Below, in pieces: positions 1 through 42,964 of a stretch of DNA of 42,964 nucleotides; position 1 is the first letter of the stretch; each line of letters starts with the position of its first letter. The DNA lies in NCBI GenBank assembly GCA_003169735.1, contig PNAP01000090.1, positions 1 to 42,964 of the forward strand, given 5' to 3'. Origin of the DNA: Chloroflexota bacterium. GTDB lineage: Bacteria; Chloroflexota; Limnocylindria; Limnocylindrales; CSP1-4. The notes beneath the pieces were generated by a model. It did not search any database, was not told the DNA's origin, and worked only from the letters and a program-made list of their open reading frames with translations. The translations under genes were made by a program, and so were the position numbers.

Positions 1-2202
<2,202 letters not shown>

Positions 2203-2207
2203 CGGAT

Positions 2208-2213
2208 CTCCTT
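2208..2213 (-). promoter_or_regulatory. Shine-Dalgarno site of lon
   Basis: AAGGAG on the minus strand, five bases before the lon ATG. It contrasts with hspR upstream, which has no such site, so lon translation can start independently on the shared message. Confidence 0.8.
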
Positions 2214-2222
2214 GCTTGCGGG

Positions 2223-2660
2223 TCACGCGGACCTGCTCGTGGCGGCGACCGGCGCTCTGCCGGCCGCCATGCGTGTCGATGGCGGATCTTCGGTCGACCG
2301 AGTGGCGTCCCGCGTTGGGGCGTCCGCCGCGTCCGTCGCGTCGGCGGTGACCGCCTCGGCGTCCAGTTCCGCGTTCGGCCGTTCGTCATAGAGCGTTTCG
2401 AGGATGCGCATGCCGAGCCGCTCTTCGAGCTCGAACAGGATGCGCACACCGGCGAGGTTCACTCCCAGGTTCTGGGTCAGGTGCCTGATCCACAGCACGC
2501 GCCGGACGTCATTCTCCGAGTAGAGCCGGATGTTGGTCCGTGTCCGAGCGGGGCACAGTAGCCCCTCCACCTCGTAGATGCGGAGCGTGCGCGGGTGGAC
2601 GCGCACGAGCTCAGCGGCGACGCTGATGACGTAGACTGGCCGGCCCGGATCGGTAGACAC
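2223..2660 (-). CDS. hspR: HspR-type MerR-family heat-shock repressor
   Basis: 145 residues with GTG start. The N-terminal winged helix-turn-helix (residues about 9-75) reads [21 protein letters not shown], then [21 protein letters not shown], the hallmark of HspR-type MerR proteins. A short dimerisation helix follows ([14 protein letters not shown]) and then an unconserved Asp/Ala-rich tail. HspR represses heat-shock genes, usually dnaK and in some actinobacteria lon. Here lon is directly downstream. The perfect inverted repeat at 2676-2696 overlaps its own promoter, so autorepression is expected. No Shine-Dalgarno precedes the GTG; the -10 box ends six bases before it, indicating a leaderless message. 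Other MerR functions are possible, but the lon neighbour and HAIR-like site favour HspR. Confidence 0.9.
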
Positions 2661-2666
2661 CCGCGC

Positions 2667-2695
2667 ACCCTACTTCTTGACAATGGTGTTGTCAA
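2667..2695 (-). promoter_or_regulatory. sigma-70-type promoter of hspR-lon
   Basis: On the minus strand, TTGACA (2695-2690), a 17-base spacer, then TAGGGT (2672-2667). The predicted transcription start falls at about 2660, exactly the first base of the hspR GTG codon. The -35 is a perfect consensus match; the -10 matches at the three most conserved positions. Confidence 0.8.
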
Positions 2696-2696
2696 G
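2676..2696. promoter_or_regulatory. HAIR-like operator (probable HspR site)
   Basis: CTTGACA-N7-TGTCAAG, a perfect 7-bp inverted repeat with a 7-bp centre. The HspR consensus (HAIR) is CTTGAGT-N7-ACTCAAG, so architecture and the outer CTTGA/TCAAG agree while the inner two bases differ. It covers the -35 and most of the spacer of the hspR promoter, the right place for repression. Confidence 0.82.
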
Positions 2697-2765
2697 TCTC
2701 TTGTTGTCGAGGCGCACCTGATCCATGCGGACGCCGGCCGGTTCCGAGCGAACGCCGTCCCGCGA

Positions 2766-3506
2766 CTACCTGATGTCGACGCTCTCGACGCGCCAGATGC
2801 CCGCGCCAGAGAAGAGCGGCGGGGCGCCACTCACGGCGATGCGCGACAACACGGCCTGGCCGACGCTGGCCACCACCTGCGTCTCCTGGTCCGACGCGGG
2901 AAAGAGCCCGAAGAGGGTCGTCGGGACGCGCACCTGCCGGACGATTTCGAGGTCGACCGTGGCCGTGTCTGCCGTCTGCGTCGCGATCTCGAAGCGCAGC
3001 GGGTCGAAGGGTTCCGCCGGGTCGAGTGGATCTTCCTCGTTGGGGTCGGGCGTTTCGGTGGCGATGGCGGCGGCGATCCGGGCGGAGAGGCGGCCCTCGT
3101 CACCCTGCCAGGCGGTGGTCAGCGCGGCCGCGTCCGTGGGTCGGGCCAACAGGCTGACGGCTGGTGCCGCGTCGCCGGCGATCCAGTCATGGACGTAGCG
3201 CTGGAGCGTGGCGGCGGGACTTGCCGAGCGTCCGCCGATGAGCCACAGGCCGGTGATCAGGGTGACCGCCACGGGCACCAGCGCGAAGAGCTGCCCGCCG
3301 CCATCGCGCGGCTCCGCGCCAGCCCCGGCGCGACTGTAGGCGTGGACGGCCTGGATGGCCCAGACGGCGATGAAGCCGAGTAGCAGCGCATAGATGACCA
3401 GCCACGCGTCCGACTCGAGGATGGTCGCCATGAGCAGCGCGATCAGGCCAGCCCAGGCGGCCTCGAGCAGCGTCAGCAGCCATCCTCGGCGATCGCCGAG
3501 AACCAC
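2766..3506 (-). CDS. Hypothetical membrane-anchored protein
   Basis: 246 residues from a GTG. There are hydrophobic segments at about residues 10-53 (two helices) and 73-90 (LFALVPVAVTLITGLWLI), then a soluble part of about 150 residues, probably outside the membrane, with an acidic patch PDPNEEDPLDPAEPFDP. I do not recognise the family. It follows trkA on the same strand. The start is doubtful: the open frame continues upstream to 3635 and adds RRALLLWGLGH before the GTG, which looks like the real beginning of the first membrane helix. That stretch contains no ATG, GTG or TTG, only CTG codons (for example 3530 and 3542). Either translation starts at CTG inside the end of trkA, or the visible GTG is right. 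Confidence 0.7.
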   Translation of the reverse strand: MVLGDRRGWLLTLLEAAWAGLIALLMATILESDAWLVIYALLLGFIAVWAIQAVHAYSRAGAGAEPRDGGGQLFALVPVAVTLITGLWLIGGRSASPAATLQRYVHDWIAGDAAPAVSLLARPTDAAALTTAWQGDEGRLSARIAAAIATETPDPNEEDPLDPAEPFDPLRFEIATQTADTATVDLEIVRQVRVPTTLFGLFPASDQETQVVASVGQAVLSRIAVSGAPPLFSGAGIWRVESVDIR

Positions 3507-3580
3507 GTGACCGAGTCCCCAGAGGAGCAGGGCGCGGCGCAGGACGGCGGCCGGCGCTGGTCCATGCCGCGCAGCCGATG

Positions 3581-4261
3581 TCAGCCGACCGCCTCCGCGG
3601 CCGGTTCGCCGATCAGCTCGCGGTGCAGCTGGACCTCACAGTCGGTGCGCGAAATGGCAAGCACCTTGTCGCCGGCCTGGAAGATGGTGTCCGGGCGGAT
3701 CGTCTGCACCTGTTCGCCGCGGATGATGACGATGACCGAGCAACCGTCAGGCAGCGAGATGTCACCCGGGCGACGCCCGACGGCGGGCGATCCCTCGGCG
3801 ATCTGCGCCTCAAGCACCTCGAGATTGCCGCCTTCGAGCTGGGCCAGGTGGAGCAGCTCATGGACGGGGATGTCCTGTTCGATGGCAGCCAGCGCCATCC
3901 GTGTCGGGCTGATGATCTCGTCTACGCCGAGATGGCGGAAGAGCGCCTCGTTGCGCGGATTGTTGACCCGCGCGATGGTGCGCGGCACGGCGAAATGGTG
4001 CTTGGCGACCTGGCAAACGACGAGGTTGTCCTCGTCGTCACCGGTCACCGCCGCGACGATGGCGGCGCGATTCGCGCCGGCCTCCGCGAGGTGCTTGCCC
4101 TCGCATCCGTCGCGTTGCAGGACGATGCTGCCGACCTCGTCGGCGATCTGCTGGGCGCGCCGGCCATCCTTCTCCAGCAGCACGAGTTCGTGGCCGGCGG
4201 CGAGCAGCTCCTTGGTCAGGTAGTAGCCCACCTTGCCACCGCCGACGATGATGACGAACAT
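3581..4261 (-). CDS. trkA: TrkA-type K+ transport regulatory subunit (RCK N and C domains)
   Basis: 226 residues, ATG start. The Rossmann-type TrkA-N domain (1-120) has the nucleotide-binding motif MFVIIVGGGKVGYYLTKELL with an acidic residue ending strand 2 (LLEKD), and conserved RVNNPRNE. The TrkA-C domain (about 140-215) ends DTIFQAGDKVLAISR. Such proteins sit on the cytoplasmic face of K+ transporters and gate them in response to NAD(H) or ATP and other ligands. The gene starts three bases after the second trkA-like gene ends, so the pair is translationally linked. No Trk/Ktr membrane subunit is in this window; the partner must be elsewhere. Paired half-size TrkA proteins beside a universal stress protein are a common arrangement in this type of genome. 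Confidence 0.93.
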   Translation of the reverse strand: MFVIIVGGGKVGYYLTKELLAAGHELVLLEKDGRRAQQIADEVGSIVLQRDGCEGKHLAEAGANRAAIVAAVTGDDEDNLVVCQVAKHHFAVPRTIARVNNPRNEALFRHLGVDEIISPTRMALAAIEQDIPVHELLHLAQLEGGNLEVLEAQIAEGSPAVGRRPGDISLPDGCSVIVIIRGEQVQTIRPDTIFQAGDKVLAISRTDCEVQLHRELIGEPAAEAVG

Positions 4262-4264
4262 GCC

Positions 4265-4753
4265 CTATGCCTCCGCCGGCACAGCGGCCGGTTCGTGGTC
4301 GCCGCCGGGGTGGTGGCCGGTGGGCAGCGAGACGCCGCCGACGGACGGGTCGGACGGGAGGCCGCTGTAGACGGCCAGGGCGTCGACCAGGAGCAGCGTC
4401 CGGCAGAGCGTGGCGATGCCCAGCGCCGCGTACGCCTCGGCGCGCACCGGATCGTTGATCTTGGCCACGACTCGAGGCACCGACAGCGACTCGGCCGCGA
4501 GCTGAGCGGTCAGGATGTTGCGATTGTCCCCTTCGGTGAGTGCGAAGAAGACATCGGCACCCTCGGCGCCGGCGCGACGCAGGACATCCTCGTCGGTGCC
4601 GTCGCCTCGCAGCGCGCGGCCCGGGAAGTCCGGCTCGAGCCGGCCGAAGGACTCCGCCGTGATGTCGACGATGGTCACGTCGTGACCGGCGCGGGCAAGG
4701 CGCTCCGCAAGGCCCGCTCCGACGCGGCCACAGCCGACGATGAATGCACGCAT
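4265..4753 (-). CDS. Second TrkA-N domain protein
   Basis: 162 residues. The ATG at 4753 has GGAGGAG upstream on the minus strand. It contains only the Rossmann TrkA-N domain: MRAFIVGCGRVGAGLAERLARAG, DITAESF, GDGTDEDVLRRAG, KINDPVRAE. The C-terminal RCK ligand-binding domain is absent; the tail of about 30 residues is Gly/Pro/Ala-rich. It probably forms a hetero-complex with the full-length TrkA encoded immediately downstream. A longer reading frame upstream of this ATG is spurious because it overlaps the universal stress protein gene. Confidence 0.9.
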   Translation of the reverse strand: MRAFIVGCGRVGAGLAERLARAGHDVTIVDITAESFGRLEPDFPGRALRGDGTDEDVLRRAGAEGADVFFALTEGDNRNILTAQLAAESLSVPRVVAKINDPVRAEAYAALGIATLCRTLLLVDALAVYSGLPSDPSVGGVSLPTGHHPGGDHEPAAVPAEA

Positions 4754-4778
4754 CGCTCGATCCTCTCCTCCGGCTCGG

Positions 4779-5279
4779 TCAGTATCCGCGGTACGGGATG
4801 GCGGTTGTGTCGGCGCGGCGGGCCTCGCGCTCCGCGAACGGTTCGCGGACCACGATGACGGCGCAGGGGGCGTTCTCGTAGACATACGGGATGACCGATC
4901 CGATGGCGAAATCGCCGCCGAATCGCTGCCGGAACGGAAGGCCGATGAGGAGCACGTCGGCGCCCAGCTCGGCCGCTTCATCGACCAGCGCGGCGCCTAC
5001 GTCGCGGGCCTGGAGCAGTTCCGTCCGGAGCGAAACGCCGCTCTTCTCGGCCACCGTCTCGGCGAGGTCGAGGACCGCCGACGCCTCTTCGTTACTGCTC
5101 GACAGGTCCTCGGACAGGTCGTGGCTCCAGTCGACTTCGATGATGTGCAGGGCGATCAGCTCGAGCTCCCGTTCACGTGCCAGCTGGCACCCCAATCGGA
5201 CCACCAGTTCGTCGGTCGGTCCGCCGTTGAGCCCGAGGACCGCGCGCTTGAACAGGCCGCGCGAGGAATGGTCGGGCAT
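4779..5279 (-). CDS. Universal stress protein (UspA family)
   Basis: 166 residues, a single Usp domain. The fold starts FKRAVLGLNGGPTDELVV and ends with the ATP-binding loop, here GLPFRQRFGGDFAIGSVIPYV followed by NAPCAVIVVR, a variant of the G-x2-G-x9-G-S/T motif. Usp proteins bind ATP and support survival under stress. It lies 25 bp before two trkA genes, and Usp domains are known partners of cation transporters, so a role in K+ transport control is plausible. No Shine-Dalgarno is visible; TACGCT lies 7 bases before the ATG, suggesting a leaderless transcript starting here. Confidence 0.9.
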   Translation of the reverse strand: MPDHSSRGLFKRAVLGLNGGPTDELVVRLGCQLARERELELIALHIIEVDWSHDLSEDLSSSNEEASAVLDLAETVAEKSGVSLRTELLQARDVGAALVDEAAELGADVLLIGLPFRQRFGGDFAIGSVIPYVYENAPCAVIVVREPFAEREARRADTTAIPYRGY

Positions 5280-5286
5280 GCTCGGA

Positions 5287-5292
5287 AGCGTA
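5287..5292 (-). promoter_or_regulatory. -10 box, leaderless start of usp
   Basis: TACGCT on the minus strand, 7 bases before the usp ATG at 5279. There is no good -35. It is one of seven similarly placed TANNNT boxes in this window. Confidence 0.4.
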
Positions 5293-5316
5293 CCATCGGC
5301 CCGATCCCAAGGGCAT

Positions 5317-6039
5317 TCACCAGCCGTACGCCAGTCGCTCGACGAGGCGCTGCGGTAAGCCGACCGATTCCATCAATGCCTGGACCTCGGCGACCGGATA
5401 CACCACCCGGTGCCACGCGACCTCGCCGCTGGCCGTGTCGATGAGCACGCCGCAGGCGCGTGGATCGCCGTCCCGTGGCTGCCCGACCGATCCCGGGTTG
5501 AGGATGACGCTGCGACCATCGAACACGAACGGCTCGCCGTCGAGCGGCGTGATCGTCTCGACGCGCTCGCCGTCGCGGCGGAACACGAGTGGGATGTGCG
5601 TATGCCCGACGAGGCAATGGCGGGTATCGAGATGGACCAGGTTGGCGCGGGCCACCGACGGCGACGCGATGTACTCCCAGACCGGGTCGCGCGGGCTGCC
5701 GTGGACGAGCGTGAAGTCCGCTTCGCTGGTGCGGTCCGGCAGGGCCTCCAGCCACGCGCGGGTCGACGGCGAGATCCGCTCCGCGGTCCACTCGACCGCG
5801 GCTCGTGCCTCGTCATTGAACGTGTCGGTCGACAGCTCGCCGATGGCCGCGGCGTCGTGGTTGCCGCGTACCCCGGTCGCGCCGACCTCGCGCAACCGCG
5901 TGACCACCTCATCGGGTTGCGGCCCGTAGCCGACCACGTCGCCGAGCTGCCACACCGCGTCGAACGGCGCGAGCGCCTCCAGGACAGCGTTGAGCGCTGG
6001 CAGGTTGGCGTGGATATCGGACAGGACCGCGACGCGCAC
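5317..6039 (-). CDS. Metallophosphoesterase (YfcE/MJ0936-like phosphodiesterase fold)
   Basis: 240 residues with all metal-binding blocks of the calcineurin-like superfamily in order: SDIHAN (residues 7-12), GDVVGYG (about 33-39), RGNHD (about 58-62), LVHGSP and CLVGHTHIP, then NPGSVGQPRDGDPRA near the end. This arrangement is typical of bacterial two-metal phosphodiesterases that act on small phosphodiesters or nucleotides; the true substrate is unknown. It begins nine bases after the rsmG stop codon, so it is very likely in one operon with rsmG. Length and motifs are intact. Confidence 0.9.
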   Translation of the reverse strand: MRVAVLSDIHANLPALNAVLEALAPFDAVWQLGDVVGYGPQPDEVVTRLREVGATGVRGNHDAAAIGELSTDTFNDEARAAVEWTAERISPSTRAWLEALPDRTSEADFTLVHGSPRDPVWEYIASPSVARANLVHLDTRHCLVGHTHIPLVFRRDGERVETITPLDGEPFVFDGRSVILNPGSVGQPRDGDPRACGVLIDTASGEVAWHRVVYPVAEVQALMESVGLPQRLVERLAYGW

Positions 6040-6048
6040 CGAGGCAGC

Positions 6049-6996
6049 CTACCAGCGGACGGGCATCGGCCGACGCTTGTGCACGACCACCAGGCGATGG
6101 TCCTCGAGGCCGACGATCGCCACCTGGTGGATCTCCGGCGACGTCCCGCCCGACGTCCGTGCCGTCTCGCGGGCTGCCGTCATCTCTTCATGGAACGCGC
6201 CGCTGCCGTCATCGCGCTTCCAGGCGATCAGCCGTCCGCGGCGCCGCAGCAGGGGGAGCGCCAGGGCGATCAGTTCGGGCATGGCCGCCACGGCACGGCA
6301 CGTCACCACGTCCCACGCCTCGCGGTTCGCCGGCTCGCGAGCCAGCTCCTCGGCGCGTCGCCGGACGACCGCGATGGGCGGCGGATGTCCGGTGCCGAGC
6401 TCCTTCGCCACGGCGTCGGCCACGACCTCGAGGAAGCGCGCCTTCTTGCCGATCGAGTCGACCAGCGCGGTGCGGATCGGCGAGAGGCAGATCGCCAGGG
6501 GCACGCCCGGGTAGCCCGCGCCACTCCCGAGATCGAGCAGGCTCGCCGCCCCGCGCACGAACTCCAACGCAGTCAGGCTGTCGATGACGTGCTCAAGGGC
6601 GATAGCTGCCGGCGTGCGGTGGGCGGTCAGGTTGATGGCGCCGCCCCACGCAACGAGGAGCCGCGCCTGGGCGTCGATGGCGGCGCGTTGCCCTGGGTCC
6701 AGGGTGATGCCAAGTTCCGCCAAGCCTGCCTCGAGCGGAGCATCGAACTCCGCGCCGAGTGCCGGCAGCGCCCGGGCGTCGGACGGCAGGGGCGAGCGCG
6801 GCGTGTGCGATGACGGGGGCTTGATCGGCGAAGTCGGCGAAGTCGGCGACGGGAACGGCCGGGCTGGGCCCGGTGGCTCGCGATCTGATCGGCGAGCCGT
6901 GCTCCGGAGCGGCGGCCGCTCCCGACGCCAAGACGGTTCTGGCACCTTCGACCTTTCGGTCTTCCGACTCCCACTCGGTTCCGGACCCGTTCTCAC
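6049..6996 (-). CDS. rsmG: 16S rRNA (guanine527-N7)-methyltransferase with N-terminal extension
   Basis: RsmG (GidB) methylates G527 of 16S rRNA using S-adenosylmethionine. The core starts near residue 75 (FDAPLEAGLAELGITLDPGQ) and shows INLTAHRTP, ALEHVIDSLTAL, the SAM-binding motif LLDLGSGAGYPGVPLAI, DSIGKKARFLE and TCRAVAAMPEL. From the GTG at 6996 the product is 315 residues, about 80 longer than usual. The extra N-terminus is Pro/Arg/Ser-rich and probably disordered; it contains three copies of a TCGGCGAAG-type repeat (6825-6850). The GTG has AAAGGGG five bases upstream and a TACGGT -10 at 7025-7020, which supports this start, and no ATG, GTG or TTG in frame lies closer to the core. Loss of this enzyme is known to cause low-level streptomycin resistance. 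Confidence 0.88.
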   Translation of the reverse strand: MRTGPEPSGSRKTERSKVPEPSWRRERPPLRSTARRSDREPPGPARPFPSPTSPTSPIKPPSSHTPRSPLPSDARALPALGAEFDAPLEAGLAELGITLDPGQRAAIDAQARLLVAWGGAINLTAHRTPAAIALEHVIDSLTALEFVRGAASLLDLGSGAGYPGVPLAICLSPIRTALVDSIGKKARFLEVVADAVAKELGTGHPPPIAVVRRRAEELAREPANREAWDVVTCRAVAAMPELIALALPLLRRRGRLIAWKRDDGSGAFHEEMTAARETARTSGGTSPEIHQVAIVGLEDHRLVVVHKRRPMPVRW

Positions 6997-7102
6997 GGAT
7001 CCCCTTTCCGGGAGTCGTTACCGTACTCGGTCCCTCGGGCTCGACGCCTCGGAGGGGTGCAGGCCGGGAATCTCTCGCCTGGCGGATGGCCGGTCAAGAG
7101 GG

Positions 7103-7145
7103 TTATCCACGACCTTGCCGCGCAACGTGGCCGCGACGTGGATAA
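7103..7145. promoter_or_regulatory. Inverted pair of DnaA-box-like sequences
   Basis: TTATCCACG (7103-7111) and CGTGGATAA (7137-7145) form a perfect 9-bp inverted repeat separated by 25 bp, in the gap between csoR and rsmG. Each differs from the DnaA consensus TTATCCACA only in the last base. The right arm ends two bases from the csoR stop codon, so the repeat could also act as a csoR terminator hairpin. It lacks the AT-rich element and box cluster of a full origin. Confidence 0.4.
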
Positions 7146-7146
7146 G

Positions 7147-7575
7147 TCAGTCGCTCGACGCTCGGGGCGAGCGGACCGGGCGTCCCATGCTGCGCCGCAC
7201 GACCTCCATCACTTCCTCGGTGTATGCGCTGGCATCGCCGGTCCGCACCGCTGTGGCGAGGCACCCGGCGACATGATCCTCCATCACCAGCAGCGAGATG
7301 GCGTCGACCGCGGCACGCAGCGCGGCGGTCTGCTGGAGGATGTCGATGCAGTACTCATCGCGCTCGATCATGCGCGAGACGCCGCGCACCTGGCCTTCCA
7401 TGCGCGACAGCCGACGGAGCAGCTGGGCGCGATCCTTCGTGTAGCTGTGCCGGTGCTCACTGTCCGATCGTGCGTTCGCACCGGCGCTGCGCGCAGGCTC
7501 AGCCGCGCTCGGGGTCGAGTGTGCCGGGACGCCGGGCTTGGTGCTGGTCGCGTTGCGCTGGCTGTCGGTCGCCAC
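7147..7575 (-). CDS. csoR: CsoR-family copper-sensing transcriptional repressor
   Basis: 142 residues from a GTG with AGGAGG (7581-7586) upstream. The four-helix CsoR/RcnR domain occupies residues 45-130 (LLRRLSRMEGQVRGVSRMIE). The copper ligands match M. tuberculosis CsoR in identity and spacing: C76, H101 and C105 for C36, H61 and C65, with the second-shell Tyr75 and Glu121 also in place. This points to Cu(I) rather than Ni, Co or persulfide sensing. The N-terminal 40 residues are unconserved. No copper ATPase or chaperone lies next to it, so it either controls distant targets or mainly itself through the operator at 7589-7605. Confidence 0.9.
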   Translation of the reverse strand: MATDSQRNATSTKPGVPAHSTPSAAEPARSAGANARSDSEHRHSYTKDRAQLLRRLSRMEGQVRGVSRMIERDEYCIDILQQTAALRAAVDAISLLVMEDHVAGCLATAVRTGDASAYTEEVMEVVRRSMGRPVRSPRASSD

Positions 7576-7588
7576 GAGGTCCTCCTTG

Positions 7589-7605
7589 ATACTGGGCGGG
7601 AGTAT
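7589..7605. promoter_or_regulatory. CsoR/RcnR-type operator
   Basis: ATACT-GGGCGGG-AGTAT: a 5-bp inverted repeat flanking a G-rich centre, fitting the TACT-G6-N-AGTA pattern described for RcnR and relatives. It overlaps the TATACT -10 box (minus strand, 7606-7601) of csoR and ends four bases before its Shine-Dalgarno, so bound repressor would block transcription. Confidence 0.75.
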
Positions 7606-7641
7606 ATCCGACGGCCGCGACCATCGCCGCTGCGATGGCAG

Positions 7642-7647
7642 TAGACT
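7642..7647 (+). promoter_or_regulatory. -10 box, leaderless start of the zinc-ribbon-like gene
   Basis: TAGACT, 9 bases before the ATG at 7657, with no Shine-Dalgarno between. The -35 is unclear. This promoter diverges from that of csoR. Confidence 0.4.
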
Positions 7648-7656
7648 TCAACCCCG

Positions 7657-8022
7657 ATGGAAGGAGCCGACTGGCTGCGATCCCAGTTGACCTCGTTCGG
7701 CTGCGCTGCGTGCGGGCGAGCGTTCCGTCCGAGTCGGATTCGCATCCTGGCCCAGCGCGACGGTCTGTTCTTCGTCGACCTCGGCTGTGAGACGTGCGGC
7801 GCGCAGGACGTGGCGGTCGTCACCATCCAGGTCGACGACGGTGAGACGGCCCGAGCCGATCCAGGCGATCTGCCCAACGCGGCCGACGATCCCGCCGACG
7901 CTGCGCGCCGCCACGCGCTGCCCGTGACCGACGATGACCTGATCTCGGCGCATCGCTTCCTGGCCGGGTTCCACGGCGACCTGGCCGACCTCTTCGCACC
8001 GCTTGCCCAGGAGGGCGAGTGA
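7657..8022 (+). CDS. Hypothetical protein with zinc-ribbon-like N-terminus
   Basis: 121 residues. The N-terminal half has two CxxC pairs (CAACG at about 16-20 and CETCG at about 44-48) on the strands of a small beta-hairpin, consistent with a zinc ribbon. The second half is acidic, rich in Asp and Ala, and ends ISAHRFLAGFHGDLADLFAPL, a probable amphipathic helix. I do not recognise the family. Its stop codon overlaps the GTG of the next gene by four bases, so the two are translationally coupled. It is transcribed away from csoR. Confidence 0.75.
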   Translation: MEGADWLRSQLTSFGCAACGRAFRPSRIRILAQRDGLFFVDLGCETCGAQDVAVVTIQVDDGETARADPGDLPNAADDPADAARRHALPVTDDDLISAHRFLAGFHGDLADLFAPLAQEGE

Positions 8023-8570
8023 GCGACGGTCCGCGCTTCGCTCACGCCAGCGAAGCGGAACTGGCCCGCATCCTCGACTACTACCAGGTGCGCTGGGAAT
8101 ACGAGCCCCGCGTCTTCCCCGTCCGCTGGAACCTCGAAGGTGCCGTCGTCGAGTCGTTCGCGCCCGACTTCTTCCTGCCCGAGTTGGACCTCTACATCGA
8201 GCTAACGACGCTCAAGCAGAGCCTGGTGCGGCGCAAGAATCGCAAGCTGCGGCGACTGCGCGAGCTCTATCCGATGCTGCGGGTGAAGCTGCTCTATGCC
8301 AAGGATTTCCGCGCGTTGCTGCTCAAGTACGGCCGCATCGACGTCGCCGCCTCGCTCATCGGCATCGAAGGACAGGTCCGCCCGGAGAACGTCGCCGCGA
8401 TCGTCGAGGAGCCGGCGGCCGTGGCTGCGTCGCTGGGCCACGCGGCGTCGGCGAGCCACTCAGTAGAGCTTGGCCCGGACGCGGCATCGCCCGCACCCGC
8501 CCACGGCCGTCACCGCCGAACGAGCCCGCGTCCTCGGACCCGGCCGGCGCGTCCGGCTCGGCCAACCTGA
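8019..8570 (+). CDS. Hypothetical protein with PD-(D/E)XK nuclease-like core
   Basis: 183 residues from a GTG overlapping the previous stop. Residues 13-115 resemble small restriction-endonuclease-fold proteins: a leading helix (ASEAELARILDYYQVRWEYEP), then FAPDFFLPELDLYIELT (D50, E61), then a basic helix KQSLVRRKNRKLRRLRELYP and a strand RVKLLYAKDF. In the canonical motif the second acid is followed by x-Lys; here it is ELT, so the lysine is missing or replaced by K66. Catalysis is therefore uncertain. The last 50 residues are Ala/Pro/Arg-rich and probably disordered. It is followed by hpt in the same direction. Fold assignment is by pattern only. Confidence 0.6.
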   Translation: MSDGPRFAHASEAELARILDYYQVRWEYEPRVFPVRWNLEGAVVESFAPDFFLPELDLYIELTTLKQSLVRRKNRKLRRLRELYPMLRVKLLYAKDFRALLLKYGRIDVAASLIGIEGQVRPENVAAIVEEPAAVAASLGHAASASHSVELGPDAASPAPAHGRHRRTSPRPRTRPARPARPT

Positions 8571-8595
8571 CCTTTCCTGAGCTGAGGCTATCGCC

Positions 8596-9155
<560 letters not shown>

Positions 9156-9156
<1 letters not shown>

Positions 9157-9578
9157 TGCGCCGCGGCCTCGGCCGAGGACGGATCCTGACCGGCATAGGC
9201 GCCATCCTGGCGTTGGTGGCGATGCCGCTCGACTGGCTCAAGGTGGGGGGCGAGGTCATGACCGCGACCTCGACCAACGGTTTCCAGGACGCGAGCATCG
9301 CGGTATTCGTGGCCGGTGTCGCCATCCTGGCGCTCCTGACGCTGCCATACGCGTCGCGCGACGGACGCTCATCGCTCGACCGGCCGATCGCGTTCGTGGT
9401 CCTCGGAGGCCTGGCCATCGTCGGTTTCCTGCTCAGGCTGCTCCAGATCCTCGGCAAGCCGGGCGGATACATCGGGCTTCCCGACCGCGCACCTGGCGTG
9501 TGGCTGGCCGGGGTCGGCGTGCTGATCATCGCCTGGGGCGTCGCCGAGATCCTGGCGGAGCCGACGCCGGCACCGTAG
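9156..9578 (+). CDS. Small integral membrane protein
   Basis: 140 residues with about four hydrophobic helices: ILTGIGAILALVAMPLDWL, ASIAVFVAGVAILALLTL, IAFVVLGGLAIVGFLLRLL and VWLAGVGVLIIAWGVAEIL. The pattern fits uncharacterised four-helix membrane proteins. The ATG at 9156 overlaps the hpt stop (TGATG); a GTG at 9153 is the alternative. Function unknown. Confidence 0.78.
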
Positions 9579-10062
9579 CGCGCCCAAGTGCTGAGCGCAG
9601 CAAGAACGTCGTCCTTGAGCTCGGTCGTACTCCGTGCATGGGTACCGACTGGCGGAAGACCACCTTAAGGTTCCGATAGTCCGGCGCAAGACTGACCTTG
9701 TGGCCCCGATATTCGTGCACGCGGTAGCCAACGTCGCAAGAGGCCCCAAAATCCGGGATCCGGGCCACGCAAGAGGGTGATCTTGGCGCGTCATCCGAGC
9801 TTGTCGCCCGGCCTCACGCTCACGGTATCCGTGGAGGCGGTACCGCCAGGCTCAAGGCCATTCGCGGGTCGCGGTGAGGGGTTGCGCGGCCCAGTTGCGA
9901 CCGGGCTGGCCGTGTCCCCGAGGGCGTCGTCGGCACCGGAGCGGCAGCGTGGCTGTTGCCCGTGGAACATCCCACGTTCAGCCCGACCGAAACGACGAGC
10001 GCGGGCGCTTGGGCCGCCTAGCTTGGTCGCGCTGACTTGCTAGCCGCGCAAGATCAGCGCAC
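9579..10062. other. Unassigned intergenic region
   Basis: About 480 bp between two genes that end toward each other. No RNA gene was recognised. The longest minus-strand frame here (from 9768 downward) would encode RVHEYRGHKVSLAPDYRNLKV in its early part, but the frame then runs into the opposite strand of the membrane protein gene and matches nothing I know. It could be a decayed gene. Base composition is slightly less GC-rich around 9600-9770 than in the neighbours. Confidence 0.5.
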
Positions 10063-10089
10063 GCATCCGCGCTAGCCGCGCGCGGATGC
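10063..10089 (-). terminator. Hairpin after the Rieske oxygenase gene
   Basis: GCATCCGCG, a 9-base loop and CGCGGATGC form a perfect 9-bp stem that touches the stop codon. No T-run follows, so it is either a Rho-aided terminator or a 3'-end stabiliser. Confidence 0.5.
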
Positions 10090-11216
10090 TATGGCTCGCC
10101 CAACGGCGCCTCCGTGAACTCGCGGACGAGCGACTGGAAATGGTAGACGCCGTTCTCGCGCTTGGCGCTGAAGCGGCCGGTGTCGTAGGCGCGGGAGCGC
10201 AGGCCGCGCTGGACCTGCTCGCGTAGCACGATGTCTTCCTGCTGGATCTCGTCCGAGAAGGCGATCGTTTGCTGCATCGATTCCCAGCCCGCCCCGGTGC
10301 CCGGCTCGGAGAAGTACCACTCGAAGATGGTGAGCGTCCGTTCCGGGCCGAGCGGCAACACCACGTTGCTCGACAGGTTGTCCTGGTAGATGTTGAACAT
10401 GGTGTTGGGGAAGAGCCAGTAGTAGAGCGCGTCGGACTCGCCGTCGGCCGCCCGCATGTAGCGCCGGTCACGGCCGAGCTCCTCGCCCGGCCGGAGGTCG
10501 CGGATCGGTGCGTGCTGCTTGGAGTAGTAGCGGAAGGTCTCGACCCGGTAGGCGTCGTAGTCGAGCTCCTTGAACAGCGCCGGGTGGGCGATGGGCAGGT
10601 GATAGCCCTCAAGGTAATTATCGACGTAGACCTTCCAATTGCACTCGATGATGTACTCCCGACGCTCGACCCGGCGCATCGTGGCGATGTCGTAGCCGGT
10701 CGCGGCGACCTCGGCCGGGATCGCGCCCATGACCTCGCCAAGGGGCGGCGCGTCGGGGTCCAGGTTGGCGAAGACGAACGGCCCCCACGCCTCGACGCGG
10801 ATGGGGACGAGGCCGAAGTCCTCTTTGGCGAAGTCCTCGGTCTCCTCCATCTCGGGGCAGGCGCGGAGCGTGCCATCGAGGCCGTACGTCCAGCCGTGAT
10901 AGCGGCACTGGAGGCTCTTGCGATTGCCCTTGGTGAGCGCCACTTGGCCCGCGCGATGGCGGCACACGTTGTAGAAGGCACGTAACTCGCCATCCAGGCC
11001 GCGCGTGATTACGAGCGGCTCGTCAAGGATCGTGGCGGGCACGAAATCGCCGATCCGGACGAGCTCGTCTCCCTGCGCCACGAGCTGCCAGGTCCGCCCG
11101 AAGATGCGTTCCTTTTCTCGATCGAGGCCGGCGGGGTCCGTGTAGCATCGAGATGGCAGCGTCGAGGCCCGAGCGAGGGCCGTCGCAGGGGGCCGCTGGC
11201 CAACGGTTTCGGTCAT
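10089..11216 (-). CDS. Rieske [2Fe-2S] non-heme iron oxygenase, alpha subunit
   Basis: 375 residues, ATG at 11216. The N-terminal Rieske domain has the cluster ligands C85-x-H87 and C104-x2-H107 (NVCRHRAG, LQCRYHGW). The catalytic domain has the bridging Asp D199, iron ligands H206 and H211 (DNYLEGYHLPIAH), and probably D329 (QQEDIVL). Such enzymes insert oxygen into aromatic rings or N-methylated compounds (choline, carnitine, glycine betaine). The sequence looks closest to the choline/carnitine monooxygenase-like group, but the substrate cannot be read from it. No reductase or ferredoxin gene is adjacent. A longer frame upstream is a shadow over the next gene. TAAACT lies 8 bases before the ATG with no Shine-Dalgarno, so the message is probably leaderless. 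Confidence 0.92.
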   Translation of the reverse strand: MTETVGQRPPATALARASTLPSRCYTDPAGLDREKERIFGRTWQLVAQGDELVRIGDFVPATILDEPLVITRGLDGELRAFYNVCRHRAGQVALTKGNRKSLQCRYHGWTYGLDGTLRACPEMEETEDFAKEDFGLVPIRVEAWGPFVFANLDPDAPPLGEVMGAIPAEVAATGYDIATMRRVERREYIIECNWKVYVDNYLEGYHLPIAHPALFKELDYDAYRVETFRYYSKQHAPIRDLRPGEELGRDRRYMRAADGESDALYYWLFPNTMFNIYQDNLSSNVVLPLGPERTLTIFEWYFSEPGTGAGWESMQQTIAFSDEIQQEDIVLREQVQRGLRSRAYDTGRFSAKRENGVYHFQSLVREFTEAPLGEP

Positions 11217-11224
11217 CGTCCGGT

Positions 11225-11230
11225 AGTTTA
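11225..11230 (-). promoter_or_regulatory. -10 box, leaderless start of the Rieske gene
   Basis: TAAACT (minus strand), 8 bases before the ATG. The remaining 115 bp to the divergent ABC gene hold no other recognised site. Confidence 0.45.
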
Positions 11231-11346
11231 CGGCGCGTCTCGTTGAGGACGGCTGCTTGTCCCCAGACGAGTGGCATGGTACAAATGCCGCCGGTTGCCC
11301 GGCTGTAGGCGGGGGTTCCCGCGTGGCAACTTCAGAGGAGGACTCG

Positions 11347-12405
11347 ATGCTCGTTCGCAAACGCCTCGCGCTCGTCGGCGTCGTCGCGTTGCTCACGGGA
11401 GCCTGCGCCGGGACGACCGCCACGCCGACCCCGGCTCCCACTCCGGCACCGACCGCGACGCCGGCTGCAGCAACGCCTGCCCCCACGCCGGCACCGACCT
11501 CATCGCCGGCCCCGGCGACCCCGTCGCCGACCGCGATGGTGACCCCGTCACCGACGCCCGTGCCGGCCACGCCGTCACCGACCCCGGTGCCATCCCCGAC
11601 CGCCGCCGCGACGGTCTGCTCCACGGTCGACACCACCGGTACCGACCTGCTGGCCAACATCTGCAAGGCAGGCACGATCGTCGTCGGCACCGATCCGAAC
11701 TACGCGCCCCAGTCCTTCCAGAACCCCGACGGGTCATGGCAGGGCTTTGACGTCGACACCGCGAACCTCATCGCGCAGAAGCTTGGCGTGACCGTCACGT
11801 TCTTCGCGCCCGACTTCACCATCGTGGTTGCCGGCAGCTGGGCTGACCGCTTCGATATCAGCGTCGGTTCGGTGACCATCACGGCCGTGCGTTCCACGGC
11901 CCTGAACTTCAGCACGCCCTACTACTACACGCCAGCGCAGATGTCGGCGACGACCGCGTCGGGCATCACGACCCTGGATGGTCTCGCCGGCAAGACGATC
12001 TGTGTCGGCAAGCAGACGACCTACCAGGACTGGCTCAACGGGACCCTCACTCTCGTCGGTTCGCCGCCGCCCGCGACGCCACCGGCGAACGTCACCGTCC
12101 AGGCGCTCAAGACGGACAACAGCTGTCCACAGGCCGTCGCCCGCAACGACTTCCAGGGGTGGCTGACCTCATCGACCACGCTCGCTGGAGCGCTCGCGGC
12201 CGGTGCGCCATTCGTGGCGATCGGTGCTCCGGTCTTCTACGAGGCCCTCGCCGTCGCGACCGACAAGGCTGGCAGCAAGGACCCGACCACCCTCATGACG
12301 GCCATCGATACCATCCTCACCGACGCACATGCCGACGGCACTCTGACTGCGTCAAGCCAGCAGTGGTTCGGAGGACTGGACCTCACGACCGTCGTCACGC
12401 CCTGA
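11347..12405 (+). CDS. Polar amino-acid ABC transporter, substrate-binding lipoprotein
   Basis: 352 residues. The ATG follows AGAGGAGG closely. The signal peptide ends in a lipobox LLTGAC, so the mature protein is lipid-anchored. Residues about 23-92 form an extraordinary linker made of Pro/Thr/Ala/Ser (repeats of TPAP, TPSP, PTPV), followed by the family-3 solute-binding fold: [69 protein letters not shown], and a final [13 protein letters not shown]. Loss of the usual arginine contact could not be judged by eye. It opens an operon with permease and ATPase genes. A hairpin after the stop should favour its expression over them. Confidence 0.93.
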
Positions 12406-12426
12406 GCACCGCGCCGTAGCCATCCT

Positions 12427-12457
12427 GAGCGGGGACGTCGTCTAGACGTCCCCGCTC
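12427..12457 (+). terminator. Attenuator hairpin between binding-protein and permease genes
   Basis: GAGCGGGGACGTC, loop GTCTA and its exact complement form a perfect 13-bp stem, followed by TCTCGTT rather than a T-run. It lies in the 86-bp gap inside the operon. Partial termination or 3'-end protection would give more binding-protein message. Confidence 0.75.
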
Positions 12458-12491
12458 TCGTTACCCGATCAATCTTGTTGAGAGGCGAGAG

Positions 12492-13310
12492 ATGACCGCG
12501 ATCGGCCAGGCCGTCGGCAACACATCCACCACACAGCTACTGAAGAGCATCGTTGCGGCGAACCGGCGTGCGAAAACGCGCTATCGGCTCATCTACTCCG
12601 CGGTTTGGGCGATCATCCTTGTGGTCCTCGCGATCGCCCTCGGCACGACCGGCAAGATCGATTTCGCCTTCATCCAGAAGTGGGGCGGGTTCATCCTCGG
12701 CGGCGCGGGGACCACGATCGTCGTCTGCATCTTCTCCATCACCATGGCCACGATGCTGGCCGTCGTCGGCGCGCTCGGCCGGCTCTCCTCGAACCCGGTC
12801 ATCAACGGTGTCGCGTCGTTCTACGTGTCGCTGGTCCGGGGCACGCCGCTGCTGGTTCAGATCTTCTTCATCTACTACTCGCTACCCGAGTTCAAGATCG
12901 TCATCCCCGGCCTGGAGGCCGGCATCATCGCGCTCGGCTTCAACTACGGCGCCTACATGACCGAGATCTTCCGAGCGGGGATCCAGGCCGTGCCGAAGGG
13001 CCAACGAGAAGCTGCCGAGGCCTTGGCGATGCCGGGCAATCTGGTCATGCGCCGGATCGTCCTGCCGCAGGCGACCCGCATCGTCATCCCCGACCTCGGC
13101 AACCAGTTCGTGGCCATGATCAAGGACAGCGCCCTGGTCTCCACCATCGGCGTCACCGAAGTCCTGAACAACGCGCAGCTGGCCGGTAGCCAGGGACTGC
13201 AGTTCACCGCAGCATTCCTCGTCGCGGCTCTCATCTACTGGGGTCTGACCATCATCTTCTCGACAGTGCAATCGTGGCTGGAGCGCCGCATGGCGCGAGG
13301 TGACCGCTGA
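12492..13310 (+). CDS. Polar amino-acid ABC transporter permease (HisM/GlnP type)
   Basis: 272 residues. There is an N-terminal cytoplasmic segment of about 35 residues, then helices at about 36-52, 66-95, 105-130, 135-150, 205-220 and 238-258. The ATPase-docking EAA loop is clear: [19 protein letters not shown], followed by [20 protein letters not shown]. It conserves [17 protein letters not shown], typical of the His/Glu/Gln permease family. The complex imports amino acids using the neighbouring ATPase. Its stop overlaps the ATPase ATG by one base. Confidence 0.94.
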
Positions 13311-14185
13311 TGTCCGTCGCGCTCGGAGAGGTCGTTGTCACGGCTCACGGCATCCAGAAGTGGTTCGGGCCACTGCACGTCCTGCGAGGCGTCGATCTCG
13401 AGGTCCGCGAACACGAGACGGTCGGCATCATCGGCCGCTCGGGGAGTGGCAAGACGACGCTGTTGCGCTGCATCAACTTCATGGAGGAGGCCACCGTCGG
13501 CCGGGTCAAGATCCGGGATATCGAGGTGGTGGCGGATCCGCTCCACTCATCGTCGCGTGCCCAACAGGAGCAGATCCGGCTGCTGCGCCTCCACGCCGGG
13601 ATGCTCTTCCAGGAGTTCAACCTTTTCCCGCACATGACGGTGCTCGGGAACTGCATCGAGGCGCCGATGCGCGTCAAGAAGGTCCCGAAGGCCCAGGCCA
13701 TCGAGACGGCCGAGAAGTTCCTCACCAAGGTCGGCCTCATCGAGAAACGCGATGAGTACCCGCCACGCCTGTCGGGTGGACAGAAACAGCGCGTCGCCAT
13801 CGCGCGAGCGCTGACGATGGAGCCGGACGTGCTCCTCTTCGACGAACCGACCAGCGCCCTCGACCCCGAGTTGGTCGGCGAGGTCATCCGCGTCATGGAG
13901 GAACTCGCCCACGAGGGCACGACGATGATCGTCGTGACCCATGAGATGAGCTTCTGCCGGGAGGCCGCCGACCGGGTCATCTTCATCGAGGAGGGCGTCA
14001 TCGTCGAGGAAGGACCGCCCGAGCAGATCCTCGATGATCCGCACGATGAACGGACCCGGCAGTTCCTGCGCCGTTTCCTGAGCAGCAATTCGGATGCGAT
14101 CGATGCCGCAGCCGCCGCGGCACCAGCAGCCCCGGCACTTGACGCGGTGCGTGCCGCCAATGACGCATCGCAGGGCCACGGGTAG
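13310..14185 (+). CDS. glnQ: Polar amino-acid ABC transporter ATP-binding protein (GlnQ type)
   Basis: 291 residues. All ABC motifs are intact: Walker [10 protein letters not shown] (about 43-51), Q-loop [17 protein letters not shown], signature [15 protein letters not shown], Walker [20 protein letters not shown] and switch His in VTHEMSF. The C-terminal 35 residues are an Ala-rich tail not found in most members. It energises uptake with the permease encoded one base upstream. Substrate class (polar amino acid) comes from the family and operon; the exact amino acid is unknown. Confidence 0.95.
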
Positions 14186-14196
14186 ATCATTCCGGA

Positions 14197-14202
14197 TAGG
14201 AT
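14197..14202 (+). promoter_or_regulatory. -10 box before the leader ORF
   Basis: TAGGAT, 6 bases before a GTG at 14209, the same geometry as the hspR promoter. No convincing -35. Confidence 0.4.
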
Positions 14203-14208
14203 CGCGCG

Positions 14209-14250
14209 GTGAAGGCCGGGACCGACTCACCGATCTGCCTCGAGCGATGA
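14209..14250 (+). CDS. Possible leaderless 13-codon leader peptide
   Basis: From GTG: VKAGTDSPICLER then TGA. The stop overlaps the ATG of the following lipoprotein gene (ATGA), and that gene has no Shine-Dalgarno. A -10 box sits six bases before the GTG. Ribosomes loading on the leaderless start could therefore deliver translation to the lipoprotein by termination-reinitiation. It is too short for composition statistics, so it is only an arrangement-based call. Confidence 0.35.
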   Translation: MKAGTDSPICLER

Positions 14251-15467
14251 CGGTCGTGCCACGTCCCACGGTCGCCTCTTTCGTGGCCGCGGTGCTCGCG
14301 GCCACGCTCCTGCTGGCCGCGGGCTGCGCGGGCCCAGCCCCGAGTGGTGCACCAGGTACCGCCACGGCGAGCGCCTCGGCATGGATGGAGGCCGATGTCG
14401 CGGAGCCCGGCACCGTCACCGACGCCGCTCCCGGAGCTTCGAACGTCTTCTGCTCGCCGTGCCACGCCCAGGCCGTCACGCTGCTGTTCGGCGTGATCGA
14501 CGCGCCCTCCGGGCTGGTCGCGGTCGGTGTCGAGGAGCCACCCGCCCACGCGGCCGCGTGGCTGTCGGCTGATGGCCGGACGTGGCAGCGGTCGGACCTC
14601 ACTGGCAATGAAGGAAGTGTCGCGGTTGCAGGCGTGGCGATCAGTGGCCGGATCGTCGTCGTCGGGCGGGACGACCAGGGTGCAGTCTCGTGGACGTCGA
14701 CGGACGGTGCTCACTGGTCCGAGTCGACCGAGTCGGACAGCCTTGCCGGACCTGCCGGCGGAACCGGCATGACCAGCGTCGTCGGCTACCAGGGCCGGTT
14801 CATCGCCGGTGGCTACAGCGACGATCCTGCCCATGCCGTCGCGACGGCCGCCCTGTGGACGTCGAGTGACGGGCTCAGCTGGGCGCGGCTGGCGGTGGGC
14901 GATCCGAGCCTGTCGGGACGTCACATCCTGGGCCTTGCGGCGAGCGACCGGACGCTGGTCGCGGTCGGCACGACGCAGAGCGAGACGCGCGGGACCGGCG
15001 TCGCGTGGTCATCCAGCGACGGCATCACCTGGCGAGACGCGACGTCCGCCGCGGTGGCCGGCGGGATCATGCGCGACGTGATCGCGACGAGCCGCGGCTT
15101 CGCTGCGGTCGGGCTGCGCGCCAACGATGACGGCGCTGCCGCATGGACCACGACCGACGGCTCCAGCTGGGTCGCCGTCCCGGATCAGGCGGTGTTCCAC
15201 CTTGGCGTTACGCCGATGCGCATGGTGTCCATCGCTGCCGACCCGGACGGGTTGGTGGGCGTTGGCTGGCGATCGGATGCCGGCAACGGATCGGCAGTCG
15301 TGTGGCGCTCGGCCGATGGCACGAGCTGGACCCGGGACCCGCAGCTGGCCAGCTTCTCCGGTGCGGAGATGACGGGCGTCGCGTCCACGGACGTCGGGCT
15401 CGTGGCGGTCGGGACGGCGGGGTATCCGGACAACGATACGGCCACGATCTGGGTCGGCGCCCCGTGA
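14247..15467 (+). CDS. Secreted lipoprotein with propeller-like W-x-S-x-D-G repeats
   Basis: 406 residues. The signal peptide ends LLLAAGCAG, a lipobox. The mature part has at least six repeats of about 45-55 residues centred on AWLSADGRTWQR, SWTSTDGAHWSE, LWTSSDGLSWAR, AWSSSDGITWRD, AWTTTDGSSWVA and VWRSADGTSWTR. These resemble the Asp-box turns of sialidase/BNR beta-propellers. No catalytic sialidase residues were recognised, so binding or scaffolding is more likely than hydrolysis. The N-terminal region holds a CSPCH motif (C69, C72, H73). It follows glnQ by 61 bp and ends 19 bp from the convergent livF. Function unknown. Confidence 0.75.
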   Translation: MTVVPRPTVASFVAAVLAATLLLAAGCAGPAPSGAPGTATASASAWMEADVAEPGTVTDAAPGASNVFCSPCHAQAVTLLFGVIDAPSGLVAVGVEEPPAHAAAWLSADGRTWQRSDLTGNEGSVAVAGVAISGRIVVVGRDDQGAVSWTSTDGAHWSESTESDSLAGPAGGTGMTSVVGYQGRFIAGGYSDDPAHAVATAALWTSSDGLSWARLAVGDPSLSGRHILGLAASDRTLVAVGTTQSETRGTGVAWSSSDGITWRDATSAAVAGGIMRDVIATSRGFAAVGLRANDDGAAAWTTTDGSSWVAVPDQAVFHLGVTPMRMVSIAADPDGLVGVGWRSDAGNGSAVVWRSADGTSWTRDPQLASFSGAEMTGVASTDVGLVAVGTAGYPDNDTATIWVGAP

Positions 15468-15486
15468 CGACGCGCGTTGGTTCGGG

Positions 15487-16244
15487 TCAGATCTCGCCGA
15501 GGTAGGCCCGCCGCACGTCCGGGTTGGCGGCCAAGCCGGCCGCGGTATCCGCCAGGATCACCTTGCCGGTCTGGAGGACGTAGCCGCGGTCGGCGACGGC
15601 AAGGGCCTGGAGGGCGTTCTGCTCCACCAGCAGGATGGTCACGCCCTGTCGCTTGATCTCCGTGATGAGCTGGAAGATCTGTTGCACCAGGATCGGCGAC
15701 AGCCCGAGCGACGGCTCGTCGAGCAGCAGGAGCCGTGGCCGGGACATCAGCGCACGCGCGATGGCCAGCATCTGCTGCTCCCCTCCGGAGAGCGAGCCGC
15801 CCTTCTGGTCGAGTCGTTCCCGGAGGCGCGGGAAGAGCGTCAGACCTCGCTCGAGATCCTCGGCCCGCTCGCTGGCACTGCGGGTGAAGCCGCCCATCAG
15901 CATGTTCTCGCGAACGCTCAGTCGCGAGAAGATCCGTCGCCCCTCGGGCGCATGCGCGATGCCCTCCTTGACCAGCTCGTGGGCCGCCGTGTGCGTCACG
16001 TCCTTGCCGTCGAACTCGACCGTCCCCTCGCGTGGGTGGAGCAGGCCGCTGATCGTCTTTAGGGTGGTCGTCTTGCCGGCCCCGTTCGAACCGATGAGCG
16101 TGACGATCTCGTCCTGCTTGACCTCGATGTCGATGCCCTGGAGCGCATGGATGCGTCCGTAGTAGGTGTTGACACCGCTCAGCCGCAGCAGGGTGCTCGG
16201 CGATGGTGTCGGGTTCGGGGCAGCCGGAGCCGCGACAGCGACGG

Positions 16245-16248
<4 letters not shown>
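15487..16248 (-). CDS. livF: Branched-chain amino-acid ABC transporter ATP-binding protein LivF
   Basis: 253 residues. It has Walker A GSNGAGKTTTLKTISGL, the family-typical EGIAHAPEGRRIFSRLSVRENM, signature SLSGGEQQMLAIARALM, Walker B LLLLDEPSLGLSPILV and switch His replaced by Gln in LLVEQN, as is normal for LivF. It ends RRAYLGE like other members. The ATG overlaps the livG stop (ATGA). It is the last gene of livK-H-M-G-F, powering import together with LivG. Confidence 0.96.
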
Positions 16249-17290
<1,042 letters not shown>

Positions 17291-17294
<4 letters not shown>

Positions 17295-18459
17295 GGCTCG
17301 AGCATCTCATCGGCCAGGAGCTCGGCGACCTCGTCCGTGTCCTCGTGCAGCTCGAGCCGGCGCCGTCTGCTCGGGAAGAGGCCCTCAGGCCGCAACAGCA
17401 TCATCGTCACCAGCGCCAGCCCGTAGAGCAGGTACTGGTAGTTGATGAAGTTGATCGAGCCGATGTCGATCTTCAATGGCCCCAGCGTCACGACCGGTAC
17501 GTTGAGTCCCTGGATGAAGGCACCGAGCTGTTTCAGTCCCTGGTGCTGGATCTCGAAGATGACGAAGGCGCCGGCCGCGACGCCCCAGATATTGCCCATC
17601 CCGCCGAGCACGACCATCGCCAGGACCGTGAAGGAGACCGTGAAGCCGAACTGATCTGGCGAGACGACGCCGAGCTTGGACGCGTAGAAGACGCCGGCCA
17701 GACCGGACGTGGTGGCACCGATGGCGAAGGCGAGCAACTTGGTGCTGACCGTGTTGATGCCCATGCTCGCCGCAGCAAGCTCGTCCTCGCGGATGGCCAC
17801 CCAGGCCCGACCGATGCGCGAATCCTGGAGCCGCTGGAGGAAGATGAAGGCGATGGCGACGATGACGACGACGGTCCCGAAGTACAGGTACGGGTTGGTG
17901 AAGCCGAAGCCGTTGATACCCAGCAGACCGTAGAGATCCGGCTGGGCGAGGCCGGTGATGCCGTTCGTGCCGCGCGTGTATGCATCGGCGTTGAGGATGA
18001 CGACCGGGACGATCTCGCCGAATCCGAGGGTCACGATGGCCAGGTAGTCACCGCGAAGACGCAGCGTGGGCGCTCCGAGCAGCAGGCCGAAGAGTGCTGC
18101 CACCGCCGCGCCGATGACGAGCATGATCCAGAACGGGATGTGCAGGCCGGTGAAGCTGGACGCGCCGTAGGCGTACGTGTAGGCGCCGATGGCGAAGAAG
18201 GCCGCGTAGCCAAGGTCCAGCAGCCCGGCCAGGCCGACCACCACGTTGAGGCCGACGGCCAGCAGGACGAACACGCCTGCGTCGGCAAAGCCGCCGACCC
18301 AGTCCTTCTGGACCCCGAACCCGTTGAACGGGTACCAGGTCGCGATGTAGGGCAGGACCGTCAGCACCAGCGCCGCGCTGATGATGACCGTCAGCGACTG
18401 ATGCAGCCGCAGGAAGGCGCGTGGTCGATCGAGCAAGCGCGTCAGCTGCCGTGCGCCGC

Positions 18460-18463
<4 letters not shown>
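17291..18463 (-). CDS. livM: Branched-chain amino-acid ABC transporter permease LivM
   Basis: 390 residues from a GTG at 18463 overlapping the livH stop by four bases. About ten hydrophobic segments. Conserved LivM signatures: GLNVVVGLAGLLDLGYAAFFAIGAY, APTLRLRGDYLAIVTLGFGEIV, TNGITGL, RAWVAIREDELAAASMGIN (the ATPase-docking loop), LAFAIGATTSGLAGVFYASK and VLGGMGNIWGVAAGA. The C-terminus is acidic (ELHEDTDEVAELLADEMLEP). A longer reading frame extending upstream through livH is only a shadow. It pairs with LivH to form the channel. Confidence 0.95.
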
Positions 18464-19491
<1,028 letters not shown>

Positions 19492-19520
19492 CCGAGCATC
19501 ACACGCTGCTCCAGGATAGA

Positions 19521-19555
19521 GGTCGGCCGAGGCACGTCTGGTGCCTCGGCCGACC
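19521..19555 (-). terminator. Attenuator hairpin between livK and livHMGF
   Basis: A perfect 15-bp stem (GGTCGGCCGAGGCAC and its complement) with loop GTCTG (read on the plus strand), in the 93-bp gap. No T-run follows. Position and shape match the hairpin of the other ABC operon at 12427-12457; partial read-through would raise binding protein over permease. Confidence 0.75.
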
Positions 19556-19584
19556 GATTGCTTGACCGATGTGCAGGCTGACGC

Positions 19585-20910
19585 CTACTGGACTGGATTG
19601 GCCGTGAAGTCTCGCTGTGAGAGGAACTTCCAGGCCTTGGTCGTCGCGTCGAACGCGTAGTACGACACGATCTTCTGGCTGGTGTCGCCGTTGGCATCGA
19701 AGCTGAACGTGCCAAGTGCGGAGTCATAGCTGTTGGCCGGAGTGGCCACATAGGCGCGGACCGCCTCGCGGAGCGCGGCCATATCGGTGACGCCGGTGCC
19801 AACGGCCTTGAGGGCCTGGAGGAACACCTGCGTGCAGGCATAGGCGGCGGCGCTGTAGGCGCCCGGGTCGGCGCTGAACATGGCCTTGTAGTCCGAAGTG
19901 AACTGGGCCGCGTTCGGGATGTCGTGCGGGCCGGCGACCGTCCCGTACGTGTTGGCGTCGCCATCGGCACCGGCGACGTTGAGGAATGAGCTGGCCGTGG
20001 CGGCCGAGCCGTCGACGATGCCGTCACCGCCGCCGAACGGGATGGTCGCCAGCTGCTGTGATGCCATCTGGCTGCGGAAGATGCCCAGCCCGGACGTCGT
20101 CACGCCGCCGTAGTAGACGTAGTCGGCGTTGAGGCCCTTGAGGGCCGTGACGTAGCTGGTGAAGTCGGTCGTCTTGTCCGGGATGCCGTCACGCTTGACG
20201 ACGGTCCCGCCCAACTTCGTGAAGTTGGTGGCGAAGACGTCGGCGATGCCCTTGCCATAGGTCTCGGTGTCGTCGGCGACGTACGCCGACTTCTTGCCCG
20301 CGACGTTGTACGCGATGTCAGCACCGGCGGCGCCCTGAAGGTCGTCCGTCGTGGCAACGCGCACGTAGGCGATCTTGTCGGGGTTGGTCGGGCGCAGGGT
20401 CTTGGGGTCGACGCCGCCCCAGGTCTGGGTCAGGCCAGGGTTGGTGTTCGCCGGGCTGCACTGCATCAGGCCGGCGGCGTTGCTGACGGGGATCTCCGCC
20501 TGCGCGACGCTCGAGTTGTAGGGGCCGACCACGAACAGGACCGACGGGTCATTGGCGAGCTTCTGCATGTTCGCCGCGCCGGTTGGCGGATCGTGGGTCC
20601 CGTTGAGGGCGTCGTCTTCCTGCTCGATGGTGATGGTGAAGCCCGGCACCTGGATCTTCGACAGGGCGAGTGCGACACCGTTCGCTGTCGGAACGCCGTT
20701 CGGTGCCTCGCCACCGGTCATCGGCAACTCGATGCCGATCTTGACGGCTATTCCTGCGGCCGGCGCGCTCGCGGCTGGTGCGCTCGCGGCCGGTGTCGGC
20801 GTGACTACCGGCGTTACGGCCGTCGCTGTCGGGGACGCCGCCCCGCTGCTGCACGCGCCGGCGACCAGGATGACGGTCCCCGCGAGTGCTCCGAGATTCC
20901 TCAGATTCAT
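19585..20910 (-). CDS. livK: Branched-chain amino-acid-type substrate-binding lipoprotein LivK
   Basis: 441 residues; ATG preceded by AAGGAGG at somewhat long spacing. The signal peptide ends LVAGACSS (lipobox), then comes an Ala/Thr/Pro linker (about 23-52) and the periplasmic-binding-protein type I fold: KIGIELPMTGGEAPNGVPTANG, a DDALNGTHDPPTGAANMQKL block, FVVGPYNSSVAQAEIPV, YVADDTETYGKGIADVF, DYVYYGGVTTSGLGIFRSQM, AAYACTQVFLQAL and a closing GTFSFDANGDT. Related proteins bind branched-chain amino acids, but also urea, amides or aromatic acids, so the ligand is not fixed. First gene of livKHMGF. Confidence 0.93.
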   Translation of the reverse strand: MNLRNLGALAGTVILVAGACSSGAASPTATAVTPVVTPTPAASAPAASAPAAGIAVKIGIELPMTGGEAPNGVPTANGVALALSKIQVPGFTITIEQEDDALNGTHDPPTGAANMQKLANDPSVLFVVGPYNSSVAQAEIPVSNAAGLMQCSPANTNPGLTQTWGGVDPKTLRPTNPDKIAYVRVATTDDLQGAAGADIAYNVAGKKSAYVADDTETYGKGIADVFATNFTKLGGTVVKRDGIPDKTTDFTSYVTALKGLNADYVYYGGVTTSGLGIFRSQMASQQLATIPFGGGDGIVDGSAATASSFLNVAGADGDANTYGTVAGPHDIPNAAQFTSDYKAMFSADPGAYSAAAYACTQVFLQALKAVGTGVTDMAALREAVRAYVATPANSYDSALGTFSFDANGDTSQKIVSYYAFDATTKAWKFLSQRDFTANPVQ

Positions 20911-21263
20911 CGAAGTCGATTCCTCCTTGCTCCTCCGCGCCGAGCCGACACGCCTCTGTCGGTGGCAGCACAGCCGATGCGCTGTTCGTGTCGATCGGAG
21001 TGCTCAAGGGGGCGGAGCCGCCCTCGGGCGACGACCACCGGGTCGGTCTAGAGCGACCCCTCTTCCCCTAACTGACGAGGATCCGAGCTGGTGACACGAA
21101 CCTGACGCGCGCCCACATGGCCGCCGACGCGATGCCGTATCATAGTCACAGGCGTTTCGATTGCAAGATGTCCCGCGCCCCGGACCTCTCCGACTCGACC
21201 TCCGAATCGGTTCGACACCCGGGCGTCGCGCTCTGGATCCATGGATCGCCAGCCCATAGGGGA
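20911..21263. other. Divergent intergenic region, livK / GNAT gene
   Basis: About 350 bp. On the plus strand, TATCAT (21138-21143) is a possible -10 for the GNAT gene. An in-frame ATG at 21168 with no Shine-Dalgarno is a possible upstream start of that gene. No operator-like inverted repeat or RNA was recognised. Confidence 0.4.
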
Positions 21264-21761
21264 ATGCGTACGGTCGTAGCATCCCGGGTCCGTGACGCAC
21301 GGGTCACCGACGTCGGTCCCATCACCGCCCTTCTCGAGGGCCATGGTTTTCGTGGCTCGGAGATCGCCCAGGTCGCCGATCTGCTGCGCACCCTGGTCTA
21401 TCAGCCGAACGCCACGGTCCTCGTGGCCCAGGAGGGACGTGAGACGATCGGCGTGGTGGTCCTCGCGTTGCGCCCGTCCATCAGCGAAGGAGGGCTGGTC
21501 GGAACCATCGACCTGCTCGCCGTCGACCGCGACCGCGGCGGCGTGCTTGCCGCCCGGGAACTCCTCGACGAGGCGATGCGCTCGGCGCGCAACAAGGGTT
21601 GCGTGCTCGTCGAAGCGGCCGATCTCCAGGATCCGCCCGCGCCCGAACGGTGGGCTGCCCACGGTTTCGAGCCCTCGACCCATCGACCGGTCTGGACCTC
21701 GCGGCTCCAGCCGCTGCCATACGCAGACCCCGCCAATGCGCCCCGACGGCGCCCCATCTGA
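21264..21761 (+). CDS. GNAT-family N-acetyltransferase-like protein
   Basis: 165 residues from the ATG at 21264. It follows the GNAT pattern: RVRDARVTDVGPITALLEGHGF (strand 1 and helix 1), ATVLVAQEGRETIGVVVLAL (central strands), GTIDLLAVDRDRGGVLAARELLDEAMRSAR (acetyl-CoA loop; the usual Q/R-x-x-G-x-G/A appears as RDRGGVLA), and a C-terminal ERWAAHGFEPST. Substrate unknown. The start is uncertain; 21168 or 21117 in the same frame would add an unconserved N-terminus. It lies 55 bp before the NYN gene on the same strand. Confidence 0.75.
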   Translation: MRTVVASRVRDARVTDVGPITALLEGHGFRGSEIAQVADLLRTLVYQPNATVLVAQEGRETIGVVVLALRPSISEGGLVGTIDLLAVDRDRGGVLAARELLDEAMRSARNKGCVLVEAADLQDPPAPERWAAHGFEPSTHRPVWTSRLQPLPYADPANAPRRRPI

Positions 21762-21816
21762 ACGCGCCGCACGGCGCACATCCGGCGCCTGAGAGCGCCT
21801 TGTACAGGAGTCCTTC

Positions 21817-23892
21817 GTGAGCAAGAACGTCGCCGTCTTCGTGGACGTGGCCAACATCTTCTATGCCGCCAAAGCGGCTGGCGTGGACATCGACTACGTC
21901 ACGCTCCTCAAGTCGGCCACCGCCGGGCGTGATTTCGTCCGTGCCTACGCCTACACCGGTCTCGACCCCGAGAACGAGAACCAGCGCCAGTTCCATGCCT
22001 TCCTCGGCCGCAGCGGCTACAAGGTCATCAGCAAGGACATCCGCAAGTACGGCGACGGGCGCATCAAGGCGAACCTCGACATCGAGCTCGTGGTCGACAT
22101 GATGCGCATGGCCGATCACCTCGACATCGCTGTCGTCATCTCCGGAGACGGAGACTTCGCGCCGGCCATCCGCGCCGTGCAGCAGCGGGGCGTTCGCGTC
22201 GAGGTCGTCAGCTTCCGCGGCAATACCAGCTCCGACCTGATCGATGTCGCCGACGTCTTCATCGACATCACCCACGTCGCGCGCGTCGAGAAGGGCGATC
22301 GAAGCGGCCGGCGCGTGGCCGCCGAGGGCGACCTCTCGATGACCGAGGTGCCCGAGAAGGAGACCGAGGGTCCGGCGCGCCGCCGTCGCGGCGGCACCGG
22401 TCGTCGGGTCACCGAGCCGACTGACGTCGTGGCCGGCCCGGTCGATGCCGCGCTGCCCGGCAATGTCATCGTCCTGCCCGGCGAGCGCCTCTCGCGCGCC
22501 GAGGGTTCCGACATTCCTGACCAGGCCCGCGATGACGAGGAAGAGGTCCTCGACGCCGACGGCCAGCAGCCCATCCCCATCGGCGACGTTGTCGAGGGCG
22601 AGGACGCCGAGGGTCGCCGGCGCCGACGGCGCCGCGGCGGTCGCGGTCGCGGTCGCGGCCGCCATCCTGACGGTGAACCGATCGTCGGGACGGCCGCGCC
22701 GATGACGCTCGAAACGGTCATCTCACTCGAGAATGCCATCGAGGAAGAGGAATTCCTCGACGAGATCCCGGTGGCGCTCCCGCAGCACTCCACGTTCGGC
22801 TCGGTCTGGGACAGCCAGCTTGGCGTGCCGACGGCACCACCGACCGCGCGGACGGCCGCGGCGACCGACCTCACCGACGACGAGGACGACGAGGACGAGC
22901 CGGAGATCCCGGAATACCTCCTCGCCGAGCGTCGCCAGGCGGCCAGCCGGCAGCAGCGGGGTCGCGGTGGACCCGGTCGCGGTGGCTCGTACCGCACGGC
23001 CCTCGACCGAGAGCGCTACGGCCGGGGAGGCATGTCCTCCTACAGTGGTGGCGGCGGGAACATGACCAGCGGCAATACCGTGAGTAGCGGCATGGGTGCC
23101 CCGATGCGGAGCCCCGACCGTGGTCAGGATCGTGGCCGCAGCGGCCGTGACGCCCGACCCCAGCAGCGGCCGCCGCAGCAGGGACGCCCGGCTCCGATGC
23201 GCGATCGGGCGCCATACCGCGAGCCGGCGACGCCGGCCGCGCCCGTGGCTCGGCCGAGTGCCGGCACCGGCGCCGAGCCTTGGAGCGAGGTGCCTCTCGA
23301 GGTCCAGGAGCTGCTCAAGGCCGAGCTTGCCCGCCGAGCCGGCCGACCTGACGTGGCACGACCGCGTCCATCCCAGCCCGCCACGCGGCAGCCGGCGGCC
23401 GCGCCGACGATCGACGCCTCCGACGCGCTCGGCACGCCGGCTGAGGCTCCCACGCGGGCGCCATCGCGACGAGCGGCGGGCGGGGCAACGACCCGAAGTG
23501 ACACGGCCGCCCCCGGGTCACGCACCGCTGCCTCGGCCGCACCAGTCCCGCAGGAGGCGGCCGCGCCCTCAACGGGAGAAGCCCCTCCCGCGCCGGCGCG
23601 AACCCGTCGCGCCACGGCCAGGCCAGCCAGGTCCGCAGCGGATCCGGCGACGCCGATGGCCGACGCCGCCAAGCCGGCCAAGCCGGCCCGGGCGACTCGG
23701 GCGTCCGCTGCATCGACGGCCAAGACCGCATCGTCGGCCAAGGCCGCGTCGAGCACGAAGGCCGCTTCGGCCGTCAAGGCGCCGGCCAAGCGGACCGCGG
23801 CACCGGCCTCGGATGCTTCCGCTTCCGACGTGTCGGCACCGAAGCCGCGCCGCCGCACGGCCAAGCAGGACGCCGCCACCACCGACGGCTGA
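21817..23892 (+). CDS. NYN-domain RNase-like protein with RGG boxes and histone-like tail
   Basis: 691 residues from a GTG with AGGAG well placed. Residues 1-155 are a NYN (LabA/DUF88, PIN-like) nuclease domain: VAVFVDVANIFYAA (D10, N13), DIELVVDMM (D88, D94), VVISGDGDFAPAIRAV (D111, D113) and EVVSFRGNTSSDLIDVADVFIDI; all the acidic positions expected for metal-dependent RNA cleavage are present. The remaining 535 residues are low complexity: an Arg run with GRGRGRGR (267-282), acidic patches, an RGG-type segment (about 375-415), Pro/Ala-rich stretches, and an Ala/Lys/Ser tail after about 590 with repeated KPAKPAR and KTASSAKAASS like histone H1. The tails suggest RNA or DNA binding or condensation. 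Partners are unknown; holB starts 7 bp later. Confidence 0.88.
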   Translation: MSKNVAVFVDVANIFYAAKAAGVDIDYVTLLKSATAGRDFVRAYAYTGLDPENENQRQFHAFLGRSGYKVISKDIRKYGDGRIKANLDIELVVDMMRMADHLDIAVVISGDGDFAPAIRAVQQRGVRVEVVSFRGNTSSDLIDVADVFIDITHVARVEKGDRSGRRVAAEGDLSMTEVPEKETEGPARRRRGGTGRRVTEPTDVVAGPVDAALPGNVIVLPGERLSRAEGSDIPDQARDDEEEVLDADGQQPIPIGDVVEGEDAEGRRRRRRRGGRGRGRGRHPDGEPIVGTAAPMTLETVISLENAIEEEEFLDEIPVALPQHSTFGSVWDSQLGVPTAPPTARTAAATDLTDDEDDEDEPEIPEYLLAERRQAASRQQRGRGGPGRGGSYRTALDRERYGRGGMSSYSGGGGNMTSGNTVSSGMGAPMRSPDRGQDRGRSGRDARPQQRPPQQGRPAPMRDRAPYREPATPAAPVARPSAGTGAEPWSEVPLEVQELLKAELARRAGRPDVARPRPSQPATRQPAAAPTIDASDALGTPAEAPTRAPSRRAAGGATTRSDTAAPGSRTAASAAPVPQEAAAPSTGEAPPAPARTRRATARPARSAADPATPMADAAKPAKPARATRASAASTAKTASSAKAASSTKAASAVKAPAKRTAAPASDASASDVSAPKPRRRTAKQDAATTDG

Positions 23893-23899
23893 GCCAGCC

Positions 23900-25018
23900 G
23901 TGGCCGGCTTCCGCAGCCGCGGACACCCGGCCGCGCTGGCGGCTGTCCAACGAGCCATCCGTCACGGCCGACCGCCGCATGCGCTGCTGTTGGTCGGTCC
24001 GTCCGGCGTTGGCAAGACCACGCTCGCCCTCGACCTGGCAGCCGGATTGCTCTGCCAGGACCCCGATCCAGCCACGCGGCCATGTGGGGGCTGCGCTGCG
24101 TGCCACAAGGTCGCTCATGGCAACCACCCCGACCTGCACCGGCTGGCACCGGAAGGAGCGGGCGATCAGATCCGCCTGGCACAGGTCCAGCGGCTGACGA
24201 CCGATCTTGCGCTCCTGCCGATGGAAGGTCGCTGGCGCGTCGCGGTCATCGAGTCGGCGCATCGACTCAACCCCGATGCCCAGAACGCCCTGTTGAAGAC
24301 GCTCGAGGAGCCGGTCGGGGCGGCCTGCATCATCCTTGCCGCCGATGACCCTTCGGCGCTGCTGCCGACCGTCCTCAGCCGTGTGGCGCGACTGCGCCTG
24401 GGGCCGATCGATCCGGCGGTCATCGCTGAACTGCTGGTGGAGCGCGGTCTCGCCGATGCGCCCCGCGCCGCGCGGCTGGCACGGGTGGCCGGCGGGCGGC
24501 CCGGAGTCGCCATCGCGCTGGCCGAGGATCCGGCGGCGCTGCTCAACGCCGACCGCCTGGCTCGGTCCCTGCTCGACCTCTCCGGCGCCGACCGCCGGAC
24601 GCGTCTCGCGGCGGTGCCGGAGTTGCTCGCCGACGGCGCCGCGCTCGATGACTCGCTGCGCGGCGCGCCGCCGGAAAGCGAGCCGGCACGGGGCAAGCCA
24701 TCGTCGCGAGCGGCCGCCGCCCCTGCACGTCGACCGGCCCCGGCGGAGCGCCGTCGCGCCGCCATCCGCGTTCTGACCACGTGGCGCGAGGTCGGACGCG
24801 ACCTGGTCGTGGTCGCTCGCCATGATCACGGCCACGTGCGGCATCTCGACCTGCTGGAGCAATTCGTCGAGCTTGCCGCGACCATGGACACGCGCGGCGT
24901 CCTCGAGTTCCTCGAGCGGCTCGATGCGCTCATCGATGCCATCGAGGCGTACGCCAACCCGGAACTGACCCTGGACGCGCTCGTCCTCGCCTGGCCGCGC
25001 GCGCGCCCGGCGGCCTGA
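23900..25018 (+). CDS. holB: DNA polymerase III delta-prime / DnaX-like clamp-loader subunit
   Basis: 372 residues from a GTG; the reading frame continues upstream over the NYN gene but only as a shadow. AAA+ features: Walker A GPSGVGKTT (33-41), four zinc ligands C52, C62, C65 and C68 as in DnaX and delta-prime, the sensor region VAVIESAHRLNPDAQNALLKTLEEP and LPTVLSRVARLRL. The Walker B region lacks a DE pair and the SRC arginine-finger motif reads SRV, so this is a delta-prime-type subunit, not DnaX. Walker A is intact, unlike E. coli delta-prime. An Ala/Arg/Pro insert of about 25 residues (about 255-280) precedes the C-terminal helical collar domain. Confidence 0.88.
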   Translation: MAGFRSRGHPAALAAVQRAIRHGRPPHALLLVGPSGVGKTTLALDLAAGLLCQDPDPATRPCGGCAACHKVAHGNHPDLHRLAPEGAGDQIRLAQVQRLTTDLALLPMEGRWRVAVIESAHRLNPDAQNALLKTLEEPVGAACIILAADDPSALLPTVLSRVARLRLGPIDPAVIAELLVERGLADAPRAARLARVAGGRPGVAIALAEDPAALLNADRLARSLLDLSGADRRTRLAAVPELLADGAALDDSLRGAPPESEPARGKPSSRAAAAPARRPAPAERRRAAIRVLTTWREVGRDLVVVARHDHGHVRHLDLLEQFVELAATMDTRGVLEFLERLDALIDAIEAYANPELTLDALVLAWPRARPAA

Positions 25019-25029
25019 GCAGGGAGCCG

Positions 25030-25344
25030 ATGGCGGGGATCGGCGGCGATGGCCGCGAACAGCTCCGCGCCACGGTGCATGGGCTTGTCCAGGGAGTCGG
25101 CTTCCGCTGGCACGTGGTGCGTCTCTCGGCCCGCCTCGGGCTCGTCGGCTGGGTCGCGAACCGGCCCGACGGCAGCGTCGAGATCGTCGCCGAGGGCCCA
25201 CGACAGAGCCTCGACCTGCTCGAGGCGGACCTGCGCCGCGGCCCGCCAGGCGCCATGGTCGATCGGGTCGAGGTCCAGCGCGGCCCCGCCAGCGGCTCGT
25301 TCCCAGCCTTCGCTGCGCGGTCAGGGTCGCATCCCGGCGACTGA
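25030..25344 (+). CDS. acyP: Acylphosphatase
   Basis: 104 residues. It hydrolyses acyl phosphates such as acetyl phosphate or 1,3-bisphosphoglycerate. The signature VHGLVQGVGFRWHVVRLSARL contains the phosphate-cradle loop and catalytic Arg. The second block GLVGWVANRPDGSVEIVAEG contains the catalytic Asn. The last 15 residues are unconserved. AGGGAG precedes the ATG, 11 bp after holB. Confidence 0.95.
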   Translation: MAGIGGDGREQLRATVHGLVQGVGFRWHVVRLSARLGLVGWVANRPDGSVEIVAEGPRQSLDLLEADLRRGPPGAMVDRVEVQRGPASGSFPAFAARSGSHPGD

Positions 25345-25351
25345 GGCTTGG

Positions 25352-25357
25352 TATCGT
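25352..25357 (+). promoter_or_regulatory. -10 box, leaderless start of the first cyclic-nucleotide-binding gene
   Basis: TATCGT, 9 bases before the ATG at 25367, without a Shine-Dalgarno. Confidence 0.4.
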
Positions 25358-25366
25358 GGCGCCGAC

Positions 25367-25795
25367 ATGCCGTTCACCGTCCCCGAGAAGGCCGATTGGC
25401 TGGCCAAGGTCCAGCTCTTCCGGGGCGTGCCGCGTCCGGCCCTCGAGCGGATCGCCGAACGGTGCACCGAGGTCGATTTCCCGGCCGGCCACTACATCGT
25501 CCAACAGGGCCAGATCGGCAACGGCCTGTACCTCATCGTCACCGGCCGCGCCAAGGTCGTCCGCGGTGATGTCGAGATCGCCGAATTCGGGCCTGGCGAT
25601 TTCGTCGGTGAGCTGGCCGTGCTCGATCAGATGCCGCGCGCGGCGAGTGTCGTGGCAGAGGACGACGTAACCTGCCTGGCCCTCGCGTCCTGGGATCTCA
25701 ACGCACTCATCGAGCAGGAGCCGGCGGTGGCGATGAACCTCCTGCGCGAGCTGACGGCGCGCATCCGCTCCCTCGGGCAGCAACACCACCATTGA
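25367..25795 (+). CDS. Stand-alone cyclic-nucleotide-binding domain protein 1
   Basis: 142 residues, a single CAP effector domain with no DNA-binding domain. Beta-roll: FPAGHYIVQQGQIGNGLYLIVTG. The phosphate-binding cassette is FVGELAVLDQMPRAASVVA, with the key Glu (E82) and Arg (R91) that hold the cyclic phosphate, so cNMP binding is likely. A C-terminal helix (NLLRELTARIRSL) matches the CAP C-helix. Without an output domain it presumably controls a partner protein, perhaps the adjacent oxidoreductase. Confidence 0.88.
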   Translation: MPFTVPEKADWLAKVQLFRGVPRPALERIAERCTEVDFPAGHYIVQQGQIGNGLYLIVTGRAKVVRGDVEIAEFGPGDFVGELAVLDQMPRAASVVAEDDVTCLALASWDLNALIEQEPAVAMNLLRELTARIRSLGQQHHH

Positions 25796-25820
25796 TCGAG
25801 ACACGGCGAGGAGGAGCCCG

Positions 25821-26240
25821 ATGAGCCAGAACGATCTGGTCGATACCATGGCCGGCCTCGTGCTGTTCGGCGACCTTGGCCGGCCGCAGCTGGCCGAGGC
25901 AGCGCATACCTTCACCGAGGAGGCCTTCCCGGCCGGGCAGCGCATCCTCCGGCAGGGCTTCGCCGGCTCGGGCTTCTACGTCATCCTCGCTGGCGAGGTC
26001 GCCGTGCGCATCGATGGCGAGGAGCGCGCCCGACTCGGCAAGGGCGACTTCTTCGGTGAGATGTCCATCCTGCTCGGCGAGCCTCCGACGGCCGACATCG
26101 TGGCGATCGGGCCGCTGCGGGTGTTGCAGTTGGGCGGGCCGGACCTGGAGGCGTTCCTGAAGCGCCACCCCATGGTCATGTACCGGATGCTCCTCTCGGT
26201 CGCCCGCCGGTTGAGCAACGCGAACCGCAGGCGGAGCTAG
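25821..26240 (+). CDS. Stand-alone cyclic-nucleotide-binding-fold protein 2 (degenerate pocket)
   Basis: 139 residues; the ATG follows GAGGAGGAG. Again a lone CAP-type beta-roll: EEAFPAGQRILRQGFAGSGFY, then FFGEMSILLGEPPTADIVA. Compared with its neighbour the cassette keeps Glu (E80), but the Arg position, nine residues later, is Pro (P89), so cyclic-nucleotide binding is probably lost. The C-helix YRMLLSVARRLSNANRR remains. It starts 25 bp after paralogue 1 and ends six bp before the oxidoreductase ATG. A dimer of one binding and one non-binding copy is possible. Confidence 0.86.
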   Translation: MSQNDLVDTMAGLVLFGDLGRPQLAEAAHTFTEEAFPAGQRILRQGFAGSGFYVILAGEVAVRIDGEERARLGKGDFFGEMSILLGEPPTADIVAIGPLRVLQLGGPDLEAFLKRHPMVMYRMLLSVARRLSNANRRRS

Positions 26241-26246
26241 TCACCG

Positions 26247-27785
26247 ATGCCGCATGGTCGGACGGTGCTTTCTCCTGCGCCACGTCCTGACGAGCGCCCG
26301 TTCCCACCAGGCGACTACCCGGTCGTCGTCGTCGGCAGCGGCCCCGGCGGCATCCAGGCTGCCTACACCCTCGGCCGCCTTGGTGTCGGCTACGCCCACA
26401 TCTCGGCCGACCCGGTGCCCGGCGGCATGTTCCGGCGCTTCCCGTTCTTCCAGCGCCTGCTGAGCTGGACCAAGCCGCACGCCCCCCAGCCGCGCGGTTC
26501 GCGGCAATACGAGTGGTACGACTGGAACAGCCTGGTCGGCGAGGAGCGCGCCCACCAGGCCGTGATGCCGGAACTGATGGACGGCACGTCCGATTTCCCG
26601 TCCCGACCCGAGATGGAGCGCGGGATCGCCACCTTCGTGGCGCGGACCGGGATGGCGATCCGGCACGACTGCCGCTGGGAGAGCACGCGCCGTGATGGCG
26701 AGAGATTCATCCTCGCGACGAGCGACGGCGAGTACCGCTGCGATGCGGTCGTCTTCGCGGTCGGGGTGGCCGAGCCGTGGAAGCCGGACACGCCCGGCTT
26801 CGACCTGGTGCCGCACTACGTCGATACGCGCCCGGCCGAGACCTACGCCGACAAGCGCCTGTTCATCGTGGGCAAGCAGAATTCGGGCTTCGAGCTCGCC
26901 ACCGGCCTGCTCGCCCAGGCCAGCCGCATCGTCCTGGCTTCACCTCGACCGGCCAGCCTGTCGGTCAACCTGCATTCGCTCGGTGGCATCCGCGCCCGCT
27001 ACGTTCAGCCGTGGGAGGACTCCAACCTCGGCAACGGCGTCTTCATCCTGAACGCCTCGATCGAACGCGTGGAGCGGGTCCCGAACGGATTCGCCGTCCA
27101 CACGCGGCGGTCGGACACGGGCGAGCCGTTCGCGGTCGAGGTGGACGAGGTCATCGCCGCCACGGGCTTCCAGTGTCCGCTGCGCGACCTGACCGAGCTC
27201 GGCGTGACCACCTTCGGGCAGAGCAAGCTGCCGTCGATGACGTCTTGGTTCGAGAGCGCGACGATGCCCGGCATCTACTTCGCGGGCACCATCGGCCAGG
27301 GCGTGGCGGGCCTCAAGAAGTTCGGCATCCCATCGAATTCGGGCGCGGTCCACGGCGCTCGCTACAACGCCAGGATGATGGCCCGCCGTTTGGCCGAGAC
27401 GCGCTTCGGGGTGGCCATCGAGCGACCGATCGTCGCCCCGGCCGACATCGTCGATTACCTGGTCGAGGAGATCACCACCGCGCCGGAGCTGTGGAACCAG
27501 AAGTCGTACCTCGCCCGCGCCCTGACGGTCGATGCCGACGGCGCCATGCGCGATGCGGGCATCGTGCCGCTCGCCGATTTCGTGGACAGCGATGGGCCGG
27601 ACGGCGTGGCAGTGACCATCGAGACGAACGACAAGGGCGACATCTATCCCATCGCGTATGTCCGTCGCGGCGGGCGAGTCAGCGGCGAGGCGCCGCTCGA
27701 TCCGCACCCTCTGCACGACTACCGCGACCTCGAGCATCGGCGCCGGATGGCCGATATCGTGGCGCCGCTGCTGGGCCAGGGTTGA
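26247..27785 (+). CDS. FAD/NAD(P)-dependent oxidoreductase, FMO/YpdA-like
   Basis: 512 residues. The FAD-binding motif is VVVVGSGPGGIQAAYTLGRLG (about 25-45), followed by VPGGMFRRFPFFQRL. The NAD(P)-binding motif is FIVGKQNSGFELATGL (about 208-223), and VDEVIAATGF is the FMO/TrxR-like ATG motif. GIYFAGTIGQG near 345 is the second FAD contact. There is no CxxC pair, so it is not a classical thioredoxin reductase; the layout resembles YpdA-type or flavin-monooxygenase-like enzymes. The last 100 residues form an additional domain I do not recognise. It directly follows two cyclic-nucleotide-binding-fold genes, and related reductases are known fused to such domains, which suggests ligand-controlled redox activity. 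Substrate unknown. Confidence 0.87.
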   Translation: MPHGRTVLSPAPRPDERPFPPGDYPVVVVGSGPGGIQAAYTLGRLGVGYAHISADPVPGGMFRRFPFFQRLLSWTKPHAPQPRGSRQYEWYDWNSLVGEERAHQAVMPELMDGTSDFPSRPEMERGIATFVARTGMAIRHDCRWESTRRDGERFILATSDGEYRCDAVVFAVGVAEPWKPDTPGFDLVPHYVDTRPAETYADKRLFIVGKQNSGFELATGLLAQASRIVLASPRPASLSVNLHSLGGIRARYVQPWEDSNLGNGVFILNASIERVERVPNGFAVHTRRSDTGEPFAVEVDEVIAATGFQCPLRDLTELGVTTFGQSKLPSMTSWFESATMPGIYFAGTIGQGVAGLKKFGIPSNSGAVHGARYNARMMARRLAETRFGVAIERPIVAPADIVDYLVEEITTAPELWNQKSYLARALTVDADGAMRDAGIVPLADFVDSDGPDGVAVTIETNDKGDIYPIAYVRRGGRVSGEAPLDPHPLHDYRDLEHRRRMADIVAPLLGQG

Positions 27786-27786
27786 G

Positions 27787-28458
27787 GTGCGCGTCGGCGT
27801 CGGCGTCGGCATCGAACAGGGCCCGAAACGTCGCGTCTTCGCGCAGGCCGTCGACTGGCCGGGCTGGTGCCGCGCGGGTCGCGATGCCGACAAGGCGCTG
27901 ACGGCGTTAGCCGCGTATCTGCCCCGCTATCGAGCTGCGGTCGGTGGACTGGCGGCGGACCTGCCGGCCGGCGAGCCTACGCTCGAGGTGATCGAGACTG
28001 TGGCCGGCGACGTGACGACCGAGTTCGGTGCGCCTGGCAAGGTCATGACCTTCGACCGCCGTCCGCTGCAGAGTGGCGAACCTGAGCGGCTGGCCGCGTT
28101 CCTCGACGCGTGCTGGGCGGCGTTCGATGCCGCGCAGGCCGCGATCCCGGCCGAAGCGCGCGCCGTCAAGCCGGAGGTCGGCCGCGCACCCGAGCGGATG
28201 CGGATGCACATCGACGACGCGCAACGCGCCTACGTCTCGTGGCTGGCCAAACCCGTACCCAGGCTGGATGAAGCACGCCTGGACGAGACGGAGTCAGCGC
28301 TCCGTGGCTTTTTCCGGGCCGCGGTCCTGTCGCTGCCGGTGGGCGTCGCGTTCGCGGACGAGCGCCATCCGGGACCCTACGCCGTCCGCCGGGAGTGCTG
28401 GCACGTCCTCGATCACGTCTGGGAACTCGGGGACCGAGCGGCGTCGGCATCCGGCTGA
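27787..28458 (+). CDS. Hypothetical protein, possibly DinB-like C-terminus
   Basis: 223 residues from a GTG two bases after the oxidoreductase stop. The N-terminal block KRRVFAQAVDWPGWCRAGRDADKALTALAAYLPRY looks like the HicB-type beta-alpha pattern of many small uncharacterised proteins. The C-terminal half is helical and ends RRECWHVLDHVWELGDR, reminiscent of DinB four-helix proteins with a metal-binding His; only one candidate His pair is seen. No function can be given. The first eight residues (RVGVGVGIEQ) come from a GTCGGC repeat, so the start might be a little further in. Confidence 0.7.
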   Translation: MRVGVGVGIEQGPKRRVFAQAVDWPGWCRAGRDADKALTALAAYLPRYRAAVGGLAADLPAGEPTLEVIETVAGDVTTEFGAPGKVMTFDRRPLQSGEPERLAAFLDACWAAFDAAQAAIPAEARAVKPEVGRAPERMRMHIDDAQRAYVSWLAKPVPRLDEARLDETESALRGFFRAAVLSLPVGVAFADERHPGPYAVRRECWHVLDHVWELGDRAASASG

Positions 28459-28604
28459 CCGACGCGTCCGCCCGACGCCGCGCGCGTCGCGCGGCTCCAC
28501 GCGCATGCCCCGCGGCCCCAGGGTCATGACGCGCTGGTATCCTGCGGTCGGCGACCTCACGCTCCCCGCGATCGCCCAGAATCCGCACCCGGACCCGAGA
28601 ACGA

Positions 28605-31600
28605 TTGGACCTGCCCCTTTCTCGAACGGCGCGAGAACGCTACGGCTTCGATGAGCCGTTGACGCCACCGGCCGAAGCAGCCGCTCCCGGCGGCGACCCG
28701 GCACGCCGCTTGGCACGCCGCATGGTCGAGCGCCGCCCGCCCGGCTCGCCACGCCCGCCCGGCCCCCATCAGCTGCAGGCGATGGCTGTCATCCACGAAG
28801 CGATGCACCGCGTGGCCGACCGCTACACGCTGGCTATCACCCAGGCGCAGTCGCCCGAAGGCGGCGGCTCACCCGGAACGACAGCTGCGACCGACGCCGC
28901 CGGGACCGACACCGCCGCCCCGTCCGCGACCGCCAGGCCCGGCGACGCGCTCTTCGCGAGCGCTCTCGAGCGACTCACCAAGGAGGTCGGCGCCGAGCCG
29001 GTCCAGGAAGCGCTGCTGGCGTATACGAGCGAGTTCCCACCGCCACCAGTCTTCCGTGACGGCCAGCCGCCCTTCGACTACCTCCAGGACTCGGACGATG
29101 AGCGGGACAACCGCGACCTGGCCCTCGAGGAGCTGCTGCTGCTCTGGCTGGCGAATCGGAATCCGGCCTTCATGCGGCACGCCGAGCTGTTCGACGACTG
29201 GCCGGTCGCGCGGGCCTCGCTTTACAACGAGATCGTCGAAGGGCTGCGGCGGCACATCAGCCGATCGGGCGGCATCGGCGGCCGCGATCTCGTGGCCACG
29301 CTCCTGGCGCCGATCCAGGCCTCGCCCGATTCCCTCGACGGTCAGTTGCGCTACATGCGCGCCAATTGGCCTGAGGTGGCCGATCTCGTCGACCGGTGGG
29401 AACAGGCGCCGGGCGGCTCCGCCGACGCCGACCTTGCCGACGAGGACGTCCCCGAGATCGCCGTCCCGGTGGCCGGCGGCGGAGGCCCCGGCCCGGCCGA
29501 CGCACAGGCGCTCCACGGATTCCACGGCCTCGACGAGGAGACGGAGCGCTACAGCCTCGACCGCGATTGGATGCCGCGGACCGTGCTCATCGCCAAGAGC
29601 ACGTACGTCTGGCTCGACCAGCTCTCGCGTACCTACGGTCGCGCGATCCGGACGCTCGACGCCATCCCGGACGAGGAACTCGACCGTCTCGCGAGCCAGG
29701 GAATGACCGGTCTGTGGCTCATCGGCGTGTGGAGCCGGAGCGTGGCGTCGCAGCGCATCAAGCAGGCGCGCGGCAACCTCGAAGCCGTCGCGTCCGCGTA
29801 TTCGCTGATGGATTACCGGATCAGCGACGACCTCGGCGGCGAGGGCGCGTTCGCCGATCTCAAGGCGCGCGCTGCGGCCCGAGGGATGCGCATCGCCTGC
29901 GACATGGTTCCCAACCACATGGGCATCGACGCCTACTGGGTGGTCGATCACCCCGAGCGGTTCATCAGCCGAGCCGATTCGCCCTTCCCGTCGTACCGCT
30001 TCACCGGCCCCAACCTCTCCAACGACGAGCGGGTCGGCATCTATCTCGAGGATCACTACGCCGACGGCTCGGACGCGGCGGTGGTCTTCAAGCGCGTCGA
30101 TCGCTGGAGTGGCGAGGAGCGATACGTCTACCACGGCAATGACGGCACGGGCATGCCCTGGAACGACACCGCCCAGCTCGATTACCTGCGCGAGGACGTC
30201 CGCGAAGCGGTCATCTCGACCATCCTGGCCGTCGCGCGCCGCGCACCGATCATCCGTTTCGACGCTGCCATGACGCTCGCCCGTCGCCACGTCCAGCGGC
30301 TCTGGTATCCGCTGCCCGGGTCGGGCGAATCCATCCCCTCGCGCGCCGAATCAGCGATGGACCCGGCCGAATTCGCGCAGCGCATGCCCGACGAGTTCTG
30401 GCGCGAGGTCGTCGACCGGGTTGCCGCGGAAGCGCCCGACACGCTGCTCCTGGCCGAGGCGTTCTGGCTGATGGAGGGCTACTTCGTCCGCACCCTGGGC
30501 ATGCACCGCGTCTACAACAGCGCCTTCATGCACATGCTGCGCGACGAGAAGAACGCCGAGTACCGGCTCGTGCTCAAGAACACGCTCAGCTTCGACCCGG
30601 AGATCCTCAAGCGCTACGTCAACTTCCTGTCGAACCCTGACGAGCGGACGGCCATCGACCAGTTCGGCGACGGCGACAAGTACTTCGGTGCGGCGACGAT
30701 GCTGGCGACGCTGCCCGGCCTGCCGATGTTCGGGCACGGCCAGGTCGAGGGGTTCTCCGAGCGCTACGGCATGGAGTTCCAGCGAGCGCGCCTCGCCGAG
30801 GAGCCGAACCCGCCGTTGGTCGCGCAGCACGAGGAGCGGATCTTCCCGTTGCTGCACCGGCGGTCGCTGTTCGCGGAGGCGCGCGACTTCGCGCTGTATG
30901 ACCTTGTCGCGGACGACGGCGGCGTCAACGAGGACGTCTTCGCCTATTCGAACCGCGAGGGTGGCAGCTCGTCACTCATCGTGTACCACAACCGCTATGC
31001 CGAGGTTCGCGGCCGGATCCGCGAATCGGCGCCGATGTCGCTGCCCGACGCCGGTGTCGAGGGCGGCCGGCGTTCCGTGACCCGGTCGCTCGGGGAGGCG
31101 CTCGGCCTGCCGACCGACGACGCTGCGTGGGTCATCCTGCGCGACGGGCGCAGCGGCGTGGAGTGGCTGCGGCGGTGCCGCGACGTGCACGAGAGCGGCC
31201 TGGATGTGGAACTCCACGCCTACGAGTGCCGCGTCTTCATCGAACCCCAGGTCGTCATCGACGTGGATGGTCGCTACGCGCGACTGGCCGAACGGCTGGG
31301 CGGCGGCGCCACGGCCAGCGTCGAGGGCGCCATGCACGACGCGCTGATCGACCCGGCCCATGCCGCCATCGGCGAGTTGTTCGAAGCCGGGTCGTTCCGA
31401 CGCATCGCCGGCGCCGCGCTTGGCCAGGACGACGCGGGCGCCGAGGCGACGCTGGCCGCGGAGCGGGAACGCGCGGCGCCGTTGCTCGACCGCGTCGCTG
31501 CGGCCGGCGGCGGCTCGAGCGGTGAAGCGGCGTCTGGCCTGGACCGACGACTGCGCACCCTGGTGGCCATGGTCCGCGGCTCGCGGCGCCCGGAAGCACA

Positions 31601-32234
31601 CCCGACCGTGCTGGTCGTCACGCGCTGGCTCGGGGCCGACCGCTCGCGCTGGGCGACCATCCTCGGCTGGGCCTACGGCGAGGCGGTCGGCCAAGCCCTC
31701 GGGCTGGGCGGTGCGTCCGACGATGGTATCGGTGACTGGTCATCGACCTGGGGTGTGGACGCCGCGATCGGCAATGCCACGCGCGGCCTTGGTGCCGCCG
31801 ACGCGCAGATCTGGCGCGCGGTCGAGATCGCGCGGGCGCTGCTCGTCCTTCCCGCGCCTGCCCTCGAGGCGGGTGGCGGCGCAAGCGAGACGAGCGGCCG
31901 AACCGAGGCGGATGCCGGTCGCGCGGTGCCGGCTGCGTGGCTCGAGCTTCCCGCCGTCCGCCAGGCGAGCGGCTGGAACGCGTGGCAGGCGCAGGCGTAC
32001 GTGGAGAGAGATGCGTACCTCGGGATGCTCGACGCGCTCCTCGCGCGCGACGCCATCCTGGTCGCGTCCGGCGACGGTGATCCCGGCGCGCTGGCGGCGG
32101 TGGCCGACGCAGTGGCGCGCCATCGCGCGGTGGCAGAAGCGGCGGGATGGCGAGTCGGCACGATCGGCGATGCGCCCGACGCAGACGCTGCCACCGCGGA
32201 GGCTGCCACCGTCTCGGGCCAAGCCAGCCACTGA
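28605..32234 (+). CDS. Very large GH13-like alpha-glucan enzyme of the GlgE operon
   Basis: 1209 residues from a TTG; the frame has no ATG or GTG between 28530 and 28605. Residues 1-300 are an unrecognised mostly helical domain with low-complexity stretches. Residues about 320-760 are a GH13 barrel: MTGLWLIGVWSRS, region I DMVPNHMG, region II IIRFDAAM with nucleophile D553, region III LLLAEAFW with acid/base E618, region IV FLSNPDER with D679. In region IV the usual His before Asp is Pro. About 450 C-terminal residues after the barrel contain a domain rich in Ala and Gly that I do not recognise. The stop overlaps the glgE ATG by one base, so it works in the same alpha-glucan pathway, perhaps as hydrolase, transferase or branching-type enzyme. 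TATCCT at 28538-28543 is a possible -10 for the whole operon. Confidence 0.8.
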   Translation: MDLPLSRTARERYGFDEPLTPPAEAAAPGGDPARRLARRMVERRPPGSPRPPGPHQLQAMAVIHEAMHRVADRYTLAITQAQSPEGGGSPGTTAATDAAGTDTAAPSATARPGDALFASALERLTKEVGAEPVQEALLAYTSEFPPPPVFRDGQPPFDYLQDSDDERDNRDLALEELLLLWLANRNPAFMRHAELFDDWPVARASLYNEIVEGLRRHISRSGGIGGRDLVATLLAPIQASPDSLDGQLRYMRANWPEVADLVDRWEQAPGGSADADLADEDVPEIAVPVAGGGGPGPADAQALHGFHGLDEETERYSLDRDWMPRTVLIAKSTYVWLDQLSRTYGRAIRTLDAIPDEELDRLASQGMTGLWLIGVWSRSVASQRIKQARGNLEAVASAYSLMDYRISDDLGGEGAFADLKARAAARGMRIACDMVPNHMGIDAYWVVDHPERFISRADSPFPSYRFTGPNLSNDERVGIYLEDHYADGSDAAVVFKRVDRWSGEERYVYHGNDGTGMPWNDTAQLDYLREDVREAVISTILAVARRAPIIRFDAAMTLARRHVQRLWYPLPGSGESIPSRAESAMDPAEFAQRMPDEFWREVVDRVAAEAPDTLLLAEAFWLMEGYFVRTLGMHRVYNSAFMHMLRDEKNAEYRLVLKNTLSFDPEILKRYVNFLSNPDERTAIDQFGDGDKYFGAATMLATLPGLPMFGHGQVEGFSERYGMEFQRARLAEEPNPPLVAQHEERIFPLLHRRSLFAEARDFALYDLVADDGGVNEDVFAYSNREGGSSSLIVYHNRYAEVRGRIRESAPMSLPDAGVEGGRRSVTRSLGEALGLPTDDAAWVILRDGRSGVEWLRRCRDVHESGLDVELHAYECRVFIEPQVVIDVDGRYARLAERLGGGATASVEGAMHDALIDPAHAAIGELFEAGSFRRIAGAALGQDDAGAEATLAAERERAAPLLDRVAAAGGGSSGEAASGLDRRLRTLVAMVRGSRRPEAHPTVLVVTRWLGADRSRWATILGWAYGEAVGQALGLGGASDDGIGDWSSTWGVDAAIGNATRGLGAADAQIWRAVEIARALLVLPAPALEAGGGASETSGRTEADAGRAVPAAWLELPAVRQASGWNAWQAQAYVERDAYLGMLDALLARDAILVASGDGDPGALAAVADAVARHRAVAEAAGWRVGTIGDAPDADAATAEAATVSGQASH

Positions 32235-34213
32235 TGCCACCGATCGACGATCCGGCGAGCCACCAGCGCGTGGTCATCGAGGCGATCCAGCCTCAGGTCG
32301 ACGCCGGCCGCTTCCCCATCAAGCGCGTCATCGGCGAGACCGTCACCGTCGAGGCCGACGTGTTCGCTGATGGCCACGGCGAGGTCGTGGCGCGTCTCCT
32401 CTGGCGGCATTCGGCCGACGCCGAGTGGCACATCGAGCCGATGCTGCCGATCGGTAACGATCGCTGGCGCGCCTCGTTCCGGGTCACGCGGATCGGCCGA
32501 TACGACTACCAGGTCGAGGGCTGCGTCGACCGTCTCGGCACCTGGATCCACGACTTCGCCCGGCGCGCCGAGGCCGGCCAGGATCTCGCCGTCGAGCTGC
32601 TCATCGGAGCCGGGCTCGTCGACGACGTCGCGGACCGCGCCACCGAGCCCCGTGAAGCGACCCGACTGCAGGCCCTCGCCGCTCATCTTCGCGACGTGGC
32701 CGAGCCCCAGGCCGCGCGCACCAAGGTCGCGCTCGATCCTCGTCTCATCGAGATGGCCGCGCCGCACCCCGACCTGGCTCACGCGACCCGATCCGAACCG
32801 GCGCTCAGCGTCGTCGTCGATCGGCAACGAGCTTTGTTCTCGACCTGGTACGAGCTTTTCCCGCGCTCGACCGCCGAGGAAGCGGGCCGGCACGGCACAT
32901 TCCGCGACGTCATCGACCGGCTGCCCTACGTCGCTGGCATGGGCTTCGACGTGCTCTATCTGCCACCCATCCACCCCATCGGCACGAGTTTTCGCAAGGG
33001 ACCCGACGACGCTCTGGTCGCGGGCCCGACCGATCCGGGCGTGCCGTGGGCGATCGGTGGCCCGGACGGCGGCCACACCGACCTCCAGCCCGAGCTGGGC
33101 ACGATGGACGACTTCCGTGCCCTCGTCAGCGCCGCCCACGAGCTCGGCCTCGAGATCGCCCTCGACATCGCCTTTCAGGCGTCGCCCGATCATCCCTGGG
33201 TGACCGAGCACCCGACGTGGTTCAAGCATCGTCCCGATGGCACCGTGCAATACGCCGAGAACCCGCCCAAGCGCTACCAGGACATCTACCCGTTCGACTT
33301 CGACAGCGAGGACTGGCCAGCGCTCTGGGAGGCGCTCCTGCGCGTGATGACCTACTGGGCAGGGGAAGGCGTGCGCATCCTGCGCGTCGATAACCCGCAC
33401 ACCAAACCGTTCGCGTTCTGGGAGTGGGCCATCACTCGGCTCAAGGCGGACTACCCGGATGTCATCCTGCTGGCCGAGGCGTTCACTCGCCCGAGGGTCA
33501 TGGAGCGGCTCGCGAAGCTTGGCTTCAGCCAGTCGTACACGTACTTCACGTGGCGCACCACCAAGGGGGAGTTGACGGCGTACCTGACCGAGTTGATGAG
33601 CACCGAGGTGAGCGAGTTCCTGCGCCCGAACCTGTGGCCGAACACGCCCGACATCCTCCATGAGACGCTCCAGGTCGGCGGCCGGCCGGGTTTCGAGGCC
33701 CGGCTCGTCCTGGCCGCGACGCTCGCGTCGAGCTACGGCATCTACGGCCCGCCCTTCGAGCTGATGGAGTCGGTGCCGCGCGAACCCGGCAGCGAGGAGT
33801 ACCTGCACTCGGAGAAGTACCAGCTCCGGCACTGGGACCTGACCACGGACGCGACCCTCGGCCCGATGATCACGCGCCTCAACGAGATCCGCCGCCAGCA
33901 TCCGGCGCTCCAGGCCAATGACGGCCTCCGCTTCCACCGCATCGATGGCGAGCGCCTCATCGCCTATTCCAAGCGCACGCCCGACGGGTCGGACGCGATC
34001 CTGACCGTCGTCAACCTCGATCCCGATGCCACGGCGGCGGGCATGATCGACCTGGACCTCGAGGCGCTCGGGCTCGACGAGACGGACACGTTCGATGTCC
34101 ACGACCTGCTCGATGGCGCGACGTACCGCTGGACGGGCGGTTCCAACTACATCGAGCTCGAGCCGGGGCATCGCCAGGCGCATGTCTTCGAGATCGTCCG
34201 GGTGCGGCCATGA
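32234..34213 (+). CDS. glgE: Maltose-1-phosphate maltosyltransferase GlgE
   Basis: 659 residues. It extends alpha-1,4-glucan with maltosyl units from alpha-maltose-1-phosphate. After an N-terminal beta-sandwich domain ([22 protein letters not shown]) comes [22 protein letters not shown], the GlgE-specific [27 protein letters not shown], and the catalytic blocks [16 protein letters not shown] (nucleophile D386) and LLAEAFTRP (acid/base E415). These match S. coelicolor GlgE D394 and E423 with an eight-residue shift. The maltose-1-phosphate site [14 protein letters not shown] is intact. The ATG overlaps the GH13 stop, and the stop overlaps the TreS-Mak start (ATGA), giving a coupled three-gene operon. 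No glgB is in the window. Confidence 0.97.
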
Positions 34214-37200
34214 GCGAGGCGCGCGAAGGCGGTGACACTCGCTGGTACAAGGACGCCATCCTCTACGAGCTGCATGTCCGGGCGTTCATGGACGGCAACG
34301 GCGACGGCAAGGGCGACTTCGGCGGCCTCATCGGCAAGCTCGATTACCTCCAGGATCTCGGCGTCACCGCCATCTGGCTGCTGCCGTTCTACCCGTCGCC
34401 GCTCAAGGACGATGGGTACGACATCGCCGATTACACGAGCGTCCACCCCGACTACGGCACGATGCGCCAGGTCCGAGCGTTCATCGCGGCTGCCCATGAC
34501 CGCGGCCTGCGCGTCATCACCGAGCTCGTCTGCAACCACACCTCGGACCAGCACGCCTGGTTCCAACGGGCTCGCCGCGCGCCGAAGGGTTCCGCAGCGC
34601 GCGACTACTACGTCTGGAGCGACACGCCCGACAAGTACCGCGACGTGCGCATCATCTTCAAGGACTTCGAGACGTCGAACTGGGCATGGGACCCGGTGGC
34701 CGATGCCTACTACTGGCACCGCTTCTACTCGAGCCAGCCCGACCTGAACTTCGACAGCCCGCACGTGCGCACGGCGGTGCTCAAGGCGCTCGACTTCTGG
34801 CTCGACCTTGGCGTCGACGGCGTCCGCCTTGACGCCATCCCCTATCTCTTCGAGCGCGAGGGCTCGAACGGCGAGAACCTGCCCGAGACGCATGCCTTCA
34901 TCCGCGAGATGCGTGCCCACATCGACGCCAACTACGGCGATCGCATGTTACTTGCCGAAGCTAATCAATGGCCAGAGGATTCGGTTGCCTACTTCGGCAA
35001 CGGCGACGAATGCCACATGTGCTTCCACTTCCCGCTCATGCCGCGCATGTTCATGGCCGTGCGGATGGAGGACCGCCATCCCATCCTCGACATCCTCGAC
35101 CAGACGCCGGCCATCCCCGACTCGGCACAGTGGGCGCTCTTCCTGCGCAACCACGACGAGCTGACCCTGGAGATGGTCACCGACGACGAGCGCGACTACA
35201 TGTGGGGCGAGTACGCGTCGGACCCCCGCATGAAGCTCAACCTCGGCATCCGCCGCCGCCTCGCGCCGCTGATGGGCAACGACCGGCGCCGCATCGAGCT
35301 GATGAACGGGCTCCTCTTCGCGCTACCGGGCACGCCCGTCCTGTACTACGGCGATGAGATCGGCATGGGCGACAACGTCTATCTCGGCGATCGCAACGGC
35401 GTGCGCACGCCGATGCAGTGGTCGGGCGACCGGAATGCCGGCTTCTCCGAGGCGAACCGCCAGCAGCTCTACCTGCCGGTCATCACCGACCCCGAGTATC
35501 ACTACGAGGCGGTCAACGTCGAGGCGCAGCAGGGCAACCCCCAGTCGCTGCTGTGGTGGACCAAGCGGCTCATCGCGCTGCGCAAGCAGCATCGCGTCTT
35601 CGGGCGTGGCTCGCTCACGTTCCTGGAGCCCGAGAACCGCAAGGTGCTCGCGTTCGTGCGCGAGTTCGAGGACGAACGCGTGCTCGTGGTTGCCAACCTG
35701 TCGCGGTTCGTGCAGTACGCCGAGTTGGACCTGACCGCGTTCCGGGGCCAGGTGCCGGTCGAGATGTTCGGGCAGGGCGAGTTCCCGGCCATCGACGAAC
35801 ATCCGTTCGTGGTGACGCTCGGCCCACACTCGTTCTACTGGTTCCAGTTGACGCTGCCGGCTCAGGGTGCCGTGAGCGGCGATACGCCGGCCGCCGTCCT
35901 GCCTGCCGCGGCCGATCTCGAAGCGCTCCTGACCGGCCGCTCGTCGCGTGCGGCGCTGCTCCGGATCCTGCCGCTCTACCTGCGCGACCGTCGCTGGTTC
36001 GGGGGCAAGGCGCGACGCATCCGGGAGATCCGCTACCTCGACCAGGTGAGGATGCCCTTAGACGGGTTGGATGCCACCCTGGTGCTCATCTCGGTGGAAT
36101 ACGGCGAGGGCGAGGCCGACACGTATGCGCTCCCCCTCGCGCTGGCCGATGACGAGACGGCACGAACCATCGTGCGCGACGTGCCGGGCGCCCTGGTCGC
36201 CCGCGTCGGCGGCCCCACCGGCCCCGCGCTGTACGACGCGTGCCTCGATCCGCGCTTCGATCGGGTCCTGCTCGAGGCCGTCGGTGCGAGCCGGCGCTTC
36301 CGCGCCGCGTCCGGCGCGACGGTCATCGGCCACCGGACCGATGCCTACAAGCGGCTGCGTGGCGGGCGGGACGCCAACGTGGCGCCATCGGCGGGGCGGC
36401 TCGAGCAGAGCAACACGTCGATCACCTACGGCGACCGCTTCATCCTCAAGCTCTATCGCCGCGTCGAGAGCGGCATCAACCCCGACGTCGAGGTCGGGCG
36501 GCTGCTGACCGACGAGGCGTTCGCGTCCACGCCGGCTGTCGGTGGCTGGCTGGAATACCGGCCGGAACGCGGGGAGTCGACCGCCATTGGCCTGCTCCAG
36601 CAGCTGGTCCCCAACCAGGGCGACGTCTGGCAGTCGACCGTCGGCGAGCTTGCCCATTTCTTCGAGCGAGCCGTGACCGAGGGGATGCGCCCACCGGACC
36701 CGGGTCCGGCCACCGCCGAGCGACTGCTCCGGATGACCGGCGAAGCGCCATCAGCGCCCGCCGAGCGGGTCGATGGCGTGATCGGCGGTTTCCTCGAGAC
36801 CGCGGCGTTGCTGGGGACGCGGACGGCCGAGCTGCATCTGGCCCTCGCCCGCCCCGACGACCCGGCCTTCGCGCCAGAGCCGTTCTCGGCGCTGTATCAG
36901 CGCTCGCTCTACCAGGGCATGCGCACGCAGGTCGTCGAGTCGCTCGGCCTGTTGCGTCGCCAAATGCCGGGCCTGCCCGAGACATCGCGCCCGCTGGCCG
37001 CCGCCGTCATCGGCGCCGAAGCCGGCCTCCAGGCGCGATTCCGAGCGCTGCTCGCTGCTCGCCTGGACGGGGCGCGCATCCGGATCCACGGGGATTACCA
37101 CATGGGCCAGGTGCTCTGGCGCGGCCGAGACGTGGTGATCATCGATTTCGAGGGCGAGCCCGGTCGGCCGTTGAGCGAACGCCGGCACAAACGATCGCCG

Positions 37201-37557
37201 CTGCGTGATGTGGCGGGCATGATCCGTTCGTTCCAATACGCAGCCCAGGGGCCGTTGCTCGACTCGCTGACCGGCCAGCAGGTCCGGCCGGAGGATCGCG
37301 CGGCGCTCGAGCCGTGGGCCAGGATCTGGCACGTCCGCGCGTCGGCGACCTTCCTCGGCGCCTATGTCGAGGGGATGCGTGGCTCCGGGCTCATCCCGAC
37401 CGATGCGACGCAACTGGCCACGCTGCTCGATGCATGCCTGCTCAGCAAGGCGCTATACGAACTTGTATACGAGCTGAACAACCGCCCCGACTGGGTGGCC
37501 ATCCCGCTGCGCGGCATCCTCGAGCTGGTCGGTGGGGACGCCGGAAGCAACGGCTGA
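34210..37557 (+). CDS. treS-mak: Trehalose synthase / maltokinase fusion (TreS-Mak)
   Basis: 1115 residues, two enzymes. Residues 1-555 are TreS (GH13): [49 protein letters not shown] (nucleophile D208), LLAEANQWP (acid/base E250), [11 protein letters not shown] (D316), [12 protein letters not shown]. It interconverts trehalose and maltose. Residues about 570-1115 are the maltokinase, which makes maltose-1-phosphate with [42 protein letters not shown] with catalytic Asp and metal ligands, and [15 protein letters not shown]. The fusion feeds GlgE encoded just upstream. Codons 246-259, around E250, use AT-rich codons unlike the rest of the gene. Confidence 0.97.
34945..34989 (+). other. Short AT-rich codon patch in treS-mak
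   Basis: Codons 246-260 read ATG TTA CTT GCC GAA GCT AAT then CAA TGG CCA GAG GAT TCG GTT GCC. TTA, CTT, GCT, AAT, CAA, CCA and GTT are otherwise rare in this gene, while the encoded peptide [12 protein letters not shown] is the normal family motif. Confidence 0.7.
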
Positions 37558-38239
37558 CGCGCTCGCGACCATCCGCGCGGCGGTCATCACCTGTCAGCGG
37601 TGCCCGCGACTCGTCGCCTGGCGAGAGGAGGCGGCTCGGAACCCTCCGCGCCGCTACGCCGGTCAGGTCTACTGGCAGCGGCCCGTGCCTGGCTTCGGTG
37701 ATCCGGCGGCGCACCTGCTGATCGTCGGGCTGGCGCCCGCGGCGCACGGCGGCAATCGGACCGGTCGAGTGTTCACCGGCGATCGCTCGGGCGACTTCCT
37801 TTTCGCTGCGCTCCATGCCACGGGATACGCGAACCAGGCAACGTCGGTCTCGGCTGACGATGGGCTACGGCTCCGCGGTGCCTACATCGCGGCAGTAAAT
37901 CGTTGCTGCCCTCCGGGCAACAAACCGACACCCGCCGAGCGCGACGCCTGCCTGCCGTTCCTCGTGCGCGAGCTGGAGGTGTTAACCAAGGTGCGGGTCA
38001 TCCTCGCGCTCGGCGCCTTCGCGTGGGACGGTGTGCTGCGCGCGTTGGCAGGCCTCGACCATCGCCCGTCCGACTCGAGGCGGCCGGTCTTCGGGCATGG
38101 CGCGGAAGTCTCGGTCGGACCCTATCGCCTCATCGGATGCTTCCACCCGAGCCAGCAAAACACCTTCACCGGTCGGCTGACGCCCGAGATGCTCGAGCAG
38201 GTCCTCGGCGCCGCTCGGCGTGCCGCCGACGGCGACTGA
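37532..38239 (+). CDS. udgB: Family-5 uracil-DNA glycosylase (UdgB)
   Basis: 235 residues from a GTG, overlapping the end of treS-mak by 26 bp. It removes uracil and some other deaminated bases from DNA. The [4Fe-4S] ligands begin C21-x2-C24 (ITCQRCPRL), with [16 protein letters not shown] supplying the others. Motif A is [19 protein letters not shown], where family 5 has Ala in place of the catalytic Asp/Asn of other families. Motif B is [15 protein letters not shown]. Length and motifs are complete. It is probably expressed by read-through from the glucan operon. Confidence 0.95.
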
Positions 38240-38251
38240 GGGCGGAACTGG

Positions 38252-38327
38252 TGGCGCGCCCGGCGGGACTCGAACCCACGGCCTTCTGCTCCGGAGGCAG
38301 ACGCTCTATCCGCTGAGCTACGGGCGC
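38252..38327 (-). tRNA. tRNA-Arg (anticodon CCG)
   Basis: 76 nt including an encoded CCA. Acceptor GCGCCCG/CGGGCGC, D-stem GCTC/GAGC, anticodon stem TCTGC/GCAGA with loop CTCCGGA (anticodon CCG, reading CGG), variable AGGCC, T-stem GTGGG/CCCGC with loop TTCGAGT. All stems pair, with one G-U in the T-stem. It lies between udgB (convergent) and the NHL lipoprotein gene. Confidence 0.97.
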
Positions 38328-38348
38328 GCGACCGCCATTAGACCACCT

Positions 38349-39698
38349 TCACGGTGCGCCCGGTGTGGTGATGCCGGCGATCCGATAGACGACGCCTTCG
38401 TTGGAGGCCATGAGGAGCGCCCCGGTCGAAGGCTCGATGGCCAGCGCCGTTACCTGCGGCAACGACAGATCAAGGGCTGCCACCCCCGCGTCCTGCGACG
38501 AACCACCGCCCGCCACGCGCGTCATCCCGCCGTCGGGCGACATCTGCATGATCACGTTACCGAACTCGGTGTAGTCAACGACCATGTACAGGTTGCCCTC
38601 GGCATCGAGAGCGATCGTGTTCAAGTGGTTCATCGGCGTGTCAAGGCCGGTCGCGCCAGGCACGAACGGGCCGGAGAACCCTCCATTGCCGCCGATGGTG
38701 GTGATGACGCCCGTTGCCAGATCCACCTGTCGGATCCGATCATTGCGGGTGTCGGCGATGTAGAGCGTCGTTCCCGCCCCGTCCACGGCGATCGACTCGG
38801 GTCGCTGGAGATGAGCGTCGGTGGCCTGGCCGCCGTCACCACCGAATTCGGCCGCGCCATCCCCAGCAACGGTCCGGATCTTCCCCGTTGCCGCGTCCAC
38901 CTCGCGGACTCGACTATTGCCCGTGTCGGCGATGAACAGGTCACCGGCATCGTCCACGGCGACGTCGTAGGGTTCGAACAGGTACGCGCGTCTTGCCGGG
39001 CCACCGTCGCCGTGGAAGGCGGGGTGGGCGCTGTCCCCGGCGATCACCGTGACCTTGCCGTTGGCCAGCACGGACACGACGCGGTGATTGCCGGTATCGG
39101 CCACGTACACCTTGCCGTCGGTGGCGATTGCCACGCCGATGGGCTGTTGAAGGCCACTGGCGGCCGTCTGGATGACGCCGCCGGCGTCGACGACGCGCAC
39201 CCTCGCCGGGTTGGTTTCGACGATCCACACCGACCCGTCCGGGCCGGCTGCGACGCCGAGCGGACGGTCGAGCAGGACTGCTGTTGCCGGCCCACCGTCG
39301 CCCGGGTCGGCCGTGCCGCCACCAGCCAGGACCTCGACGAGGCCACCCGGCAGCGAAGTTGGCGATGGACTCGGCGTCGCCGATGGGGTCGGCGACGCGG
39401 TCGATGATGGGCTTGGCGGAGGGCTTGAGCTTGCCGTCGCGCCCGAAGTCGAGCTGGCCGTCGGGCTCGGCGTCGCTCCGGCCGTCGGGCTGGTTGACGA
39501 GGTCGGGGTCGACGACGGGGCGGGGGCTGATGCACTCGGCAGGGTCGTGGGCGACGTGCTTGGCGCCGCGGTGGAGGTCGTCGGTATCGGCGTCGGAGTC
39601 GACGATCCGCAGGCAGCGACGAGGCACGTGGCGGCGATGACCGCCAGGAGCTGTCGGGCGAACACGTGGATTCGGGTCGATCCGGTCGCAGTCTTCAT
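38349..39698 (-). CDS. NHL-repeat beta-propeller lipoprotein
   Basis: 449 residues from the ATG at 39698. The signal peptide ends CLVAAC (lipid-modified C30). Residues about 31-118 are a Ser/Thr/Pro/Ala linker, then a propeller of NHL repeats: DRPLGVAAGPDGSVWIVET, QQPIGVAIATDGKVYVADTGNHRV, FEPYDVAVDDAGDLFIADTGNSRV, QRPESIAVDGAGTTLYIADTRNDRI and later divergent copies. Each is followed by ITTIGGNG or VTVIAGD-type strands, as in secreted NHL proteins. Such propellers bind ligands or proteins; no catalytic residues were recognised. A longer in-frame start exists but TACCGT lies six bases before this ATG, so the leaderless ATG is preferred. Confidence 0.85.
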   Translation of the reverse strand: MKTATGSTRIHVFARQLLAVIAATCLVAACGSSTPTPIPTTSTAAPSTSPTTLPSASAPAPSSTPTSSTSPTAGATPSPTASSTSGATASSSPPPSPSSTASPTPSATPSPSPTSLPGGLVEVLAGGGTADPGDGGPATAVLLDRPLGVAAGPDGSVWIVETNPARVRVVDAGGVIQTAASGLQQPIGVAIATDGKVYVADTGNHRVVSVLANGKVTVIAGDSAHPAFHGDGGPARRAYLFEPYDVAVDDAGDLFIADTGNSRVREVDAATGKIRTVAGDGAAEFGGDGGQATDAHLQRPESIAVDGAGTTLYIADTRNDRIRQVDLATGVITTIGGNGGFSGPFVPGATGLDTPMNHLNTIALDAEGNLYMVVDYTEFGNVIMQMSPDGGMTRVAGGGSSQDAGVAALDLSLPQVTALAIEPSTGALLMASNEGVVYRIAGITTPGAP

Positions 39699-39704
39699 CG
39701 AGCT

Positions 39705-39710
39705 ACGGTA
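39705..39710 (-). promoter_or_regulatory. -10 box, leaderless start of the NHL lipoprotein gene
   Basis: TACCGT (minus strand), 6 bases before the ATG at 39698, with no Shine-Dalgarno. Confidence 0.45.
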
Positions 39711-39833
39711 GCGCACGAAGATCCGGACAACCGAGGCTACGCTGGCTGGACGGGGGTCCTCCGCGGGCGCCAGTGCCACGACATCGACGAGATGAACCCC
39801 GGGGCCTGCGCCCGACCGATCCGAGGGGAATCG

Positions 39834-39861
39834 AAACGGCCCCGCCGAAGCGGGGCCGTTT
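39834..39861 (-). terminator. Strong terminator with UUCG tetraloop
   Basis: Read on the minus strand, AAACGGCCCCGC, loop TTCG and GCGGGGCCGTTT: a perfect 12-bp stem closed by C(UUCG)G, the very stable tetraloop. The flanking A/T bases end the stem with UUU. On the opposite strand the loop would be CGAA, so the minus orientation is the designed one. Confidence 0.9.
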
Positions 39862-40005
39862 GCACTGTCCCGGCCTTAGCCGACGAAGCAAGCTCCGCCG
39901 GTTCTGCCACGCCACAAGGGCATCTATCACGCCGGCTGCACCGGCTACCCTAACCCGACCTACCCATGACCTTGTGCCTGGGGCAGTCGTGCTGACGAGC
40001 AGCAC
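39834..40005 (-). ncRNA. Candidate structured small RNA of about 170 nt
   Basis: On the minus strand a promoter (TTGAGG 40041-40036, 18-bp spacer, TAGACT 40017-40012) predicts a start at about 40005, and the UUCG terminator ends at 39834. The 5' end folds at once into GTGCTG-CTCGT-CAGCAC (40005-39989). A long-range helix follows: CTGCC (39986-39982) with GGCAG (39908-39904), and CACAAGGTCAT (39976-39966) with ATGCCCTTGTG (39923-39913), 10 of 11 pairs. Inside it is GCCGG/CCGGC, and after it a 10-bp stem CCGGCGGAGC/GCTTCGTCGG. It lacks the SRP, tmRNA and RNase P core motifs, and I do not recognise it. It could also be the 3' untranslated region of the cyclophilin gene. Confidence 0.5.
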
Positions 40006-40011
40006 CGGACC

Positions 40012-40041
40012 AGTCTAACCGAACCCCTGCCCCCGCCTCAA
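40012..40041 (-). promoter_or_regulatory. Promoter of the candidate small RNA
   Basis: TTGAGG (40041-40036), an 18-base spacer and TAGACT (40017-40012), each matching four of six consensus positions; the predicted start coincides with the first base of the 5' hairpin. Confidence 0.5.
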
Positions 40042-40047
40042 GGGGTT
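40022..40047. terminator. Weak hairpin upstream of the small RNA
   Basis: AACCCCT and AGGGGTT form a 7-bp stem with a 12-base C-rich loop, 58 bp after the cyclophilin stop. It could end cyclophilin transcription; it overlaps the small-RNA promoter. Confidence 0.4.
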
Positions 40048-40104
40048 ATGCCTTCTCCAGAGTTAACATTCCGCAACTTCCGTTTCGGACGGACACCGAC
40101 CTCG

Positions 40105-40920
40105 TCAGGGGCGGGTGACCGTGACGCTGGTCATGGTCACCGGCTGCAGCGGGAGCTGATTGCTGTCGGTCTGTACTGCGGCGATGGCATCCACCACGTC
40201 CATCCCGCTGACGACATTGCCGAAGATCACGTAGCCGCCGCTCTTGTCGAGCTGGGTGCGCAGATCGTCCAGGCAGATGAAGAACTGCGACCCCTGTGAG
40301 TTCGGTGCCGACGTTCGTGCCATGGCCACAACGCCACGCAGGTAATCGCCGACGACGGGCTCGTCGGGGATCGCGTAGCCCGGTCCACCGGAACCGTCGC
40401 CGGCAGGATCGCCGCCCTGGATGACGAAGCCCGGCACGATGCGATGGAAGGTCAGGCCGTTGTAGAAGCCGGCGTTGGCGAGGTTGATGAAGTTCTCCGA
40501 CGCGACCGGCGCCGACTGGTTGTAGATCTGGATGGTGATATTGCCCAGATCGGTCTGGATCGTCGCCATCGTGCCGTCGCCGCCGGGCGCTGCCGGCGAG
40601 CTGGCAAGCGGAGTGGCGTCCGGGGCGTGGATCGCGGCCGTGTTGATCGTCGTGGTCGGTGAGTGGACGGCGACCAGGGACGGCGACGGCGAGGCGCCCG
40701 CGCCGCCGGAGTTCGCGTAGAGATAGAGCAGGCCACCGAGGACGACCACTGCCGCCACAGCGGCGGAGATCCAGAGCAGCGGGTTGTTGTTGCGCCGCGC
40801 CGACGGCGGCGCCATGCTGCCGCGTCCGGTCGTCCCGGTTGCGCCGCGCGAGAACCCGGGCCGGTAGTTGTCCGCCGACGGCGTGTGACTGCGCGTGACG
40901 GTCCGTCGCCGCTTAGCCAT
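40105..40920 (-). CDS. Membrane-anchored cyclophilin-type peptidyl-prolyl isomerase
   Basis: 271 residues. There is an N-terminal basic cytoplasmic segment (about 1-45), one membrane helix (LLWISAAVAAVVVLGGLLYLY), a Ser/Pro/Ala linker, then the cyclophilin domain from about residue 117: MATIQTDLGNITIQIYNQSAPVASENFINLA, GFYNGLTFHRIVPGFVIQGGDPAG (catalytic Arg in FHRIV), GVVAMARTSAPNSQGSQFFICL and VIFGNVVSGMDVVDAI. It catalyses proline cis-trans isomerisation of exported proteins. The tryptophan near the cyclosporin site is absent, as in many bacterial members. It begins 8 bp after the HisA-like gene; GAGGGG precedes the ATG. Confidence 0.95.
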   Translation of the reverse strand: MAKRRRTVTRSHTPSADNYRPGFSRGATGTTGRGSMAPPSARRNNNPLLWISAAVAAVVVLGGLLYLYANSGGAGASPSPSLVAVHSPTTTINTAAIHAPDATPLASSPAAPGGDGTMATIQTDLGNITIQIYNQSAPVASENFINLANAGFYNGLTFHRIVPGFVIQGGDPAGDGSGGPGYAIPDEPVVGDYLRGVVAMARTSAPNSQGSQFFICLDDLRTQLDKSGGYVIFGNVVSGMDVVDAIAAVQTDSNQLPLQPVTMTSVTVTRP

Positions 40921-40928
40921 GGAGCCCC

Positions 40929-41636
40929 TCAGCCATTGACTGTCACCCCTTGCATTGCGTCCTGATAGTCGATCGCGCCCGTGAAGAGTGCCTCACCCAG
41001 GATCAAAGTGTCGGCGCCGGCGGCCCGCGCCGCGTCGACTCCGGCACTGTCAGTCGCGCCGCCGGCGAGCTGCAGCTCGAGATCGTTGCCGCGGATTGCG
41101 CGGGCCAGCTCCGAGATGCTTTCCACAGACCAGTGCGAGACGACGAGTCGGCGCACGCCCTCCGACGCGAGCATGGCGAAAAGGTCCGCGAATGACGGCG
41201 GCGCGGCGCGCCACGGATATTCCGCCAGCCGCTCGGGCCGCGCGTCGACACCGACCGCCAGCCAGTCGCTGGCCACGCGCAGGCACGCACGGAGCACTGA
41301 CACATCCTCGGCCACGGCCCACAGCGGCACGACGACGCGCGTCGCGCCGCAGGCGAACGCGAGCTCGATCTGCTCCGGGCCGTCGATGCCACCGGCAAGC
41401 TGAAGTGGAACGGCCACGGCGCGCGAGATGCGCTGCACGGCGTCCGTGTTGACCGGCGCGCCGCGCTGCGCGCCATCGAGATCGACGAGGTGCACCATCG
41501 GCGCGCCGAGGCCCACGAAATACTCGGCGATCTTCTCCGGTCGGTCAGTCGGCGATCCCTCGCCCGTGGCGGCGCCCGGCCACATCACCAGGCGCGAGCG
41601 ACCTGCCTGGAGGTCGATGCTGGGGACGATCTTCAA
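40929..41636 (-). CDS. Divergent HisA/HisF-like TIM-barrel isomerase
   Basis: 235 residues from a TTG that overlaps the DUF885 stop (TTGA); a longer frame upstream is a shadow. It follows HisA: KIVPSIDLQAGRSRLVMWPG (first catalytic Asp), a GAPMVHLVDLDGAQRGAPVN phosphate-site block, PLQLAGGIDGPEQIELAFACGA, WLAVGVDARP (second Asp region) and QLAGGATDSAGVDAARAAGADTLILGEALFTG. The second-half motif normally TDIxRDGTxxG reads VVSHWSVESI, and the usual Gly-rich loop there is lost, so classical HisA activity is doubtful. No other his gene is present. It sits in a row DUF885 - this gene - cyclophilin. Confidence 0.8.
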   Translation of the reverse strand: MKIVPSIDLQAGRSRLVMWPGAATGEGSPTDRPEKIAEYFVGLGAPMVHLVDLDGAQRGAPVNTDAVQRISRAVAVPLQLAGGIDGPEQIELAFACGATRVVVPLWAVAEDVSVLRACLRVASDWLAVGVDARPERLAEYPWRAAPPSFADLFAMLASEGVRRLVVSHWSVESISELARAIRGNDLELQLAGGATDSAGVDAARAAGADTLILGEALFTGAIDYQDAMQGVTVNG

Positions 41637-42964
41637 TTGGAGTCCGCGGCGAGCAGTCGGCGCTGGAAGCTGATCGGCAGGCTGCCCTGCGAGAGCATGG
41701 CGTCGTGGAAACGGCCGAGCGAGAACTTCGCTCCGAGGCGGCGCTTCTCGTCCTCGCGCAGCCGGAAGAGGAGCACTCTTCCGAGCAGGTAAGACAGCTG
41801 GTAAGTCGGCGTGTACGTGTAGCGGTTGACCTCGGCCGCGGCGTTGGCGCGCTCGAAGCCGGTCTGCTCGACCATGAAGTCGGTCGCCTCGTCGACGCCG
41901 ATCTGCCCGCGGTGGAGCTTGATGTCGAGGATGATCCGGCAGGCGCGCCAGATCGCGTCGGTGTGCATCATCATGCGGTGCTCCGGCGCGGTGTCGAAGC
42001 CCTCCTGGCGCATCATCAGCTCCGAGTACATGCCCCAACCCTCGACGAACTCCGGGGCGTCGACGAGCAGACGCACGATGCTCGGATGCTCGTTCGCCGT
42101 CGACAGCTGAAGGTGATGCCCGGGGTACGCCTCGTGGATCGACGTGTTGAAGATCGAGGCGTGGTTGTGCTCACGCATCGCGCCCTCGCCGCCGTCGACC
42201 GAGGGCGTGACAATGTAGACACCCTTCTGCTGTGCGCCTGAGGCGAACTTGGGCGGCGCGAAGTAGGCCGCGAAGGGCATCACGTTGCGCAGGTAGTCGG
42301 GCGTCGCGATGACGTCGAGGTTGTCGCTCAGCGGCAGCGTCGCGATGTCGTAGTCGATCACAAACTGGCGCGCCGCGTTCATTGCCTCGCGGTACTCGAT
42401 CAGCGCGGCATCGAAGTCGACCGGGTGATCCGACTTGATGCGCTGGACGACCTGCTGCTCCGTCAGGCTCGGGTCGATCTCCTTCGCGAGGGCGGCGCGA
42501 TCCGAGCGGTTCTCCGCCAGCTGCTGCTCGCCGATCTCGAGAATGTCGTCGGTCGAAAGGCCGTCGAAAGCGCGCAGCTTGATCAGCTCGTCGTAATCGG
42601 CCGTGCCCAGGGCGAATTCGTCGGTCGAGTGCGCAAGCTGCGCGCGCAGCCAGCTGCCGTACTCGCTCAGGGCGGCGTTCGCCGCTTCCGACGCGCGCCG
42701 AATTCGCGCCGCTTGCGGGCTGGCGTCGCCGAATTGGTTCGCGGCCGCAGAAGCCACCTCTGCAAACAGCGACGGCATCGAGTCGATCGCCTCGAGCTCC
42801 ATCTCGTTCCAGAGCTTTACCGGCGGCCGCTCGCCGAGCCTGCTCTTCGGCTCCTCGATGTGCCGCGGTGCCTTCTCGAGCCGCGCGGCGATCGATTCGA
42901 GGCGGTCGGCGAGCGGCCGGATGCCGCGCGCCAGAAGCAGGAACACGCCGTCGCCGATCTCGTC
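41633..42964 (-). CDS. DUF885-family zinc-dependent peptidase-like protein (N-terminus cut by window edge)
   Basis: 443 residues visible; the frame is open through the right edge (DEIGDGVFLLL...), so perhaps 100 residues or more are missing. The hallmark of DUF885 is NTSIHEAYPGHHLQLS, a HExxxHH metal site, with EGWGMYSELMMRQEGF and VNRYTYTPTYQLSYLLGR downstream. GVYIVTPSV, before the metal site, is also family-typical. These are thought to be metallopeptidases or carboxypeptidase-like enzymes of uncertain substrate. The stop overlaps the HisA-like TTG by four bases. Confidence 0.9.
   Translation of the reverse strand, partial: DEIGDGVFLLLARGIRPLADRLESIAARLEKAPRHIEEPKSRLGERPPVKLWNEMELEAIDSMPSLFAEVASAAANQFGDASPQAARIRRASEAANAALSEYGSWLRAQLAHSTDEFALGTADYDELIKLRAFDGLSTDDILEIGEQQLAENRSDRAALAKEIDPSLTEQQVVQRIKSDHPVDFDAALIEYREAMNAARQFVIDYDIATLPLSDNLDVIATPDYLRNVMPFAAYFAPPKFASGAQQKGVYIVTPSVDGGEGAMREHNHASIFNTSIHEAYPGHHLQLSTANEHPSIVRLLVDAPEFVEGWGMYSELMMRQEGFDTAPEHRMMMHTDAIWRACRIILDIKLHRGQIGVDEATDFMVEQTGFERANAAAEVNRYTYTPTYQLSYLLGRVLLFRLREDEKRRLGAKFSLGRFHDAMLSQGSLPISFQRRLLAADSN

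Follow-up and report, generated by a model that had tools for sequence, protein, structure and literature searches.

A probable stand-alone structured RNA gene with a near-invariant internal loop in part of Ca. Limnocylindria (Chloroflexota)

Outside the ribosome, SRP, RNase P, tmRNA and 6S RNA, single-copy RNAs as conserved in sequence as the one described here are rare, and for 6S RNA it is the shape, rather than the loop sequence, that is conserved. Closer in standing are Chloroflexi-1 (RF01698) and the other orphan structured RNAs (PMC2864571), which are likewise lineage-restricted and of unknown function, though no such model matches the RNA considered below. In the window, by which we mean the whole 42,964-nucleotide stretch of DNA that was analysed, positions 39834 to 40041 of the minus strand hold what is very probably a genuine RNA gene, judging from sequence comparison, and one that stands alone as a structured unit between a cyclophilin gene and an NHL-repeat gene. 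The RNA, its promoter, its hairpins and the flanking cyclophilin gene all lie on the minus strand, and the parts are as follows, in window coordinates.

40105–40920, minus strand: cyclophilin-type peptidyl-prolyl isomerase gene (PF00160, E = 1e-46), the conserved upstream neighbour, outside the RNA
40062–40077, minus strand: upstream element GTTGCGGAATGTTAAC, 16 bp and partly palindromic, about 60–65 nt 5' of the inferred start, from the homolog alignment
40036–40041, minus strand: -35 box TTGAGG, from the sequence, with an 18-nt spacer to the -10 box
40012–40017, minus strand: -10 box TAGACT, from the sequence, its TANNNT kept in homologs
39989–40005, minus strand: 5' hairpin P0 (GTGCTG..CAGCAC), from segment folding, near the inferred RNA start
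39980–39987, minus strand: P1 5' arm ACUGCCCC, partnered with 39864–39871 across an internal C-A mismatch, with GGCAG at 39904–39908 as alternative partner
39966–39978, minus strand: P2 5' arm, partnered with 39911–39923, from double-sided changes and a tree-aware test
39945–39965, minus strand: G-rich strand of the internal loop, GGGUAGGUCGGGUUAGGGUAG, near-invariant, its last G pairing in P3
39931–39945, minus strand: P3 hairpin with loop UGCAG, double-sided changes in 4/5 pairs
39924–39930, minus strand: opposite strand of the internal loop, GUGAUAG, with invariant alignment positions 55, 58, 60 and 61
39911–39923, minus strand: P2 3' arm, from covariation and the tree-aware test, as for the 5' arm
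about 39873–39904, minus strand: variable hairpin P4, present in family f1 and missing in f4
39864–39871, minus strand: P1 3' arm GGGACAGU, from pairing counts in f1 rows
39834–39861, minus strand: terminator hairpin with a perfect 12-bp stem and UUCG loop, from folding and homolog loci
38252–38327, minus strand: tRNA-Arg(CCG), a recurrent downstream neighbour, separated from the RNA in the window by the NHL gene

A sequence-only reading of this gap had described a promoter, a 5' hairpin, a long-range helix, internal hairpins and a 12-bp terminator with a UUCG loop, and we could place every one of these on the minus strand. The P0 hairpin begins about 6 nt 3' of the -10 box, and the terminator ends in three T only, all of them inside the stem. 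The fold energy is mildly unusual (z = -2.1), and because such energy alone is weak evidence, the case for the gene rests on conservation and covariation.

To place the RNA among described families, the window and the homologs were searched with all 4227 models of Rfam 15 at gathering and at relaxed thresholds, a check that the sequence-only reading had itself proposed. None of the models matched the RNA, and the only matches returned were tRNAs and chance or terminator matches. Among the last, istR (RF01400) and RsmY (RF00195) gave weak sub-threshold matches that come from the CCCCGC-UUCG-GCGGGG terminator, with scores far under gathering, while the core of the RNA went unmatched. A sequestering RNA of the CsrB/RsmY type also differs in its GGA repeats, which are absent here, so that the likeness to RsmY stops at the terminator hairpin. 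A search of the literature at hand for RNAs of Limnocylindria returned nothing.

SRP RNA (RF00169) and RNase P RNA (RF00010) are, like the new RNA, housekeeping-like, single-copy and conserved, yet genomes that have it hold a separate gene for each of them. A separate RNase P RNA was found in all 24 genomes tested, the window's own included (contig C97), and a separate SRP RNA in 22 of the 24, or 22 of 23 when the window's own genome is set aside. In that genome no small SRP RNA was found, which would be the one argument for reading the locus as a diverged SRP RNA, though nearly all tested relatives have one and the lack is probably an assembly gap. Neither RF00169 nor, for tmRNA, ARAGORN gave a match at the locus, which agrees with the earlier judgement that SRP RNA, tmRNA and RNase P RNA do not fit. 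With separate SRP RNAs in those 22 other genomes, most of which hold the new RNA as well, the chance that it is a diverged form of SRP RNA, RNase P RNA or tmRNA is negligible.

The distribution of the RNA was traced in two steps, with f1 to f5 used as working labels for families of the class Ca. Limnocylindria. When 101 relatives were searched at the DNA level, 77 had matches, ranging from the same genus to the same class (a few to the terminator only), and 50 core sequences (alignment A3) were built into R1, a covariance model that spans the 72-nt core. Using R1, the RNA was found in 121 of 177 genomes of Ca. Limnocylindria, almost always as a single copy. Together with the compensatory changes in P2 and P3 presented below, this bears out the earlier proposal of a structured small RNA that has a promoter and a terminator to itself, for which a lack of conservation and compensatory change in relatives had been named as the refuting outcome; both are present. 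Across a set of 400 genomes of the phylum, R1 matches were confined to families f1, f2 and f4, and the RNA was not found outside the class. Families f3 and f5 gave no RNA with R1, also with laxer filters, and with filters off the regions around their cyclophilin genes yielded chance-level scores only, so the RNA is either absent from these two families or diverged beyond detection. The homologs come mostly from metagenome-assembled genomes, and the R1 searches covered genomes of Chloroflexota; a plasmid collection scanned by BLAST and a viral collection scanned by pattern held no match.

Named carriers include Chloroflexi bacterium CSP1-4, a Lake Baikal genome and Ca. Aquidulcis, which NCBI taxonomy places in class Ca. 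Limnocylindria of the Chloroflexota. Most genomes of the Ca. Aquidulcis lineage, which are about 1 Mb in size, carry the RNA, and its retention there counts for function, since non-essential sequence is usually lost from genomes of this kind. Within the RNA family the DNA identity is roughly 80–93%, and the adjoining cyclophilin protein is 50–59% identical in named relatives. Some f1 genomes lack the RNA, but five of seven such genomes tested also lack a cyclophilin match, and several homologs abut a contig end or are truncated by it, from which we infer that many of the f1 absences are probably assembly gaps. Metagenome contigs (for example G004, G008, G459, G463 and G480, and loci L034 and L041) often stop in or beside the RNA, a behaviour also seen at rRNA genes, and near-identical sequence between coexisting strains is the probable cause. 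The presence counts would then be underestimates.

The two central helices, P2 and P3, carry the clearest signal of selection for pairing. Across 71 distinct core sequences, their positions pair in 95.6% of cells, against 82.4% when shuffled, and changes on both sides occur in 13 of 17 pairs (9/12 in P2 and 4/5 in P3). On the model-fitted alignment of these 71 sequences, the covariation score is 0.418, compared with 0.169 for shuffled alignments and at most 0.072 for slid partners, and on the unfitted alignment A3 it is 0.349 against 0.151. Under a tree-aware null, in which each column's inferred changes are redistributed over the tree, E < 0.05 is reached by 8 of the 18 proposed pairs if testing is confined to them and by 1 of the 18 if it extends to all 2556 pairs, and the two top-scoring pairs overall are both structure pairs. 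The CACAAGG/CCTTGTG helix of the sequence-only reading falls inside P2 and is thereby strongly supported, while the CAU/AUG end of P2 is invariant, so its pairing carries no covariation signal. The P3 loop reads UNNAG in f1 and f2 and is a GNAA tetraloop in f4.

The closing helix P1 (CUGCCCC/GGGACAG) pairs at 7 of 8 positions in 51/51 f1 rows, with an end pair that is A-U, G-U or G-C. The internal C-A mismatch (window positions 39983 and 39868; columns 6 and 136 of alignment A1) is kept in 51/51 f1 sequences, and a U-C mismatch is found at the same site in f2. An alternative pairing, CUGCC/GGCAG, fits f1 nearly as well; the CTGCC/GGCAG helix proposed earlier is thus compatible with this family, but it competes with CTGCCCC/GGGACAG for the same arm. 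The P1 5' arm may then alternate between two conserved 3' segments, as a possible switch.

More conspicuous than any helix is the loop between P2 and P3, in which GGGUAGGU(N0-2)GGGUNAGGGUA lies opposite GNGANAG and which is nearly invariant over the 71 distinct sequences. The loop is asymmetric, with about 20 nt in the G-rich strand against 7 nt in the other. All G of the four G runs are invariant in 71/71 sequences, as are G, A, A and G at opposite-strand positions 55, 58, 60 and 61, and the second linker of the G-rich strand varies by 0–2 nt (1 to 3 nt long). A conserved small ORF from the AUG in CAUGGGUAGG was considered and rejected, since these 0–2 nt indels break the frame between families. 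The families differ at many stem positions while the loop stays nearly the same, which speaks for a binding site or a tertiary core rather than a scaffold.

Four invariant G runs could also stack as a G-quadruplex within the loop and serve as a switch or ligand binder, and the pattern GGG-UA-GG-U(N0-2)-GGG-UNA-GGG, with its variable second linker and a free position in the third, would suit such an element. We nevertheless regard it as doubtful, given that the quadruplex model of ViennaRNA predicts none in the homologs folded, whether free or with P2 and P3 fixed, and that most linker bases are invariant too, beyond what a quadruplex requires. The same G-rich strand could instead pair with mRNAs, making the RNA a base-pairing regulatory sRNA. 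Its own promoter, its terminator and its 5' hairpin are typical of sRNAs, and a long unpaired strand is at hand, but the candidate seed is G-rich and lies inside a constrained internal loop with an invariant opposite strand, and we think this reading unlikely.

At its 5' side, the gene has a predicted promoter that is of the sigma-70, housekeeping type. The pattern TTGNNN-N17/18-TANNNT is present in 75 of 88 f1 and in 17/17 f4 homologs and was not found at f2 loci. In f2, the streamlined Ca. Aquidulcis lineage (loci L133–L143 and L302–L308), a conserved GGGGGTTGGAAT lies upstream in place of the usual promoter. The upstream element takes the form GTKAA-N6-TTMAC in relatives and is kept in f1 and f4, with regex matches in 47/88 and 5/17 loci, respectively. 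Its position is typical of an activator site, and the copies in some relatives bear a likeness to an ECF-sigma -35 (GGAAC/T) as well. The window's genome has one other site at two mismatches or fewer, where it overlaps a kinase-like reading frame at the frame's end; this lone second site is probably chance, and a regulon was rejected. As for the hairpins at and near the ends, the P0 stem is kept with differing sequences in many homologs, the P4 segment folds as a hairpin in 80/84 f1 homologs and is missing from those of f4, and a perfect terminator stem of at least 8 bp occurs in 67/82 f1, 17/17 f4 and 1/17 f2 loci.

The RNA lies 3' of a cyclophilin gene of the same direction in nearly all loci examined, and with a terminator at its end, this placement would suit a cis-acting element, either a 3' UTR of the cyclophilin mRNA or a riboswitch-terminator for the gene that follows. 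However, a promoter of its own separates the RNA from the cyclophilin gene, and the downstream genes vary in family and orientation and often face the opposite way (neighbours were taken from crude longest-ORF calls, in which single assignments can err). Because of this variation in both family and direction, the RNA is not the leader of one fixed downstream gene, and a cis-acting role is very improbable. A tRNA-Arg(CCG) is found downstream in many f1, f2 and f4 loci. On the other side, the cyclophilin gene of f1 genomes recurrently has a gene for a DUF885 protein upstream of it (PF05960; 41636–42946, minus strand, in the window, where a HisA-like gene stands between the two).

What we propose, then, is a non-coding RNA of about 170 nt whose own promoter, past the end of the cyclophilin gene, would start its transcription and whose intrinsic terminator would stop it. 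It would fold into a protective 5' hairpin (P0), the closing helix P1, a stem of P2, internal loop and P3, and the variable hairpin P4, with the near-invariant asymmetric loop as the presumed working part. Here, P2 and P3 would hold the loop in a shape ready to bind a partner, most likely a protein (or a small ligand), and the RNA, acting in trans, would be either a sequestering RNA or the core around which a ribonucleoprotein is built. Protein or ligand binding by the loop is a mechanism for which we consider the case evenly balanced, and the evidence does not separate a protein from a small-molecule ligand or an RNA target. Should there be a protein partner, the result would be a new bacterial ribonucleoprotein. 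With the alignment, boundaries and helices in place, this can be directly tested in lake metatranscriptomes and in vitro.

Of the RNAs named at the outset, 6S RNA calls for the closest comparison. It shares with the new RNA a length of about 170–190 nt, a single copy, an own promoter and a stem with a large internal loop. Of 201 sampled Chloroflexota, 43 have an Rfam 6S match; none of the 43 belongs to Ca. Limnocylindria, and 41 relatives gave no match either, an apparent loss or strong divergence in families f1 to f5. The 6S role may therefore be vacant in the class, and P2, loop and P3, as a stem with an open loop, could act as an open-promoter mimic that holds RNA polymerase. Three 6S loci of other Chloroflexota have no cyclophilin gene nearby and so show no link by synteny. 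We hold a functional stand-in for 6S to be improbable, as the RNA does not match RF00013, and f3 and f5 are without both RNAs by these models. The architectures differ as well: 6S is a single long hairpin with a central bubble, shut by pairing between the two RNA ends, whereas the new RNA combines a 5' hairpin with a three-way junction (P1/P2/P4 in f1), its ends being occupied by P0 and the terminator rather than paired together, with P4 as an interrupting side hairpin and with P2 and P3 short (12 and 5 bp). Moreover, a conserved loop sequence is the opposite of what 6S displays.

What remains noteworthy is that the RNA is kept in streamlined freshwater genomes of about 1 Mb, in a class of free-living organisms without detectable 6S. 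Speculatively, and at less than even likelihood, it could be a housekeeping-like RNA of part of Limnocylindria whose invariant G-rich loop makes an RNA binding site of a new type, perhaps with a quadruplex between flanking helices of the sort seen in artificial fluorogenic aptamers, and thus a ribonucleoprotein or global regulator without counterpart in other bacteria that may fill the missing 6S role. The sequence-only reading had left the choice at 6S-like or new: the former fails on the missing Rfam 6S match, the other architecture and the near-invariant loop sequence, and the latter fits better, with the broad kind, an orphan lineage-specific structured RNA, already known and this family of it new.
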